A DNA stretch of 49,621 nt, from the NCBI GenBank assembly GCA_028712095.1, contig JAQTQU010000003.1:1-49621 (forward strand). Direction: 5' to 3'. Below, piece after piece: positions 1-49,621 of this stretch. Every line of letters starts with the position of its first letter. The stretch's first letter is position 1. The notes beneath the pieces were generated by a model, which was not told the origin of the DNA, searched no databases, and worked only from the letters and a program-made list of their open reading frames with translations. The stretch comes from Candidatus Peribacteraceae bacterium (GTDB taxonomy: Bacteria > Patescibacteriota > Gracilibacteria > Peribacterales > Peribacteraceae). A program made the position numbers and the translations under genes.

Positions 1-633
1 CTGCTCACACTCATTCTTGCCGGATGCGGTTCGAAGACCGTGCGTCTCTCCCTCACCTTCGATATCGCCGATCCCGTGCAGCAATCCGTCCTTCTGGAAG
101 AGAGTAAACAGGTGATCGAACGGCGCCTGAGCCGCTTCGAGGATGCGACCCCCACAGCCATGGTTGCGGAGAGCGGCCAGAGCGGCGCGGTACTGCTCTC
201 GTTCGACGTGAACAATGCGGAGGCCCGTGCGGCCATCGTCGACGAACTCCTCGCGCCGTATTCACTGAGAATTATGACGGTCAGTACGGGAACCGGCGAT
301 CTGTTCGTGGAGGATCAGGGCTGGTTCACCGACACGGGCATTTCACAGAAGCAGATCGTCTCGGCCGAGGGCGCCGCCGATGAGGAGGGAAAAGGCATCG
401 TGCGGCTCGTCTTCTCCGACGAAGGCCGCGCCATGCTCACCAACATCTTCCAAAATAACCTCGGAGGCGTCATCGGGCTGTTCGTGCATGACCGGCTCAT
501 GGCCAAAATGCCGATCGATTCCTCCAAGCCGAAAACAGAAATCGTGATTGCGGGCATTCCGGTGCCCGACATGGCCCGCATCTTCGCCGACGATGTGAAC
601 GTGGGAACGCACGTCATCTTCTCCCTCCCCTAA
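1..633 (+). CDS. Lipoprotein with SecD P1-like domain (5' end outside window)
   Basis: The reading frame is open from base 1 and starts with a hydrophobic stretch ending in a lipobox (LAGC), so the mature protein is probably lipid-anchored from Cys9 of the visible part; the start codon lies before the window. The body resembles the periplasmic P1 region of SecD: a VIERRL-type segment near residue 38 and a later FSDEGRAML...[17 protein letters not shown] segment that matches the P1 head pattern (F-D-E-G-A-K-L ... I-x-V-D-x-x-x-x-A-P). There are no C-terminal membrane helices. It lies 28 nt before secD on the same strand, so it is probably an operon partner and may act with the translocase outside the membrane. 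The SecD relationship is my reading of motifs, not a profile hit. Confidence 0.7.
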
Positions 634-661
634 CCCTTCCCCTAACCCTCACCCTTCCACC

Positions 662-3094
662 ATGGAATCCAACCGCCGCTATCTCTGGCCCGTCTTCACG
701 GGCGTCATCGGACTCCTCCTGCTCTTCATCGCCCTGCCGGACGGAGCGAAGCTCTGGGCTCCTGCGTTCCTGCGCGCGCCGACCTTTCACTTCGGTCTCG
801 ACCTGGTGGGAGGCACGCAGCTGGATTTTCGCGTTTCGGAGCAGGAAATGAACGATCAAGTCGCGCGGCTGGAAACTGAAATCGCCCAACTGAAAGATCA
901 GGGAGCCGGATCCGACAAGATCGGTATTCTCGAGAATCAGCTCTACTCGACAAAGCAGCAGCAGGCCACCGTCGTGGAATCGATCCGTACGGTCCTCGAG
1001 CGGCGTATCAACGCGCTCGGCGTGAGCGAGGCGGTGATCACGCCCTCCTACATGGGCGACGAGAGACACCTGCTCGTGGAATGTCCGGGCGTCGTGGATA
1101 CGCAGGAATGCATCCGCACGGTGGGCAAGACCATTCAACTGGAATTCAAAGAGGAATTTACCGAGCCGACAGCGGAGTTCGAACAGTCCGTCCGCGATCG
1201 TGCGAATGCCGCCCTGCGACGTATCACGGTCAGCGGCGCCACGCTTCCGCTTGTGGGGGAGGATCTGGGTTCCACGCTCGGCGTGGCGTACTCGGATACG
1301 CAGTGGTTTTTCAGGAAAGATCTTCCGAAAGGGCTCGAAGATCTGTGGACGGCGCCGGTCGGCAAGGTCCTGAAGCGCGAAGGATCCATCACGGTGCCGC
1401 AGCAGGATGAAAACGGTCAGACGACGGAAAAGGTCATTCCCGGCATCTTCCTTGCCGAAGCCGTGCGGCCCCGCACCCAGACCGGTCACCTCATTCAGGA
1501 AGCTCCGACGGCCTTCGCGATTCTGGCCAAAGAGCAGAAACTCACGTACACCCCGCATACGGACGTGCCGCTGGATGCGAAAGTGGAACCGCTCATCGCG
1601 GGGACACTGCAATCGATGACGCCGGGCGACCTGAAAACAGTGAGCATCGGAGCGGACGCCGCGGCTCTGCTCTTCCTGCGTGTTCGTACCCCGGGGCAGG
1701 ATCAAATGGCCGCCAGCCACATTCTGATCTCTTTCAAGGGCGCGGCGGCCGTGGGCGATAGCGTGACGCGCACCAAGGAAGAAGCCCTCGCGCTCGCAAA
1801 GGACCTCAAGATCGAGCTCGACAACGGTGCGGATTTTGCGACGCTCGCCAGGCAGTACTCGGATGACGGCAGCGGCAAATCGGGCGGCAGTCTGGGCACA
1901 TTCGTGCGCGGCGCGATGGTGGCTCCATTCGAGGATGCCGCCTTCGCCCTGCCGCAGGGAGGGATCAGCGATCCGGTCGAAACGCAGTTCGGGTACCACA
2001 TTATCCGTGCGGACCGTGCCGCTTCGCGGTCCTTTGACACTGCCTCCTACGATGAACTGCGCTTCACCGGAGCCGATGCGAAGACCCGGGCCGATACCGC
2101 GATGGCGGATCTGCAAGCGGGGAAAGTGCAGCAGATTGAAGATGCCGTCGCCCTGCGCACGCTCTTCTTCTCGCTCCTGCCGACCGGATGGAAAGACACG
2201 ACCCTCACGGGCAAGCACTTCCGCTCCGCCGGCGTCACGCTGGACCAGACGACCAACCTGCCCATTGTGCAGATCGCCTTCGACGACGAAGGTGCAAAGC
2301 TCTTTCAGGAACTCACCAAAAAGAACGTCGGCAAGCGCATTGCCATATTCGTGGGCGGTGATCTGGTCTCGGCCCCGACAGTGCAGACGGAAATCGCGGG
2401 GGGAACAGCCATCATCACCGGCAGCGGCAATTTTGACGAGGCACAGAAGCTCGCACAGGATCTGAATACCGGAGCGATTCCGGCCCCTATCTACCTGGCC
2501 GGACAGCATACGATCGAGGCCACGCTCGGCGGCGAGGCCCTGCGCACCTCGCTTGAGGCGGCGCTGATCGGTATTGTCATTCTCATGCTCTACATGATCG
2601 TCCTGTACCGTTTTCTGGGTATCCTCGCCGATGTGGCGCTGATGGGATACGCCCTCCTCTTCGTGGTCATCCTCAAGCTGCCGCTCTTCTTCTTCTCGAG
2701 CCAGTACATCGTGCTCACGCTGGCGGGTATGGCCGGCATCATCCTCTCGATCGGCATGGCCGTGGATGCGAACGTGCTCATCTTCGAACGCATCAAGGAG
2801 GAACTGCGCAAAGGCAAACTGGTGACCACGGCGGTGGAAGTGGGTTTCAAGCGCGCCTGGCCGAGTATCCGTGACGGCAATGCCTCCACGCTCCTCACCT
2901 GCGCCATTCTCTTCGTGATCGGAACATCGATCGTGCGCGGCTTCTCCATCACGCTGGGTATGGGCGTGCTCATGTCGATGTTCACGGCTATCACCGTCAC
3001 GCGCTGGCTCATCCGCAAAACCGCGCATCTGAACTTCGCAAGGAATTCCCGCCTGCTCGTGGGGGTGAAGACGTCTCCGCCTCCGGCGGTGTAA
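662..3094 (+). CDS. secD: Protein translocase subunit SecD with inserted parvulin (PpiC) domain
   Basis: SecD-family RND-like accessory subunit of the Sec translocon, which uses the proton gradient to help proteins leave the channel. Visible parts: an N-terminal membrane helix (about residues 8-27), the [11 protein letters not shown] motif (43-53), the P1 base with ERRINALGV (about 112-122), the head segment [13 protein letters not shown]...VSAP (539-575), and C-terminal membrane helices from about 621 with [17 protein letters not shown]. Between the P1 base and head is an insertion. Residues about 346-455 form a parvulin-type prolyl isomerase ([37 protein letters not shown]). At 810 aa it is much longer than a usual SecD. 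No secF follows; the next genes are on the opposite strand. Confidence 0.93.
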
Positions 3095-3114
3095 ATCGCA
3101 CATGACCGGTTCCG

Positions 3115-3588
3115 TCATGCCTTGTGTCCGCAACAGTGCTTGAATTTTTTCCGGCTCCCGCACGGACAGGGGGCGTTGCGGCCAACCCTCTTCTGCGATG
3201 CTTGCACCTGCTCTCTCCGCTGCATCGTTTCGACGGCATCACCGATACCCCTGACATCATCCACCTCTCTACCTTCGAGAAGGGTAAAGAGCTCCGCGGC
3301 ATCCCTGTTTCCCGTAAGACGATCACGCATCCCCCGGGGAACCCATGAAAGAATGGTATCGAGACGATCGAGAATTTCCCGGTTCTGCTGCTCCGGATCC
3401 ACGGACTTCGAGAAACGGGAAGCGAAGCGAAGCATGCCAACTCCCGCACCAAAGCACAGCCACCGCAGCTTCCACAGAACTCCCAGTCGCCCGGCATCAA
3501 TCGTTCCTTTCTTCTTTTGTTCCGCGCCGGAAGTGACGGACTCGCCCTGCACACGCTCTCCTCTGTTTTGGTGGCGTTCGGCACTCAT
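3115..3588 (-). CDS. SEC-C motif protein
   Basis: 157 aa. The C-terminus carries a SEC-C zinc-binding motif (GRNAPCPCGSRKKFKHCCG, C-x-C-x8-C-C pattern), as found at the end of SecA and in many small accessory proteins. The middle is a helical region without a recognised domain, with one moderately hydrophobic segment (about residues 38-55). It converges on secD with a 20-nt gap. The SEC-C motif binds zinc and often mediates contact with SecB or ribosomes in other proteins; a role here cannot be read from sequence. Confidence 0.75.
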   Translation of the reverse strand: MSAERHQNRGERVQGESVTSGAEQKKKGTIDAGRLGVLWKLRWLCFGAGVGMLRFASRFSKSVDPEQQNREILDRLDTILSWVPRGMRDRLTGNRDAAELFTLLEGREVDDVRGIGDAVETMQRREQVQASQKRVGRNAPCPCGSRKKFKHCCGHKA

Positions 3589-3620
3589 GGAGAGAAAAGG
3601 GAATATACTCTTCAGATACT

Positions 3621-4256
3621 TCAGGCCGCCGCCGGCACGCCTCCGTTCTTCCTGATCTCAAGATCGTGGAACTGTCCGGCACGCACGAGTGCGCGATCCT
3701 GCTCATCCATCGTCACCCGTGCAAATCCGCGGTATTCATCGGAAAGAAAATCAATACGCTTCTGGCGCGAAATGGCCGCCATTTCTCGGATGGCACGCGC
3801 ATCGTACGTCTCGGCACTGATGGTGACCGTTTCCGCATCAGCCTGCGCGGATTGCCGGGTGTGTTCCTGCTCATGTACGAGAATATCTTTGGCCTTTTCA
3901 CTATCGACAACGCCATCACCGCCCGTGATCTTTTTGGGATCGATACGAATCACATCCGTCCCCAGTTGCGCCTCGCCCGCCACATCATCATCCAGTTTCT
4001 TGAGCGTGAGAGAGGAACCGCGAAACGCCTGATTCAAATCTTCCGCTGCATGCTCCAGTACGTGCGCCGCCTCATCCCGTTCCTCAGGAGAGCTGTATTC
4101 CAGAGCATCTGCCGCCTCAGAGCGGGTTGCCTTCGTGATGCCCTGACGTACTTCCCGCGCCCGCTCGATGAGACGGGCTTTAAACGCATCGACTGACCCG
4201 TCGTGCCGATCCGCAACCTCGTCGTAGAGTGCCTGTGCGTGTTCATGGGATGCCAT
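3621..4256 (-). CDS. Putative metallopeptidase-like protein with HEQEH motif
   Basis: About 211 aa from the ATG at 4256 (in-frame ATGs at 4286, 4316 and 4346 are alternatives). A largely helical, charged N-terminal half is followed by ILVHEQEHTRQSAQAD, an HExxH zinc-site motif in a context like that of DUF4157 peptidases (HE-x-x-H-x-x-Q). No third zinc ligand can be assigned with certainty. No signal peptide or membrane helix is visible. It stands alone between the SEC-C gene and the intergenic structured element. Peptidase activity is a family-level guess. Confidence 0.6.
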   Translation of the reverse strand: MASHEHAQALYDEVADRHDGSVDAFKARLIERAREVRQGITKATRSEAADALEYSSPEERDEAAHVLEHAAEDLNQAFRGSSLTLKKLDDDVAGEAQLGTDVIRIDPKKITGGDGVVDSEKAKDILVHEQEHTRQSAQADAETVTISAETYDARAIREMAAISRQKRIDFLSDEYRGFARVTMDEQDRALVRAGQFHDLEIRKNGGVPAAA

Positions 4257-4403
4257 ACGTGCCCATCGTGACGGAGAAAAAGCCATGCACCAACCATTTG
4301 GGCGGCAAAGTGGCATTACAGCTTTAATTTGGCCTATGGAAGCCAAAAAATAACACGTACAAAACCACCAGTAGGGCCTACTGGAAACAAGAAATCACAC
4401 AGG

Positions 4404-4550
4404 AACAAACAAAACACAAACCAGACGCATAGCACTGATAAGTGCCTTTCAGTAACAGAGCCAACAGAACACGGAGGTTTACTGTCAGGAAGGCAAGGGA
4501 GGTGTCGGAGGGGGTAGGGAACCGGACAAGGTTCCCTCCTCCTCTGACAA
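4404..4550 (+). ncRNA. Candidate structured RNA, copy 1
   Basis: No gene fits 4257-4599. The 3' part, 4504-4548, folds into an almost continuous 19-bp hairpin: 4504-4514 pair with 4538-4548 (two G-T wobbles), T4515 is bulged, 4516-4523 pair with 4530-4537, and the loop is GGACAA. Just upstream, 4476-4503 matches a block at 34584-34610 (GGTTTACTGTYAGGARGG, YAARGGRG). An A-rich AAACAAAACACAAAC run near 4408-4422 is also shared. A second copy lies at 34509-34653. Strand is inferred; no T-run follows the hairpin on either strand, so it is not a standard terminator. Confidence 0.6.
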
Positions 4551-4599
4551 AAAATGATTCAAACTGTATCAACGAGGTAAGGCTGCTCTCGCAACACAA

Positions 4600-5094
4600 T
4601 TATTTTTTCCGATCGTAGATAAGAAAATCCATCGCATATGTATTCTCCTCGTCCTCAGAAAATTCCTCCCGGCTCACCTCTTTCCACTCCGGTGTCGGGA
4701 AAGGCGGGAAGAATGAATCCGCTTCAGGTGCACAGTGCACGCGGGTAAAGTACACGCGGTCGACCATAGGCAGCATCGTCGCGTAGATCATTCCTCCGCC
4801 GATCACGAAAGCCTCGGTCTCACCGGATGCACGGGCCGCCTCGATCGCCTGCTTCGGCGAACCCACCACCGTGCACCCATCGATCTTCAGATCGGGAATG
4901 TTGGTGACGACGATATTCAAACGCTTGGGGAGCGGCCGCCCGATGGATTCGTACGTGCGCTGCCCCATGATCACCGCATGCCCGCTCGTCGTTTCGCGAA
5001 AGTGCTGCATGTCGCGCGGCAGATCCCAGAGCAGCGCGTTGTTGGCCCCTATAGCCCCGTTTTCCGCCACGGCAACAATTAGTGAAAGCTGCAT
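4600..5094 (-). CDS. folA: Dihydrofolate reductase
   Basis: 164 aa, normal length for DHFR, which reduces dihydrofolate to tetrahydrofolate with NADPH in the cytosol. Family features: LIVAVAENGAIGANNALLWDLPRDMQHFRE at the N-terminus (substrate-site acidic residue after W), VIMGQRTYESIGRPLPKRLNIVV (NADPH binding), FVIGGGMIYATML, and the C-terminal strand with WKEVSREEF. The ATG at 5094 starts the conserved MQLSLIVAV; the open frame continues upstream into repeat sequence and is not needed. The downstream product pairs functionally with thyA, which lies about 640 nt upstream on the same strand. Confidence 0.95.
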   Translation of the reverse strand: MQLSLIVAVAENGAIGANNALLWDLPRDMQHFRETTSGHAVIMGQRTYESIGRPLPKRLNIVVTNIPDLKIDGCTVVGSPKQAIEAARASGETEAFVIGGGMIYATMLPMVDRVYFTRVHCAPEADSFFPPFPTPEWKEVSREEFSEDEENTYAMDFLIYDRKK

Positions 5095-5126
5095 GAAGAA
5101 TATTAGAATACTGGAATAGTAGAGTA

Positions 5127-5501
5127 TCAGGGAGTGTGCGAAACAGCCCTTTTCCGAGAAGAAGTAATAAGACCTGAAAGGAGTTTGCCCGCTTGATCGG
5201 CAATGACCAATGCACGTTGAATATCTTGAGTAGCAAGCAAACGCACACGTACTGCCACAAGTAGATAAGCGACCACTTCGGAACATTCTCCGCGCGCAAT
5301 AGTGAAATGATGGGCTTTATCGAGATACGTATAACGACCAAATCCTTCCGCAATGTTTGCAATAATACTGGATGACGAACGCTTCAACTGTGAACTCAGG
5401 CCATACATTTCTTCCTTTGGAAGTTTTCGACATAACTGATACACCTCTTCCACCAGATCCATCGCAATCTGCGCTGCCTTCAAATCCATAAAGTGATCCA
5501 T
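5127..5501 (-). CDS. Four-helix bundle protein (23S rRNA-intervening-sequence protein family)
   Basis: 124 aa from ATG 5501 (MDHFMDLKAAQ); an in-frame ATG at 5543 is possible. It shows the family pattern: a short N-terminal D-L-K-A-A-Q-I helix, LCRKLPKEEMYGLSSQLKRSSSSIIANIAEGFGRYT, a helix with FTIARGECSEVVAYL, and a last helix ending GKLLSGLI. These small helical proteins are known inside 23S rRNA insertions and alone in many CPR genomes; their function is unknown. It sits between folA and thyA. A paralogue lies at 14146-14505. Confidence 0.85.
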   Translation of the reverse strand: MDHFMDLKAAQIAMDLVEEVYQLCRKLPKEEMYGLSSQLKRSSSSIIANIAEGFGRYTYLDKAHHFTIARGECSEVVAYLLVAVRVRLLATQDIQRALVIADQAGKLLSGLITSSRKRAVSHTP

Positions 5502-5648
5502 CCTGATCAGCATGACGTACAGACGATTTCTTGCCAGATCCAAAGAAAAAATAGATGGCAGGTACCACTTTTACACCGCTTCTATAAGCCAATAATCCAG
5601 TTCTACATTCACACAGAACGCCCGTCAATTCCACCAATTTCCTAATGT

Positions 5649-5727
5649 TCCATTACTCTAATACTCTCATACTCTAATATTCTCATACTCTAATATTCTC
5701 ATACTCTCATATTCCAATACTCTCATT
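5649..5727. repeat. Degenerate TACTCTAATATTCTCA-type low-complexity repeat
   Basis: Imperfect tandem array of units such as ACTCTAATATTCTCAT immediately downstream of thyA. The same style of sequence, in either orientation, recurs at 5098-5128, 8107-8260, 14636-14672, 20985-21005, 25317-25402 and 42126-42218, mostly between genes and often touching start or stop codons. Confidence 0.75.
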
Positions 5728-5730
5728 CCC

Positions 5731-6567
5731 TTAAACAGCAATCGGCGCCTTGATGGCCGGATGCGGATCGTAGTTAAGCATCTGAAAGTCACCGAACGTG
5801 AAGCCAAAGATGGACTGTACTTCCGGGTTGAGCTGAAGCTGCGGAAGCGACCTTGGTTCGCGCGTGAGTTGTTCACGGGCCTGGTCGAGATGATTGGAAT
5901 AGAGGTGCAGATCGCCGAACGTGTGGACGAAATCCCCCACTGCAAGCCCCGTCACCTGCGCCACCATGTGCGTGAGAAAGCTGTACGAAGCGATGTTGAA
6001 GGGCACACCGAGAAAAATATCCGCGCTGCGCTGGTACAATTGACAACTGAGCGCGGGCGTTCCCGCCCGCGGATGGCGCGCAACATAAAATTGAAAGAGG
6101 CAGTGACAGGGTGCCAGCGCCATCTTGCCACGCTTCACATTCTCCTGCGGCTTGATGAGACCGTCGGGGATCAGCGGAGGATTCCACGCCGAGACGATCA
6201 ACCGGCGCGAGTCGGGGTTGCGCCTGATCTCGTCCACGACCCACTGGATCTGATCGACGCCGCTGAAATCGCGCCACTGTTTGCCGTAGAGCGGGCCTAA
6301 ATCACCATGCTCGTCCGCCCACTCGTCCCAGATGGAAACGCCGTTGTCTTTGAGGTATTTGATGTTCGTCTCGCCGCGCAGAAACCACAGAAGTTCATGG
6401 AGGATGGAACGCGTGTGGAGCTTCTTCGTGGTGAGAAGCGGGAATCCCTGGGCGAGATCGAACCGCATCTGCGCGCCGAAGACCGAGTACGTGCCGGTAC
6501 CGGTGCGGTCGGATTTCTGCGTGCCGTTCTCGAGGACATGCCTGAGGAGATCCAGGTACTGTTGCAT
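5731..6567 (-). CDS. thyA: Thymidylate synthase
   Basis: 278 aa ThyA-type enzyme that methylates dUMP to dTMP using methylene-tetrahydrofolate. Family segments: [18 protein letters not shown] (phosphate-binding Arg), the [11 protein letters not shown] helix, [10 protein letters not shown], catalytic Cys154 in [27 protein letters not shown], and the dUMP-binding HLYSNHLDQ. The stretch between AWNP and the catalytic Cys is about ten residues longer than usual ([18 protein letters not shown]). The gene is followed by a repeat array, the four-helix-bundle gene and folA, which recycles the dihydrofolate it makes. Confidence 0.96.
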
Positions 6568-6612
6568 GGGAGGCTATCCTACAAGCTACCAGCTACCAGC
6601 TACAAGCTCTTG
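6568..6612. repeat. Short CTACCAGCTACAAGCT-type repeat
   Basis: Imperfect tandem of CTACAAGCTACCAGCTACCAGCTACAAGC between the thyA start and the end of the TrmB-like gene; it overlaps the last codons of the latter (AKSL). It is another example of low-complexity spacer sequence at gene borders. Confidence 0.55.
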
Positions 6613-7373
6613 GCATATCTCCATGCCATTTCAAAAATCTGCTTTTGGGTTTCCGCCACTTCCACGCTCTCGATAATCACGCCAAAGACGTGATCCGCTG
6701 AGCCGAATGAGCTTGTACTGAGGCCGCCGCCGAATGTGCAAATTGCCACCTTGTGATCGTAGATATTGATCTCGTTCTGGAAATCGAAATCTTTGGAGGG
6801 AACCAGACGGATTTCGCGCAGACGCTTACGGTCTTCTCCGTGCACTGTGCGGCCGGCTTCGTCATCGGGAGCGATGCCCCGCAGCCGGATCCTGCGCCGC
6901 ACGCGTTCCGCCACGTACTCCTCGTCATAGTCGGGCCAGAAGTGGCGAACCGCCGCGGAGTTGGCGAAGTTGAGCAGCTCCGATTTCGCCATGAGCGTGT
7001 CTTCGTACACGCGCCGCACTCCTTCCCATCCTTCAAAGAAACGGATGACGGGGCGCCGCCGGTCCTGGCCCTGCAAACTCCGCAATTCTGGAAGCACACG
7101 CTGCAGCGCATCCGCATTCTTGCGCGCCTCAATGGCCAGGTGTTCGGGCGGAACCGGCTGGTACCACTTGGCCCGGACCTTTCGGACGACGGTGAGGAGC
7201 CCGCGTCGCGCCAGCCCCTCAAGCGTGTTGTAGGCGGTAATGCGATTGAGTTTCGTGGCTTTGGCATACGCAGAAGCCGGTGCGGACCCGATCGAAAGCC
7301 CCGCGAGGTAGAGCGCGGATTCCTTCTCATCGAGCCCGATGGAACGGAGGATGTGCAACAGGTCTGCGGCCAT
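6600..7373 (-). CDS. TrmB-like transcriptional regulator
   Basis: 257 aa from ATG 7373 (MAADLLHILRSIGLDEKESALYLAGL). The N-terminal 70 residues form a winged helix of the TrmB type (IGLDEKESALYLAGLSIGSAPASAYAKATKLNRITAYNTLEGLARRGLL), and the remainder resembles the effector part of archaeal/CPR TrmB-like proteins (RFFEGWEGVRRVYEDTL, KVAICTFGGGLSTSSFGSADHVFGVIIES). Such proteins act as DNA-binding sensors, mostly of sugars; the ligand is unknown here. An open frame extends upstream to 7589, but the domain starts at 7373. It lies downstream of nth on the same strand. Confidence 0.85.
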   Translation of the reverse strand: MAADLLHILRSIGLDEKESALYLAGLSIGSAPASAYAKATKLNRITAYNTLEGLARRGLLTVVRKVRAKWYQPVPPEHLAIEARKNADALQRVLPELRSLQGQDRRRPVIRFFEGWEGVRRVYEDTLMAKSELLNFANSAAVRHFWPDYDEEYVAERVRRRIRLRGIAPDDEAGRTVHGEDRKRLREIRLVPSKDFDFQNEINIYDHKVAICTFGGGLSTSSFGSADHVFGVIIESVEVAETQKQIFEMAWRYAKSL

Positions 7374-7447
7374 GGGCAGAGAATACCGGCGTTGTAATTT
7401 ATGACAACAAAAAGGGTACTTTTGCAGCCGGGATTCGCGAATCCCAG

Positions 7448-8104
7448 CTACGATCCCACCAAATCCTTCTTTCCCGTCACAAGTGACGACGGACACTCCC
7501 TCTTGAACACACACTGCCCGCACTTCCTTCTCTGCCCCGTACAGACCGTCCGTCCGTGGCTGATGAAGAGCGCATTGATCCTGCCCCACTCCCTGCGCGG
7601 GAAGAGCTTCATCAGATCCTGCTCCACCCGCTCCGGCGTCTTGCCTTTTGAAAGTCCCAGACGCCGCGCCATACGGAATACATGCGTATCCACTGCAATA
7701 CCTTCATTCTTCCCAAAGGCTCCATAGAGGACGATACAGGCGGTCTTGCGTCCGACGCCCGGGAGCGCTGTAAGCGCCTCCATCGTCCGTGGCACAGCTC
7801 CGTCATGATCCTTCTTCAGCTTTGCGCAGAGTGTATGGATGTACTTCGCCTTGGAGTGGAACGTGCCGCAGGAATGAATCAGCCGCTCGAGCTCGGCGCG
7901 GGAGAGACGGAGGTAATCGTCCGCCGTCCTTAAACGTGCGAAGAGCGACGGCGTCACGCGATTCACCTGCGCATCGGTACAGCGGGCCGAGAGGATCGTG
8001 GCAATCAAAAGATCGAGAGGAGTTTGCCAGCGCAGAAAGGATTTCGGCGGATGGTAGAGCTTCTTCAGGGAACGCAGGAGGATGGATGGAGAGGGATGTT
8101 TCAC
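7448..8104 (-). CDS. nth: Endonuclease III
   Basis: DNA glycosylase/AP lyase for oxidised pyrimidines. 218 aa from a GTG at 8104; an ATG at 8164 would add 20 residues coded by repeat sequence, which is unlikely. It shows the helix-hairpin-helix LPGVGRKTA with the catalytic Lys, VDTHVFR with the catalytic Asp, and the C-terminal 4Fe-4S motif C-x6-C-x2-C-x5-C (CTGQRRKCGQCVFKREC). Length is normal for Nth. The region upstream is a low-complexity repeat. Confidence 0.93.
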   Translation of the reverse strand: MKHPSPSILLRSLKKLYHPPKSFLRWQTPLDLLIATILSARCTDAQVNRVTPSLFARLRTADDYLRLSRAELERLIHSCGTFHSKAKYIHTLCAKLKKDHDGAVPRTMEALTALPGVGRKTACIVLYGAFGKNEGIAVDTHVFRMARRLGLSKGKTPERVEQDLMKLFPRREWGRINALFISHGRTVCTGQRRKCGQCVFKRECPSSLVTGKKDLVGS

Positions 8105-8106
8105 GG

Positions 8107-8260
8107 AGCGAGAGTATTGGAATACTAGAGTACTGGAATACTGGGGGAAAGTGTGAGATTGCACGCAGCGATGGCGTTACTTCGATCCTCGATAATCCAA
8201 TCCTCGGCAATCCAGCCCCCCAGTACTCCAGTCCCGAGTATTCGAGTATTCCAGTCCCTC
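8107..8260. repeat. Degenerate AGTATTGGAATACTAG-type repeats
   Basis: Two blocks, 8109-8144 (AGAGTATTGGAATACTAGAG and similar) and 8218-8256 (CAGTACTCCAGTCCCGAGTA and similar), in the divergent spacer between nth and the exonuclease gene. They belong to the same family as the array at 5649-5727. Confidence 0.65.
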
Positions 8261-8359
8261 GTACTCCCGCTGTCAGTCAATCCAACCCTTCGCTCCCGCG
8301 CACCCTTTGGGAAAAAACACGTCAAGTGAACTCGTCTGGCAGATCGCAAGTACAACGCC

Positions 8360-8373
8360 TATAGTCGGCTCCC
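8360..8373 (+). promoter_or_regulatory. -10 element for the exonuclease gene
   Basis: TATAGT at 8360-8365 ends 8 nt before the ATG at 8374. No Shine-Dalgarno sequence fits in the gap, so the transcript probably starts at or next to the ATG. No clear -35. Confidence 0.55.
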
Positions 8374-8973
8374 ATGCTTCCTGCATTCACGGTCTTTGAC
8401 GTGGAAACCACTGGCTTGGACCCGCGTCAGGGCCACCGGATTTTGGAAATCGCCGGCGTGCGCGTGGAACCCTTCGACTCCGCTCAGGGCAGGGGGTGGA
8501 AGATCATGGAAGAGCAGACGTTTTCGCAATTGGTGAACCCCGAACGGCCGATTCCCTGGGAGGCAAAGAGCATCAACAAGATCACGGACGAAGAAGTGCG
8601 CACCGCCCCCACGATCGACGCGGTACTGCCCGCATTCCTTCGCTTCGCCGAGAATTCCGTACTTGTCGCGCACAACGCGGAATTCGACATGGGATTCCTG
8701 AGACAGGAAAAAGAATGCTGCTGGGGATACATCGAACTGCCGGAAAGTTTTTGCACGATGAAGTTGAGTCAGTCGCTCTTTCCGCATGAATTCAGGCATA
8801 ATCTGGATGTCGTCTCGCTGCGGCTGGGCCTGAACATCCCCGCGCAGCGTCATCGCGCACTGCCGGATGTGCTGGTCACGGCACAGGCACTGCTGAAAAT
8901 GCTCGAAACCGGAAAAATCCAAACTATCGAGGAGCTGCGCAAAAGAGCCGGTATCCGCCAATTGGTGACATAA
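8374..8973 (+). CDS. DnaQ-type 3'-5' exonuclease (DNA polymerase III epsilon-like)
   Basis: 199 aa DEDDh exonuclease. ExoI is FDVETTGLDP (residues about 8-17), ExoII is VLVAHNAEFDMGFLRQE (about 97-113) and ExoIII is HRALPDVLVTAQALL (about 170-184), giving all acidic residues and the catalytic His. It is likely a proofreading or repair nuclease acting with a DNA polymerase. Oddity: residues 33-40 (PFDSAQGR) are coded by a 20-bp palindrome (8470-8489) nearly identical to an intergenic copy at 42677-42696, lying in a loop between the first and second strands. Confidence 0.9.
   Translation: MLPAFTVFDVETTGLDPRQGHRILEIAGVRVEPFDSAQGRGWKIMEEQTFSQLVNPERPIPWEAKSINKITDEEVRTAPTIDAVLPAFLRFAENSVLVAHNAEFDMGFLRQEKECCWGYIELPESFCTMKLSQSLFPHEFRHNLDVVSLRLGLNIPAQRHRALPDVLVTAQALLKMLETGKIQTIEELRKRAGIRQLVT
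8470..8489. repeat. REP-like palindrome inside the exonuclease gene
   Basis: CCCTTCGACTCCGCTCAGGG, read in frame. Copies: CCCTTCGACTACGCTCAGGG at 42677-42696 (one difference) and, on the other strand, CCCCTCGACTCCGCTCGGGG at 19367-19386, whose two differences form a compensating pair (T-A to C-G). Confidence 0.75.
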
Positions 8974-9036
8974 TCCACAACCTTGCCAAAGAAATGCGCT
9001 ATACTGCCCCTACGAAGCAGGCAGCAATTTTTTTAA

Positions 9037-9068
9037 GTCCCCTACGCCCTAATCCTACGCCCTCACCC
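9037..9068. repeat. CCCTACGCCCTA-type repeat before def
   Basis: CCCCTACGCCCTAATCCTACGCCCTCACCCTA directly precedes the def start. The same wording occurs as a 21-bp tandem at 28038-28094 and in frame inside the wecB-like gene at 22560-22583. Confidence 0.65.
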
Positions 9069-9072
9069 TACC

Positions 9073-9570
9073 GTGTCCCTCCTCCCCATTGAGAAAGGCG
9101 CCGACAACCCGATCCTCCGCCGCAAGGCGGCAAAAGTGCCGGAAGTGACCAAAGCTATTAAAAAGCTCATCAAGGGCATGCGCGAGACGGTGAAAGCGGA
9201 GGACGGAGCGGGTCTGGCGGCCCCGCAGGTGGGGCAATCGCTACAACTCTGCCTCGCGCTTGTCGAAGGGAAGATGACGGTGCTCATCAATCCCGAAATC
9301 ACCTGGCGGAGCGAAGAGACCGCCACGGAAGAAGAAGGCTGCTTGAGCCTGCCCGGCATCCAGGTCGCCGTCACCCGCCCCGCAGCCATCGCCGTGAAGT
9401 ACCTGAACGAAAACGGACTGCCGGAGGAACGCAAGCTCTCCGATTTCTCCGCGCGCACCGCGCAGCACGAAACAGATCATCTCAAGGGCGTGCTGCTCGT
9501 GGACTACCTCACGCCGCCGCCGCAGCGGGATCCGGAACAGACGCAAGAAGCTCGGCATGAAGCTGCGTAA
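9073..9570 (+). CDS. def: Peptide deformylase
   Basis: 165 aa, starting at GTG 9073. It removes the formyl group from the N-terminal methionine of new proteins. All three metal-site motifs are present: GAGLAAPQVG (residues about 47-56), EEGCLSLPG with the ligand Cys, and QHETDHLKG with the HExxH-type ligand pair. The last 12 or so residues are polar and poorly conserved, and the 3' end overlaps the convergent sigma-factor gene by 62 nt. Confidence 0.95.
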   Translation: MSLLPIEKGADNPILRRKAAKVPEVTKAIKKLIKGMRETVKAEDGAGLAAPQVGQSLQLCLALVEGKMTVLINPEITWRSEETATEEEGCLSLPGIQVAVTRPAAIAVKYLNENGLPEERKLSDFSARTAQHETDHLKGVLLVDYLTPPPQRDPEQTQEARHEAA

Positions 9571-10261
9571 TCGCGTGATGGAGACGGGATTTTACCGTGC
9601 CGACGGGAACGCCGAGAATTGCCGCGGCTTCGCGATACAGAAGCCCCTGCAGATGCACAAGTGAGACCACCCTCTGCAAAGGAACCGGAAGCCTGTTCAG
9701 GGCATCCAACACGTTTGAATACTGTTCCTTGTCCGCAAGCAGATCCTCCACCGATTGCGCATGTGCATCAATCATCAAGGCTCCGAGTGGAGAGAGCTCA
9801 TCTATACCCCGCTCGTCGGCAGGGTCAGCGGCAGGGTGATCGAGGGAAATCATCCTGCGGACACGCCGGCGCCGGTGCAGATCAATGGCTTGGTGTGTCG
9901 CGATGGTGAAAAGCCAGGGCCGCACCCGCCGCCCAGAATCGAACTGGGCGCACTTGAGGTGTACCTGCAGCCAGGTATTCTGGAGCGCATCCGAGGCATC
10001 CGCGGCATGGCCGAGATAGTTCTGCAGATATCCGAGGAGTTCCCCCTCATAACGATGGACGAGCGCTTCAAAAGCTCTTTTGTCCCCGGTACCGCGGTAA
10101 GTCAGGAGCAGATCTTCGTCCGTTGCAGTCTCGATGACATGGAAAGAAATATGCTGCAGCATCTTCTGTCCGACTGCAGTTGATGGTGCTTGCGTTGGAG
10201 CAGCGGCAATATCCCGGGGGGAGAGCGCGGACCCATCGCAGAGAACTTCAGGAGCCATCAT
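9509..10261 (-). CDS. RNA polymerase sigma factor, ECF/sigma-70 family (A)
   Basis: About 250 aa from ATG 10261 (second ATG at 10258). Sigma region 2 is LVHRYEGELLGYLQNYLGHAADASDALQNTWLQVHLKCAQFDSGRRVRPWLFTIATHQAIDLHRR, and region 4 is LPVPLQRVVSLVHLQGLLYREAAAILGVPVGTVKSRLHHAITQL. An unconserved N-terminal extension of about 50 residues precedes region 2. The gene lies 70 nt after another ECF gene on the same strand, with its own strong promoter in between. It ends inside the 3' end of def. No anti-sigma gene is adjacent. Confidence 0.88.
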   Translation of the reverse strand: MMAPEVLCDGSALSPRDIAAAPTQAPSTAVGQKMLQHISFHVIETATDEDLLLTYRGTGDKRAFEALVHRYEGELLGYLQNYLGHAADASDALQNTWLQVHLKCAQFDSGRRVRPWLFTIATHQAIDLHRRRRVRRMISLDHPAADPADERGIDELSPLGALMIDAHAQSVEDLLADKEQYSNVLDALNRLPVPLQRVVSLVHLQGLLYREAAAILGVPVGTVKSRLHHAITQLHAELLASVPDPAAAAA

Positions 10262-10266
10262 TGTAG

Positions 10267-10294
10267 ATAGTACTTTATTTATTATATTTGTCAA
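10267..10294 (-). promoter_or_regulatory. Promoter of sigma factor A
   Basis: On the minus strand TTGACA (10289-10294), a 16-nt spacer and TACTAT (10267-10272), followed after 5 nt by the ATG. This is a near-ideal housekeeping promoter placed so that the mRNA would be essentially leaderless. Confidence 0.7.
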
Positions 10295-10331
10295 GTTACT
10301 CGGCAGAAACAGCGGCACAGCCACGTTCTCT

Positions 10332-10982
10332 TCAGGGAAAAGCCGGTTGGAACAGCGCGCGGTCCCCCGGTTTCCCATCGGGTAAATACGTTTTGAACTC
10401 CTCTGCAAACCGCCCGCGTGCGATGTGCAGGCGACGCTTGACCGTGCCGACGGGAATCCCCTCCGGGTGCTCCTCCGTCGTGATGAGCCGCGCGATTTCC
10501 GCAATGGTAAGCCCCTGCCAATACCGCAGCGTCAGTACCTCCCTGTCTTGATCGGATAGCCGCGCCAGCGCGCCGCCAACGTGTGTACCCTGCTCCGAAA
10601 GACAGAGAAAATCCGCAGAATCGTCGTTCTCCCGGGCGAGCGTGATACAATGATCGTCCGCATGCAGGAGGCGCAACGCCTTGCGGCGCGTATAAAAATT
10701 GAGCGCCTGGCGATGGACGATTGTTCGAAGCCACGCATGAAACGTTCTTCTGTCACGGATGGAAGAGGCTTTTTTGCTGATAATGATCCAAAGGTTTTGC
10801 GCGAGATCCTCCGCGTCTTCATGGGTAATCGATCCGCTCTCCCGTAAAAAAAGCCAAACAATCAACGGATGATACTTCCGGACAAGCCCGTCGCCGCCAT
10901 TCAAAAAATCTTCGAGAAGAGCGGCGTCTTCATTGTACTGCATGCCTTGACCGCAATCCGATCCCTCGCAGAAAGTGGACAT
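10332..10982 (-). CDS. RNA polymerase sigma factor, ECF/sigma-70 family (B)
   Basis: 216 aa from ATG 10982 (an ATG at 11021 lies upstream of the promoter). Region 2: LVRKYHPLIVWLFLRESGSITHEDAEDLAQNLWIIISKKASSIRDRRTFHAWLRTIVHRQALNFYTRR. Region 4: LSDQDREVLTLRYWQGLTIAEIARLITTEEHPEGIPVGTVKRRLHIARGRF, with an unusual insertion of several residues (TTEEHPEGI) inside the helix-turn-helix. It lies upstream of sigma factor A and divergent from gatB. Stress or envelope signalling is typical of the family; the signal is unknown. Confidence 0.88.
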   Translation of the reverse strand: MSTFCEGSDCGQGMQYNEDAALLEDFLNGGDGLVRKYHPLIVWLFLRESGSITHEDAEDLAQNLWIIISKKASSIRDRRTFHAWLRTIVHRQALNFYTRRKALRLLHADDHCITLARENDDSADFLCLSEQGTHVGGALARLSDQDREVLTLRYWQGLTIAEIARLITTEEHPEGIPVGTVKRRLHIARGRFAEEFKTYLPDGKPGDRALFQPAFP

Positions 10983-10989
10983 TACGAAT

Positions 10990-11017
10990 AATGTACGATG
11001 TTCTGAATATAAAGCAA
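10990..11017 (-). promoter_or_regulatory. Promoter of sigma factor B
   Basis: On the minus strand TTGCTT (11012-11017), a 16-nt spacer and TACATT (10990-10995), then 7 nt to the ATG at 10982. Same leaderless layout as sigma factor A. Confidence 0.6.
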
Positions 11018-11032
11018 TCACTCCCCTTTCAT

Positions 11033-11062
11033 TTGCATGAAAACATTTTTGCCCGCTACTCT
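11033..11062 (+). promoter_or_regulatory. Promoter of gatB
   Basis: TTGCAT (11033-11038), an 18-nt spacer and TACTCT (11057-11062), 6 nt before the ATG at 11069. It supports this start over the upstream ATG at 10991. Confidence 0.55.
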
Positions 11063-11068
11063 GCTGCT

Positions 11069-12514
11069 ATGCCGCAATTGGAAGTCGTGATCGGATTGGA
11101 GGTCCACGCGCAGATGAACACAAAGACGAAGATGTTCTGCGGGTGCGACAACGATGCGTTCGGCAAGGCGCCGAATACGACCGTCTGCCCCGTCTGCATG
11201 GGATTCCCGGGAACGCTCCCGGTACCGAATAAGGAGGCGATCGCCAAAGCGGTGAAGGCGTCGCTCGCGATCGGCTGCGCCGTGGCACCCGCGTGCCACT
11301 TCGACCGCAAGCACTACTTCTACCCCGATCTGCCCGCGGGATTTCAGATTTCGCAGTACGACTTTCCGCTCTCGAAGGGCGGGAACGTGGAATTCGATCT
11401 CACCGATGCGAGCGGCAATACGACGGGGGAACGCTCCTGCCGCATCACGCGGCTGCACATGGAGAATGATGCGGGCAAGCTGAGTCACTACGGTACGAAT
11501 ACGCTGTGCGACTACAACCGTGCCGGAACGCCGCTCATGGAGATCGTCACCGAACCGGATCTGCAATCCGCTGAGGATGCCGTCGCCTTCGCGCAGGAAC
11601 TCCGCCGCATCTTGATCTCGGTCGGGGCGAGTGACGCCGACATGTTCAAAGGGATGATGCGGTTCGATGCGTCGATCTCGCTCAAGGAAAAGGGAACGGA
11701 AAAGCTCAATCCCCGCAGTGAGATCAAGAACTTAAACTCCTTCAAGGCACTCGAAAAAGCGCTGCAGTATGAGGAGAAACGCCTGCGCGGGCTGTGGGAG
11801 AAAGACAAAGGTCCTCTGCCGCACGACATCACCGTCGGCTGGCTGGATGAGGAGGAAAAGACGCACGTGCTGCGCGACAAAGAAACTGCCGGCGACTACC
11901 GCTACTTTCCCGAGCCCGACCTGCCGCCGCTCTCGTTCGACGCAAAGGAACTGGAAAAAATCCGCGCCGCCCTCCCTCCACTGCCGCGCGCGGAGAAGAA
12001 GAAACTCTCCGGCTTGGGCCTTACGGATGCCGAAGCCGGGCAGCTCAATGCCGATCCTGATCTGAAGGAAATCTATGCATCCGTGCTGGAACGGCTGAAG
12101 GACCCCAAGCGTGCTTCAGGAATCGTGATCACGCAACTCACAGGATTCCTGAAGGCCGCCAACAAGACCGTGCGGCAGGGGCCGGGCACGCAGGCCATGG
12201 TGGATCTGGTGGATGCGATTGAGAGTGGAAAAATCTCGGGGAGCAAAGGAAAAGAGGTTCTTGAGAAGATGGTCGAAACCGGCAAGTCCGCCCCCGAAAT
12301 CATCGCGGAGGAAGGCATCTCCCAGATCACGGACGAAGGCGCTCTGACCGCGCTCGTAGACAAAGCCATCGCAGCGAACCCTAGGGCCATCGCATCCTAT
12401 CGGAGCGGCAAAACCCAGGCTCTGGGTGCGATCGTGGGGTGGATCATGAAGGAGACGCGCGGACAAGCCAACCCGGAGAAAGTGAATGAGATACTGCGGA
12501 AGAAGATTTCTTAA
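11069..12514 (+). CDS. gatB: Aspartyl/glutamyl-tRNA(Asn/Gln) amidotransferase subunit B
   Basis: 481 aa. It is the tRNA-binding, kinase-like subunit of GatCAB, which converts Glu-tRNA(Gln) and/or Asp-tRNA(Asn) to the amidated forms. It begins MPQLEVVIGLEVHAQMNTKTKMFCGC, the family N-terminus, with the zinc-type Cys pairs CGCDN and CPVCMGFPGTLP, then HYFYPDLPAGFQISQYDFPL, EIVTEPDL, FRYF-type DYRYFPEPDLPPL, and the C-terminal YqeY-like helical tail (from about residue 335) ending NPEKVNEILRKKI. gatA and gatC are not adjacent, unlike many genomes. Confidence 0.97.
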   Translation: MPQLEVVIGLEVHAQMNTKTKMFCGCDNDAFGKAPNTTVCPVCMGFPGTLPVPNKEAIAKAVKASLAIGCAVAPACHFDRKHYFYPDLPAGFQISQYDFPLSKGGNVEFDLTDASGNTTGERSCRITRLHMENDAGKLSHYGTNTLCDYNRAGTPLMEIVTEPDLQSAEDAVAFAQELRRILISVGASDADMFKGMMRFDASISLKEKGTEKLNPRSEIKNLNSFKALEKALQYEEKRLRGLWEKDKGPLPHDITVGWLDEEEKTHVLRDKETAGDYRYFPEPDLPPLSFDAKELEKIRAALPPLPRAEKKKLSGLGLTDAEAGQLNADPDLKEIYASVLERLKDPKRASGIVITQLTGFLKAANKTVRQGPGTQAMVDLVDAIESGKISGSKGKEVLEKMVETGKSAPEIIAEEGISQITDEGALTALVDKAIAANPRAIASYRSGKTQALGAIVGWIMKETRGQANPEKVNEILRKKIS

Positions 12515-12521
12515 CGTCTCA

Positions 12522-13139
12522 TCAACGATTTTCCTTTTGCATGCCTTCGAACTCCGGCTGCCAGACCATTTGCGTTTGACCCTCTGGCATCGTGACCGGC
12601 CGAAAGGCATTACACTCATAGAATGACAGTTCGCCTTGATGGTGGAGCACGGCAGATATCTTTTCGTGGATGGAATATCCAGCGGCAGCAACGACAAAAC
12701 TCTTGAGTTCATCCAAGAGCACACGGTACATCAACATGCGGAATGGGAAATCTGCATCCACAGCGATTGAGCGGATGTGCAATTCATCAAATGCCTCTGT
12801 CCAAAGGACATGTCCAACAGCAGGTGCTTCGAAGTAATCTTTATAGAATGAATCTCCGATATCTTCTGTCGGGTGATAGCAAATTCCCTTAGCCGACGTT
12901 CCCCCTTTGCCAAGGAAAGTATCGAATCTCTTAATGTAACGAACTTTTTCTCCCAGGAAAAAATCCATAATTTCGCGCGCGGTCATGGGATATTCGGAAC
13001 CTCGACGCTCCGTACTCAAAATGAATCGCATGTATTCTCGATTGCGCAGTTGCAAGCCATGTCTCCGAAGCCAGACCTCCTGACTCGTTTCCGAGTCCGA
13101 GAGCAATACCAGCCTGGAATCGCGTTCATACTCCTGCAT
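12522..13139 (-). CDS. Hypothetical protein
   Basis: 205 aa with no domain that I recognise. It starts MQEYERDSRLVLLSDSETSQEVWLRR and contains many aromatic and charged residues (YPMTAREIMDFFLGEKVRYIKRF; FYKDYFEAPAVGHVLWTEAFDELHIRSIAVDADFPF), with no signal peptide or membrane helix. Its composition is visibly richer in A and T than its neighbours, which suggests recent acquisition. It converges on gatB (7-nt gap). Globular cytosolic protein of unknown role. Confidence 0.65.
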   Translation of the reverse strand: MQEYERDSRLVLLSDSETSQEVWLRRHGLQLRNREYMRFILSTERRGSEYPMTAREIMDFFLGEKVRYIKRFDTFLGKGGTSAKGICYHPTEDIGDSFYKDYFEAPAVGHVLWTEAFDELHIRSIAVDADFPFRMLMYRVLLDELKSFVVAAAGYSIHEKISAVLHHQGELSFYECNAFRPVTMPEGQTQMVWQPEFEGMQKENR

Positions 13140-13225
13140 GGAAAGAGTGGAACTTTGCTCTTCAAAAAAGGAATTTTCAACACATCAAACCCTGAATATT
13201 CCTCGCTAAACCTTCATCGTTTGTC

Positions 13226-13306
13226 CTACTTCTCCGTCTTCTTCATATACTCCCCCGTTTCGGTATTCATTTTGACCCTTTCTCCCTCATCACCTTCCCA
13301 AACCCA
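13226..13306 (-). pseudogene. Relic of an efp 3' end
   Basis: On the minus strand, after an in-frame TGA at 13307-13309, the sequence codes WVWEGDEGERVKMNTETGEY then MKKTEK and a stop (13226-13228). This mirrors the end of the intact efp (EGDRVKVNTETGMYMKKA) about 275 nt away, at protein and DNA level. No upstream efp sequence is open, so it is a degraded partial duplication or the end of an older efp copy. The rest of 13140-13501 holds no gene; 13448-13499 is CCCTAATCC-type spacer repeat. Confidence 0.7.
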
Positions 13307-13447
13307 TCACTCCATGAACGGAAAGAGACTATCAGTCTACTAATGTCCCTCGCAGTGGTGGGGATGGGGACAGGGTTGGGATTGAGACGATCTCTGAGGA
13401 AAGAATAGGAAGAAATCGCAGAAAGAAACGAGTAACGACCCAACGAG

Positions 13448-13499
13448 CAACGTACACTAAACGTTCCCTAATCCCCAATACACCAATCCCTAATCCCTA
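13448..13499. repeat. CCCTAATCCCCAATACACC-type spacer repeat
   Basis: Low-complexity sequence (TTCCCTAATCCCCAATACAC and CCAATCCCTAATCCCTATG) abutting the efp stop codon. Similar in style to the spacers before secD (634-660) and def (9037-9068). Confidence 0.5.
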
Positions 13500-13501
13500 T
13501 G

Positions 13502-14059
13502 TCATGCCTTCTTCATATACATCCCCGTCTCCGTGTTCACCTTCACCCGATCGCCCTCCTGCAGGAAGAGCGGCACGTTGACGGTGAGTCCGCTCTCAAG
13601 CTTTGCGGGCTTTTGGCCGCCCGTGGCGGTGTCACCGCGGACACCCGGCATCGTCTCGACAATCTTTAAGTCGACCGTGGAGGGCAGCTGAATGCCGATG
13701 GGCTGCTCCTCAAACATCAGTGCATCCACCTCACCGCTCTCCACGAGGTACTGCACCGTATCGCCGAGCATCTCTTTGTTGAGGAAGAACTGATCGTAAC
13801 TCTGCAGATCCATGAACGTGTACTGTTCGCCGTCATTGTAGAGGTACTGCACGCGGCGGTAGCCCACATCGGCAGGCTCGACCTGCTCGCTGCCCTGAAA
13901 GTTCTGCTGGATCACCGCACCCGTCTTGAGGTTCTTGAGCTTGCACTGCATGTTCGCCTTGCTCTGGCTCTTGCGGCCGAACTGCGACGCAACAATGAGA
14001 TACGGAATCCCGTCGAGTTGAATGGCGCGGCCCGGTTTAAGCTCTGTGATCACGTACAT
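13502..14059 (-). CDS. efp: Elongation factor P
   Basis: 185 aa from ATG 14059 (MYVITELKPGRAIQLDGIPYLI); longer open frames upstream run through repeats. The three-domain EF-P fold is evident: the KOW-like N-domain with KLKNLKTGAVIQQNFQGSE, an OB domain with RRVQYLYNDGEQYTFMD, and the C-terminal KLESGLTVNVPLFLQEGDRVKVNTETG. EF-P helps ribosomes stalled at polyproline. The domain I loop reads FGRKSQSKAN, so ungapped alignment places Gln where the modified Lys/Arg of other EF-Ps usually sits, with Lys two residues either side. Confidence 0.95.
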   Translation of the reverse strand: MYVITELKPGRAIQLDGIPYLIVASQFGRKSQSKANMQCKLKNLKTGAVIQQNFQGSEQVEPADVGYRRVQYLYNDGEQYTFMDLQSYDQFFLNKEMLGDTVQYLVESGEVDALMFEEQPIGIQLPSTVDLKIVETMPGVRGDTATGGQKPAKLESGLTVNVPLFLQEGDRVKVNTETGMYMKKA

Positions 14060-14145
14060 CGTGGAGGAACGGTAGCGGATTGCCACGCCGAAGGGCAAGG
14101 AAGGAATATCGGAATATGGGAATAATGGAGTATCGGGAGTGGGTT

Positions 14146-14505
14146 TTAGGAACGGGAATGGCAAGCGGTGATGAGACCCGACAAAAGGCGTCTTTCCCGT
14201 TCAACGAGATAAATCGCACTTTTGATTTTTTCCCCAGCAACGAATGACAAGGAAACGATGATCAAGAGGAATGCTTCCACTTCGGAACTTTCACCGCGAG
14301 CGATGGTATATTTTGCCGCTTTGTCGGGATAGGTGAAACGGCCAAATCCTTCAGCAATATTAGCAAGGATGCTCGTGGAAGCTCTACGCAATTGAGATAC
14401 GATCCCATAGAGTTCTTCTCTCGGCAGCAGCCGCGTGATGGCATAGATCTCTCGTACGAGTTCCAAGCCATTTTTCCATGCTTCAAGCTGAGTGAAATGT
14501 TCCAT
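14146..14505 (-). CDS. Four-helix bundle protein, second copy
   Basis: 119 aa, homologous along its length to the product of 5127-5501 (shared MEHF/MDHF start, LLPREELYGIVSQLRRASTSILANIAEGFGRFTYPDKA, YTIARGESSEVEAFL, LLSGLI). Same uncharacterised helical family. It is upstream of efp on the same strand, 86 nt before its ATG. The copies differ enough to be old paralogues or separate acquisitions. Confidence 0.87.
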   Translation of the reverse strand: MEHFTQLEAWKNGLELVREIYAITRLLPREELYGIVSQLRRASTSILANIAEGFGRFTYPDKAAKYTIARGESSEVEAFLLIIVSLSFVAGEKIKSAIYLVERERRLLSGLITACHSRS

Positions 14506-14711
14506 AGCCCATTATGGTAATACGTTGCGTTATTGCGTAGGAGATTCCCTCCCGAATGTCACGATGCCGAATCCGAAAACATGGCTATGCGTAGAGCAGA
14601 AAACGGTTCCATGCACCTGTAGAACGCCTCCGATATTCCTTTACTCCGATATTCCGTTATTCCGATACTCCAAACTTCAACACGCTCACACCAGATTGTT
14701 ACCCAACACAC

Positions 14712-16631
14712 TCACTGCTGCCCCGCCTTTTCCCAGCCCAAACGGATGATCTCCTGCCGCACTCTCTCGGGGAAATTCTCCGGTCCGCCGGGGAGCGCGA
14801 AGTAGAGTCTGCGCAGGATGCGGCCCTGATCGGCATGGCCCTCGAGCATCTTGAGCTCCTGCGTGAACTGATTCAGGCGCGACTGCGTTTGGTGGTAGAC
14901 GAAGATGCGCTGCCGGATACCCGCCACAATCAGTTGCACGTCGGATTCCGAGAGGGAGGGAGGCTCTTCGACCGGCAGATAGGCTGTGATTTGCTGCAGC
15001 AGAATCGGATCCACTTTTTGAATCTGGCCGAGTTCCTCCTGCTTTTTGAGAGACAGGGCAAGCATCTCCAGCGCCGCCGACGCCTCACGCTGCACCTCTG
15101 GCCTGAGCGAAGCAGTACCGCCCTTCAGAACCTGCAGTTGTGGCTGCAGGCCCGCCCACATATCAGACAACCCACGCAGGTTGCCCGTCTCGATGGTCTG
15201 CGTCAGAACACTCAGCGCGTCGAGCAGCAGACTGTCGCTGGCATCTGCCGACATACTGGCCCCGTCGGCGAGCTCGGAACTGGTCTCGATGACAAACTTC
15301 TTCAGTAAATAGCCCTGATCGCCCGGCAGCGCCGCTGCGGTATCACTCGCATTCTGCGAAACAACCTGCTTGAGAAGGAATTGCGCGAGGGTCGCGTCGC
15401 CCGAGCCGGAGGCGAGCGACACGAGTGTTGAGCGGTACTCTTCGAGCGGCAGGGCAACGGCTCCGGTTTGCCCCTGGACAAGCAGTGCGGCGGCTTCGGT
15501 CAGGCGGGTATCGGCATGCTGTAGCTGTTTCTGGATTTTGGCTTCGTCACCGATGGTGAGAAAGAGATCCACGGCCTCCACGGCACGCTTGACCGGATAG
15601 AGCGTGGATGTAGGCAGAATCCGAGCGCGCGCAGCAAGGCGCGTCTGCTGGAGTTGAGCAACCTCCTGACGGTGCACGGCATCAAGGGTGAGGTTGCCCT
15701 GCGCCCACGGAGACTGATACGAACTGTCCTGCAGTTTCTGCGCATACGGATTGCCGGTTGCGCGGAGGATGGCCCACTGCCCGGCAACGAGAGGGGTGTT
15801 CTTGCCGCCATGAGTGATCATGGCGCTGCGGTCGTACACCTCGACACGCATTTCTTTGTCCCCGCCGATCGCTGCGCTGCCGCCGTTCACCGTCACGAGC
15901 CCGACAGGAGTGAACACAGTGAGTCCGCGCAGATTCGCAGGCACAAGCCCCTGCATCCAGAGTCTGCCCGCAAAGAGCGAGAGTGTCGGTACGAGTTCCG
16001 TTGCGGGCTCCATGCGGTCCGACAGATCCACGAGATCGATCATGGTCCCGTGATCCAGCCGGATCACGCCGTCATCCCCCATCACGATACTCGCCTGCCC
16101 GTCCTCCCCTGTCTGAATGCGCATGCCGGCGCGCAGTGTCACCTCCTCCGTCACAGGCTTCCACACTTCACCAACGAGAATGGAAACTGAACCGTGCGGC
16201 AGCAGCATCGTTTCGGATTCTGCGGAGGAATGAGGAGCCCAGAAAAACTGCGGACTCATTTGCACCACAAACACCAGCAGCACCGCAGTGGCGACCCACT
16301 TCACTCCCCAGAACAGATGCCTGCTCTGTTGTACGGGCACAAGCTCGGGCGAGAAACGCTGCCAGAGAAGAGCGCGCAACCCTTCCGGAGCCGCGAACCA
16401 TCCGCGGAGTTCCACGAGGAATCCGTGGGCACGGTGAGCGATCAGGGAAGCGGAAACGCGCTCCCAGATGGCACGTTTGGTTTCGGGTGTGGGTGTGAGA
16501 ACGGTCCGGACCTTCCTGAGCGCCCCGGGCGCCTCTATCCGCGCCTGCAGGCGGGTACGGATACGGCTCTGTGCGCCCAAAGGAGGCGTCAGGTCATGCT
16601 GGAGCCGCAGGAGGAGGTCCTCTGTCGACAT
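14712..16631 (-). CDS. Membrane FecR-like protein with DUF5667 region
   Basis: 639 aa from ATG 16631 (MSTEDLLLRLQHDLTPPLG). Order: a cytosolic helical segment of about 100 residues, a single membrane helix (about 107-124, VKWVATAVLLVFVV), then an outside part with a FecR-like beta domain (about 145-280: GSVSILVGEVWKPVTEEVTLRAGMRIQTGEDGQASIVMGDDGVIRLDHGT, FTPVGLVTVNGGSAAIGG), then a DUF5667-like segment (ILPTSTLYPVKRAVEAVDLFLT, about 337-400) and a long helical tail. It follows an ECF sigma gene, so it is plausibly its membrane anti-sigma factor or sensor. Confidence 0.8.
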   Translation of the reverse strand: MSTEDLLLRLQHDLTPPLGAQSRIRTRLQARIEAPGALRKVRTVLTPTPETKRAIWERVSASLIAHRAHGFLVELRGWFAAPEGLRALLWQRFSPELVPVQQSRHLFWGVKWVATAVLLVFVVQMSPQFFWAPHSSAESETMLLPHGSVSILVGEVWKPVTEEVTLRAGMRIQTGEDGQASIVMGDDGVIRLDHGTMIDLVDLSDRMEPATELVPTLSLFAGRLWMQGLVPANLRGLTVFTPVGLVTVNGGSAAIGGDKEMRVEVYDRSAMITHGGKNTPLVAGQWAILRATGNPYAQKLQDSSYQSPWAQGNLTLDAVHRQEVAQLQQTRLAARARILPTSTLYPVKRAVEAVDLFLTIGDEAKIQKQLQHADTRLTEAAALLVQGQTGAVALPLEEYRSTLVSLASGSGDATLAQFLLKQVVSQNASDTAAALPGDQGYLLKKFVIETSSELADGASMSADASDSLLLDALSVLTQTIETGNLRGLSDMWAGLQPQLQVLKGGTASLRPEVQREASAALEMLALSLKKQEELGQIQKVDPILLQQITAYLPVEEPPSLSESDVQLIVAGIRQRIFVYHQTQSRLNQFTQELKMLEGHADQGRILRRLYFALPGGPENFPERVRQEIIRLGWEKAGQQ

Positions 16632-16698
16632 ATCACACAAGGTAAAACGGGGAAAAGGCGCTTTTGTTACAGAAGAAGAACTCGCACTTCCTTCTCTT

Positions 16699-16721
16699 CT
16701 CTCCCCCTTGCAGGGGGAGAG
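16699..16721. repeat. CTCTCCCCCT palindrome between sigma factor and FecR-like gene
   Basis: CTCTCCCCCT (16699-16708), loop TGC and AGGGGGAGAG (16712-16721): perfect 10-bp stem, followed by GTGAGGGGGTAG. Same type as the palindromes at 30841-30863 and 43721-43743. It sits in the 122-nt gap of the sigma/FecR operon, where it could affect read-through. Confidence 0.7.
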
Positions 16722-16753
16722 AGTAGAGTGAGGGGGTAGCCGGAAAGCACACT

Positions 16754-17326
16754 TCACAGCATGCCATGGGCTTCGGGGGGAAGCAGCGCTTCGAGCTTCT
16801 CGAGGGCGCGGAACTTGAGCACCCGCACGGCGCCTTCGCGCATGTTGAGGGTACGGGCGATCTCGCTATGGGGCAGGTCAGCCATGTACGAAAGTTGAAG
16901 AATATCGCGGTAGCGCCGTGGCAGCTGATCCATGGCAGTGCGCACCATGCTCAGCACATCCGCACGCTTCACGCCGGTATCGGCATGATTCATTTCGTCG
17001 GGGTCGTGGAGCTCTTCGGGCACTTCGACCGTTTCACGCTTGGAGCGGTAGGCATCAATCACCTCGTACCGCGCGATGCGAAAGAGCCACGCCGCAAAGG
17101 GAATGCCCTTACGCTCCTGATACGTGTGCAGTTTCTGCCAGACCTTGAGAAAGATATCGGCCACCAGATCCTCCGCTACCCCCTTGTCGAAACGGAAAGC
17201 GGCGTAGCGGTACACCTGTGGGAAGAAGTGCCCGTACAGGCACTCGAATGCCTGCGTGTCGCCCTCCTGCGCCTTACGGACAAGAGTGAGGATTTCCGGC
17301 TCGTTGAGGATGATGGGATCCGCCAC
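16754..17326 (-). CDS. RNA polymerase sigma factor, ECF/sigma-70 family (C)
   Basis: 190 aa from GTG 17326 (VADPIILNEPEILTLVRKAQEGD); the ATG at 17395 would place the promoter inside the gene. Region 2: FECLYGHFFPQVYRYAAFRFDKGVAEDLVADIFLKVWQKLHTYQERKGIPFAAWLFRIARYEVIDAYR. Region 4: LPRRYRDILQLSYMADLPHSEIARTLNMREGAVRVLKFRALEKL. The layout matches CPR/actinobacterial ECF groups that pair with DUF5667 membrane proteins, and such a protein is encoded 122 nt downstream. Confidence 0.92.
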   Translation of the reverse strand: MADPIILNEPEILTLVRKAQEGDTQAFECLYGHFFPQVYRYAAFRFDKGVAEDLVADIFLKVWQKLHTYQERKGIPFAAWLFRIARYEVIDAYRSKRETVEVPEELHDPDEMNHADTGVKRADVLSMVRTAMDQLPRRYRDILQLSYMADLPHSEIARTLNMREGAVRVLKFRALEKLEALLPPEAHGML

Positions 17327-17336
17327 GGAAGTGCCG

Positions 17337-17342
17337 AGTATA
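17337..17342 (-). promoter_or_regulatory. -10 element of sigma factor C
   Basis: TATACT on the minus strand, 10 nt before the GTG at 17326, with no ribosome-binding sequence between. It supports the GTG start. Confidence 0.5.
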
Positions 17343-17439
17343 CAAGATCCAACGGGCAAAAGAATGAAGATTAAGACTTCTCTGCGCGCCCGCACGCCTC
17401 AACGTGCGCGCCGGAAATGCGCGTCTCCGACCTGTCCTC

Positions 17440-19329
17440 CTACTCCCACTCAATCGTCGCGGGCGGCTTGCTCGTGAGATCGTAGAAGACAAAATCGATG
17501 CCCGTAAGCCCCATGATCCGCTCCGTCATGCGCTTGAGTACTGCTGCCGGAAGCACCGCCGCCCGCGCGGTCATCGCCTCCTGCGACTCGACGGGCCGCA
17601 GCACGACGGACTGTCCGCCGGGCGTGGAGCCGAACGGCAGGAGCACCACGGGGAACTGCCAGATCTTCTCGTAGAGTCCCGCGCGGCGCATCTCTTCGGT
17701 GACGATGGCATCGGCCTCACGTAATAGATCAGTACGCTCTTGCGTGATCGCGCCGGGCGAGAACGTGAAGGGACGCGCTTCCGTCGAGGACGTGCAGAGC
17801 AGTACGCGGTTGAACTCGCGCCGGCGGTTGGGGATCTCGGTCGCAAGCCGCCACAGCTGTTCGGTGAGCCCACAGGGATCTTGGGAGAAGAGCGCGAGCG
17901 CGTGGCGGTACGTGCGTCCGTCGCCCTGCACCCCGACACTCTTGACCGGCAGCACCGCCCACCCGCCGGCCCAGCGCTTGATGCCGACGTCGTCGACCGA
18001 AAGGGTATCGGGCTTGTCCGCGCAGAGGATGCGGACGCCGAGTCCCGGACCCGGAAAGGGATGCCGCTCTACGAGCTCATGCGGCAAGCCAAGCTCCTCG
18101 CCGAGTAATCGGACCTCGTCTTTGTAGAGCTCTTTGAGCGGCTCGATCACCAGACCCTTCTTGAGCATCTCCTGAATCGCGGGCACGCGGTTGTGGTGCG
18201 TCTTGATGTGATCGGCGTGCCTGGTGCCTTTGGTCTCGATGGTATCGGGGTAGATCGTCCCCTGCCCCAGTATCCAACCTTCGTGCAGCGAAGGTTGCCC
18301 CCCGTAGCCTCGGCGAAGAGGGGCTGCTCCATCATCCACTGAAGCCGCTGCACTGCGGTTGGCAAGCCATCCGTCATCACCAGTCAGCCCCAGCTCTTCG
18401 CTGACGCGCTTCTGCACGGCGAGGAACGTGTCGCCGATTGCTCGCCGCTTCTCTTCGGGATCAATCACGCCTTCGAGGGTAGCGAAAAAATCCGCCGATG
18501 CGTCCTCAATGCGGACATTCGTCACCCCCAGCTTTTCAAAGGCGGCGCGGATCTCGGCGATTTCATTTTTGCGCATGAGGCCCGTGTCGATGAGCAGCCC
18601 CTGCACGCGGTGCGCACCCAGCACTTCGTTGAGCAGGACGAACGCCACGGTGGAATCGACGCCGCCCGACACAAGCATGAAGACGCGCCGGTCCTGCACC
18701 TGCTGGGCAATCTCATCCCCGATGCGCTTTGCGAAGCCAGAAACAGACCAGGGCGTGGCCGGACATAACTCAACGAAGCGCCGCAGGATCTCCATGCCGT
18801 GCTCCGTGTGCGTGACCTCGGGATGAAACTGTACCGCGAAGAACTTGCGCCGCGGATCTTCGAATGCCGCATGGACGCAGCTGTCGGACAGAGCGGTGAG
18901 CTGGAATCCTTCGGGGAGAACTGACGCCTCATCTCCGTGCGACATCCATACGGAGCAACGGTCCCCGATGTCTTTGAGCAGGATCCCGCCGCCGTTCACG
19001 GCCCTGATCTCGGTGTGACCATACTCCTTCACCTTGCCAGAAGTGACCGTGCCGCCGAGCGCCTTGGTCATCCACTGGAGTCCGTAGCAGATGCCGAGAA
19101 CGGGGATACCTAAGGAAAAAATTTTGGGATCCGCCGCAGGACTCGCCGTGTCATAGACGCTCTGCGGGCCGCCCGAGAGGATGATGCCCGCCGCTTCTTT
19201 AAGATCCTTTGCCGGAGTGGAAGGATCGCGGATCTCGGAGTACGCCCCGAGTTGCCGCACGCGCCGGGCGATGAGATGCGCGTACTGACCGCCAAAATCG
19301 AGGATGACGATGGACCTCCTAAGCTCCAT
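17440..19329 (-). CDS. guaA: GMP synthase (glutamine-hydrolysing)
   Basis: 629 aa from ATG 19329 (MELRRSIVILDFGGQYAHLI). Class I glutamine amidotransferase domain with the nucleophile in GICYGLQWM and HGDEAS, then the ATP-pyrophosphatase domain (VSGGVDSTVAFVLLNE), and the C-terminal dimerisation domain ending TSKPPATIEWE. It makes GMP from XMP. Two oddities: residues about 317-357 (GWLANRSAAASVDDGAAP to SLHEGWI) are an insertion coded by palindromic repeats just before GQGTIYPDTIETKG, and a long extra segment follows the dimerisation motif GDGRTYRHALALF, as in the longer GuaA forms. Confidence 0.95.
   Translation of the reverse strand: MELRRSIVILDFGGQYAHLIARRVRQLGAYSEIRDPSTPAKDLKEAAGIILSGGPQSVYDTASPAADPKIFSLGIPVLGICYGLQWMTKALGGTVTSGKVKEYGHTEIRAVNGGGILLKDIGDRCSVWMSHGDEASVLPEGFQLTALSDSCVHAAFEDPRRKFFAVQFHPEVTHTEHGMEILRRFVELCPATPWSVSGFAKRIGDEIAQQVQDRRVFMLVSGGVDSTVAFVLLNEVLGAHRVQGLLIDTGLMRKNEIAEIRAAFEKLGVTNVRIEDASADFFATLEGVIDPEEKRRAIGDTFLAVQKRVSEELGLTGDDGWLANRSAAASVDDGAAPLRRGYGGQPSLHEGWILGQGTIYPDTIETKGTRHADHIKTHHNRVPAIQEMLKKGLVIEPLKELYKDEVRLLGEELGLPHELVERHPFPGPGLGVRILCADKPDTLSVDDVGIKRWAGGWAVLPVKSVGVQGDGRTYRHALALFSQDPCGLTEQLWRLATEIPNRRREFNRVLLCTSSTEARPFTFSPGAITQERTDLLREADAIVTEEMRRAGLYEKIWQFPVVLLPFGSTPGGQSVVLRPVESQEAMTARAAVLPAAVLKRMTERIMGLTGIDFVFYDLTSKPPATIEWE
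18275..18322. repeat. Palindromic repeat inserted in frame in guaA
   Basis: CAACCTTCG (18275-18283), loop TGCAG, CGAAGGTTG (18289-18297), followed by a second imperfect stem CCCCCCGTAGCC...GAGGGGC up to about 18322. It codes the residues LRRGYGGQPSLHEGW, which are foreign to the GuaA family. Confidence 0.75.
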
Positions 19330-19366
19330 GGGTAACTGTGAAAAGAATAGATGGACTGCGGGATTG

Positions 19367-19386
19367 CCCCGAGCGGAGTCGAGGGG
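19367..19386. repeat. REP-like palindrome upstream of guaA
   Basis: CCCCGAGCGGAGTCGAGGGG, the inverted copy of the palindrome at 8470-8489 with a compensating base-pair change; 37 nt upstream of the guaA start. Confidence 0.7.
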
Positions 19387-19504
19387 CGAAATCGAGGATG
19401 ATGATGGGGCAGCGGTCGGGGGTATGCATGGCAACAGGGTACAGGAAATGGAGCCGTGACACCCTCCTTGACAAGAAAACTTCGCAGGAGTTCCATAATC
19501 CCCT

Positions 19505-20302
19505 ATGACTCCATCATCATCCGAGAACCTTCTTGCCACCATCCCCGTCAAAGGAAAATACAATGCGGCGTTTTGGCGGGAACGTTTGAGCGCAATCGGT
19601 AACAATGGTTTGGAGAATTACTGCAGAACGACAGCTCCCTTTCTGGACTCTCTGGATACCGCGTCGGTGACGATGGCGCAGCGTACCCTCAGGGCTCTCC
19701 AAACCGTTTTCCGGAAACTCGGCGCGAGCCGCGAAGCACTGGAAACGATTTTCATGGAATTGCAGAATACCTATCGGAAGGCACGCGACATCCTTATGCA
19801 GGAAAAAGAAGTGGAAGGAGACGAAACCCGGTTACGACTCCTCCATGACTACACCCAAGTGCATCTGAACTGCCATGCGTATGCGTTTGCGATCCTTCGC
19901 GTGCTCCAGACGAAAATGGCGGAGCGGCGGCCCGTTGGAAACGCGAAAGTAGCGGCGAAACCATCTGCCCCGTCGCAACCTGAACCGAACGCGATCAAGC
20001 TCACCGTACATCAGGAGCAGCCCGCGACAGCTGCATGCATTGAGGAGGCGGAACCAGCGGGAGAAGGGGAAGAGGATCGCGCCCTGTACGCTGCCATTCT
20101 GGAAGAAACCGTTCCCGCGAAAACGGCACACAGGCCAGCCCCCGGCAACGGGGCTCCGAAGCCGATGAGTCTGCGAGATATCAGCATCGGCCCGACGCTC
20201 GATCCCACGCGGCTCATTCCCGGTACCTCCGCGCAAGCAATGGGGCAATCGACTACCCTACGGAAGCCCGGCCCCGTCGATAAGTCAAAACCGCAGCGTT
20301 GA
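19505..20302 (+). CDS. Hypothetical protein, helical N-terminus and disordered tail
   Basis: 265 aa, unrecognised. The N-terminal 150 residues are mostly helical and soluble (YNAAFWRERLSAIGNNGLENY; LETIFMELQNTYRKARDILMQEKEVEGDETRLRLLHDYTQVHLN). The rest is rich in Pro, Ala, Glu and Lys and probably unstructured. TTGACA at 19469 and CATAAT, 20 nt apart, precede the ATG by a few bases. The 3' end overlaps the convergent O-antigen ligase-like gene by 50 nt. Confidence 0.65.
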   Translation: MTPSSSENLLATIPVKGKYNAAFWRERLSAIGNNGLENYCRTTAPFLDSLDTASVTMAQRTLRALQTVFRKLGASREALETIFMELQNTYRKARDILMQEKEVEGDETRLRLLHDYTQVHLNCHAYAFAILRVLQTKMAERRPVGNAKVAAKPSAPSQPEPNAIKLTVHQEQPATAACIEEAEPAGEGEEDRALYAAILEETVPAKTAHRPAPGNGAPKPMSLRDISIGPTLDPTRLIPGTSAQAMGQSTTLRKPGPVDKSKPQR

Positions 20303-21698
20303 GCAACCATACGGTGTACGCCACGGCGCTGTCCTCCCACGCATGGAGCACGAGCGCGGCGATACTGATTCCCAAGAATGAAAGAAAGGCAATGGAACAC
20401 ACCTGCATACTGCATACCGCATACTGCATACCAAGTCGGCGGAGCACCAACACAACCAACGCAATGAAGAGGACAAATCCGAGGATTCCAAGCTCGACGC
20501 CGACTTGCAGGTACCAGTTCTCGGGCAAAAACGGACAGCGGCAGACGTGATCGACCGGCTGCACCTGCGTTGTTCCAAGGAAGACGCAAAGTGTGGGTGT
20601 GGATTTCGCCCATGAGGGATCATCCTGCGGGCGGAGGAAGACGCACGTCTCGCTCACGCGATTACTGGCCGGTCCGGCGGCTCCCAAGCCCTCGCCGAGC
20701 GGGTGTGCCACCATGCGCGCCATCGCCTGCAGCGGCCGCGTGATGTGTCCACGCGACGAGGAGAGTCGAAAGAGAACCGACGGAAAGAGGAGTGTCGCGA
20801 TGACGGCGATCCCCACAACGATGAACACGCTGCCGACGACCACGTTCTTCATGGCTCGCCGCGGCACGCGCGCGATGATCGTCACCACGCCGATCACGAA
20901 CGCCGCAATCCACGCCGCGCGCGAGAATGTGAGGAAGAGCGCTCCCAGTAAAAGCACTCCACTCATCCAGTACCCCAACGTCCTATTATTCCAATATTCT
21001 AGTATTCCTCTTCCCTTCACCAACCAAGAGAGCCAAACCCCCAACGGAACCAGTAACCATAATCCCAACTGATTCGGCCCGCTCATCGTCCCCTGTACGC
21101 GGCGGAGCGTCGTCTCGCTCACCTGCTGGAACGCAGCCAGAGGCCCGTCGGCAAAGTAGAGGGAATGCGCGGGGCCGTACCCAAGCCGGAGAAAAAACTG
21201 AATTGGCAGAAACGCTGTGAGAATGCCGTAGAGAGCGACGATCACACCCACGCCCAGGAGTACGCGCATCAACATCCGCTGAAACGCGGCGGACCATGCC
21301 ACGCGCCGCAGACAGACAAACGCAATGAGCGGAATGAAATCGTACTTGAATCCGAGAAGTGCGAGCCTGAGATCCTGATGCGCGAATGCCGTGACCGCAA
21401 TGGCGAGAACAAGAAGAAGGAGGATCAATCCATCAATCCAATCCACTCTCCAGAACACATGCCCTTTCCTTTGTCCTTTGTCCTTCGTCCTTCGTCCTTC
21501 CATCGTCGCTCTCACTACTTCCATCACGCTCAATACCAAAATCACTCCCAGCAATGCCTCTTTCCACAGAGCGAGAACGGCCAGCGGCGCATGGCCCTTA
21601 CCGGTAAGCAGCCTGGTGCCCACCGTCACGAGAAACGCGTGCAACGGCAGTAGGGCAATGAGCAGGAGTGTGAGCCGTTCGCGAAGTTGCTGAACCAT
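20253..21698 (-). CDS. O-antigen ligase/polymerase-like membrane protein
   Basis: 481 aa, with at least ten hydrophobic segments (LTLLLIALLPLHAFLVTVG, WKEALLGVILVLSVMEVV, GLILLLLVLAIAVTAFA and others). A Wzy/WaaL-type core includes GTMSGPNQLGLWLLVPLGVWL and LTFSRAAWIAAFV, with a large outside loop before the last helices containing LPENWYLQVGVELGILGFVLF, the PF04932 pattern. Such proteins polymerise or ligate surface polysaccharides. It starts 5 nt after the epimerase gene stop, so the two form an operon. Repeat-like sequences at 20398-20432 and 20980-21010 are coding here. Confidence 0.85.
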   Translation of the reverse strand: MVQQLRERLTLLLIALLPLHAFLVTVGTRLLTGKGHAPLAVLALWKEALLGVILVLSVMEVVRATMEGRRTKDKGQRKGHVFWRVDWIDGLILLLLVLAIAVTAFAHQDLRLALLGFKYDFIPLIAFVCLRRVAWSAAFQRMLMRVLLGVGVIVALYGILTAFLPIQFFLRLGYGPAHSLYFADGPLAAFQQVSETTLRRVQGTMSGPNQLGLWLLVPLGVWLSWLVKGRGILEYWNNRTLGYWMSGVLLLGALFLTFSRAAWIAAFVIGVVTIIARVPRRAMKNVVVGSVFIVVGIAVIATLLFPSVLFRLSSSRGHITRPLQAMARMVAHPLGEGLGAAGPASNRVSETCVFLRPQDDPSWAKSTPTLCVFLGTTQVQPVDHVCRCPFLPENWYLQVGVELGILGFVLFIALVVLVLRRLGMQYAVCSMQVCSIAFLSFLGISIAALVLHAWEDSAVAYTVWLLNAAVLTYRRGRASVG

Positions 21699-21703
21699 AG
21701 TGA

Positions 21704-23128
21704 TTATGCAATTGCCAGCCGCTCCTCATCGGAGCGGAATACCTCCCCTGTTTTGAGCACCTGTTCCACCGCATCAATGCACTTGGCACTCACGTTCTTG
21801 CCGTAGAGCTTCGGCGCTTTCCGCATCTCTTTGTTGTTCCATGCAAACTCAATCATCTTCTTGATCACTGCGGCATCCATCGGCGGCGCGATGAGATTTC
21901 CGCCCGCCATAGCGGATTCACTGCGATCGGATCCGAAACGCAATGTCACGCAGGGAATGCCCATGGCGTTCATCTCCTCCTGCATAGAACCGCTGTCCGT
22001 AGCGCAGACAGCCGCTTTGGTCATGGCTGCCATCACGTCCACGTACTCCGCCCACACGGGCGAGTAGATGAAGTTCTTGTGCTTCTTGGCAAGTGCTTCT
22101 ACTTCTTTTTTGAGCCCCATCCGCTCGAACGCGCGCTCCGTCTGCGTCATCGTGATGAGAAGAAGATTCCGGCCATCCTTGATGAGCGAGACCATGGTGT
22201 CGTAGATCGCCCTGAAGCGGGTATCCGATCCGCAATTCTCACGCCGGTGGATGCAGAAGCGAACGAAGTCACCGTCTGCAAGGAGCGGATAACGCTCGAA
22301 CACAGTGGATTGCTGCATGCGTCCTTCCGCTTCTGCCACCGCATCAACCACAGAATTTCCAACGACAAAGATACGATCGTCCGGAAACCCTTCGCCCTGT
22401 AAAAACTCGCGATCCAGTTCCACGGGGGCAAGGTGCACTCCAGTGGCCGCTTCGCTGCAGCGCGTGTTGAACTGTTCGGGAAAGGGCTCCAGGCTCCCGC
22501 GCTCCCAGTTCTGTCTGTCCATGAGAAATTTTCTCCATTCAACACAATCGTTGTCATCCCACGCCCTACGCCCTACGCCCCAATCCTTATAGTTCGGTGT
22601 CAGCGTCCGGATTCCGGCTTCGACATGAACAGACGCAAACCCGTGCGCGAACCCCGCATTGCTCGCCGCCATCGCCGTGGTGGTATCGCCGTGTACGTAG
22701 GGAATCACAATTTTTCCTCTCTTGCCCACCGACTTGTCCCCCGACCTGTCCCCCGAAGCCGATGCGGAGGGGGAAGCTTTAGCGAAGGGGAAAGCCTTGG
22801 CGGAGGTGGGCTCTTTGAGTTCGCCGATGAGCCATCCGAGTCGCCCGATGATCTGACTCACGATCTCGTGCATTTGACCGCGCACGTTCAGATTAAAGTC
22901 CGGCTCGACGTCGTACTCTTTGAGCATGCCGCCGCTTAAGTTGTCACTGTAGTGCTGACCCGTATGGCCGAGGAGCACAAGATGCCCGCGCTTCTTCAAT
23001 TCAAAATACAGCGGCAGCTGCTTGATGATGTCCGGCTTGGTGGCGATGAGAATCAGGTGCACATGCTTGGACGGGTGAGCGGCCACCTCGTCGAAAAAAT
23101 GCGCGGAGCGGTAGGTGATTTCCTGCAT
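21704..23128 (-). CDS. wecB: UDP-N-acetylglucosamine 2-epimerase-like protein
   Basis: 474 aa, WecB/MnaA-type GT-B fold: LILIATKPDIIKQLPLYFEL, VLLGHTGQHYSDNL, VHGDTTTAMAAS, VHVEAGIRT, FPEQFNTRCSEAATGVHLAPVELD, and the C-terminal TDSGSMQEEMNAMGIPCVTLR motif for UDP binding. It would supply UDP-ManNAc-type sugar for the surface polymer made with the next gene. Two in-frame repeat segments lengthen it: residues about 105-136 (SAKAFPFAKASPSASASG and following) and NYKDWGVGRRAWDDND, coded by CCCTACG repeats at 22560-22583. Both lie in loops where family length varies. Confidence 0.9.
   Translation of the reverse strand: MQEITYRSAHFFDEVAAHPSKHVHLILIATKPDIIKQLPLYFELKKRGHLVLLGHTGQHYSDNLSGGMLKEYDVEPDFNLNVRGQMHEIVSQIIGRLGWLIGELKEPTSAKAFPFAKASPSASASGDRSGDKSVGKRGKIVIPYVHGDTTTAMAASNAGFAHGFASVHVEAGIRTLTPNYKDWGVGRRAWDDNDCVEWRKFLMDRQNWERGSLEPFPEQFNTRCSEAATGVHLAPVELDREFLQGEGFPDDRIFVVGNSVVDAVAEAEGRMQQSTVFERYPLLADGDFVRFCIHRRENCGSDTRFRAIYDTMVSLIKDGRNLLLITMTQTERAFERMGLKKEVEALAKKHKNFIYSPVWAEYVDVMAAMTKAAVCATDSGSMQEEMNAMGIPCVTLRFGSDRSESAMAGGNLIAPPMDAAVIKKMIEFAWNNKEMRKAPKLYGKNVSAKCIDAVEQVLKTGEVFRSDEERLAIA
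22735..22815. repeat. Palindromic repeat in frame in the epimerase gene
   Basis: Around TCCCCCGAAGCCGATGCGGA-GGGGG, plus flanking GGGGAAAGCC/GGGGGAAGC blocks, coding Ser/Ala/Lys-rich residues absent from the family. Resembles the repeat in guaA in position (surface loop) and effect. Confidence 0.6.
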
Positions 23129-23205
23129 CGGGAATACCGTAGAGGAAACACAGTTGTTATGGAAGAAGGCAAATGGTATCTTTCATCCCTTTTCCCATCG
23201 TACTT

Positions 23206-23421
23206 ATGACGGAAGAGCCAAGAGCAACGTGGCATTTCACACCCACCGCCGAATGCCCGACACTGCATGACGCCATCGAGCTCGTGCATCCCGCGAACAG
23301 CGAACTCTCGTCCTGGGCACCTGATCACGAGAGTAATCTCGTCATTATGCGGGGGCCGGATTGGCAAATCAATGTGATCCGGCAGCGAGTCGCGCAGTTG
23401 GGGATCGGAGAGGTGATTTGA
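23206..23421 (+). CDS. Small hypothetical protein
   Basis: 71 aa from ATG 23206 (MTEEPRATWHF); an ATG at 23173 would add 11 hydrophobic residues. No known domain; contains HDAIELVHPANSELSSWAPDHESNLVIM and ends VIRQRVAQLGIGEVI, suggesting a small alpha/beta fold. It diverges from the epimerase gene and meets gpmI tail to tail with a 1-nt gap. Confidence 0.5.
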   Translation: MTEEPRATWHFTPTAECPTLHDAIELVHPANSELSSWAPDHESNLVIMRGPDWQINVIRQRVAQLGIGEVI

Positions 23422-23422
23422 A

Positions 23423-24940
23423 TCAGGCCCGTCCCTCATTCATTTCCTCCGGTATCGGCAGCCCCATAATCTTGAGGCAGAGCGGTGCGATGTCTTTGAT
23501 ACCGGTGCACTTTTTCAGATCTTCGGATGATGTAATGGTCTTGGCATGCACAAAAGTCTGCACGGGATTGGTCGTGTGACTGGGCGAAACACTGTTATCC
23601 GGCAGGAGCATATCTTCCACGTGGCCGTGATCCGACGTGACGATCCACTCATAGTGATTCTGCTCCAGCGCAGGAAGGAGACGGGCGAGATTGCGATCCA
23701 CCGTCTCGCAGGCGATCACGGCCGCGGGAATATTCGCACCATGACCAACGAGATCGGGGTTGGCATAGTTTGCAACGATAAAGTCGTACTTCTCTGCCTT
23801 TACCTGTTCTAAGAGCCGGTCCGTAAGTTCATCGGCGCTCATCTCGGGCACGGTGGCGAAATTGGGAACCTTGGGGGATTCAACGAGAATACGATCCTCA
23901 CCCTTGAAAGGTTCGTGACGTTGAGCATTAAAAAAGAATGTCACATGCGCCATCTTGTCGGTCTCGGCAATGCGCAGTTGCCTGAGTCCCGCCTTGGAAA
24001 CGACTTCGCCCAGCGTGTTCTTCTCCTTCGGCGCAAGGAACGCCACAGGCAGGTGATCGGAGTAGGGACCCATGCAGACGACGTCTTTGACGCGCACGGA
24101 GCGCGGAAACTCTGTGAAATCCTCGTCGGAGAGTGCACGCACGATCTGGATCATCCGGTCGGAACGGAAGTTCACGCAGACAACGACATCACTCTCATGG
24201 ATGGGAGCGAAATCGGCGGTTTTGAGCGGCTGGATGTAATAGTCTGTTTTCTCTCTCTCGGGCGCCTGAACGTACCAAGCCTGCGCACCTGCGCACGCAT
24301 CATCGCATAATGCGCCGGAACCCTGCATATAGAGATCGTAGGCAAACTTCGTACGATCGGCATACTGCCGGTCGCGGTCCATTGCGTAGTAGCGCCCAAC
24401 GAGTGAGGCAATCCGTACCTGTGGATACTTCTCCAGTTCGATCTGCAAACGTGCAAAATCCTTACAGAATTGCTGTTTCGGGACATCGCGCCCATCACCA
24501 ATGAGGTGCAGATAGATACGTTCCACCTTTTGCTCGCTCGCAAGCTTGAGCATCGCATGCACATGCTCGACATGGCCGTGTACTCCGCCGGTGGAATAAA
24601 TACTGAGAAGATGCAGGGGTACATTTTTCTCTCGTGCACGCTGACATGCCTGAACAAGGACGTCATTTTTGAAGAATGCATCGGAACGAATGGTGCGGTT
24701 GATCTCCTCCAACGGCTGCCACACGATGCGCCCCGCACCAATAACAAGATGCCCCGGTTCACTGGCCCCCTGCTGCCCTTCGGGCAACCCGGCTGCGGGT
24801 CCCGACGCCTGCATAATGACGAAAGGCATTTCGCGCTCCAGACGAGTGATTGTGGGCAGTTTCGCAAGCGAACGCGCATTCCCCGGCCCTGGCGGCGCCA
24901 CACCGAACCCATCGATGATGATCAGGCAGAGCTTCTGCAT
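23423..24940 (-). CDS. gpmI: 2,3-bisphosphoglycerate-independent phosphoglycerate mutase
   Basis: 505 aa, typical iPGM length. It interconverts 3- and 2-phosphoglycerate in glycolysis using two Mn ions. It starts MQKLCLIIIDGFGV (first metal Asp); the catalytic Ser is in GLPEGQQGASEPGHLVIGAGR, a variant of GNSEVGHLNIG that keeps S-E-x-G-H. Also HLIGDGRDVP, VGRYYAMDRD, NFRSDRMIQIVRAL, the metal ligands in NYANPDLVGHG, and TSDHGHVEDM. No operon partner. Confidence 0.95.
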   Translation of the reverse strand: MQKLCLIIIDGFGVAPPGPGNARSLAKLPTITRLEREMPFVIMQASGPAAGLPEGQQGASEPGHLVIGAGRIVWQPLEEINRTIRSDAFFKNDVLVQACQRAREKNVPLHLLSIYSTGGVHGHVEHVHAMLKLASEQKVERIYLHLIGDGRDVPKQQFCKDFARLQIELEKYPQVRIASLVGRYYAMDRDRQYADRTKFAYDLYMQGSGALCDDACAGAQAWYVQAPEREKTDYYIQPLKTADFAPIHESDVVVCVNFRSDRMIQIVRALSDEDFTEFPRSVRVKDVVCMGPYSDHLPVAFLAPKEKNTLGEVVSKAGLRQLRIAETDKMAHVTFFFNAQRHEPFKGEDRILVESPKVPNFATVPEMSADELTDRLLEQVKAEKYDFIVANYANPDLVGHGANIPAAVIACETVDRNLARLLPALEQNHYEWIVTSDHGHVEDMLLPDNSVSPSHTTNPVQTFVHAKTITSSEDLKKCTGIKDIAPLCLKIMGLPIPEEMNEGRA

Positions 24941-24997
24941 AGAATCAGTGGTACGCTACCACCTGGTAGCCGAACGTGCTACATTCCCCTCTTGGCT

Positions 24998-25315
24998 ATG
25001 GACTGGCATCGCGTCTCCTCCTTCCGCTTCTTTCACACCATCGGGTGGGCAGTGCTTTTGTGTGCGCTCATCGTGGCCGTGGCTGCGACACTGGGCCGCG
25101 CCACTTTGAATTTGAAAGCCGCCCTCACCGACAAACCTGACATCGCGATTTATCTGCTCCTCCCTGAGGAGGAAATCGGGCGCACTGTGCTTCTGCGCGA
25201 GAAAGACAACGAGCGCGACTATCTGGCCGAGACGAAAGACGGCCCCAAGCTGGTGCGCCTGAAGAGAGGCGAAAAACAGTGGTACGTGGAGGAAGTGCAG
25301 CAGCTGCGGGAGTGA
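24998..25315 (+). CDS. Small single-pass membrane protein
   Basis: 105 aa from ATG 24998 (MDWHRVSSFRFFHTIGWAVL). One membrane helix (about residues 14-36), then a soluble outside part of about 70 residues (DIAIYLLLPEEEIGRTVLLREKDNERDYLAETKDGPKLVRLKRGEKQWYVEEV) without a recognised domain. TACATT at 24980-24985 could be its -10. It is followed by a repeat array and a WecG/TagA-family gene on the same strand. Similar small proteins recur in CPR genomes, function unknown. Confidence 0.6.
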   Translation: MDWHRVSSFRFFHTIGWAVLLCALIVAVAATLGRATLNLKAALTDKPDIAIYLLLPEEEIGRTVLLREKDNERDYLAETKDGPKLVRLKRGEKQWYVEEVQQLRE

Positions 25316-25316
25316 G

Positions 25317-25402
25317 TATGAGAATATTGGAGTACTGGATTAGTGGGGAACCAATCCTGAAGCAGATCCCTCATATTCTGATATTCTAATACTCTATTAC
25401 TC
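25317..25402. repeat. Degenerate TATTCTAATACTCTATTACTC-type repeats
   Basis: Two opposed blocks (25317-25344 with GAGAATATTGGAGTACTGG; 25370-25402 with ATATTCTGATATTCTAATAC) between a membrane-protein gene and the glycosyltransferase. The second block runs into the first codons of the latter. Confidence 0.65.
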
Positions 25403-26139
25403 TTCGTATTTCCCTCCTCGGCGTACCTGTCGATGCCGTCACCCGGATGGAAGCTTTGGAAATGATCAGGGGATTTTTGCGTGAGGATCGTCAACGGCAT
25501 GTGATGACTCCGAACAACGAGATGCTGGTGGAAGCGGCACACCATGAAGACTTTCGGCAGCTCTTGAACGGCACTGACCTGAACATTCCCGATTCTACCG
25601 GGCTTGTTTGGATGGCCCGATTCACGAGACAGTGCCTCCCCGAGCGGGTGACGGGCGTGGATACTGTCACCGCACTGTGCGCATCACTCATGGAAGAGAC
25701 ACCTGTATTTCTGTTGGGCGCGAATCCGGGAATCGCAGAAGCCGCGGCTGCGGCACTACTCAGGAAGAATCCTCACATGAAAGTCGTCGGGTGTTTTGCA
25801 GGAAGCCCGCAGGAGGAGGATGCCCCCGCCATCGTGAACATGATCCGTGCAGCCGCCCCGCACCTGCTGTTGGTGGCTTTCGGCGCCCCGGCACAGGACC
25901 TCTGGATCGCAAAACATCTGAAAGAGCTTCCCTCCGTGCGTGTGGCAATCGGCGTCGGCGGAACCTTTGACTTCCTCGCCGGAAAAGTGAAACGCGCCCC
26001 CGAATTCATGCGCTCAATCGGCCTCGAATGGCTCTGGCGGCTTATCAGGGAGCCAAGAAGAATCGGCAGGATCTGGCGGGCGGTGGTGGTCTTCCCGCTA
26101 CTAGTGCTTATTCACGGCAAGCATGCACCGAAGAGATAA
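25396..26139 (+). CDS. WecG/TagA/CpsF family glycosyltransferase
   Basis: GT26 enzyme adding N-acetylmannosaminuronate- or ManNAc-type sugars to lipid-linked intermediates. Motifs: TPNNEMLVEAAHHEDF, PDSTGLVWMARF, VTGVDTVTALCASLMEETPVFLLGANPG, LLVAFGAPAQDLWIAKH, and GVGGTFDFLAGKVKRAPEFMRSIGLEWLWRLIREPRRIGR. The conserved N-terminal strand RISLLGVPVDAVTR lies before the first ATG (25447). After the in-frame stop at 25387 there is no ATG, GTG or TTG, so translation may start at ATT 25396. From ATG 25447 it would have 230 aa and lack that strand. It fits with the wecB-like gene nearby. Confidence 0.88.
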   Translation: MTLRISLLGVPVDAVTRMEALEMIRGFLREDRQRHVMTPNNEMLVEAAHHEDFRQLLNGTDLNIPDSTGLVWMARFTRQCLPERVTGVDTVTALCASLMEETPVFLLGANPGIAEAAAAALLRKNPHMKVVGCFAGSPQEEDAPAIVNMIRAAAPHLLLVAFGAPAQDLWIAKHLKELPSVRVAIGVGGTFDFLAGKVKRAPEFMRSIGLEWLWRLIREPRRIGRIWRAVVVFPLLVLIHGKHAPKR

Positions 26140-26182
26140 AACAACAAACACCTACAAGAACAAAACAGAAAACCGTGGAGGG

Positions 26183-26349
26183 GGCGCGCCACTGGGGGTG
26201 AAGGGGAAGGCCCTGCACCGCAAAAAAAGCGGTGAGCGCCGACGAGGCGGAGCTGAAGCCTTGGAGGCTCCGACGAGGAGGCACAGGGCCGGGCGGAGGG
26301 GAGTTGACGCGCCAGCGCTTTGGCTCCACCTTTGTCGCGACAAAGGTGG
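26183..26349. ncRNA. Candidate structured RNA or complex palindromic element
   Basis: Nested inverted repeats in the 257-nt spacer before the DsbA-like gene: 26183-26188 with 26308-26313 (GGCGCG/CGCGCC), 26209-26215 with 26284-26290 (GGCCCTG/CAGGGCC), 26216-26221 with 26229-26234 (CACCGC, A7 loop, GCGGTG), 26248-26253 with 26267-26272, and a perfect 12-bp palindrome arm pair 26326-26337/26338-26349. CCGACGAGG occurs twice (26239-26247, 26271-26279). Strand and role unknown; no T-run follows, so not a simple terminator. Open frames across it look like chance. Confidence 0.45.
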
Positions 26350-26382
26350 AAAAACTCATTCGCCTCAACAGCCTCGCTTCGC

Positions 26383-26396
26383 TATAGTGACGCCCC
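26383..26396 (+). promoter_or_regulatory. -10 element of the DsbA-like gene
   Basis: TATAGT at 26383-26388, 8 nt before ATG 26397, with no Shine-Dalgarno sequence. The context GCTATAGTGACGCCCCATG is close to that at 8359-8376. Confidence 0.55.
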
Positions 26397-27131
26397 ATGC
26401 GCAAAACAACCCTCCTCCTCGCAAGTTGCGGCCTGCTCCTCACGGCCTGCACACTCCCCACTCCACCTGCACAGCGGCAGGATACTTCCTCATCCGCCGC
26501 ATCGAGCGAGAGCTCCACCGCACTGCAGGTACAAGGGGAGGAAATCGGCGAAGGTGAGCCGGCAACTGAAGAGCTCACGGAAACAGGATCGCTGGCGGAG
26601 CGCATGCTGCCCACGGGCGTACTGGAGGTCGGCAAGCTTGAGGCTCCCCTCACGCTCCTGATCTTCACGGAGCATCACTGCAGCTACTGCCGTCAGTTTC
26701 TGTTCGAGATCTTTCCGCGGCTCAAAACGGACTTTCTCGAACAGGGAACAGTGAAGATCCAGATCGCCATGCTCCCGCTGCAGAAATATCAAAAGAGCAC
26801 CGATGCTTCACTCGGCTTCATCTGCAGCGCGGCACAGGGCAAGGGCCTCGTCATGCACGACGTGCTCTTCCGCAATCCCAACAAATCCAGGGAAGCCATC
26901 CTTTCGTATGCGGTGGACCTCAAGCTCTCTACCGCCCTTCTGGATGATTGCATGAAGAGCGCCCGGACGAAGGCGCTGCTCGAGGGCCAGCAGACATGGG
27001 CGCAGAGTCTGGGAGTGGATGTCGTGCCATCATTCTTCCTCAATGGTGAGAAGTTTATCGGGCTGCCGTACTACCCCGACCTCAAGGGCAGGATCGCGGA
27101 GGCACTGCAGAAACGTACGGAAGAGGAATAA
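26397..27131 (+). CDS. DsbA-like thioredoxin-fold lipoprotein
   Basis: 244 aa. A lipoprotein signal (LLLTAC, lipid Cys at residue 18) is followed by a Ser/Thr/Glu-rich linker to about residue 75 and a DsbA/Com1-type thioredoxin fold: LLIFTEHHCSYCRQFLFEIFPRLKTDF with the CxxC site CSYC, an inserted helical region, and GVDVVPSFFLNGEKFIG with the cis-Pro. Likely a membrane-anchored disulfide oxidoreductase acting on exported proteins. Its stop is adjacent to the stop of the convergent DUF167 gene. Confidence 0.9.
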   Translation: MRKTTLLLASCGLLLTACTLPTPPAQRQDTSSSAASSESSTALQVQGEEIGEGEPATEELTETGSLAERMLPTGVLEVGKLEAPLTLLIFTEHHCSYCRQFLFEIFPRLKTDFLEQGTVKIQIAMLPLQKYQKSTDASLGFICSAAQGKGLVMHDVLFRNPNKSREAILSYAVDLKLSTALLDDCMKSARTKALLEGQQTWAQSLGVDVVPSFFLNGEKFIGLPYYPDLKGRIAEALQKRTEEE

Positions 27132-27132
27132 C

Positions 27133-27399
27133 TCAGGAGCGGATCTGGACGGTTTTCGTCTTGGATGTCTGCCCGCGCAGGATGTGTACGTGCGATTTCG
27201 GCACCGAGAACGCGTCCGCGAGAAAATGGATCAGCTCCGCATTGGCCTTGCCGTCTTCCGGTGCCGCGGCGATATCGATCTTGATCGTGCCGTCAGCCAT
27301 CACACTTTTTGCCGCCGTGCGTTTTGCCCCGGGACGGACACGGACGGAAAAATCCACGGAGCCGTACTGCTGCATCTTCTGGATCAAAGCGGAAAACAC
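27133..27399 (-). CDS. DUF167 (YggU) family protein
   Basis: 88 aa, normal for the family: DFSVRVRPGAKRTAAKSVMADGTIKIDIAAAPEDGKANAELIHFLADAFSVPKSHVHILRGQTSKTKTVQI, with the typical V-x-P-x-A, PPxxGKAN-like and G-x-S-x-x-K motifs. Small alpha/beta protein of unknown function. An internal ATG 24 nt downstream (MQQYGSVDF) is an alternative start. Confidence 0.9.
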   Translation of the reverse strand: MFSALIQKMQQYGSVDFSVRVRPGAKRTAAKSVMADGTIKIDIAAAPEDGKANAELIHFLADAFSVPKSHVHILRGQTSKTKTVQIRS

Positions 27400-27417
27400 A
27401 CGCAGAGCATACGCCTC

Positions 27418-27615
27418 TCAATGGGACGAAGCTGCTGTGTCGTCTTGCCCGTTCTGCTTTGCAAGACAATGCGCAATGATCCTCCGCACCGCGACGGAGA
27501 GCGCGCCTTTGTTCGACTCGGGAGCTTCCTGCAGGAGAGCGGTTATTTCGAGATCACTTGGCGGGCGCCTGTTCTGCTCCGCCCATTCTTTGCCAACGCT
27601 GTCGCAATCAAACAT
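27418..27615 (-). CDS. Small hypothetical protein
   Basis: 65 aa (MFDCDSVGKEWAEQNRRPPSD, then a helical ALLQEAPESNKGALSVAVRRIIAHCLAKQNGQ). No known domain. A TAGAAT box at 27625-27630 (minus strand) ends 9 nt before the ATG, like other genes of the window, which supports it as real. Upstream of the DUF167 gene on the same strand. Confidence 0.5.
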   Translation of the reverse strand: MFDCDSVGKEWAEQNRRPPSDLEITALLQEAPESNKGALSVAVRRIIAHCLAKQNGQDDTAASSH

Positions 27616-27702
27616 AGGAGGGAAATTCTAGAATCTCCCTCTGCCGCGTCAACCAAACCGGATTGTTTTCTTCGTTCCCGCCTCCTGAGCACTGCGCAGA
27701 GT

Positions 27703-27734
27703 AAAAAATCCCACAGGCACGTACGTCCTGTGGG
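27703..27734 (-). terminator. Rho-independent terminator
   Basis: On the minus strand CCCACAGG (27727-27734), loop ACGTACGTG and CCTGTGGG (27710-27717), followed by ATTTTTTAC: a strong hairpin with T-run. It ends transcription of the 53-codon gene upstream. Confidence 0.8.
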
Positions 27735-27762
27735 AAAAAGAGCGGTCTCTGCCGACACGCAT

Positions 27763-27924
27763 CTAGCTCTTCGTGATGCGCGGCGGGCGGTGGCGACGTG
27801 CCGCCTTTGCAGCCGCCTTCGCGAGACGGTTTTCGTGAGCGCGCAGACGGCCCGTTTGTTCGGGCGGTCGAACCGCAACCACCGACACGGCGAACCCGAA
27901 GAAACGCTTTTGATTCCCTTGCAT
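27763..27924 (-). CDS. Small basic protein (53 aa)
   Basis: ATG 27924 to TAG 27763. Sequence begins MQGNQKRFFGFAVSVVAVR and ends with a Lys/Arg/Ala-rich helix (ENRLAKAAAKAARRHRPPR then ITKS). It has one of the few good ribosome-binding sites here (GGAGG 7 nt before the ATG) and a terminator 29 nt after its stop, so it is a plausible independent gene. Highly basic and small: a nucleic-acid- or ribosome-binding protein is possible, but there is no family match I can name. Confidence 0.55.
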   Translation of the reverse strand: MQGNQKRFFGFAVSVVAVRPPEQTGRLRAHENRLAKAAAKAARRHRPPRITKS

Positions 27925-28037
27925 AGTATCCTCCATTTGCGTGGAACCAGAGCGGAAAAGACCAACTGCGATCAGCGTACCACGCTGTGACTTGGACAGA
28001 GAAAAAACCCCGATAATTTCTCCATGACCATATTCAT

Positions 28038-28094
28038 TTCCCTACGCCCTACGCCCTATTCCCTACGCCCTACGCCCTATTCCCTACGCCCTAG
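28038..28094. repeat. 21-bp tandem repeat TTCCCTACGCCCTACGCCCTA
   Basis: Begins at 28038, 28059 and 28080 (2.7 units, period 21). It shares its core CCCTACGCCCTACGCCC with 22560-22583 inside the epimerase gene and with 9037-9068. The rest of 27925-28140 contains no gene that I can support. Confidence 0.8.
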
Positions 28095-28140
28095 TTGCTC
28101 CCTCCTCCACTTCCCGATTTCCTGACGGCAAAAACTTCAT

Positions 28141-28587
28141 TCAATGACCCGATTGCGTCCGGCGCTGCTCCATGCGATCGATGGCGGTACGAATTTCTTG
28201 AAACACGTCACAGATTCTATCATCTATCTGCGTAAGAAATGAACCCAGCGGCGCGTTTTTTGAAACATATCCCATAATCCGCATCGTGGAAACCAGACGT
28301 TGCGCCGCACTCGCAACCCCGTGATACCAGATGAGAATGGCCTGTTCCTCCGGGACACGGGAAAAGACGGCAAAAGCTTGTTCCCGAGCCATGGATGCGT
28401 ACCCGAGAATGGGAGAAAGTTCGGGATGCCCTGAAAATTCCTCGGCCAATTCCTGCAGACCTTCTGTCAATCCAAGCTGGATCGCCACGGCGTAAAAGTA
28501 GGCGAAGAGTCGATTCCCGACTTCATGAAATGATTCATATTGTCCGCCCACGACCTGAAGAAAATCCGGCTCGTTCGAATCGGTCAT
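28141..28587 (-). CDS. Hypothetical helical protein
   Basis: 148 aa, unrecognised, mostly helical (FHEVGNRLFAYFYAVAIQLGLTEGL; ILGYASMAREQAFAVFSRVPEEQAILIWYHGVASAAQRLV; FLTQIDDRICDVFQEIRTAIDRM). No signal peptide. A clear promoter lies immediately upstream (28594-28621). Confidence 0.65.
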   Translation of the reverse strand: MTDSNEPDFLQVVGGQYESFHEVGNRLFAYFYAVAIQLGLTEGLQELAEEFSGHPELSPILGYASMAREQAFAVFSRVPEEQAILIWYHGVASAAQRLVSTMRIMGYVSKNAPLGSFLTQIDDRICDVFQEIRTAIDRMEQRRTQSGH

Positions 28588-28593
28588 GTTATT

Positions 28594-28621
28594 AATCTAA
28601 CATTCTATTTTAAACTGTCAA
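28594..28621 (-). promoter_or_regulatory. Promoter of the 28141-28587 gene
   Basis: TTGACA (28616-28621), 16-nt spacer, TAGATT (28594-28599) on the minus strand, then 6 nt to the ATG. This also lies at the 3' end of trmD. Confidence 0.65.
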
Positions 28622-29327
28622 TTCTCCACTGCTGAATCTTGGAGTGATTTCCCGACAAAAGAACATCGGGAACTCTGAGTCCTTTGAACTCCTCCGGCCG
28701 CGTGTAGTGGGGATATTCCTTTTTGCGGCCGAGGGAAGCCGAAAAGCTCTCTTCCGACGCAGACTCCTCTTTGCCGAGTACGCCGGGGATCTGCCGGGCG
28801 ATGGCATCGATCAACACCATGGCCGGAAGCTCGCCCCCCGTCAGCACGTAGTCACCGATCGAAACTTCTTCATCAATCCACCCGCCGTCGATGATGCGCT
28901 GGTCGATCCCCTCGTAGTGTCCGCAGAGGAGGATCAGCCAGTCACGCTTCGCCAATCGTTCCACCTTGGTCTGCTTGAGCTTCTTCCCACGCGGAGAGAA
29001 ATAGATCTTCCATGGGCCCTTCTGCCCTTCCTTACCTTCCTTACCTTCCTTACTTTCCTTACTTTCCTTACCTCTCATCCCTTCGCCCACCACTGCCTCC
29101 AGTGCGGGAACAATCACATCCGCCCGCATGACCATCCCCGCACCGCCGCCGTACGGCGAGTCATCCACCTGATGATACGTGCCTATGCCGAACTTTCTCA
29201 AATCATGAAAATGAAGCTCAAGAAGCGCCGCTTCGCCGGCGCGTCTCTCTTGCGCACGCTGCAAGATGCTCTCGGTGAGAGGCCCCTGAAACATGCCCGG
29301 GAAGAGCGTCAGAATATCGATGCGCAC
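28605..29327 (-). CDS. trmD: tRNA (guanine-N1-)-methyltransferase
   Basis: 240 aa from GTG 29327 (VRIDILTLFPGMFQGPL); ATG 29354 is an alternative. It methylates G37 of tRNAs to prevent frameshifting. SPOUT/TrmD motifs: DDSPYGGGAGMVMRADVI, LLCGHYEGIDQRI, EEVSIGDYVLTGGELPAMVLIDAIARQIPGVLG, HYTRPEEFKGLRVPDVLLSGNH. Oddity: residues about 86-103 (GKESKESKEGKEGKEG) are coded by an in-frame 9-bp tandem repeat at 29029-29076. TACAAT at 29334-29339 lies 6 nt before the GTG. Confidence 0.94.
   Translation of the reverse strand: MRIDILTLFPGMFQGPLTESILQRAQERRAGEAALLELHFHDLRKFGIGTYHQVDDSPYGGGAGMVMRADVIVPALEAVVGEGMRGKESKESKEGKEGKEGQKGPWKIYFSPRGKKLKQTKVERLAKRDWLILLCGHYEGIDQRIIDGGWIDEEVSIGDYVLTGGELPAMVLIDAIARQIPGVLGKEESASEESFSASLGRKKEYPHYTRPEEFKGLRVPDVLLSGNHSKIQQWRIDSLK
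29029..29076. repeat. In-frame 9-bp tandem repeat in trmD
   Basis: CCTTACCTT/CCTTACTTT units (KES/KEG on the coding strand), about five copies. Because the period is a multiple of three, copy-number change would keep the frame. Confidence 0.75.
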
Positions 29328-29493
29328 CAGTGAATTGTAGCGACGCGGCGCCATGGAGTCGATGACATAACGGATGTTCTACACAATCATAGAACGCCAT
29401 TTGTGGCTTACAGATGCGTAATCCACACTGTGTGGTACAAATGAACACCGGACTGATCGTTTATGCAGATGAGAGACACCATACACTGGTTCC

Positions 29494-29900
29494 ATGCAGG
29501 AACGATTCCAAGGAAAATTCCGCAACGGCACGAACCGTCGTCCGAAATGGGATTACACCAGACCATGCGCCTATTGCGTCACGATCTGTACACGAGACCG
29601 CATCTATTGGTTCGGAGACGTGCGAAATGGAATCGTCTGCCTTTCGGATGTCGGTGCGATTGCCGCGGATGAATAGATGAAAACACCTGGCATACGACCG
29701 AATATCGCATTGGGCGAATGGATCATCATGCCCAACCATGTGCACGGAATCATCATTATCCGTTACAGGATCATGCAAACGGGCAAACCCGGTACCATGA
29801 TCACATTATCCGCGATGATGCGGAGGTCAACCGTATCCGCGCCTACATCCGTCAAAACCCATCCCGATGGACCACCCACGAACAGGCAGACACACCGTAA
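29494..29900 (+). pseudogene. REP-associated tyrosine transposase (IS200-like), decayed
   Basis: The first frame (29494-29676) codes MQERFQGKFRNGTNRRPKWDY...YCVTICTRDRIYWFGDVRNG and ends at a premature TAG. The same frame goes on with MKTPGIRPNIALGEWIIMPNHVHGIIII, holding the HxH metal motif. The centre of the protein is then missing and the family's end (YHDHIIRDDAEVNRIRAYIRQNPSRW) continues in another frame up to the stop at 29898-29900. Stop, deletion and frameshift make it non-functional. RAYT proteins mobilise REP palindromes, several families of which are present in this window. Confidence 0.8.
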
Positions 29901-29927
29901 ACACGCCAGAATATGGCGCGCCTTTCC

Positions 29928-30815
29928 TCACATATATGTCTTCAGCCACTGTGTGGTATCGACGATCTTCACCTCCTCCACCGGCGTTGTCGTCACTCCC
30001 TGACGGGGCTTGAGCCGCTCATGGAACGCCGGCACGTCCTCCGTCTGATAGAGAATGCCTGTAGCGACACGCTGACTCGTATCAACGGCGAGCGATCGGG
30101 CTTTTTCAAAATCTTTGGGATCATGCCCCTCCGCATGCACATCATAGCAATGCTCCAGCAACCACTCATGCGTGGCGAATTTGTTGTAACTGGGACACGC
30201 CTGAAGCATATCCACGTACGCGAACCCGCGGTGGCGGATGGCTGCCGTAAAAATCTTCGTCATCTGCGCGATGTCGCCGCCAAAGCCGCGCGCCACAAAC
30301 GTCGGCTTGAGCGAGAAAACGAAATCCATGCTGTTGAGTGTCGTCTCGGGAATGCCGTTTGGTGACGTATTCATCTTCTGATCTTGCCACGTGAGCGCGC
30401 TCGCCTGCCCCGTGGTCAGACCGTAGTTCGCGTTGTTATGCAGAATGAAGGTCATGCGGTAATTACTGCGAACGGCATGGACGAGATGGCCGACCCCCTC
30501 CGAGAAACTGGCTCCGTCGCCGCCGAACGCGATCACGGGGATCGTGGGATTCGCCAGCGCGGCACCCGCAGCCAGAGGAATCACCCGGCCATGGAGCCCG
30601 TGAAAACGATAGCCGCCGATTTTATCGGACATGTTGCCATGGCAGCCCACGTCATAGCAGAGCAGCACCTGCCACGGAGCAATCTGAAGTTCCACGAGCG
30701 CGCGTCTGGCGGCCGTCCAGATGCCGTAGTCGCCGCACCCGTCGCACCACGTGCAGGGATTGACCGACGCGTAGTCGTGCATGGTCGGGCCAGAAGTTGA
30801 TTGATGCGAAGCCAT
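29928..30815 (-). CDS. 2-oxoacid:acceptor oxidoreductase, beta (TPP-binding) subunit
   Basis: 295 aa from ATG 30815 (MASHQSTSGPTMHDY). Pattern of pyruvate/2-oxoglutarate:ferredoxin oxidoreductase beta subunits: NPCTWCDGCGDYGIW (Fe-S Cys), DVGCHGNMSDKI, HGRVIPLAAGAALANP, FGGDGASFSEGVGHLVHAVRSNYRMTFILHNNANYGLTTGQAS (thiamine diphosphate/Mg site), ACPSYNKF (further Fe-S Cys), and an ending rich in P and V. It decarboxylates a 2-oxoacid to acyl-CoA and passes electrons to a small carrier. It is 20 nt after the alpha/gamma gene. Exact substrate cannot be set from sequence. Confidence 0.92.
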   Translation of the reverse strand: MASHQSTSGPTMHDYASVNPCTWCDGCGDYGIWTAARRALVELQIAPWQVLLCYDVGCHGNMSDKIGGYRFHGLHGRVIPLAAGAALANPTIPVIAFGGDGASFSEGVGHLVHAVRSNYRMTFILHNNANYGLTTGQASALTWQDQKMNTSPNGIPETTLNSMDFVFSLKPTFVARGFGGDIAQMTKIFTAAIRHRGFAYVDMLQACPSYNKFATHEWLLEHCYDVHAEGHDPKDFEKARSLAVDTSQRVATGILYQTEDVPAFHERLKPRQGVTTTPVEEVKIVDTTQWLKTYM

Positions 30816-30835
30816 AGAGACTGAAAACAGAAGGA

Positions 30836-32629
30836 CTACGCCCCTCTCCCTCTGGGAGAGGGGGCGGGGGTGAGGGGCGAAAGAGCCTCGAAAATCCGAC
30901 CGCGTAGTTCCTCGTAGAAGAACGGCCGTCCGTCGAATTTCAGAATCTTCTGCGTCACGTCCCGGCCGCTCGCCAGCTTCAAGAGCGAGCTCAACTGTCC
31001 TCCGTGGTTGCACTCGACGAAGATCGTCCGTCTGGCCGTGCGTGAAAGCATCTCGAAAACTTCCGTCTTGAGCGGCCAAAGATACTGGTAGTGGAGGTAC
31101 CCGATACTGCGCTTCTTGCACTGGTCACTCTCGAGGACATCGAGAATGACACCGCGATTGCTGCCCCAGCTCACGATCAGGATTTCGGGATTCTTGGGAC
31201 CGGTATAGAGCGGCTCGGGCAGCGCTGCTTTCAGTGCCTCCATCTTTTTGAGACGCTTCGCCATCTGCGCCTGCGCGTTCTCGCTGGTCTCGTCGAACGA
31301 TCCGTCAGGCGTGTGCTCGTACCCCTGTGCGCAGTAGGTGGCTGCTGCGCTGCCGGGGAGCCACCGCTTCGAAACACCGTCAGACGCAGCGGGATCGTAC
31401 CGGTCGGCTGACTGCAGCTGCGCAAGTTCTTTGGGATCCGTGACGAGACGGCCACGCTTGAGCTTGGCTGATGCTTGGTCGAATGCAGGCTGCGTGAAGA
31501 GCGCCTCCGCTGTTTGCTTATCGGTGAGCACAATCACGGGAATCTGGAATTCTTCGGCGTAGTTGAAAGCTTCGGGAAGGAGATCATAGCAATCCCGTGC
31601 CTCGCTCACCGCCATCACCAGCCGCGGGAACTCGCCGTGCCCGCTCCCGACTACCAACAGCAGATCCCCCTGCGCTGTCCATGTGGGGAGGCCTGTTCCG
31701 GGCCCGGGGCGCTGCGCGAGAATGAACACTGCCGGAATCTCGGCGACCCCCGTGAGCGAGAGTGTTTCGGTCATCAGATCAAATCCTCCGCCGCTCGTGG
31801 CGGTGACCGCGCGCGTACCCATGTGCATGGCCCCCACCATCATCTGTGCCGCAGTGATTTCATCCTCCGCCTGCTTCACCACCATCCCGGTTTTGTTCTG
31901 CATGTCCGCGATGAAGGTGAGGAGCGGGGAGGACGGCGTCATAGGATACCCCGCGTACAGGCGGCACCCGGCGTGGATGATCCCCAGCCCCATCGCCTGG
32001 CTGCCAGTGAGGAGCAGGTGGTCCTTCCACTTCGGATCGGACTTAGGGAGTGAGAGCGTGATGCCGGGTGCGATCACTTTGCATGCTGCGAATCCCTCGG
32101 CGATGCAGGCGAAGTTGAGATCGAGCAGATCTTTCTTGTGCCCGAACTGCTCGCGTACGAGCTCATGCAGCTGTTCCTCCGGCTGACCGAGGAGCGACCA
32201 CACCGCCGCCGTGATGAGCACGTTGCCCAGAATGGGCTTGGCCTTGAGCTTTTGCAGAATCGCATCGGTGGGCAGCTCGATCACGCGGATCCCCTGCTCT
32301 GTGACAAACGCCTGATCATCGGGATTTTTGAATTTCCACTGCGGCGTCTGGTGGAGCAGGATGCCGCCTTGTTTCAGGTCGCGCAGATTCTTCTCAAGCC
32401 CGTGATGATTGAATGTCACGACGATATCCACATACACCGCGGAACTGCGCACGTCCTCCGCGCTGATGTCGAGTTGGTAGCTCGAATGTCCGCCCTTGAT
32501 GAGCGACATGTACTCGCGGTAACCGAACACGCAGTAGCCGCTGCGCTTGAGCCCCTTCGCGCACATCTCGCCGACGGAGTTGACGCCTTGACCCTGAGCC
32601 CCGACGATTTTGATGGCGAGTCTGGTCAT
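30836..32629 (-). CDS. 2-oxoacid:acceptor oxidoreductase, fused gamma-alpha subunit
   Basis: 597 aa from ATG 32629 (MTRLAIKIVGAQGQGVNSVGE). The gamma domain (about 1-190: GYREYMSLIKGGHSSYQL) is fused to the alpha pyrimidine-binding domain (about 205-410: GSQAMGLGIIHAGCRLYAGYPMTPSSPLL, KQAEDEITAAQMMVGAMHMGTRAVTATSGGGFDLMTE) and a C-terminal domain with ILIVSWGSNRGVI and FVECNHGGQLSSLLK. The start overlaps the flavodoxin stop (ATGA). The last 12 residues (SPLTPAPSPRGRGA) are coded by a CCCCTCTCCC palindrome and look like an added tail. Confidence 0.92.
   Translation of the reverse strand: MTRLAIKIVGAQGQGVNSVGEMCAKGLKRSGYCVFGYREYMSLIKGGHSSYQLDISAEDVRSSAVYVDIVVTFNHHGLEKNLRDLKQGGILLHQTPQWKFKNPDDQAFVTEQGIRVIELPTDAILQKLKAKPILGNVLITAAVWSLLGQPEEQLHELVREQFGHKKDLLDLNFACIAEGFAACKVIAPGITLSLPKSDPKWKDHLLLTGSQAMGLGIIHAGCRLYAGYPMTPSSPLLTFIADMQNKTGMVVKQAEDEITAAQMMVGAMHMGTRAVTATSGGGFDLMTETLSLTGVAEIPAVFILAQRPGPGTGLPTWTAQGDLLLVVGSGHGEFPRLVMAVSEARDCYDLLPEAFNYAEEFQIPVIVLTDKQTAEALFTQPAFDQASAKLKRGRLVTDPKELAQLQSADRYDPAASDGVSKRWLPGSAAATYCAQGYEHTPDGSFDETSENAQAQMAKRLKKMEALKAALPEPLYTGPKNPEILIVSWGSNRGVILDVLESDQCKKRSIGYLHYQYLWPLKTEVFEMLSRTARRTIFVECNHGGQLSSLLKLASGRDVTQKILKFDGRPFFYEELRGRIFEALSPLTPAPSPRGRGA
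30841..30863. repeat. CCCCTCTCCC palindrome at oxidoreductase C-terminus
   Basis: CCCCTCTCCC (30841-30850), loop TCT, GGGAGAGGGG (30854-30863), followed by CGGGGGTGAGGGG. Same family as 16699-16721 and 43721-43743; it supplies the last codons and the stop of the alpha/gamma gene. Confidence 0.75.
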
Positions 32630-33096
32630 GAAACGAGTGCGGGAACTTTTGCGAGGAGTTTTGCGGCCCACTTGTTCACTTTTTCCTCCTGACCGTACGG
32701 CTCGTTCACAATCACGAGAGATTCCGCCACCTGTCCACCGTGCTGCGTCACGAACTGCATCAGGTGTTCCATGGCGCGCGCGGTGTAGTAGTAGCGTTCA
32801 TCCCCCAGCGCGATCACCGCACACGGCTTTTTCTGAAGATCACAATCCTGCGCGCGGTCTTTGAGCAGCGCGGACATGCGCGGGTGGAGCTGACCCTCGG
32901 TACCGCCGGTATTCCACGTACCGGATGCGAGGAGCAATGCGTCACCGCGCAGAAGATCCGTCGCCTGTGCGGCCTCGGCACACTGCTTCTCGATCGTCAG
33001 CCTGGGCGCGGCTGCGCCAAGAGCGGCGATGAGCGTATCGACCACATACTCCGTGTGACCGGTGGAGGTGGAGTAGAGAACGTGCAGAACCGCCAC
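32626..33096 (-). CDS. Flavodoxin family protein
   Basis: 156 aa from GTG 33096 (VAVLHVLYSTSTGHTEYVVDTL). FMN-binding loop YSTSTGHTE, then DLLRGDALLLASGTWNTGGTEGQLHPRMSALLKD and CAVIALGDERYYYTARAMEHL, the flavodoxin fold. It is the first gene of an operon with the 2-oxoacid oxidoreductase, with a 4-nt stop/start overlap, so it is probably its electron acceptor in place of ferredoxin. TACACT sits 24 nt before the GTG. An ORF start at 33222 adds sequence not like the family. Confidence 0.88.
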   Translation of the reverse strand: MAVLHVLYSTSTGHTEYVVDTLIAALGAAAPRLTIEKQCAEAAQATDLLRGDALLLASGTWNTGGTEGQLHPRMSALLKDRAQDCDLQKKPCAVIALGDERYYYTARAMEHLMQFVTQHGGQVAESLVIVNEPYGQEEKVNKWAAKLLAKVPALVS

Positions 33097-33209
33097 AAAA
33101 GAAAGGGAAACAGATGTGCAGTGTAGCGGTTCTTCCCTCTCCGGGGAACGGAAAGACCGGAGGTTTTGAAACACGTTGACGCACGCGCCATGAAGGAGAG
33201 AATGGCGAC

Positions 33210-33443
33210 ATGGAAACAGCAACCTCTACAGCACCGGCAGACACGTTCATGGAGGGGATCCATAGAGATCCGGCAAAGGCACAGCGCCTCTCGGATGAGG
33301 GCATTGTCATTCAATCGGCGCAAGGCGACGAAGTCATAGCCGATTACTGGCAGGGCGACGAAGGAAAGGTGCGTCAGACGCTCCAGAGTATGACCGGAAA
33401 ATCGGCAACGAAGGTGCGCTTCACGCTGCGGGCGCGGGGGTGA
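33210..33443 (+). CDS. Small hypothetical protein
   Basis: 77 aa (METATSTAPADTFMEGIHRDP ... KVRQTLQSMTGKSATKVRFTLRARG). No domain recognised; soluble, mixed charge, one possible beta-hairpin at the end. Divergent from the flavodoxin operon. Start could also be the internal ATG at 33249. Confidence 0.5.
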   Translation: METATSTAPADTFMEGIHRDPAKAQRLSDEGIVIQSAQGDEVIADYWQGDEGKVRQTLQSMTGKSATKVRFTLRARG

Positions 33444-33540
33444 GAGGAGCCTGCCAAGGATCCGTCTATGCGCACGCAAACAGACGAAGCAGGGTATTTT
33501 CTTGTAGGATAAGGCAAAACGCTGGTATCCTGCGTTTACT

Positions 33541-34503
33541 ATGAAACTCAACAAACTTTTCCACGCCGCAGTTCAGCACGGCATCGACGCCGATCCCCGC
33601 GGCCGCAAGGCAGTGGAGAAGATCCTGAAGAAACAGAAGGACCGCGTCGCCAAACTCGAAGGAGCCGAAAAAGAATACTTCGATGAAGAGAGGCTGTGGA
33701 ACCCGTATTCCGACAGCCGCATCATCAACGGTACCGGCGAAGAGGAGATCAAGACACTCATGGTCGGCATCGACATCGAAACGGAGGAGGTGCTGCTGGC
33801 CGACCGGCTGCGCGAGCGCGGGATGAAGATCGACGCCCTCATGCTCCACCACCCCGAAGGCCGGGCGCTCGGCGATCTGGAGAAAGTGATGGCCCTGCAG
33901 ACGGACATGCTGGCGCTGGTGGGCGTGCCGGTGAACCAGAGCGACGGGTACCTGCGTCCCCGCATGGATCGCGTGGCGCGCGCCGTGCACGCCGACAACC
34001 TCTTCGCAACGGAACGCGTGGCCGAGCTGCTGGACTTTCCCGCATTCAACACGCACACGCCCGCCGATAATCAGGTGTGGCGCTACATCGAGAAGCTGAT
34101 CTGCCGGAAAGAATACGACGAGCTTGGCGAGATTCTCACGGCCCTGCTCGAGATACCGGAGTACAAGTACTACGCCAAAAAGGGCGTGCCGCCGCTCATC
34201 GTCAACGGCAGCAGGAGCGGCCGCCCCGGCAGGGTCGTGGCCACGGAATTCACCGGCGGCACCAACGGGCCCGAGGAATTTTTAGAGGCGCAGGCCGCTG
34301 CGGGCGTCGGCACCATCCTCTCGATGCATGTCACCGAAAAATCGCTCGAGAAGGCAAAGGAGAAGCACGTGAACATGATCCAGTGCGGTCACATCGCCTC
34401 CGACACGATCGGCATGAACCTGCTCCTGGATCTCCTCACAAAAGAAGAAAAGAATCTGAAGACCATCGACGTTGCCGGCTTCGTGCGGATCAAGCGAAAG
34501 TAG
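33541..34503 (+). CDS. NIF3-like protein
   Basis: 320 aa. The centre and end match the DUF34/NIF3 pattern: DALMLHHPEGRALG (HH metal site), LVGVPVNQSDGYLRPRMDRVARAV, AFNTHTPADNQVW, and GTILSMHVTEKSLEKAKEKHVNMIQCGHIASDTIGMNLLLDLL (usual aGH-x-x-T-E-x-x-G). The N-terminal 60 residues are a charged helical addition. Members bind two metals and are widely conserved; the reaction is not settled. Upstream GGTATCCTGCGTTTACTATG has a possible -10 near the start. A structured element follows at 34509. Confidence 0.72.
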   Translation: MKLNKLFHAAVQHGIDADPRGRKAVEKILKKQKDRVAKLEGAEKEYFDEERLWNPYSDSRIINGTGEEEIKTLMVGIDIETEEVLLADRLRERGMKIDALMLHHPEGRALGDLEKVMALQTDMLALVGVPVNQSDGYLRPRMDRVARAVHADNLFATERVAELLDFPAFNTHTPADNQVWRYIEKLICRKEYDELGEILTALLEIPEYKYYAKKGVPPLIVNGSRSGRPGRVVATEFTGGTNGPEEFLEAQAAAGVGTILSMHVTEKSLEKAKEKHVNMIQCGHIASDTIGMNLLLDLLTKEEKNLKTIDVAGFVRIKRK

Positions 34504-34508
34504 AGAAA

Positions 34509-34653
34509 AAAACAAAACACAAACACATACGTCCGTTGAGTATGGATATGTACCTCACAATGAAATATTTGTTATATTGATGCGGTTTACTGTTAGGAGG
34601 GTAAAGGGGTGTGGGGGCTTAGGGAACCGAACAAGGTGCCCTAGCCCCCACGC
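34509..34653 (+). ncRNA. Candidate structured RNA, copy 2
   Basis: Second copy of the element at 4404-4550. Shared A-rich run AAACAAAACACAAAC near 34510-34524, conserved block GGTTTACTGTTAGGAGGGTAA from 34584, and a hairpin: 34611-34619 pair with 34643-34651, T34620 bulged, 34621-34628 pair with 34635-34642 (one A-G mismatch), loop GAACAA. Compared with copy 1, at least five pairs change on both sides while staying paired, and the bulged T and loop are kept. No gene in 34504-34719. Confidence 0.65.
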
Positions 34654-34719
34654 AAGGAACAGATCTGTACATCCTTCAACAAAAAGGCGATCCCTTCCGA
34701 ATTCATCCAAAAAAAATCC

Positions 34720-35067
34720 TTATTGGACGCCCGCCGCCTTCAGCACCGCATCGAACACTTTTGGCTCATGAATCGCCAGTTCCGACAGCACCTTGCGGTC
34801 GAGGGCGATCTTCTTCTTGAGGAGCATGCCCATTGCCGTGGAGTACTTGAGCCCCCGCTCCCGGAATGCGGCATTCAGACGCACGATCCAGAGTGAACGG
34901 AAATCGCGCTTCTTCTTGCGACGATCAACGTAGGCATGCTGCCCGGCCTTCATCACGGCCTGCTGCGCCATCACGAACGTGCTCGAGCGCATACCGCGGT
35001 AGCCCTTGGCGAGCTTGCGGATCTTCGCATGACGACGGTGCCGGACAATGCCTCGTTTTACACGCAT
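34720..35067 (-). CDS. rplT: 50S ribosomal protein L20
   Basis: 115 aa, MRVKRGIVRHRRHAKIRKLAKGYRGMRSSTFVMAQQAVMKAGQHAYVDRRKKKRDFRSLWIVRLNAAFRERGLKYSTAMGMLLKKKIALDRKVLSELAI: full-length bL20. It binds 23S rRNA early in 50S assembly. Last gene of infC-rpmI-rplT; 6 nt after rpmI. Confidence 0.98.
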   Translation of the reverse strand: MRVKRGIVRHRRHAKIRKLAKGYRGMRSSTFVMAQQAVMKAGQHAYVDRRKKKRDFRSLWIVRLNAAFRERGLKYSTAMGMLLKKKIALDRKVLSELAIHEPKVFDAVLKAAGVQ

Positions 35068-35073
35068 GGGAGT

Positions 35074-35268
35074 TTAAGCGTAGGGGGCAAGGGAAGTAAG
35101 CGCCCGCTGATGAACCCCGCTCACCACGAGCGTACGCGGCAGATGCTTCTGACGCTTGCTCTTCTGCTGCAACAGGTGGCCGCGGCCGCGACGCTTGAAG
35201 GCGATTCTGCCTTTGCCGGTGCGGAAAACACGTTTCTTGGCGCCGCTGTGAGATTTGAGCTTGGGCAT
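35074..35268 (-). CDS. rpmI: 50S ribosomal protein L35
   Basis: 64 aa bL35: MPKLKSHSGAKKRVFRTGKGRIAFKRRGRGHLLQQKSKRQKHLPRT, usual length and basic composition. Between infC and rplT as in most bacteria. Confidence 0.98.
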   Translation of the reverse strand: MPKLKSHSGAKKRVFRTGKGRIAFKRRGRGHLLQQKSKRQKHLPRTLVVSGVHQRALTSLAPYA

Positions 35269-35336
35269 AGGACGACGCCGAAGTCTAGCAGGAGTTTAGG
35301 ACCCATCAAAGAAAAAATGCTCTTTCTATAAGAGGA

Positions 35337-35425
35337 GAGGTTAGAACAGCGAGAGAGGTTAGAGAAGCCTGATAGGTGGGTTTCAGAATAACCTCTCGGG
35401 CCTCCCTAACCTCTACAACCTCTAG
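35337..35425. repeat. GAGGTTAGAACAGCGAGAGAGG / CCTCTAACC inverted low-complexity repeat
   Basis: GAGGTTAGA units (35337-35366) face CCTCTACAACCTCTAGAACCTC units (35394-35425) in the infC-rpmI spacer, so they could form a long imperfect stem in the operon mRNA. This is where L20-type operon control would act in other bacteria, but no such site is evident. Confidence 0.5.
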
Positions 35426-35429
35426 AACC

Positions 35430-35972
35430 TCAATGTTTCGCTCTCAAAATCACATGGAACATCGGTCCCTGCTGCTTCAACTCCTGTTCCACCTCAGCAC
35501 TGTCCTTGAGTGCTTCAACGATGGCCAGAAGTTTGGCCTTGGCGTACTCCTTGTTGCCGAGCTCACGGCCTCTCAGCCGCACAACGAACTTCACCAGATG
35601 CCGCTCTTTAAAGAACTCCTTCGCGCGATCCATCAGACGTTCGATATCATGCTTATCCGTACGAAAACCGAACCGCAGCATCTTCACCTCCGTCTGCTTC
35701 GAATGCACACGCTGCTTGCGTTCCTTCTTGCGCAGTTGATACAGGTACTGCCCGAAATCCCCGATCTTCACTACCGGAGGATCGGCCTTGGGTGACACTT
35801 CAATGACATCGAATTCCTGCACTTTCGCCTCCTGCAGGACCTCGGCAAACGGCCGCACCTGCGCCCCGTCGGGCCCCACCAGGAGCACATTGGTCGCACG
35901 GATTTCGTCATTGATACGCGGCCGTTTCACCTGACGGGGAGGAATGTACGGTCCGCGACGTCGTTTCTGCAA
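35430..35972 (-). CDS. infC: Translation initiation factor IF-3
   Basis: 180 aa with both domains: N-terminal RINDEIRATNVLLVGPDGAQVRPFAEVLQEAKVQEFDVIEVSPKADPPVVKIGDFGQYLYQLRKKERKQR, and C-terminal VKMLRFGFRTDKHDIERLMDRAKEFFKERHLVKFVVRLRGRELGNKEYAKAKLLAIVEAL. It keeps 30S subunits free and checks the start codon. ATG start at 35972 after a short basic extension (MQKRRRGPYIPPRQVKRP). First gene of the L35/L20 operon. Confidence 0.97.
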   Translation of the reverse strand: MQKRRRGPYIPPRQVKRPRINDEIRATNVLLVGPDGAQVRPFAEVLQEAKVQEFDVIEVSPKADPPVVKIGDFGQYLYQLRKKERKQRVHSKQTEVKMLRFGFRTDKHDIERLMDRAKEFFKERHLVKFVVRLRGRELGNKEYAKAKLLAIVEALKDSAEVEQELKQQGPMFHVILRAKH

Positions 35973-36059
35973 AGGAAAATGGTGGGAAGAAAACGAGAGA
36001 AGCCTAGGTCAAGGGCAGAAAAGCGGCAAGTGCATTGCCGCAAGATCGGGGATGCCCTT

Positions 36060-36929
36060 TTAGCCCGTGCGTCGCACCAGCGAAAGCGACAGTGTCAGCC
36101 GGTACCAATCGGGTGTGCTTCCGGGCTTGAGTTCTATGCGGTCGATCGCCAGAAATTCCATCGGCCAGAGATGCGCGCGCTCCAGAGCCGGCCCCATCGA
36201 TCCCTGCAAGAGTTCTTTGGCGTCTTTCAGGAGTGATGTGTCGGTGGCCTGCCGGAAAGCGGCCATAAACCCTTCGCTCTGCAGAGAGCGTTTGAGCTGC
36301 TCCTCAACCGGACGCGGCTCTCTGGCATAGCTGAACAGATCGGCCGAGAAAAACTGCTCCAGCATGACGATACCCGCGGGATTCTCTTCTTCCGTTGCAC
36401 GGATAAGCGCATTTTTTTCGGATGACGTGAGTGCATCACCCACCGTCGCCATCCCTGCCAGACGCACGAAGGCGAACACGCGCTTTAAACCCTCTGTACG
36501 TGCGGAAAGCTGGAACGTGAGCGGAACGGCAGCCAGCCCCTCCCCGCGCGCCTGCTCCTTGCCGGCCTCAATCGGTGACAGGGAACCGATGACACCCTGG
36601 CTCTCCAGCGTGCTGCGGAGCAGTTCGAGACCTGCCAGTGCACGCGGAACATCCGCCTCCGTCGGAAGAATCGAAACCCGAATACGTTCGAGCTGCGAAC
36701 CCGTCTTCAGCGCCGCATCCAGTTCGGTCACTTCCACCTGCTCTTTGAGGAGCGCGAGCCGCCGTTCCAATGCCGGCAGGGTCGCCAGCAGTGGCAGCGC
36801 CGTTTCACGCACCGCCTTCACTTCCTGCATATGCGCCGCGAGCAGCGGCACCACGAGGACGAGCGAAAGTACACCCACGCTTCCGAGCACGAGCGGCGAG
36901 CCGGTGATCGCACGGAACAAACGCGTCAT
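36060..36929 (-). CDS. PilO-like pilus assembly membrane protein
   Basis: 289 aa. One N-terminal membrane helix (about residues 12-33), a coiled-coil-prone stretch (ETALPLLATLPALERRLALLKEQVEVTELDAAL), and a two-part outside domain (PTEADVPRALAGLELLRSTLESQGVIGSLSPIE; VPLTFQLSARTEGLKRVFAFVRLAG) resembling PilO/PilM-ring inner-membrane proteins of type IV pili. Its start overlaps the stop of the preceding similar gene (ATGA). Assignment rests on topology and fold pattern; no other pilus gene is in the window. Confidence 0.6.
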   Translation of the reverse strand: MTRLFRAITGSPLVLGSVGVLSLVLVVPLLAAHMQEVKAVRETALPLLATLPALERRLALLKEQVEVTELDAALKTGSQLERIRVSILPTEADVPRALAGLELLRSTLESQGVIGSLSPIEAGKEQARGEGLAAVPLTFQLSARTEGLKRVFAFVRLAGMATVGDALTSSEKNALIRATEEENPAGIVMLEQFFSADLFSYAREPRPVEEQLKRSLQSEGFMAAFRQATDTSLLKDAKELLQGSMGPALERAHLWPMEFLAIDRIELKPGSTPDWYRLTLSLSLVRRTG

Positions 36930-37537
36930 GAGAAATGAATCCGGATGGTAAATGGAGAGTGAAAGCCGATGTGTTCATCACGCTCGCGGGTGAACGACGG
37001 AAAATCCACGCGCTCCACCCCCGGCATCGCCCGGATGGCCGAAACGAACTGCGCAAGCACGGCCATGCTCTGCAGACCCACATTCCGCACATCGCCCGTG
37101 AGGATCACCACTTCGCGCTCATAACTGATGGATGCGATCACTACGGCCTGCGATTGTTCCGGCAGGAACGTGCTCGCCACATTCTTCAGTTGCTCATGGA
37201 AGGAGAGAAGGGACGGCTGGGACATTTTTTCCTGTACGAGGATGCCGTACGGCGACTGGTCGAGCGGCAGGATGAGTGCCAGACGCTTGTCCTCCATTGT
37301 TTTGGTTTCGTCCTGAATCCCCTGCACGTACGTCTGCAGGCGGGCGGAATCCTGCGAAACGCCATGGAGCTCCACACGGGTAAAACGCGGAAGGAGCAAA
37401 TACCACGACAGCACGAGCAGTGAAAGAAGCACGATCCCGAACAGTGCAAACGGAAAGAGCACCCGCCTGAGCACCTCGCGCGGCCCCGGCACCTCCGCCT
37501 TCACTTTCCCTATGATCGCTGCAGGAATGTTTGTCAT
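36926..37537 (-). CDS. PilN-like single-pass membrane protein
   Basis: 203 aa: a short cytosolic N-terminus, one membrane helix (about 28-50, LFPFALFGIVLLSLLVLSWYLLL), a helical linker, and an outside alpha/beta domain (LKNVASTFLPEQSQAVVIASISYEREVVILTGDVRNVGLQSMAVLAQFVSAIRAMPGVERVDFPSF) that matches the PilN fold in order. It overlaps the PilO-like gene by 4 nt. A TATAAT box at 37551-37556 lies 13 nt before the ATG. The two probably form a membrane complex. Confidence 0.65.
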   Translation of the reverse strand: MTNIPAAIIGKVKAEVPGPREVLRRVLFPFALFGIVLLSLLVLSWYLLLPRFTRVELHGVSQDSARLQTYVQGIQDETKTMEDKRLALILPLDQSPYGILVQEKMSQPSLLSFHEQLKNVASTFLPEQSQAVVIASISYEREVVILTGDVRNVGLQSMAVLAQFVSAIRAMPGVERVDFPSFTRERDEHIGFHSPFTIRIHFS

Positions 37538-37550
37538 ATGTTTTCCTTAT

Positions 37551-37556
37551 ATTATA
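37551..37556 (-). promoter_or_regulatory. -10 element of the PilN/PilO-like operon
   Basis: Perfect TATAAT on the minus strand, 13 nt before the ATG at 37537. No strong -35 hexamer. Confidence 0.55.
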
Positions 37557-37611
37557 GCCAAAATAGGTTTGTTATGCCATGTGGGAATGTTTGATGGATT
37601 CCTATTATATG

Positions 37612-37712
37612 TTTTGAAAGCTATAAGACTTAAGACATAAGATGTTAGCGATAAGCACGCATTGCATACTCACACGGAGCTTAAAGCTTATGTCTTATAG
37701 CTTACGTCTTCT
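37612..37712. repeat. Inverted AAGCTATAAGACTTAAGACATAAG repeat
   Basis: AAAGCTATAAGACTTAAGAC (from 37616) and the opposing GCTTATGTCTTATAGCTTACG (from 37687) form a long imperfect inverted repeat about 45 nt apart in the spacer between the PilN-like gene and prfB. Together with TATAAT and TTCATGCGC sequences it fills 37538-37785, which has no gene. Confidence 0.6.
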
Positions 37713-37785
37713 CAATACATCCATTACTAACATACATACTCCTTCATGCGCTATGCTATAAGCCTACCTCCTCCCCCCTTCCTCC

Positions 37786-38872
37786 GTGGAAGACCTGCTG
37801 CAAAAACTCAAGACACTGTCATCGGCAATCGCGACGGGGAAGGACTCTCTTTGAGGCAAAAGGTCTTCCCCAGCGCATTCAGGAACTGACGCTTGAGACA
37901 GGCGCCGCGGATATTTGGAATGATCAAAAGCGGGCCCAGGCCATGTTCACGGAGCTGAAGGCACTCAAGAAACAGTGGGAACCCGTGCAGCATATTGCCG
38001 ACGAGGCACAAGCGCTCCTCGAAATGGTTGAGGCCGCATCAGAAGAGGAACAGATCGCACTGGCAGCAGATGCCGGGCAGTTGGAAAAAGAATGGCTGTC
38101 TCTGGAGACGCAGCTCTACCTGAGCGGCGAATTCGATGCGCAGAACTGCTACCTCACCGTCAGCGGCGGAGCGGGCGGCACCGAAGCGCAGGACTGGGCC
38201 GCGATGCTCATGCGCATGTACCTGCGCTACTGCGAACGGCAGCAGTGGAAGACGACGATCGTCGAAAAGACCGACGGGCAGGAGGCGGGCATCAAAACAG
38301 CCACCATCCATGTGGAGGGTACATTCGCGTACGGTAACCTGAAGTGCGAAAAAGGAACGCACCGCCTCGTGCGTCTCTCGCCCTTCAACGCCAAGAGCCT
38401 GCGACAGACCAGTTTCGCGCTCGTGGAGGTACTGCCGGAATTGCCGGAATCGACGGGTATCGAGATCAATCCCTCGGACCTGCGCATCGACACCTACCGC
38501 AGCGGCGGCGCGGGGGGTCAGAACGTGAACAAGGTCGAGAGCGCCATCCGCATCACGCACCTGCCCAGCGGCATCGTCGTCGCGTGTCAGAACGAGCGCA
38601 GCCAACTGCAGAACCGGCAACAGGCCATGAACATGCTGCGTGCCAAATTGCTGGAGAAAGAAAGGCGCGAACAACTGGAGACGAAGGCGGAACTGAAAGG
38701 CGCGAAGCAGAGCGCGGATTTCGGTCAGCAAATCCGCAGTTACGTTCTGCATCCCTACCAGATGGTGAAGGACCTCAGGACCGACGTTGAAACGAGCAAC
38801 ACGACCGGAGTACTGGACGGGGATATTCAGCAATTCATCGATGCGGAGCTGAAAAGGGAAGAACGATCATGA
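37786..38872 (+). CDS. prfB: Peptide chain release factor 2 (programmed +1 frameshift)
   Basis: 361 aa after frameshift. GTG 37786 opens VEDLLQKLKTLSSAIATGKD then SL, and the frame meets TGA at 37852. Shifting +1 at CTT T continues EAKGLPQRIQELTLETGAADIWNDQKRAQAMF, the usual RF2 N-terminus. Then the stop-codon-reading motif SPF (about residue 197, RLVRLSPFNAKSLRQTSFA) and the catalytic GGQ (about 243, SGGAGGQNVNKVESAIRITH). RF2 ends translation at TGA and TAA and regulates itself through this shift. The ATG at 37943 only starts the longest uninterrupted frame. Confidence 0.96.
37837..37854 (+). promoter_or_regulatory. prfB +1 frameshift site
   Basis: GGGGAAGGACTCTCTTTGAG: slippery CTT (37849-37851) before TGA (37852-37854), with a purine-rich GGGGAAGG upstream as the ribosome-pairing stimulator. 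Matches the classic CTT TGA arrangement. Confidence 0.92.
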
Positions 38873-38988
38873 ATGTCAGTCCAATAAGAACGCACCCCCC
38901 CGTGCAATCGTATACAGTATTCAGAATGGAGTATGAAGGGAACGCAAATGAGGTGCTGCATACTGCATACTTATCCCTGCATACTCAC

Positions 38989-39014
38989 AAAAAGGTGCCC
39001 CTTTCGAGGCACCC
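38989..39014 (-). terminator. Rho-independent terminator of the histone gene
   Basis: On the minus strand GGTGCC (39008-39013), loop TCGAAAGG, GGCACC (38994-38999), then TTTTTGTG. Located 25 nt after the histone stop codon. Confidence 0.8.
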
Positions 39015-39038
39015 TTGATTCCTAAGTGTGAACAGGAT

Positions 39039-39209
39039 TTACAAGTCGCAGGCGCGGACCGTCTTGCGGCCGTTCTCCTGGGCGCGCTTGGCGGCCTTCT
39101 TGAGAGCGTCCTCGAGGTACTTGCTGGCGGCATCCGCGAGGTCGCCGGCCGTCATCATGTCGGCAGCCTTGAGGAGCTCCTTGACCTTGGAAGCAACGAC
39201 GTAGCTCAT
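39039..39209 (-). CDS. Bacterial histone-fold protein
   Basis: 56 aa from ATG 39209: MSYVVASKVKELLKAADMMT, then AGDLADAASKYLEDALKKAA and KRAQENGRKTVRACDL. A single histone fold: short first helix, long central helix, then the loop and last turn with the RxTxxxxD motif (RKTVRACD) that marks archaeal and bacterial histones. It is close in layout to the Bdellovibrio histone (SKVK at the start, GRKTV near the end). Probably a dimeric DNA-binding chromosome protein. It has its own promoter (TTGCAG, 18 nt, TAGAAT) and terminator. The annotated open frame extends upstream to 39296, but that part is outside the fold. Confidence 0.88.
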   Translation of the reverse strand: MSYVVASKVKELLKAADMMTAGDLADAASKYLEDALKKAAKRAQENGRKTVRACDL

Positions 39210-39241
39210 GAAAAAGGGGGGAAAAAATAAGGAACGGGGTG

Positions 39242-39271
39242 ATTCTACGCATGCCCGTTTGCCCCCTGCAA
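39242..39271 (-). promoter_or_regulatory. Promoter of the histone gene
   Basis: TTGCAG (39266-39271), 18-nt spacer, TAGAAT (39242-39247). The leader to the ATG at 39209 is about 25 nt, longer than for most genes here, and is pyrimidine-rich. Confidence 0.6.
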
Positions 39272-39460
39272 GTGGAAAAACGCGTCTTTTGGGCAAATTC
39301 TCTTAAAATATTCAATTGACCGCCCTGCCCTTCCCATGCCAAACGCCGTCTTGTCTAATGCAGTAAACCTGCATAAATCGCCGAATACTGCATAAATATG
39401 AGAAATCAACGGTTTGGCAATGTCGCCGTTCTCAAGCGCGGGAAGCCGAAAATGACGATG

Positions 39461-40678
39461 CTATGCACCCAACGCCTCCCACAGACGAAACGCGAGAAAG
39501 GCAAGAATGATGCCAAACCCCAAAAAAGAAAAAATGAACGGGAATGTACGCACGCCTTGCGGGTGGGGCTCGCGAATTTTCACACACATGCAGGCGGCAT
39601 TCACGCATGCATAGACCACCAGCACCGTGAAACTCGTAAGCTCGGCAAGCGAAACAAGCGGAAGACAGAGCGCGAACACGAGACCGAGAAACGCGATGAG
39701 CACCGTGGCAATGACGGGCGTATGCGTGAGGGGATGCACACGGCTGAAGACGGCTGGTAACCACTGTTTTCTGCTTAAGCCAAGCAGGATTCTCGAGCCC
39801 AGAATGATCTGCACGAGAATGCCGTTCGCGATGGCGAAGAGCCCGATGAAGGTGATGACAACGGGCGAAGTGCCGGTGACGCGTTCGTAGATGAGCGCGA
39901 GCGGCGCATCGGTGGCCTGCAGTTCCCGTAGCGGCAGACTCAACACGGCAACCAGTGCGATCACGCAGTAGAGCACGGTGGAAACGAAGATGGCCAGCAG
40001 GATGCCCAGAGGAAGATTGCGGTGCGGGTTCTTCACCTCTTCGGCGATGTTCGCCATATCCTCAAAGCCGATGAACGCGTAGAACGCGATGAAGGCCCCT
40101 GCGAGAATCGTAGACCAGACGACGCCGTCGGCCGGCGGGACAAATTCGGTCATGCGTGCAGGCAGCGTGAGGAGTCCATGCCGCCCGATCCAGATGATCA
40201 GGAGCAGTCCGCCGATTTCGATGAGCGTAAACAGCGAAGCCGCGAACGCGGATGCTTCGATGCCGCGGATGGCGATGGCCGTGGCGATGAGGATCGTCAG
40301 CACAATGACGAGCCAGGGGGCCACGGGAATGAAGACCTGCAGGTACCCCACGAACGCGTTCGTCAGAACGCCGACGGAAATAACGGCGGAAAAAACGACG
40401 AGCAGACCGACACCCAAAGAAAGCGCACGGATGCCGAACGCCTGCGCGGTGTAGATCGCCTCGCCGCCGCTCTTGGGATAGCGCGCCGAAAGTTCCGCAT
40501 ACGAGAAACCCGTCAGGACGGCGACGCCGGCCGCCACGATGAACGCAACCGGTGCGAACAGACCGGCATACCCCGCCACCTTGCCGACAAGGGAGTAGAT
40601 CCCCGCTCCGAGGATGGACCCGAGTCCGTAGAAGACGAAGAGCGGGAGTGTGAGCCGGCGCTGGAGCTGCGCTGACAA
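39461..40678 (-). CDS. APC-family amino acid permease
   Basis: 405 aa, about 12 hydrophobic segments. Typical APC start LPLFVFYGLGSILGAGIYSLVGKVAGYAG (G-x-G-I substrate loop of helix 1), SYAELSARYPKSGGEAIYTAQAFG, FYAFIGFEDMANIAEEVKNPHRNLPLGIL (helix 6 loop with E-E-x-x-N-P), and LGLSRKQWLPAVFSRVHPLTHTPVIATVL. Secondary transporter importing amino acids, in line with a host- or neighbour-dependent lifestyle; the substrate cannot be told. Stands alone; 39297-39460 has no gene. Confidence 0.93.
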   Translation of the reverse strand: MSAQLQRRLTLPLFVFYGLGSILGAGIYSLVGKVAGYAGLFAPVAFIVAAGVAVLTGFSYAELSARYPKSGGEAIYTAQAFGIRALSLGVGLLVVFSAVISVGVLTNAFVGYLQVFIPVAPWLVIVLTILIATAIAIRGIEASAFAASLFTLIEIGGLLLIIWIGRHGLLTLPARMTEFVPPADGVVWSTILAGAFIAFYAFIGFEDMANIAEEVKNPHRNLPLGILLAIFVSTVLYCVIALVAVLSLPLRELQATDAPLALIYERVTGTSPVVITFIGLFAIANGILVQIILGSRILLGLSRKQWLPAVFSRVHPLTHTPVIATVLIAFLGLVFALCLPLVSLAELTSFTVLVVYACVNAACMCVKIREPHPQGVRTFPFIFSFLGFGIILAFLAFRLWEALGA

Positions 40679-40726
40679 AACAGAGAAAAAGCAAACGTAG
40701 GATACACGAATATGCCACCGTCGGAA

Positions 40727-41365
40727 TTACACCTTCCGTCCCACAAAACGAACAAGATGGTGAATACCTTTCGCATGATCTTTATACGACTCCCCGTTTA
40801 CATCGAGCAACACCGGTTCAAACTCTGTGATGAACGGACGCAGCGTCTCTGGCGAAAAAAACCTCTTCATTACTCCATGAATGCGGAATGTATCATGCCC
40901 CACGCTTTCTCCTGTGCCGCATTCAGGGTCACGCACAGTATTGACCAGTAGAGCGATCATGCCGCCGGAGCGTAAAATACGATGAATGTCGCACATAATG
41001 CGATGCAACGTCGCATCATCGAAGTAGTGCAAAGACATATGGGCATAGACCGCATCGAATGACGCATCGTCAAAGCGGATCGGCTCAGATAAACCCAATT
41101 GTTGCCACTGCATGTGATCGCGCAGTTGATCCGGTGTCTTCGACCGACTGCGTTCCAAGGCATCTTCAGAAATATCAGTCGAGACTACCCGCAAGCCATT
41201 CTCCGCAAAAAATCGGCTGTCCTGCCCCTGACCTGCACCGAGATCAAGAAGGTCGCCATTGAGAGGGAGTAGTTCACGCATTTGTTCAGCAAAGATCGAT
41301 GGACGATCAATCCATTCCTGCCGCTCATAGCGCTCATGAAGCTTGGACCAGGATTCAAAAGACAT
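40727..41365 (-). CDS. Class I SAM-dependent methyltransferase
   Basis: 212 aa from ATG 41365 (MSFESWSKLHERYERQEWID); the longer open frame runs through the tRNA gene. SAM site: LLDLGAGQGQDSRFFAENGLRVVSTDIS (motif I and the acidic ribose-binding residue), FDAVYAHMSLHYF (motif after strand 4), LRSGGMIALLVNTVRDPECG. Methyltransf_11/25 type; substrate unknown. It starts 17 nt after the tRNA on the same strand. Confidence 0.88.
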   Translation of the reverse strand: MSFESWSKLHERYERQEWIDRPSIFAEQMRELLPLNGDLLDLGAGQGQDSRFFAENGLRVVSTDISEDALERSRSKTPDQLRDHMQWQQLGLSEPIRFDDASFDAVYAHMSLHYFDDATLHRIMCDIHRILRSGGMIALLVNTVRDPECGTGESVGHDTFRIHGVMKRFFSPETLRPFITEFEPVLLDVNGESYKDHAKGIHHLVRFVGRKV

Positions 41366-41382
41366 AAAAAATATAATGAGAA

Positions 41383-41473
41383 TGGCGGAGGGAGAGGGAT
41401 TCGAACCCTCGAGACCCTTTGGGGGCCTACACGATTTCGAGTCGTGCGCCTTCAACCACTCGGCCATCCCTCC
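41383..41473 (-). tRNA. tRNA-Ser (anticodon CGA)
   Basis: Read on the minus strand: acceptor GGAGGGA pairs with TCCCTCC, discriminator G and encoded CCA (41383-41385). D-arm GCCGAGTGG, anticodon stem CACGA/TCGTG with loop CTCGAAA (anticodon CGA), a long variable arm (about 41407-41428 region) and T-arm with GGTTCGAATCC. The long variable arm and anticodon identify tRNA-Ser for TCG codons. Confidence 0.95.
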
Positions 41474-41610
41474 ACGAGCATTGTAGCGGGGAACAGATGC
41501 ACGAACACTACAACATCGCAGTGCTTTTTGAGTCTTTTTAGAGAAGCGTAATCATCGTACGCTGCACGCATGATGCCGGATGTTCTTACTGTTCAGATTC
41601 ATTCATTCCC

Positions 41611-42132
41611 ATGATTCTTGAAGCAATTTCAAACCGAAGAGCCTGTCGTACATTTCTTGCGGATCCCGTTCCGCTGGAACTCATCGAAGAACTCATCCAT
41701 GCAGGGCAATATGCGCCCACCGCACGCCACATTAAATCCGTCGAATACATCTTCGTGACTGATGAAAAGACGCACCGAGCCATCGCCGGTGCCCTCGTAC
41801 CGCAGGATTTTGTAGCAACGGCTCCGGTGATTATCGTGCCCGTCGCGGATACCAAAACCGCCAGTAAGCCGAGAGAAGACCTGACACTTGCGACGGCGAA
41901 CATCTGGCTGCAGGCCGCGCACCTTGGTCTCGGCTGCGTCTGGAAGCACGTGCACGATGGCGAGGAGCAGGAAAAATTACGGGCAGTGCTGGGAATTCCG
42001 GAGCACTACCTCGTCATCAACGTGCTCCCGATCGGCTATCCCGCCGAAACACTGGCACCCCACACGGACGAAGAATTCGATCCGAAGAAAATTCACCGAG
42101 AGAAATGGCGACGAAGAGAATCGGAATACTAG
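41611..42132 (+). CDS. Nitroreductase family protein
   Basis: 173 aa FMN-dependent fold: MILEAISNRRACRTFLADPVPLELIEELIHAGQYAPTARH (FMN phosphate Arg-Arg-x-x-R/T pattern), VPVADTKT, LATANIWLQAAHLGLGCVWKHV, VINVLPIGYPAE. NAD(P)H-dependent reductase of quinones or nitro compounds; precise role unknown. The last codons (RRRESEY) run into the repeat array at 42126. Confidence 0.9.
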   Translation: MILEAISNRRACRTFLADPVPLELIEELIHAGQYAPTARHIKSVEYIFVTDEKTHRAIAGALVPQDFVATAPVIIVPVADTKTASKPREDLTLATANIWLQAAHLGLGCVWKHVHDGEEQEKLRAVLGIPEHYLVINVLPIGYPAETLAPHTDEEFDPKKIHREKWRRRESEY

Positions 42133-42218
42133 AATATTCGAGTATGAGGGAAACAGTGGTGAACTTGTTTCCACCAATATTCCATTACTCTATTACTCCA
42201 ATACTCTATTATTCTCAT
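42126..42218. repeat. Degenerate TATTCCATTACTCTATTACTCC repeats
   Basis: GAATACTAGAATATTCGAGT at one end and ATTACTCTATTACTCCAATA at the other, filling the spacer between the nitroreductase and release-factor-like genes and touching both. Confidence 0.65.
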
Positions 42219-42221
42219 ACC

Positions 42222-42647
42222 ATGAACTTCCCCGTTGAGCTCTCTCCACAGACACTGGCCCTCGCCGCCGAACTCAAAATTCTGCCCGAAGATATCGATG
42301 AATTCTTCACCCGCGGCAGCGGCCACGGCGGACAGAAGATCAACAAGACCGCCAGCTGCGTGGAGCTGACGCACCGTCCGACCGGAACAGTGGTCCGCGT
42401 ACAGCGCTTTCGGGAACAGCATTTGAACCGCATCGAGGCGTACAAACTTCTGATCGGAAAATTGGAAGAGAGCATCAGGGGTGCAGCATCGAAACGCCAG
42501 CAGGAGATCTTCAGGGTCCGCAAACAGAAGCAGCGCCGCTCACGCAAGGCCAAAGAGAAGATGCTGAAAGAAAAGCACCATCGCAGCTCACTCAAGGAAC
42601 AACGACAAAAAGCGTTGCACGCTTCACTGGAGGAAATGAGACATTAA
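42222..42647 (+). CDS. GGQ-domain peptidyl-tRNA hydrolase / release factor-like protein
   Basis: 141 aa from ATG 42222 (MNFPVELSPQTLALAAELK). Single class I release-factor catalytic domain: FFTRGSGHGGQKINKTASCVELTHRPTG with GGQ, then a helical region and a long basic tail (RVRKQKQRRSRKAKEKMLKEKHH). No codon-recognition domain. The layout is like ArfB/ICT1 or C12orf65 (MTRFR), which rescue stalled ribosomes, with the basic tail entering the mRNA channel. Not the main RF2, which is at 37786. Confidence 0.9.
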   Translation: MNFPVELSPQTLALAAELKILPEDIDEFFTRGSGHGGQKINKTASCVELTHRPTGTVVRVQRFREQHLNRIEAYKLLIGKLEESIRGAASKRQQEIFRVRKQKQRRSRKAKEKMLKEKHHRSSLKEQRQKALHASLEEMRH

Positions 42648-42676
42648 GCGGCCCTGCCGACCTGCAATCCTCTTCG

Positions 42677-42696
42677 CCCTTCGACTACGCTCAGGG
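42677..42696. repeat. REP-like palindrome, intergenic copy
   Basis: CCCTTCGACTACGCTCAGGG, between the convergent release-factor-like and rpmB genes. Differs by one base from 8470-8489. Confidence 0.75.
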
Positions 42697-42726
42697 CTCC
42701 GCGGTCAACATCTCTCCGGGATTCCT

Positions 42727-42936
42727 TTACACAGCCCTGCCCTCTTGCAGGCGCTTCGCAAGCGTGCGCAGGTAGCTCGCCGCCACCTTGATGGTGCGGT
42801 ACTGACCCGTGGCAGGATCGTACACGCGCTTCTTCTGGATATTCGCCTTGTACGTGCGGCGGGTGTGCCGCATGGAGTGGCTGCGGGTGTTCCCGAACTC
42901 GGTCTGCTTGCCTGTCTTGACGCATCGGCGTGCCAT
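42727..42936 (-). CDS. rpmB: 50S ribosomal protein L28
   Basis: 69 aa bL28 from ATG 42936: MARRCVKTGKQTEFGNTRSHSMRHTRRTYKANIQKKRVYDPATGQYRTIKVAASYLRTLAKRLQEG. Usual pattern C-x-x-TGK ... N-x-x-SHS-x-R-x-T-R-R-x-x-x-N-x-Q. Alone, divergent from the site-2 protease gene. Confidence 0.95.
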   Translation of the reverse strand: MARRCVKTGKQTEFGNTRSHSMRHTRRTYKANIQKKRVYDPATGQYRTIKVAASYLRTLAKRLQEGRAV

Positions 42937-42996
42937 TGCCCGCAGAGCGTACTGAAAGAACAAGGTGGAATCAAATGATTCCCTGCATTTTTCCGC

Positions 42997-43002
42997 TACA
43001 CT
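42997..43002 (+). promoter_or_regulatory. -10 element of the site-2 protease gene
   Basis: TACACT, 6 nt before ATG 43009; leaderless layout. Confidence 0.5.
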
Positions 43003-43008
43003 CAAGGC

Positions 43009-43692
43009 ATGCTTTCGAGCTTCGTCAGCCCGCCATTCATCATCTCGATCCTCGTCGCCATCTCGGTGCACGAGGCCGCACACGGCTGGATGGCTGCGCG
43101 TCTGGGCGATCCCACCGCCTATAACGCAGGGCGCCTGACCTTAAACCCCCTCGCGCACATCGACCTGATGGGCGCGCTCATGTTCCTCGTTGTCGGATTT
43201 GGCTGGGCGAAACCCGTGCCGGTGAACCCCATGTACTTTCACCGCCCCAAGCGTGATACCGCCTTGGTCTCACTCGCGGGCCCCGCAAGCAACCTGCTCC
43301 TGGGAAGCATCGCCTTTTTTGGTCTGCTCTTCATGCTCCGTGATCAAATGAGCGGATCTGTCTTTGGGCTTCTTACAATCGGCAGCGGACAATCGGTGCT
43401 GCAGCAGCTGCTCCTGCAGATTCTGGGGAGCTCCGCATTCATCAATTTCGGCCTCATGGCGTTCAACCTGCTCCCCATTGCGCCTCTGGACGGATCGAAA
43501 ATCCTGCATATCTTCATTCCGTTGCAGTATGAGGATCAGTACGAAACGTTGCTGCAACGGGGCCCGATGATCCTGCTCATTCTGATTCTCGCAGGCGTCT
43601 TCTTGCATGTGCCGATCCTCTCGACGTGGGTCTTCGGCATCGTGAACTTCACCATGCAGGCCCTGCTCTTCATTGCCTCACCGCTGCTCTGA
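43009..43692 (+). CDS. Site-2 protease (M50) family membrane metallopeptidase
   Basis: 227 aa, 5-6 membrane helices. HEAAHGWMAARLGDPTAYNAGRLTLNPLAHIDLMG has the HExxH zinc site in the second helix, and NLLPIAPLDGSKIL has the third ligand Asp (N-x-x-P-x-P-L-D-G). It lacks the PDZ domain of RseP and resembles the short YwhC/Rip3-like group. Such proteases cut membrane-bound regulators; the three ECF sigma factors and FecR-like protein in the window give possible targets, but nothing links them directly. Confidence 0.92.
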   Translation: MLSSFVSPPFIISILVAISVHEAAHGWMAARLGDPTAYNAGRLTLNPLAHIDLMGALMFLVVGFGWAKPVPVNPMYFHRPKRDTALVSLAGPASNLLLGSIAFFGLLFMLRDQMSGSVFGLLTIGSGQSVLQQLLLQILGSSAFINFGLMAFNLLPIAPLDGSKILHIFIPLQYEDQYETLLQRGPMILLILILAGVFLHVPILSTWVFGIVNFTMQALLFIASPLL

Positions 43693-43710
43693 TTTTTCTT
43701 TTCTTAACCT

Positions 43711-43816
43711 CTCCCCCTAGCCCCCTCTCCCGTGGAGAGGGGGAATGTATGTGTTTGTGTTTGTCACACACGTTGGAGTGCTCCCCTTCCTCCTCGGGAG
43801 GAAGGGGCCGGGGGAT
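43711..43816. repeat. Cluster of GC-rich palindromes
   Basis: CCCCCTCTCC (43721-43730), loop CGT, GGAGAGGGGG (43734-43743); then CCCCTTCCTCC (43783-43793), loop TCG, GGAGGAAGGGG (43797-43807). Both stems are perfect. The whole spacer 43693-43916 holds repeats of this kind and no gene. Confidence 0.75.
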
Positions 43817-43916
43817 GGAGGTTACGTACAAAGAGGAAAGGGGGTTGGGAGATGAAGGTTTGTACAAAAAATGAAAGGGTGAGGGGGCGTGAGATTCGTG
43901 ATGAGAGAACCAAAGA

Positions 43917-44744
43917 TCAGTCCAACATCCAGGGACGAGGATCTAAGGGGAGATCTGCAGGACGTGTTCGTGGGATGACCTCCTGTGCCCCACGTTTGAG
44001 TACCGCAAATACGCTCACGCCGTGCCGGTACGGTCTTCCGCCTTGCCATGCGCGCAGGATCCTCTTCACCTCACCCGCAAAGATCCGGTACAGAAGCGCA
44101 TTGACGGGGGCGGAAGGCAGCGACAGGTCTGTCTGTCCCGGCCCGAGTGCCTTGCCCCGGAATCGACTGAAGAGACGCGAAAGTTTTGCGATGGGATACA
44201 GGCGCGCATTGAGCGCGGAACATACGCACTCCTCCACGGGGAGCCCCTCCCACAGCATGCGGAATCGCGACAGATTGTAGCGGCGCTCGTGCTCGAATCC
44301 GCGATCGTGCGGCCCCCACAGGTCCGGATCGCCGGGTGCAGTCATAAACAGGTATGCACCGCTCTTCATGCCCGCAAGCAACTGCGATACCAGAGCGAAA
44401 TCCTCCCGTACATGTTCGAGGACATCGAGAAAAAACACGACATCCGCCTGCCGAAGCAGATCGCGACAGTCCTGCGGAGCGAAGCCTTGACGAAATTCGA
44501 TGCCGGGAAAGCGCTGGCGGGCGAACGCGATGGCATCGGATGAAGGATCGATTCCCACGCAGGTGTACTGGGAGGCAAACGCGGCGGTGTTTCCTCCCGT
44601 TCCGCACCCGACATCGAGGATAAGTCGTTCACGGGATGGCGGGACCACCCGCTTGAGAAGAGTGCGGACGATTGCACGGCGGCCGAGGAACCACCAGTGG
44701 CGCTCCTCGAGATCGACATGAACCTGGAATTGCGGCAACTGCAT
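43917..44744 (-). CDS. Class I SAM-dependent methyltransferase
   Basis: 275 aa. It starts MQLPQFQVHVDLEERHWWFLGRR, the HWWF start often seen in methyltransferases of polysaccharide clusters, then LILDVGCGTGGNTAAFASQYTCVGIDPS (SAM motif I) and VVFFLDVLEHVREDFALVSQL. The C-terminal half is not recognised and ends PLDPRPWMLD. Its ATG shares a base with the stop of the glycosyltransferase gene upstream (TAATG), so they are co-translated. Possibly methylates a surface glycan or lipid. Confidence 0.87.
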   Translation of the reverse strand: MQLPQFQVHVDLEERHWWFLGRRAIVRTLLKRVVPPSRERLILDVGCGTGGNTAAFASQYTCVGIDPSSDAIAFARQRFPGIEFRQGFAPQDCRDLLRQADVVFFLDVLEHVREDFALVSQLLAGMKSGAYLFMTAPGDPDLWGPHDRGFEHERRYNLSRFRMLWEGLPVEECVCSALNARLYPIAKLSRLFSRFRGKALGPGQTDLSLPSAPVNALLYRIFAGEVKRILRAWQGGRPYRHGVSVFAVLKRGAQEVIPRTRPADLPLDPRPWMLD

Positions 44745-45895
44745 TACGCGGAACAGGAAGAGGCCAAAATCCGCGCCATACGGGCATCCCAGGAAATATG
44801 TTTGAGCAGGGAGATGCGACGCTCCTCATGCGATTTCGGATGTTCCAGAGCCTCGCTGATGGCCTGTGCAAGCGCAGAGGCATCACCCGGAGGGTAGAAG
44901 TGAACAAGGGACGGATCGATCACTCCTCTGAGCGGCGGCAGGTCCGCGCTCACTGTCGGTTTGCCGGCAGCGAGGTACTCAAACACTTTTAGGGGAGATG
45001 TATCACGCAGGAAGAACGGGTGCTGCAGCGCCGGCGCGGGATACACGCACACATCGGCAGCGGCGAGGATGGAAGGGACGCGGGCATTGGGGACCGGACC
45101 CTCGAACCGCACATCTTCATCGCTCAGACCAAGTTGCCGGGCAATCGCCCGATAGCGATCCACCTGATCACGCGGTCCGCCGATGATCCACCCGAACACG
45201 CCCTGATCCTTCAGAAGGGCGAGCGCTCCGATCAATTCCCGCACGCCTTTCTCGATGGTCCCCCGCGTGACGAGTGACCCCACGTACACGGCGATACGGC
45301 GATCCGCAGGCAGGTGCCACTCCCTCCGCGCGTCAGAAGCGGAAGGCGGGTGGTCGAACCTGCGCACATCCACGCCGTCCCCTTCGGTGCACACTGTTTC
45401 GGCATCCACACCCCACGCGACCAACTCGTCGCGCATGGGCTTCGTGAGACAGACCACACACCTGCACTGGCCGCAGCGACGGACAAACACGCTCGTGCGT
45501 CGCGGCAACGTATGGAGTTCAAGTATCACGGGGATCCGCGTGCGCAGCAGCACCGGCAGCAGCACCGGAGAACGCGTGTACAACGCATCTGCAGAGTGAC
45601 CGGCAAGAAAGGACTGCAGGGACCGCGTATAGGACCGCATCGTGAAGAAGAATGCGAGGAACCCGGGTATCCACCACGCGCGGAGAGCGTCAAATGTCGG
45701 CAGGCGGATCACGTCGAACGATTCGCGGAGTCCGTAGTATGTCCGAGGATCTTTGGCCACGGTACCTCGCACATCGGGAGCGATGACCGTGACAGAGTGC
45801 CCCAGGCGCACCATGGCGGCGCTCACCTGCGCGATCTGGTGGCCGTGTGCCTTTTCGGTGGGGAACCGCGCCTGTGAGATGTACAGAATTTTCAT
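44744..45895 (-). CDS. Glycosyltransferase family 4 (GT-B)
   Basis: 383 aa from ATG 45895 (MKILYISQARFPTEKAHGHQI). N-terminal acceptor domain with HSVTVIAPDV; C-terminal donor domain with RIAVYVGSLVTRGTIEKGVRELIGAL, WIIGGPRDQV, VRFEGPVPNARVPSILAAADVCVYPAPAL and SPLKVFEYLAAGKPTVSADLPPLRGVI (the E-x7-E-like region around KVFEYLAAGKP). Retaining GT4 enzyme for surface polysaccharide. Second in an operon: exostosin-like gene, GT4, methyltransferase. Confidence 0.92.
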   Translation of the reverse strand: MKILYISQARFPTEKAHGHQIAQVSAAMVRLGHSVTVIAPDVRGTVAKDPRTYYGLRESFDVIRLPTFDALRAWWIPGFLAFFFTMRSYTRSLQSFLAGHSADALYTRSPVLLPVLLRTRIPVILELHTLPRRTSVFVRRCGQCRCVVCLTKPMRDELVAWGVDAETVCTEGDGVDVRRFDHPPSASDARREWHLPADRRIAVYVGSLVTRGTIEKGVRELIGALALLKDQGVFGWIIGGPRDQVDRYRAIARQLGLSDEDVRFEGPVPNARVPSILAAADVCVYPAPALQHPFFLRDTSPLKVFEYLAAGKPTVSADLPPLRGVIDPSLVHFYPPGDASALAQAISEALEHPKSHEERRISLLKHISWDARMARILASSCSA

Positions 45896-45899
45896 GGAA

Positions 45900-46934
45900 T
45901 CAGAAGAGATGCTCGACGGCATACGCGAGGAATTGCGGGGCAGAGAGATATTTCTCGAATGCATTGCGCGCCTCGAGCTGCATCAGAAACCAGCTCTGAT
46001 CCGTCTGACGCGCCCAGAAGTCCGCGACAATCTCGTCCATACGCAGCATATCGGCAATGTGAATGGTAAGAACAAAATTGGAATAAGAAATGAAATCGGA
46101 AAGCGGAAGACGCACGTCGGTATTGAGGAGAATGGGAACACGCCCCAGACTCAGTGCTTCGTAGAAGCGCAGCGAGTAGTTGCCGTCGCCGCGGACGCAG
46201 AGGGCAAAATCGGAAGCGAGGAGGTTTTCGATGTACTCGCGCCGCGCCTGCGCGGGATCCAGACGGATCGTTTTGGCATGTGCGGAGTGACTGGAACGCA
46301 GGAGGAAATTTGTCCGGATACGCTTGCTGCGCGAGAGGGATGCGAGCACCCGGCGCCGGAGCCAAAGCCCCTTGATGAACGACTGGCTCTGCGGATAGCC
46401 CGTGAGCAAGGCGTACGCCTCATGCGGGAGCGCCTGCAGAAAAGACCCGATGGCATTCTTCGCATTCTTATACTGCGCCCATCCGCAGAACCCGACCACC
46501 GGCAGTGCGGCGGTCTTTTCGCGGACAAAGAGACCCCTGCCCTTCAGATCCTCGGCGTAGGCCGGCATGATGTGCTCGTTCCTGCGCAGCTTCGACGCGT
46601 ACTGGGACGTACGGAACACAACCGCATGGTCGAGGGCGACCGGACCCGTGCCGTCCCCGTTCCAGAAGACCACGATGCGCTTACCATGACGTGCCGCTGT
46701 TTCCTGACACGCTCTGAGGTAATCCGCATTGCCCGCAATCAAGGGATAATTATGCGGGAGAAGATGGATGTCGGCTCGCGCGGGATCGGTGATCACTTCG
46801 ACAAGAGGATTTGTGAAACCGCGGAAAGCTTCTTTCTGGAAGAGCTGGCGCGTGGGCGCATCCTCCCCGAAATTCGGCAGGAGGAGCGGGACGAGGGGCA
46901 TGCCCTCAAGGCGCTCGAAGTAGACACGCTTCAT
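45900..46934 (-). CDS. Exostosin-like glycosyltransferase
   Basis: 344 aa from ATG 46934 (MKRVYFERLEGMPLVPLLL). The C-terminal half matches the exostosin (GT47-type) pattern: ENLLASDFALCVRGDGNYSLRFYEALSLGRVPILLNTDVRLPL; the N-terminal half has ADIHLLPHNYPLIAG and KRIVVFWNGDGTGPV. The stop lies 4 nt before the GT4 start, so both are in one operon. The open frame upstream to 47864 is antisense to the next gene and is rejected. Confidence 0.78.
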   Translation of the reverse strand: MKRVYFERLEGMPLVPLLLPNFGEDAPTRQLFQKEAFRGFTNPLVEVITDPARADIHLLPHNYPLIAGNADYLRACQETAARHGKRIVVFWNGDGTGPVALDHAVVFRTSQYASKLRRNEHIMPAYAEDLKGRGLFVREKTAALPVVGFCGWAQYKNAKNAIGSFLQALPHEAYALLTGYPQSQSFIKGLWLRRRVLASLSRSKRIRTNFLLRSSHSAHAKTIRLDPAQARREYIENLLASDFALCVRGDGNYSLRFYEALSLGRVPILLNTDVRLPLSDFISYSNFVLTIHIADMLRMDEIVADFWARQTDQSWFLMQLEARNAFEKYLSAPQFLAYAVEHLF

Positions 46935-47000
46935 TGCCGCCAGTATAGGCTTGAAGAATGCGGAAATCCCGCCCATGCTGGAGTTTGTTTGACCCCTGAA

Positions 47001-48026
47001 ATGGCCCGATCCTACGACCAAATGCTCGGCTACGTGTTCAGGCGAAACAGTCTGCGCTTTGCCCGGCGGACATTGCTGCCGACCCTGCAGTACTACCTGA
47101 CGCGCGCTCCCATTCCTCCTGACGAAAAACCCGCTTTGTGTACGATGAACATCCTCCCGCCGATGATGACGGTGTGGCATCACTTCGCGAAGAAGTCGCT
47201 CGGTGACGGTGCGGACATCGTCATCTTCGACTGCACCGGCACGCTCGATCCGCAGGAATTTCCGGAGGCACGCGTGCTCCCGTTCCTCAATTTTTATGCC
47301 GCGACCAAAGGAAATGAATTCATCAGGCACATTGCTCGTCACCGGCGCATCGCCTGGATCTGCGATGACGACATGTTTCTGATGAGCCGGGAATGCCTGC
47401 CCATCCTTGAGCGGGAATTCGCCGTCCCGAACACGGCCTCGGTGAGTTTCCGCCCGCGCGAGTGGTGGGAATTCGACTTCGACGGCAAGCGCGTGCAGCC
47501 GAGCTCGAGCTACTGCATCGCCATCCGGCGAGAGATCTTTCTCAAGGAGAAACTGTCGCTCGCCCCGGCGCCGAATAATCCGCATCCCGCCATCAACACC
47601 CGGCCGCCGCGCCGCTACGACACCTTCGACAAGGCCAACGAGCTGCTGCTCCGGCGCGGATACCGCTGCGCGATCGTTTCGCCTGAGGAGCGTGAGCGGT
47701 GCGTCGCCGAATTCAGCGGTCTCTCCGGACCCGTGATGCTCCTTCGTTACTTCAAGACCCCCGAACAGACACTCGATTACTTCCGGTCCGCGCCGCCGCC
47801 CAATTGGGAAGGAAATCTGCTTTTCGGACTCATGAGCGCCATGCTCTCCGTCTGCACCATTCAAGATCTCTACGTGAAACTGAAGGGCGAGCCCTATCCG
47901 CTCCCCTCACTGCCATCGCGCGACGCGCTCCTGAAGATCGTGGAGGAACGACGCACATTCCTCCGGCCCGACCAGACGCTGGAAGATATGGAACTGACAA
48001 GCGCGCGGTTGCACGCGGCCCTCTAA
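47001..48026 (+). CDS. Hypothetical protein, glycosyltransferase-like (DDD motif)
   Basis: 341 aa from ATG 47001 (MARSYDQMLGYVFRRNSLRF). It has VIFDCTGTLDPQEF, FIRHIARHRRIAWICDDDMFLMS, and later WWEFDFDGKRVQPSSSYCIAIRREIFLKEKL. The ICDDDMF segment following a Rossmann-like start resembles the metal-binding DxD site of GT-A enzymes, and a surface-sugar context fits, but I cannot name the family. Divergent from the exostosin-like gene (66 nt apart). The open frame reaching back to 45753 is antisense to other genes. Confidence 0.65.
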   Translation: MARSYDQMLGYVFRRNSLRFARRTLLPTLQYYLTRAPIPPDEKPALCTMNILPPMMTVWHHFAKKSLGDGADIVIFDCTGTLDPQEFPEARVLPFLNFYAATKGNEFIRHIARHRRIAWICDDDMFLMSRECLPILEREFAVPNTASVSFRPREWWEFDFDGKRVQPSSSYCIAIRREIFLKEKLSLAPAPNNPHPAINTRPPRRYDTFDKANELLLRRGYRCAIVSPEERERCVAEFSGLSGPVMLLRYFKTPEQTLDYFRSAPPPNWEGNLLFGLMSAMLSVCTIQDLYVKLKGEPYPLPSLPSRDALLKIVEERRTFLRPDQTLEDMELTSARLHAAL

Positions 48027-48038
48027 GTCTTTTGCGAT

Positions 48039-48551
48039 CTACTTCACATCGAGATTCATCCCGAAGAGCTTCCAGGCGTCCTTCTCGCGAATATACTGCA
48101 GATTGAAGAGCATCTTCGTCCCTTCGATGCGGTAGAACCCTTGCACCGTCAATACCTTCTTCTCATTGATGGAAGGCGGTGCATTGAAGAAGGGATCGTC
48201 GGCAGTGACGGCTGTCTGCACCTCGCGAGCGAACGGGAGGAAATGCTTGAATGCTGCGGCCATATCTTCCGGCAGGATCTGCTTCTGCCAGGCAGCGGAG
48301 GTGCTCCCGTAGAAACTGTTGAAATCTTTTTGAACGAGTGCGCGGGCGAATGTGCGCATCGTCTCGCTCACAAGCGCCGTCTCCTCCTCGCGCGTGGGGA
48401 GGGGCAATCCCGATGGCTGGGCGGATGAACTCTGCTCACTATTCTCTTCTTCGGAAAAGAATGTCCCGCCGGTCCAGTACAGACCCGCGAGGACCCCGCC
48501 GACGAGGATGACAGCCAGGACGGGAACGATCATGCTCCAGCGGAATTTCAT
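48039..48551 (-). CDS. Membrane-anchored protein with NTF2-like outside domain
   Basis: 170 aa: an N-terminal membrane helix (about 7-28, IVPVLAVILVGGVLAGLYW), a Ser/Gln/Glu linker, then a soluble domain (ETMRTFARALVQKDFNSFYGSTSAAWQKQILPEDMAAAFKHFLP, and a VLTVQGFYRIEGTKMLFNLQYIREKDAWKLFGMNLDV ending) with the order of an NTF2/DUF4864-like fold. Function unknown. 19 nt after the stop of the large membrane gene on the same strand is not its partner; it lies downstream of that gene. Confidence 0.6.
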   Translation of the reverse strand: MKFRWSMIVPVLAVILVGGVLAGLYWTGGTFFSEEENSEQSSSAQPSGLPLPTREEETALVSETMRTFARALVQKDFNSFYGSTSAAWQKQILPEDMAAAFKHFLPFAREVQTAVTADDPFFNAPPSINEKKVLTVQGFYRIEGTKMLFNLQYIREKDAWKLFGMNLDVK

Positions 48552-48570
48552 GGGAGAGAGGGGACGAAAA

Positions 48571-49620
48571 TCAACGCGGGCAATCCCGCAGGATTACCAT
48601 AGTCTTCGGCATGCTCTGCGTCACAAATAAAGGCGTCAAATCCGTCTGCCCCTGCTCGATCTCGTAGGCGGGGCACGCCTCCGAGAGATCGCCCACCACC
48701 CGTAGGTCGGAGCGGAACACGCCGTGCCGCCACACGGCCGCATTCGATCCGCCCAGAACGGCGGCACCATCCGGCGCCTCCGCGTTAATGAAATCGCGTG
48801 CCTGGGCAATGCCGTCGAGACCCTCCGGAGAGATGTGCAGATCGGCGGGAATGGAACCAACGGTCCGGTCGAACCACGCGTTGCACGCCCCATACGAGTA
48901 CAGACAGAGTGCGCCGGCGTGCAACAGGACCGTCAGGATCGCACAGAACAGCAACAGCGGGCGCAAACGCCGGAGCCGAATCCAAAGATCCTGAAGCTCC
49001 ATCGTGGCAAATCCGAGGAAGATGGGATACGCGGGAAACGCGAATCGAACGCCCCTCACCCACCAGAAGAGTGCCAGTGCTCCGCCGGCGACGATGCCGA
49101 GCAGGAGCAGGGACTGTCGGCGTCCATGACGCAGAATACCCAGCAGACCCAAGATAAACAGCACCGGAAGGACATTGTGAAACGGCCCGATGTAGTACAG
49201 CGCGTTGCGGAGGAGGAGGAACCCGATCGAAGGCACTTCCGCCCGGTACTCGACGCTGTACGCCGTGTGGAACGGATTGCCGAAGACGAGCGCATTCCGG
49301 AGAAACCACAAACCGAAGACGCCGGCTGCCAGCGCCATTCCCGTCCAGAACCATCCGGATCGAACGTGCCGCGGCCGTTTCCAAAATACGAAGGCAGGAT
49401 AGAGCGCGAAGAGCAGCACGCCGTTGTATCGCGTGAGCGAAGCGATCCCGAGCAGCAAGCCGGCAAGCACGTAGAGATGAGGTCGCTCAGCGGCAGCGGC
49501 GAATGCTGCGAGGGAACTTAAGAAGAGCGCCGTGAAGAGGAGATCGGCGGACCCGAGCTGCACCATGAGCACGAACCCGTGGTGGAAGAGGACGAATACC
49601 GTCGCAAGCAATGCAACAGA
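48571..49620 (-). CDS. Multi-pass membrane protein, GT39-like (5' end outside window)
   Basis: At least 346 aa visible; the frame stays open to the window edge. About eight hydrophobic segments (VFVLFHHGFVLMVQL, ADLLFTALFLSSLAAFAAAA, LYVLAGLLLGIASLTRYNG, FWTGMALAAGVFGLWFLRNALVFGNPFHTAY). The LLLGIASLTRYNGVLLFALY and WFLRNALVFGNPF motifs are typical of dolichyl-phosphate-mannose-mannosyltransferase/ArnT-like (GT39/GT83) proteins in CPR, which use lipid-linked sugar outside the membrane. The catalytic N-terminal loop is not in the window. It is upstream of the NTF2-like gene. Confidence 0.8.
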   Translation of the reverse strand, partial: SVALLATVFVLFHHGFVLMVQLGSADLLFTALFLSSLAAFAAAAERPHLYVLAGLLLGIASLTRYNGVLLFALYPAFVFWKRPRHVRSGWFWTGMALAAGVFGLWFLRNALVFGNPFHTAYSVEYRAEVPSIGFLLLRNALYYIGPFHNVLPVLFILGLLGILRHGRRQSLLLLGIVAGGALALFWWVRGVRFAFPAYPIFLGFATMELQDLWIRLRRLRPLLLFCAILTVLLHAGALCLYSYGACNAWFDRTVGSIPADLHISPEGLDGIAQARDFINAEAPDGAAVLGGSNAAVWRHGVFRSDLRVVGDLSEACPAYEIEQGQTDLTPLFVTQSMPKTMVILRDCPR

Positions 49621-49621
49621 C

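Follow-up and report, generated by a model that had tools for sequence, protein, structure and literature searches.

A tail-less, FtF-type histone predicted from sequence as a core gene product beside HU in Candidatus Peribacteraceae

The window, by which we mean the whole 49,621-nucleotide stretch of DNA analysed here, belongs to a member of Candidatus Peribacteraceae (Patescibacteria) and carries on its minus strand a short gene with signals of its own, facing the gene for release factor 2:

39266-39271, minus strand: -35-like element TTGCAG, with an 18-nt spacer to the -10
39242-39247, minus strand: -10-like hexamer TAGAAT, 32 nt before the ATG
39210-39235, minus strand: pyrimidine-rich 5' leader from a presumed RNA start, lacking a Shine-Dalgarno sequence
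39039-39209, minus strand: coding sequence of a predicted face-to-face (FtF) type alpha-3 histone of 56 aa (ATG 39209-39207, TAA 39041-39039)
38987-39015, minus strand: intrinsic terminator with a 10-bp stem, GAAA loop and T-run (-30.1 kcal/mol, z -4.9)
37786-38872, plus strand: prfB (release factor 2), convergent neighbour lying outside the histone unit

Frame 1 of the minus strand between 39039 and 39209 translates into MSYVVASKVKELLKAADMMTAGDLADAASKYLEDALKKAAKRAQENGRKTVRACDL followed by the TAA stop, i.e., a single histone fold of 56 residues in which RKTV-x3-D occupies residues 48-55, with a computed pI of 9.2 and mass of 6.0 kDa. The sequence-only reading, which had described a single-fold, 56-residue protein with an RKTV...D loop and had placed a histone in a CPR bacterium, was correct on both points, given this translation and the lineage of the host. 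Four genomes of the same genus encode the identical protein, the genes differing at 2-8 synonymous and no nonsynonymous sites, whereas the adjacent prfB is 87-91% identical among same-genus genomes; across the family the dN/dS of the histone is ~0.24 (883 pairs). Synonymous-only change within the genus and conservation in the family rule out a chance or shadow frame, while the plus-strand frames of 71 and 58 residues lying over the gene are themselves shadows without support. The Pfam profile of archaeal histones, PF00808, gives the protein 19.4 bits, just below its cut-off of 21.4, so that automatic annotation may overlook it.

A promoter and a terminator belonging to the gene itself had also been proposed. 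A consensus scan of the single sequence found neither, the promoter escaping it because its -35 element departs from TTGACA, and it was the comparison across loci that upheld the proposal: 59 of the 67 family loci compared have TANAAT at the matching place (0.8 by shuffling), TTG precedes it by 14-20 nt in all 59 of these (0.1 expected for the pair), and a stem-loop with a T-run lies just past the histone stop in 56 of 67 (1.25 expected), L156 and L157 having been entered as misses in these 67-locus promoter, terminator and leader counts through misread rows. By its sequence pattern the promoter is conserved and sigma-70-like, and the gene reads as an independent transcription unit. Immediately before the ATG, 24 of 25 bases are C or T, the highest value among 489 sampled genes, and the family leaders average 86% pyrimidine over 20 nt (67 loci), with no Shine-Dalgarno-like site before the histone at any of the 67. 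Such leaders also lie directly before the start codons of other likely highly expressed genes (HU, rplL, infC and groEL, among others), and a histone-specific signal was ruled out on this account. Shine-Dalgarno-like sites precede only ~4-7% of the 489 sampled genes, whose start sites were placed crudely.

The neighbourhood is shared as well: in 45 of 68 family loci prfB follows the histone gene downstream in convergent orientation, and in 5 more it lies on the same strand, within ~1.2 kb upstream of the histone; this conserved placement suggests that the histone gene has mostly been inherited in place. In the window prfB begins with GTG and contains an apparent programmed +1 frameshift, CTT TGA, at 37849-37854 of the plus strand, and the mechanical list of open reading frames holds its downstream part alone, from 37943. 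Dispersed intergenic repeats occur at ~34513-34665 and 43703-43842, with many more copies in a genome of the same genus (G184).

The histone was found in 68 of the 74 Ca. Peribacteraceae genomes and in 55 of the 57 good ones, and it is a core gene of this family. Both absences among the good genomes are best explained by assembly gaps. G127, a one-contig genome of the same genus, is rated 98% complete yet is without at least 15 kb that hold prfB, infC, rpmI and rplT in its relatives; a real loss of the histone was considered and rejected there, because the entire 15-kb region, with prfB, infC and the genes for L35 and L20, gave scattered weak matches only, which makes an assembly gap most likely. 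In G265 the contig ends inside prfB, 5 nt past a partial prfB match. Identical or near-identical copies of the histone lie on contigs named Candidatus Peribacter or Peribacteraceae. Peribacteraceae histone genes were also met on contigs labelled Euryarchaeota ARS80 (L023) and Rokubacteria GWA2_70_23 (L072), which are probably misbinned, and their readable parts are identical to L100/L110 and L089, respectively.

As to the fold, the best sequence matches in the PDB are HLp of Leptospira perolatii (E 1.4e-6; PDB 9QT0/9QT1/9QT2; PMC12701072), HBb of Bdellovibrio bacteriovorus (Bd0055; 1.3e-5; 8CMP, 8FVX) and HTkC of Thermococcus kodakarensis (8.9e-5; 9F2C). A single-chain model built from 24 related sequences reached moderate confidence (pLDDT 88.4, pTM 0.62), with helices at residues 3-15 and 22-45 and a short third helix of one turn at 53-55. 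Foldseek placed HLp on top (TM 0.84), and VIA-align gave Z 7.5 against HLp (1.5 Å over 55 residues), 7.1 against HBb and 7.0 against HTkC, the seven entries of these three proteins ranging from 6.7 to 7.5 and every other histone remaining at or below 5.4. The sequence-only reading had staked its assignment on a predicted histone fold, and the models of the singlet and of a natural doublet (see below) both adopt one. The model and the fold matches display the 3-4-residue alpha-3 and shortened alpha-2 that define alpha-3-truncated histones (PMC11390915). The nucleosomal HMf/HTk type, with its long alpha-2 and 10-residue alpha-3, does not fit a one-turn alpha-3 and a PF00808 score under the cut-off, nor do the DUF1931 pseudodimers fit a single fold that scores 15.7 bits against PF09123 (cut-off 21.8).

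Within the alpha-3 histones, the literature tells FtF tetramers from bacterial dimers by an Arg and an Asn at the dimer-dimer contact, absent from the latter, and the FtF profile combines conserved R48 and N52 at these contacts with an RxTxxxxD motif. In HLp the tetramer residues are R49, N53 and R55 (PMC12701072), with which R42, N46 and R48 of the Peribacteraceae protein align in the PDB sequence alignment. These three, together with T50, D55 and K10, are invariant in all 64 aligned family singlets, each of which thus has the Arg, the Asn and RxTxxxxD, and R42, N46 and R48 are kept in archaeal and other bacterial relatives too. An HBb-like dimer that bends or coats DNA, with no wrapping by a tetramer, would agree with the rank of HBb as second-best PDB family by sequence, with a fold nearly as near as that of HLp, and with the alpha-3 fold, RKTxxxD loop and alpha-1 lysines common to both proteins; HBb, however, has Ser and Asp at the R42 and N46 positions, as expected of bacterial dimers, whereas both FtF residues persist throughout the family, and we consider this alternative improbable. 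By sequence, the Peribacteraceae protein is an FtF alpha-3 histone and not of the Bdellovibrio dimer type. Bdellovibrio, earlier named as a group known for its histones, therefore proves the less close kin, the interface residues placing the protein with HLp and HTkC. The interface is not copied from HLp in full, since two further tetramer contacts are changed (S52 to E45, T61 to C54), and N46 is not strictly required, as HTkC forms a tetramer with Glu at that position.

HLp is the closest known counterpart by both sequence and fold, sharing the single alpha-3 fold, the three tetramer residues and the RD clamp. The two are ~40% identical, and the Peribacteraceae histone differs in having no N-terminal tail and in reading RKT in loop 2 where HLp has RTT. 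HTkC and the archaeal FtF histones are tail-less like the present protein, equal in length and of the same fold. HLp contacts DNA through A13, S14, K15, K17, K21, T27, G29, T56 and T57 (PMC12701072), whose counterparts here are A6, S7, K8, K10, K14, T20, G22, K49 and T50; eight of the nine are identical and the ninth is a T to K change. Two of these positions vary among the 64 family members, K8 being replaced by Ala, His or Arg in 24 and position 49 being non-basic in 26, and DNA affinity may consequently vary inside the family.

By analogy with HLp, from which the tetramer, the wrapping and the length of wrapped DNA are all borrowed, two 56-residue chains would pair by their long alpha-2 helices in a handshake dimer, and two dimers would join as a tetrameric ring, meeting at loop 2, the single turn of alpha-3 and the C-terminal part of alpha-2, with R42, N46, R48, D55 and L56 at the closure. 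A positive belt made up of the DNA-contact counterparts listed above would grip the DNA backbone, so that ~60 bp might be held around each tetramer without sequence preference. It is in our judgement probable that this FtF histone of the Ca. Peribacteraceae core gene set acts as a DNA-wrapping tetramer and as a constitutive, abundant nucleoid protein beside HU.

Regarding abundance, the codon adaptation index of the histone gene, a proxy of expression to which a short gene and a Lys/Ala-rich composition add noise, is 0.757, above all 489 genes sampled from about half of the genome (0.54 Mb) and above 97% of 56-codon chunks, the small reference set comprising genes for translation, chaperones and HU. 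Codon bias thus suggests high expression of the histone. The sequence-only reading had raised the possibility that histones are the main chromosome protein in Patescibacteria and had proposed looking for HU genes. The same genome does encode a full-length HU (E 8e-28), HU is present in 67 of the 74 family genomes, including 55 of the 57 good ones, and the claim, as worded, is not supported. Leptospira, where HU is absent and an FtF histone is abundant and essential, offers a precedent for a histone that replaces HU as main or only chromosome protein, yet the Peribacteraceae histone coexists with HU while HLp hosts lack it, and the HU gene itself lies at the 95th percentile of codon adaptation, making such a replacement most improbable here. 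Bdellovibrio, which has histones plus HU, appears by analogy the better precedent for the relation to HU. An SMC_N match is also present in this genome, and no member of the ferritin/Dps family was found in it.

The presence of HU bears on another alternative, namely a histone-fold protein regulating few promoters, as proposed for some halophile histones, since HU could handle the bulk of packing and the haloarchaeal histone HpyA has been reported as non-essential and of low abundance (PMC10128011). Against such a role stand the top rank of the histone in codon adaptation within the sampled half of the genome, the conserved sigma-70-like promoter, the retention of the backbone-contact residues and the absence of an extra domain, and we judge it unlikely. 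A DNA-wrapping nucleoid protein working alongside HU, and not in its place, is by analogy the likely role. As nearly all family members have the histone beside HU, the Peribacteraceae as a group probably pack their chromosome with both proteins together.

Two histone folds in one frame were found in three Peribacteraceae genomes (L139, L143 and L146) and in one genome from elsewhere in the Gracilibacteria (L158), the doublets measuring 119-121 aa. The model of L146 is a single-chain handshake pseudodimer (pLDDT 91.8, pTM 0.83) that matches over its whole length H2A-H2B fusions (Z 9.7) and the Methanopyrus doublet 1f1e (Z 8.5, 117 residues), each half lying at ~1 Å from HLp; as a model, it lends indirect support to a handshake of the 56-residue singlet. 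The Peribacteraceae doublets consist of the FtF singlet copied in tandem and retain RKTV and the alpha-1 lysines, unlike the known bacterial double histone folds (1WWI, 1R4V; DUF1931), which likewise have two folds per chain but, according to a 2026 review, lack DNA-binding residues. In all three Peribacteraceae doublets, the N-terminal half has Ala at the position of the tetramer Arg, which the C-terminal half keeps. In the FtF ring this Arg binds the carboxylate at the C-terminus of the opposite chain, so that an N-half devoid of both the Arg and a free C-terminus suggests chains pairing N-to-N and C-to-C, or a ring with closure at one side only. These doublets provide single-chain versions of the histone for structural work.

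Outside the class Gracilibacteria the nearest relatives are tail-less histones of DPANN archaea (Aenigmatarchaeota and Diapherotrites), 61-65% identical, although the host here is a bacterium. Elsewhere in the class the histone is rare, with two matching genomes, of another family, among 242. A sample of 380 genomes of the phylum gave 11 matches outside the class: ten, from families f38, f68 and f31, are clear singlet histones (L205-L214), HLp-like and mostly preceded by a strong Shine-Dalgarno sequence, and the eleventh (G467) is only a weak match inside an 830-aa frame. In a tree of 56 columns the Peribacteraceae histones group among those of DPANN archaea, and those of other Patescibacteria fall next to HLp. 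Approximately unbiased (AU) tests rejected neither a single Peribacteraceae clade (p 0.155) nor a single clade of all Patescibacteria (p 0.195), and given the latter value separate origins of the Patescibacteria histones are not proven; transfer of the histone from archaea is, on these sequence relationships, no more than a lead. We advance tentatively, leaning somewhat against it as a whole, a wider picture in which this CPR family has a core, highly expressed, tail-less, DPANN-like chromatin histone beside HU, possibly exchanged with DPANN archaea, likewise ultra-small organisms, and in which the doublets of some members, keeping the DNA contacts while their N-half lacks the tetramer Arg as well as the free C-terminus to be bound by it, may build a ring closed on one side.

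Bacterial histones have been reported in ~1-2% of bacterial genomes, and surveys name Spirochaetota, Planctomycetota, Bdellovibrionota and Myxococcota as lineages with FtF histones. No description of histones in Ca. Peribacteraceae was found in the literature consulted, the surveys being covered by their main text, where the family is not named, while their supplementary tables may list it; the protein is a known kind of histone in a further lineage. Near-universal, usually at one conserved place and almost always accompanied by HU, it makes this family a natural case for the sharing of a chromosome between histone and HU. Related small histones, 43-47% identical, also occur on three viral contigs (L215-L217), the protein of L215 being 64 aa long.
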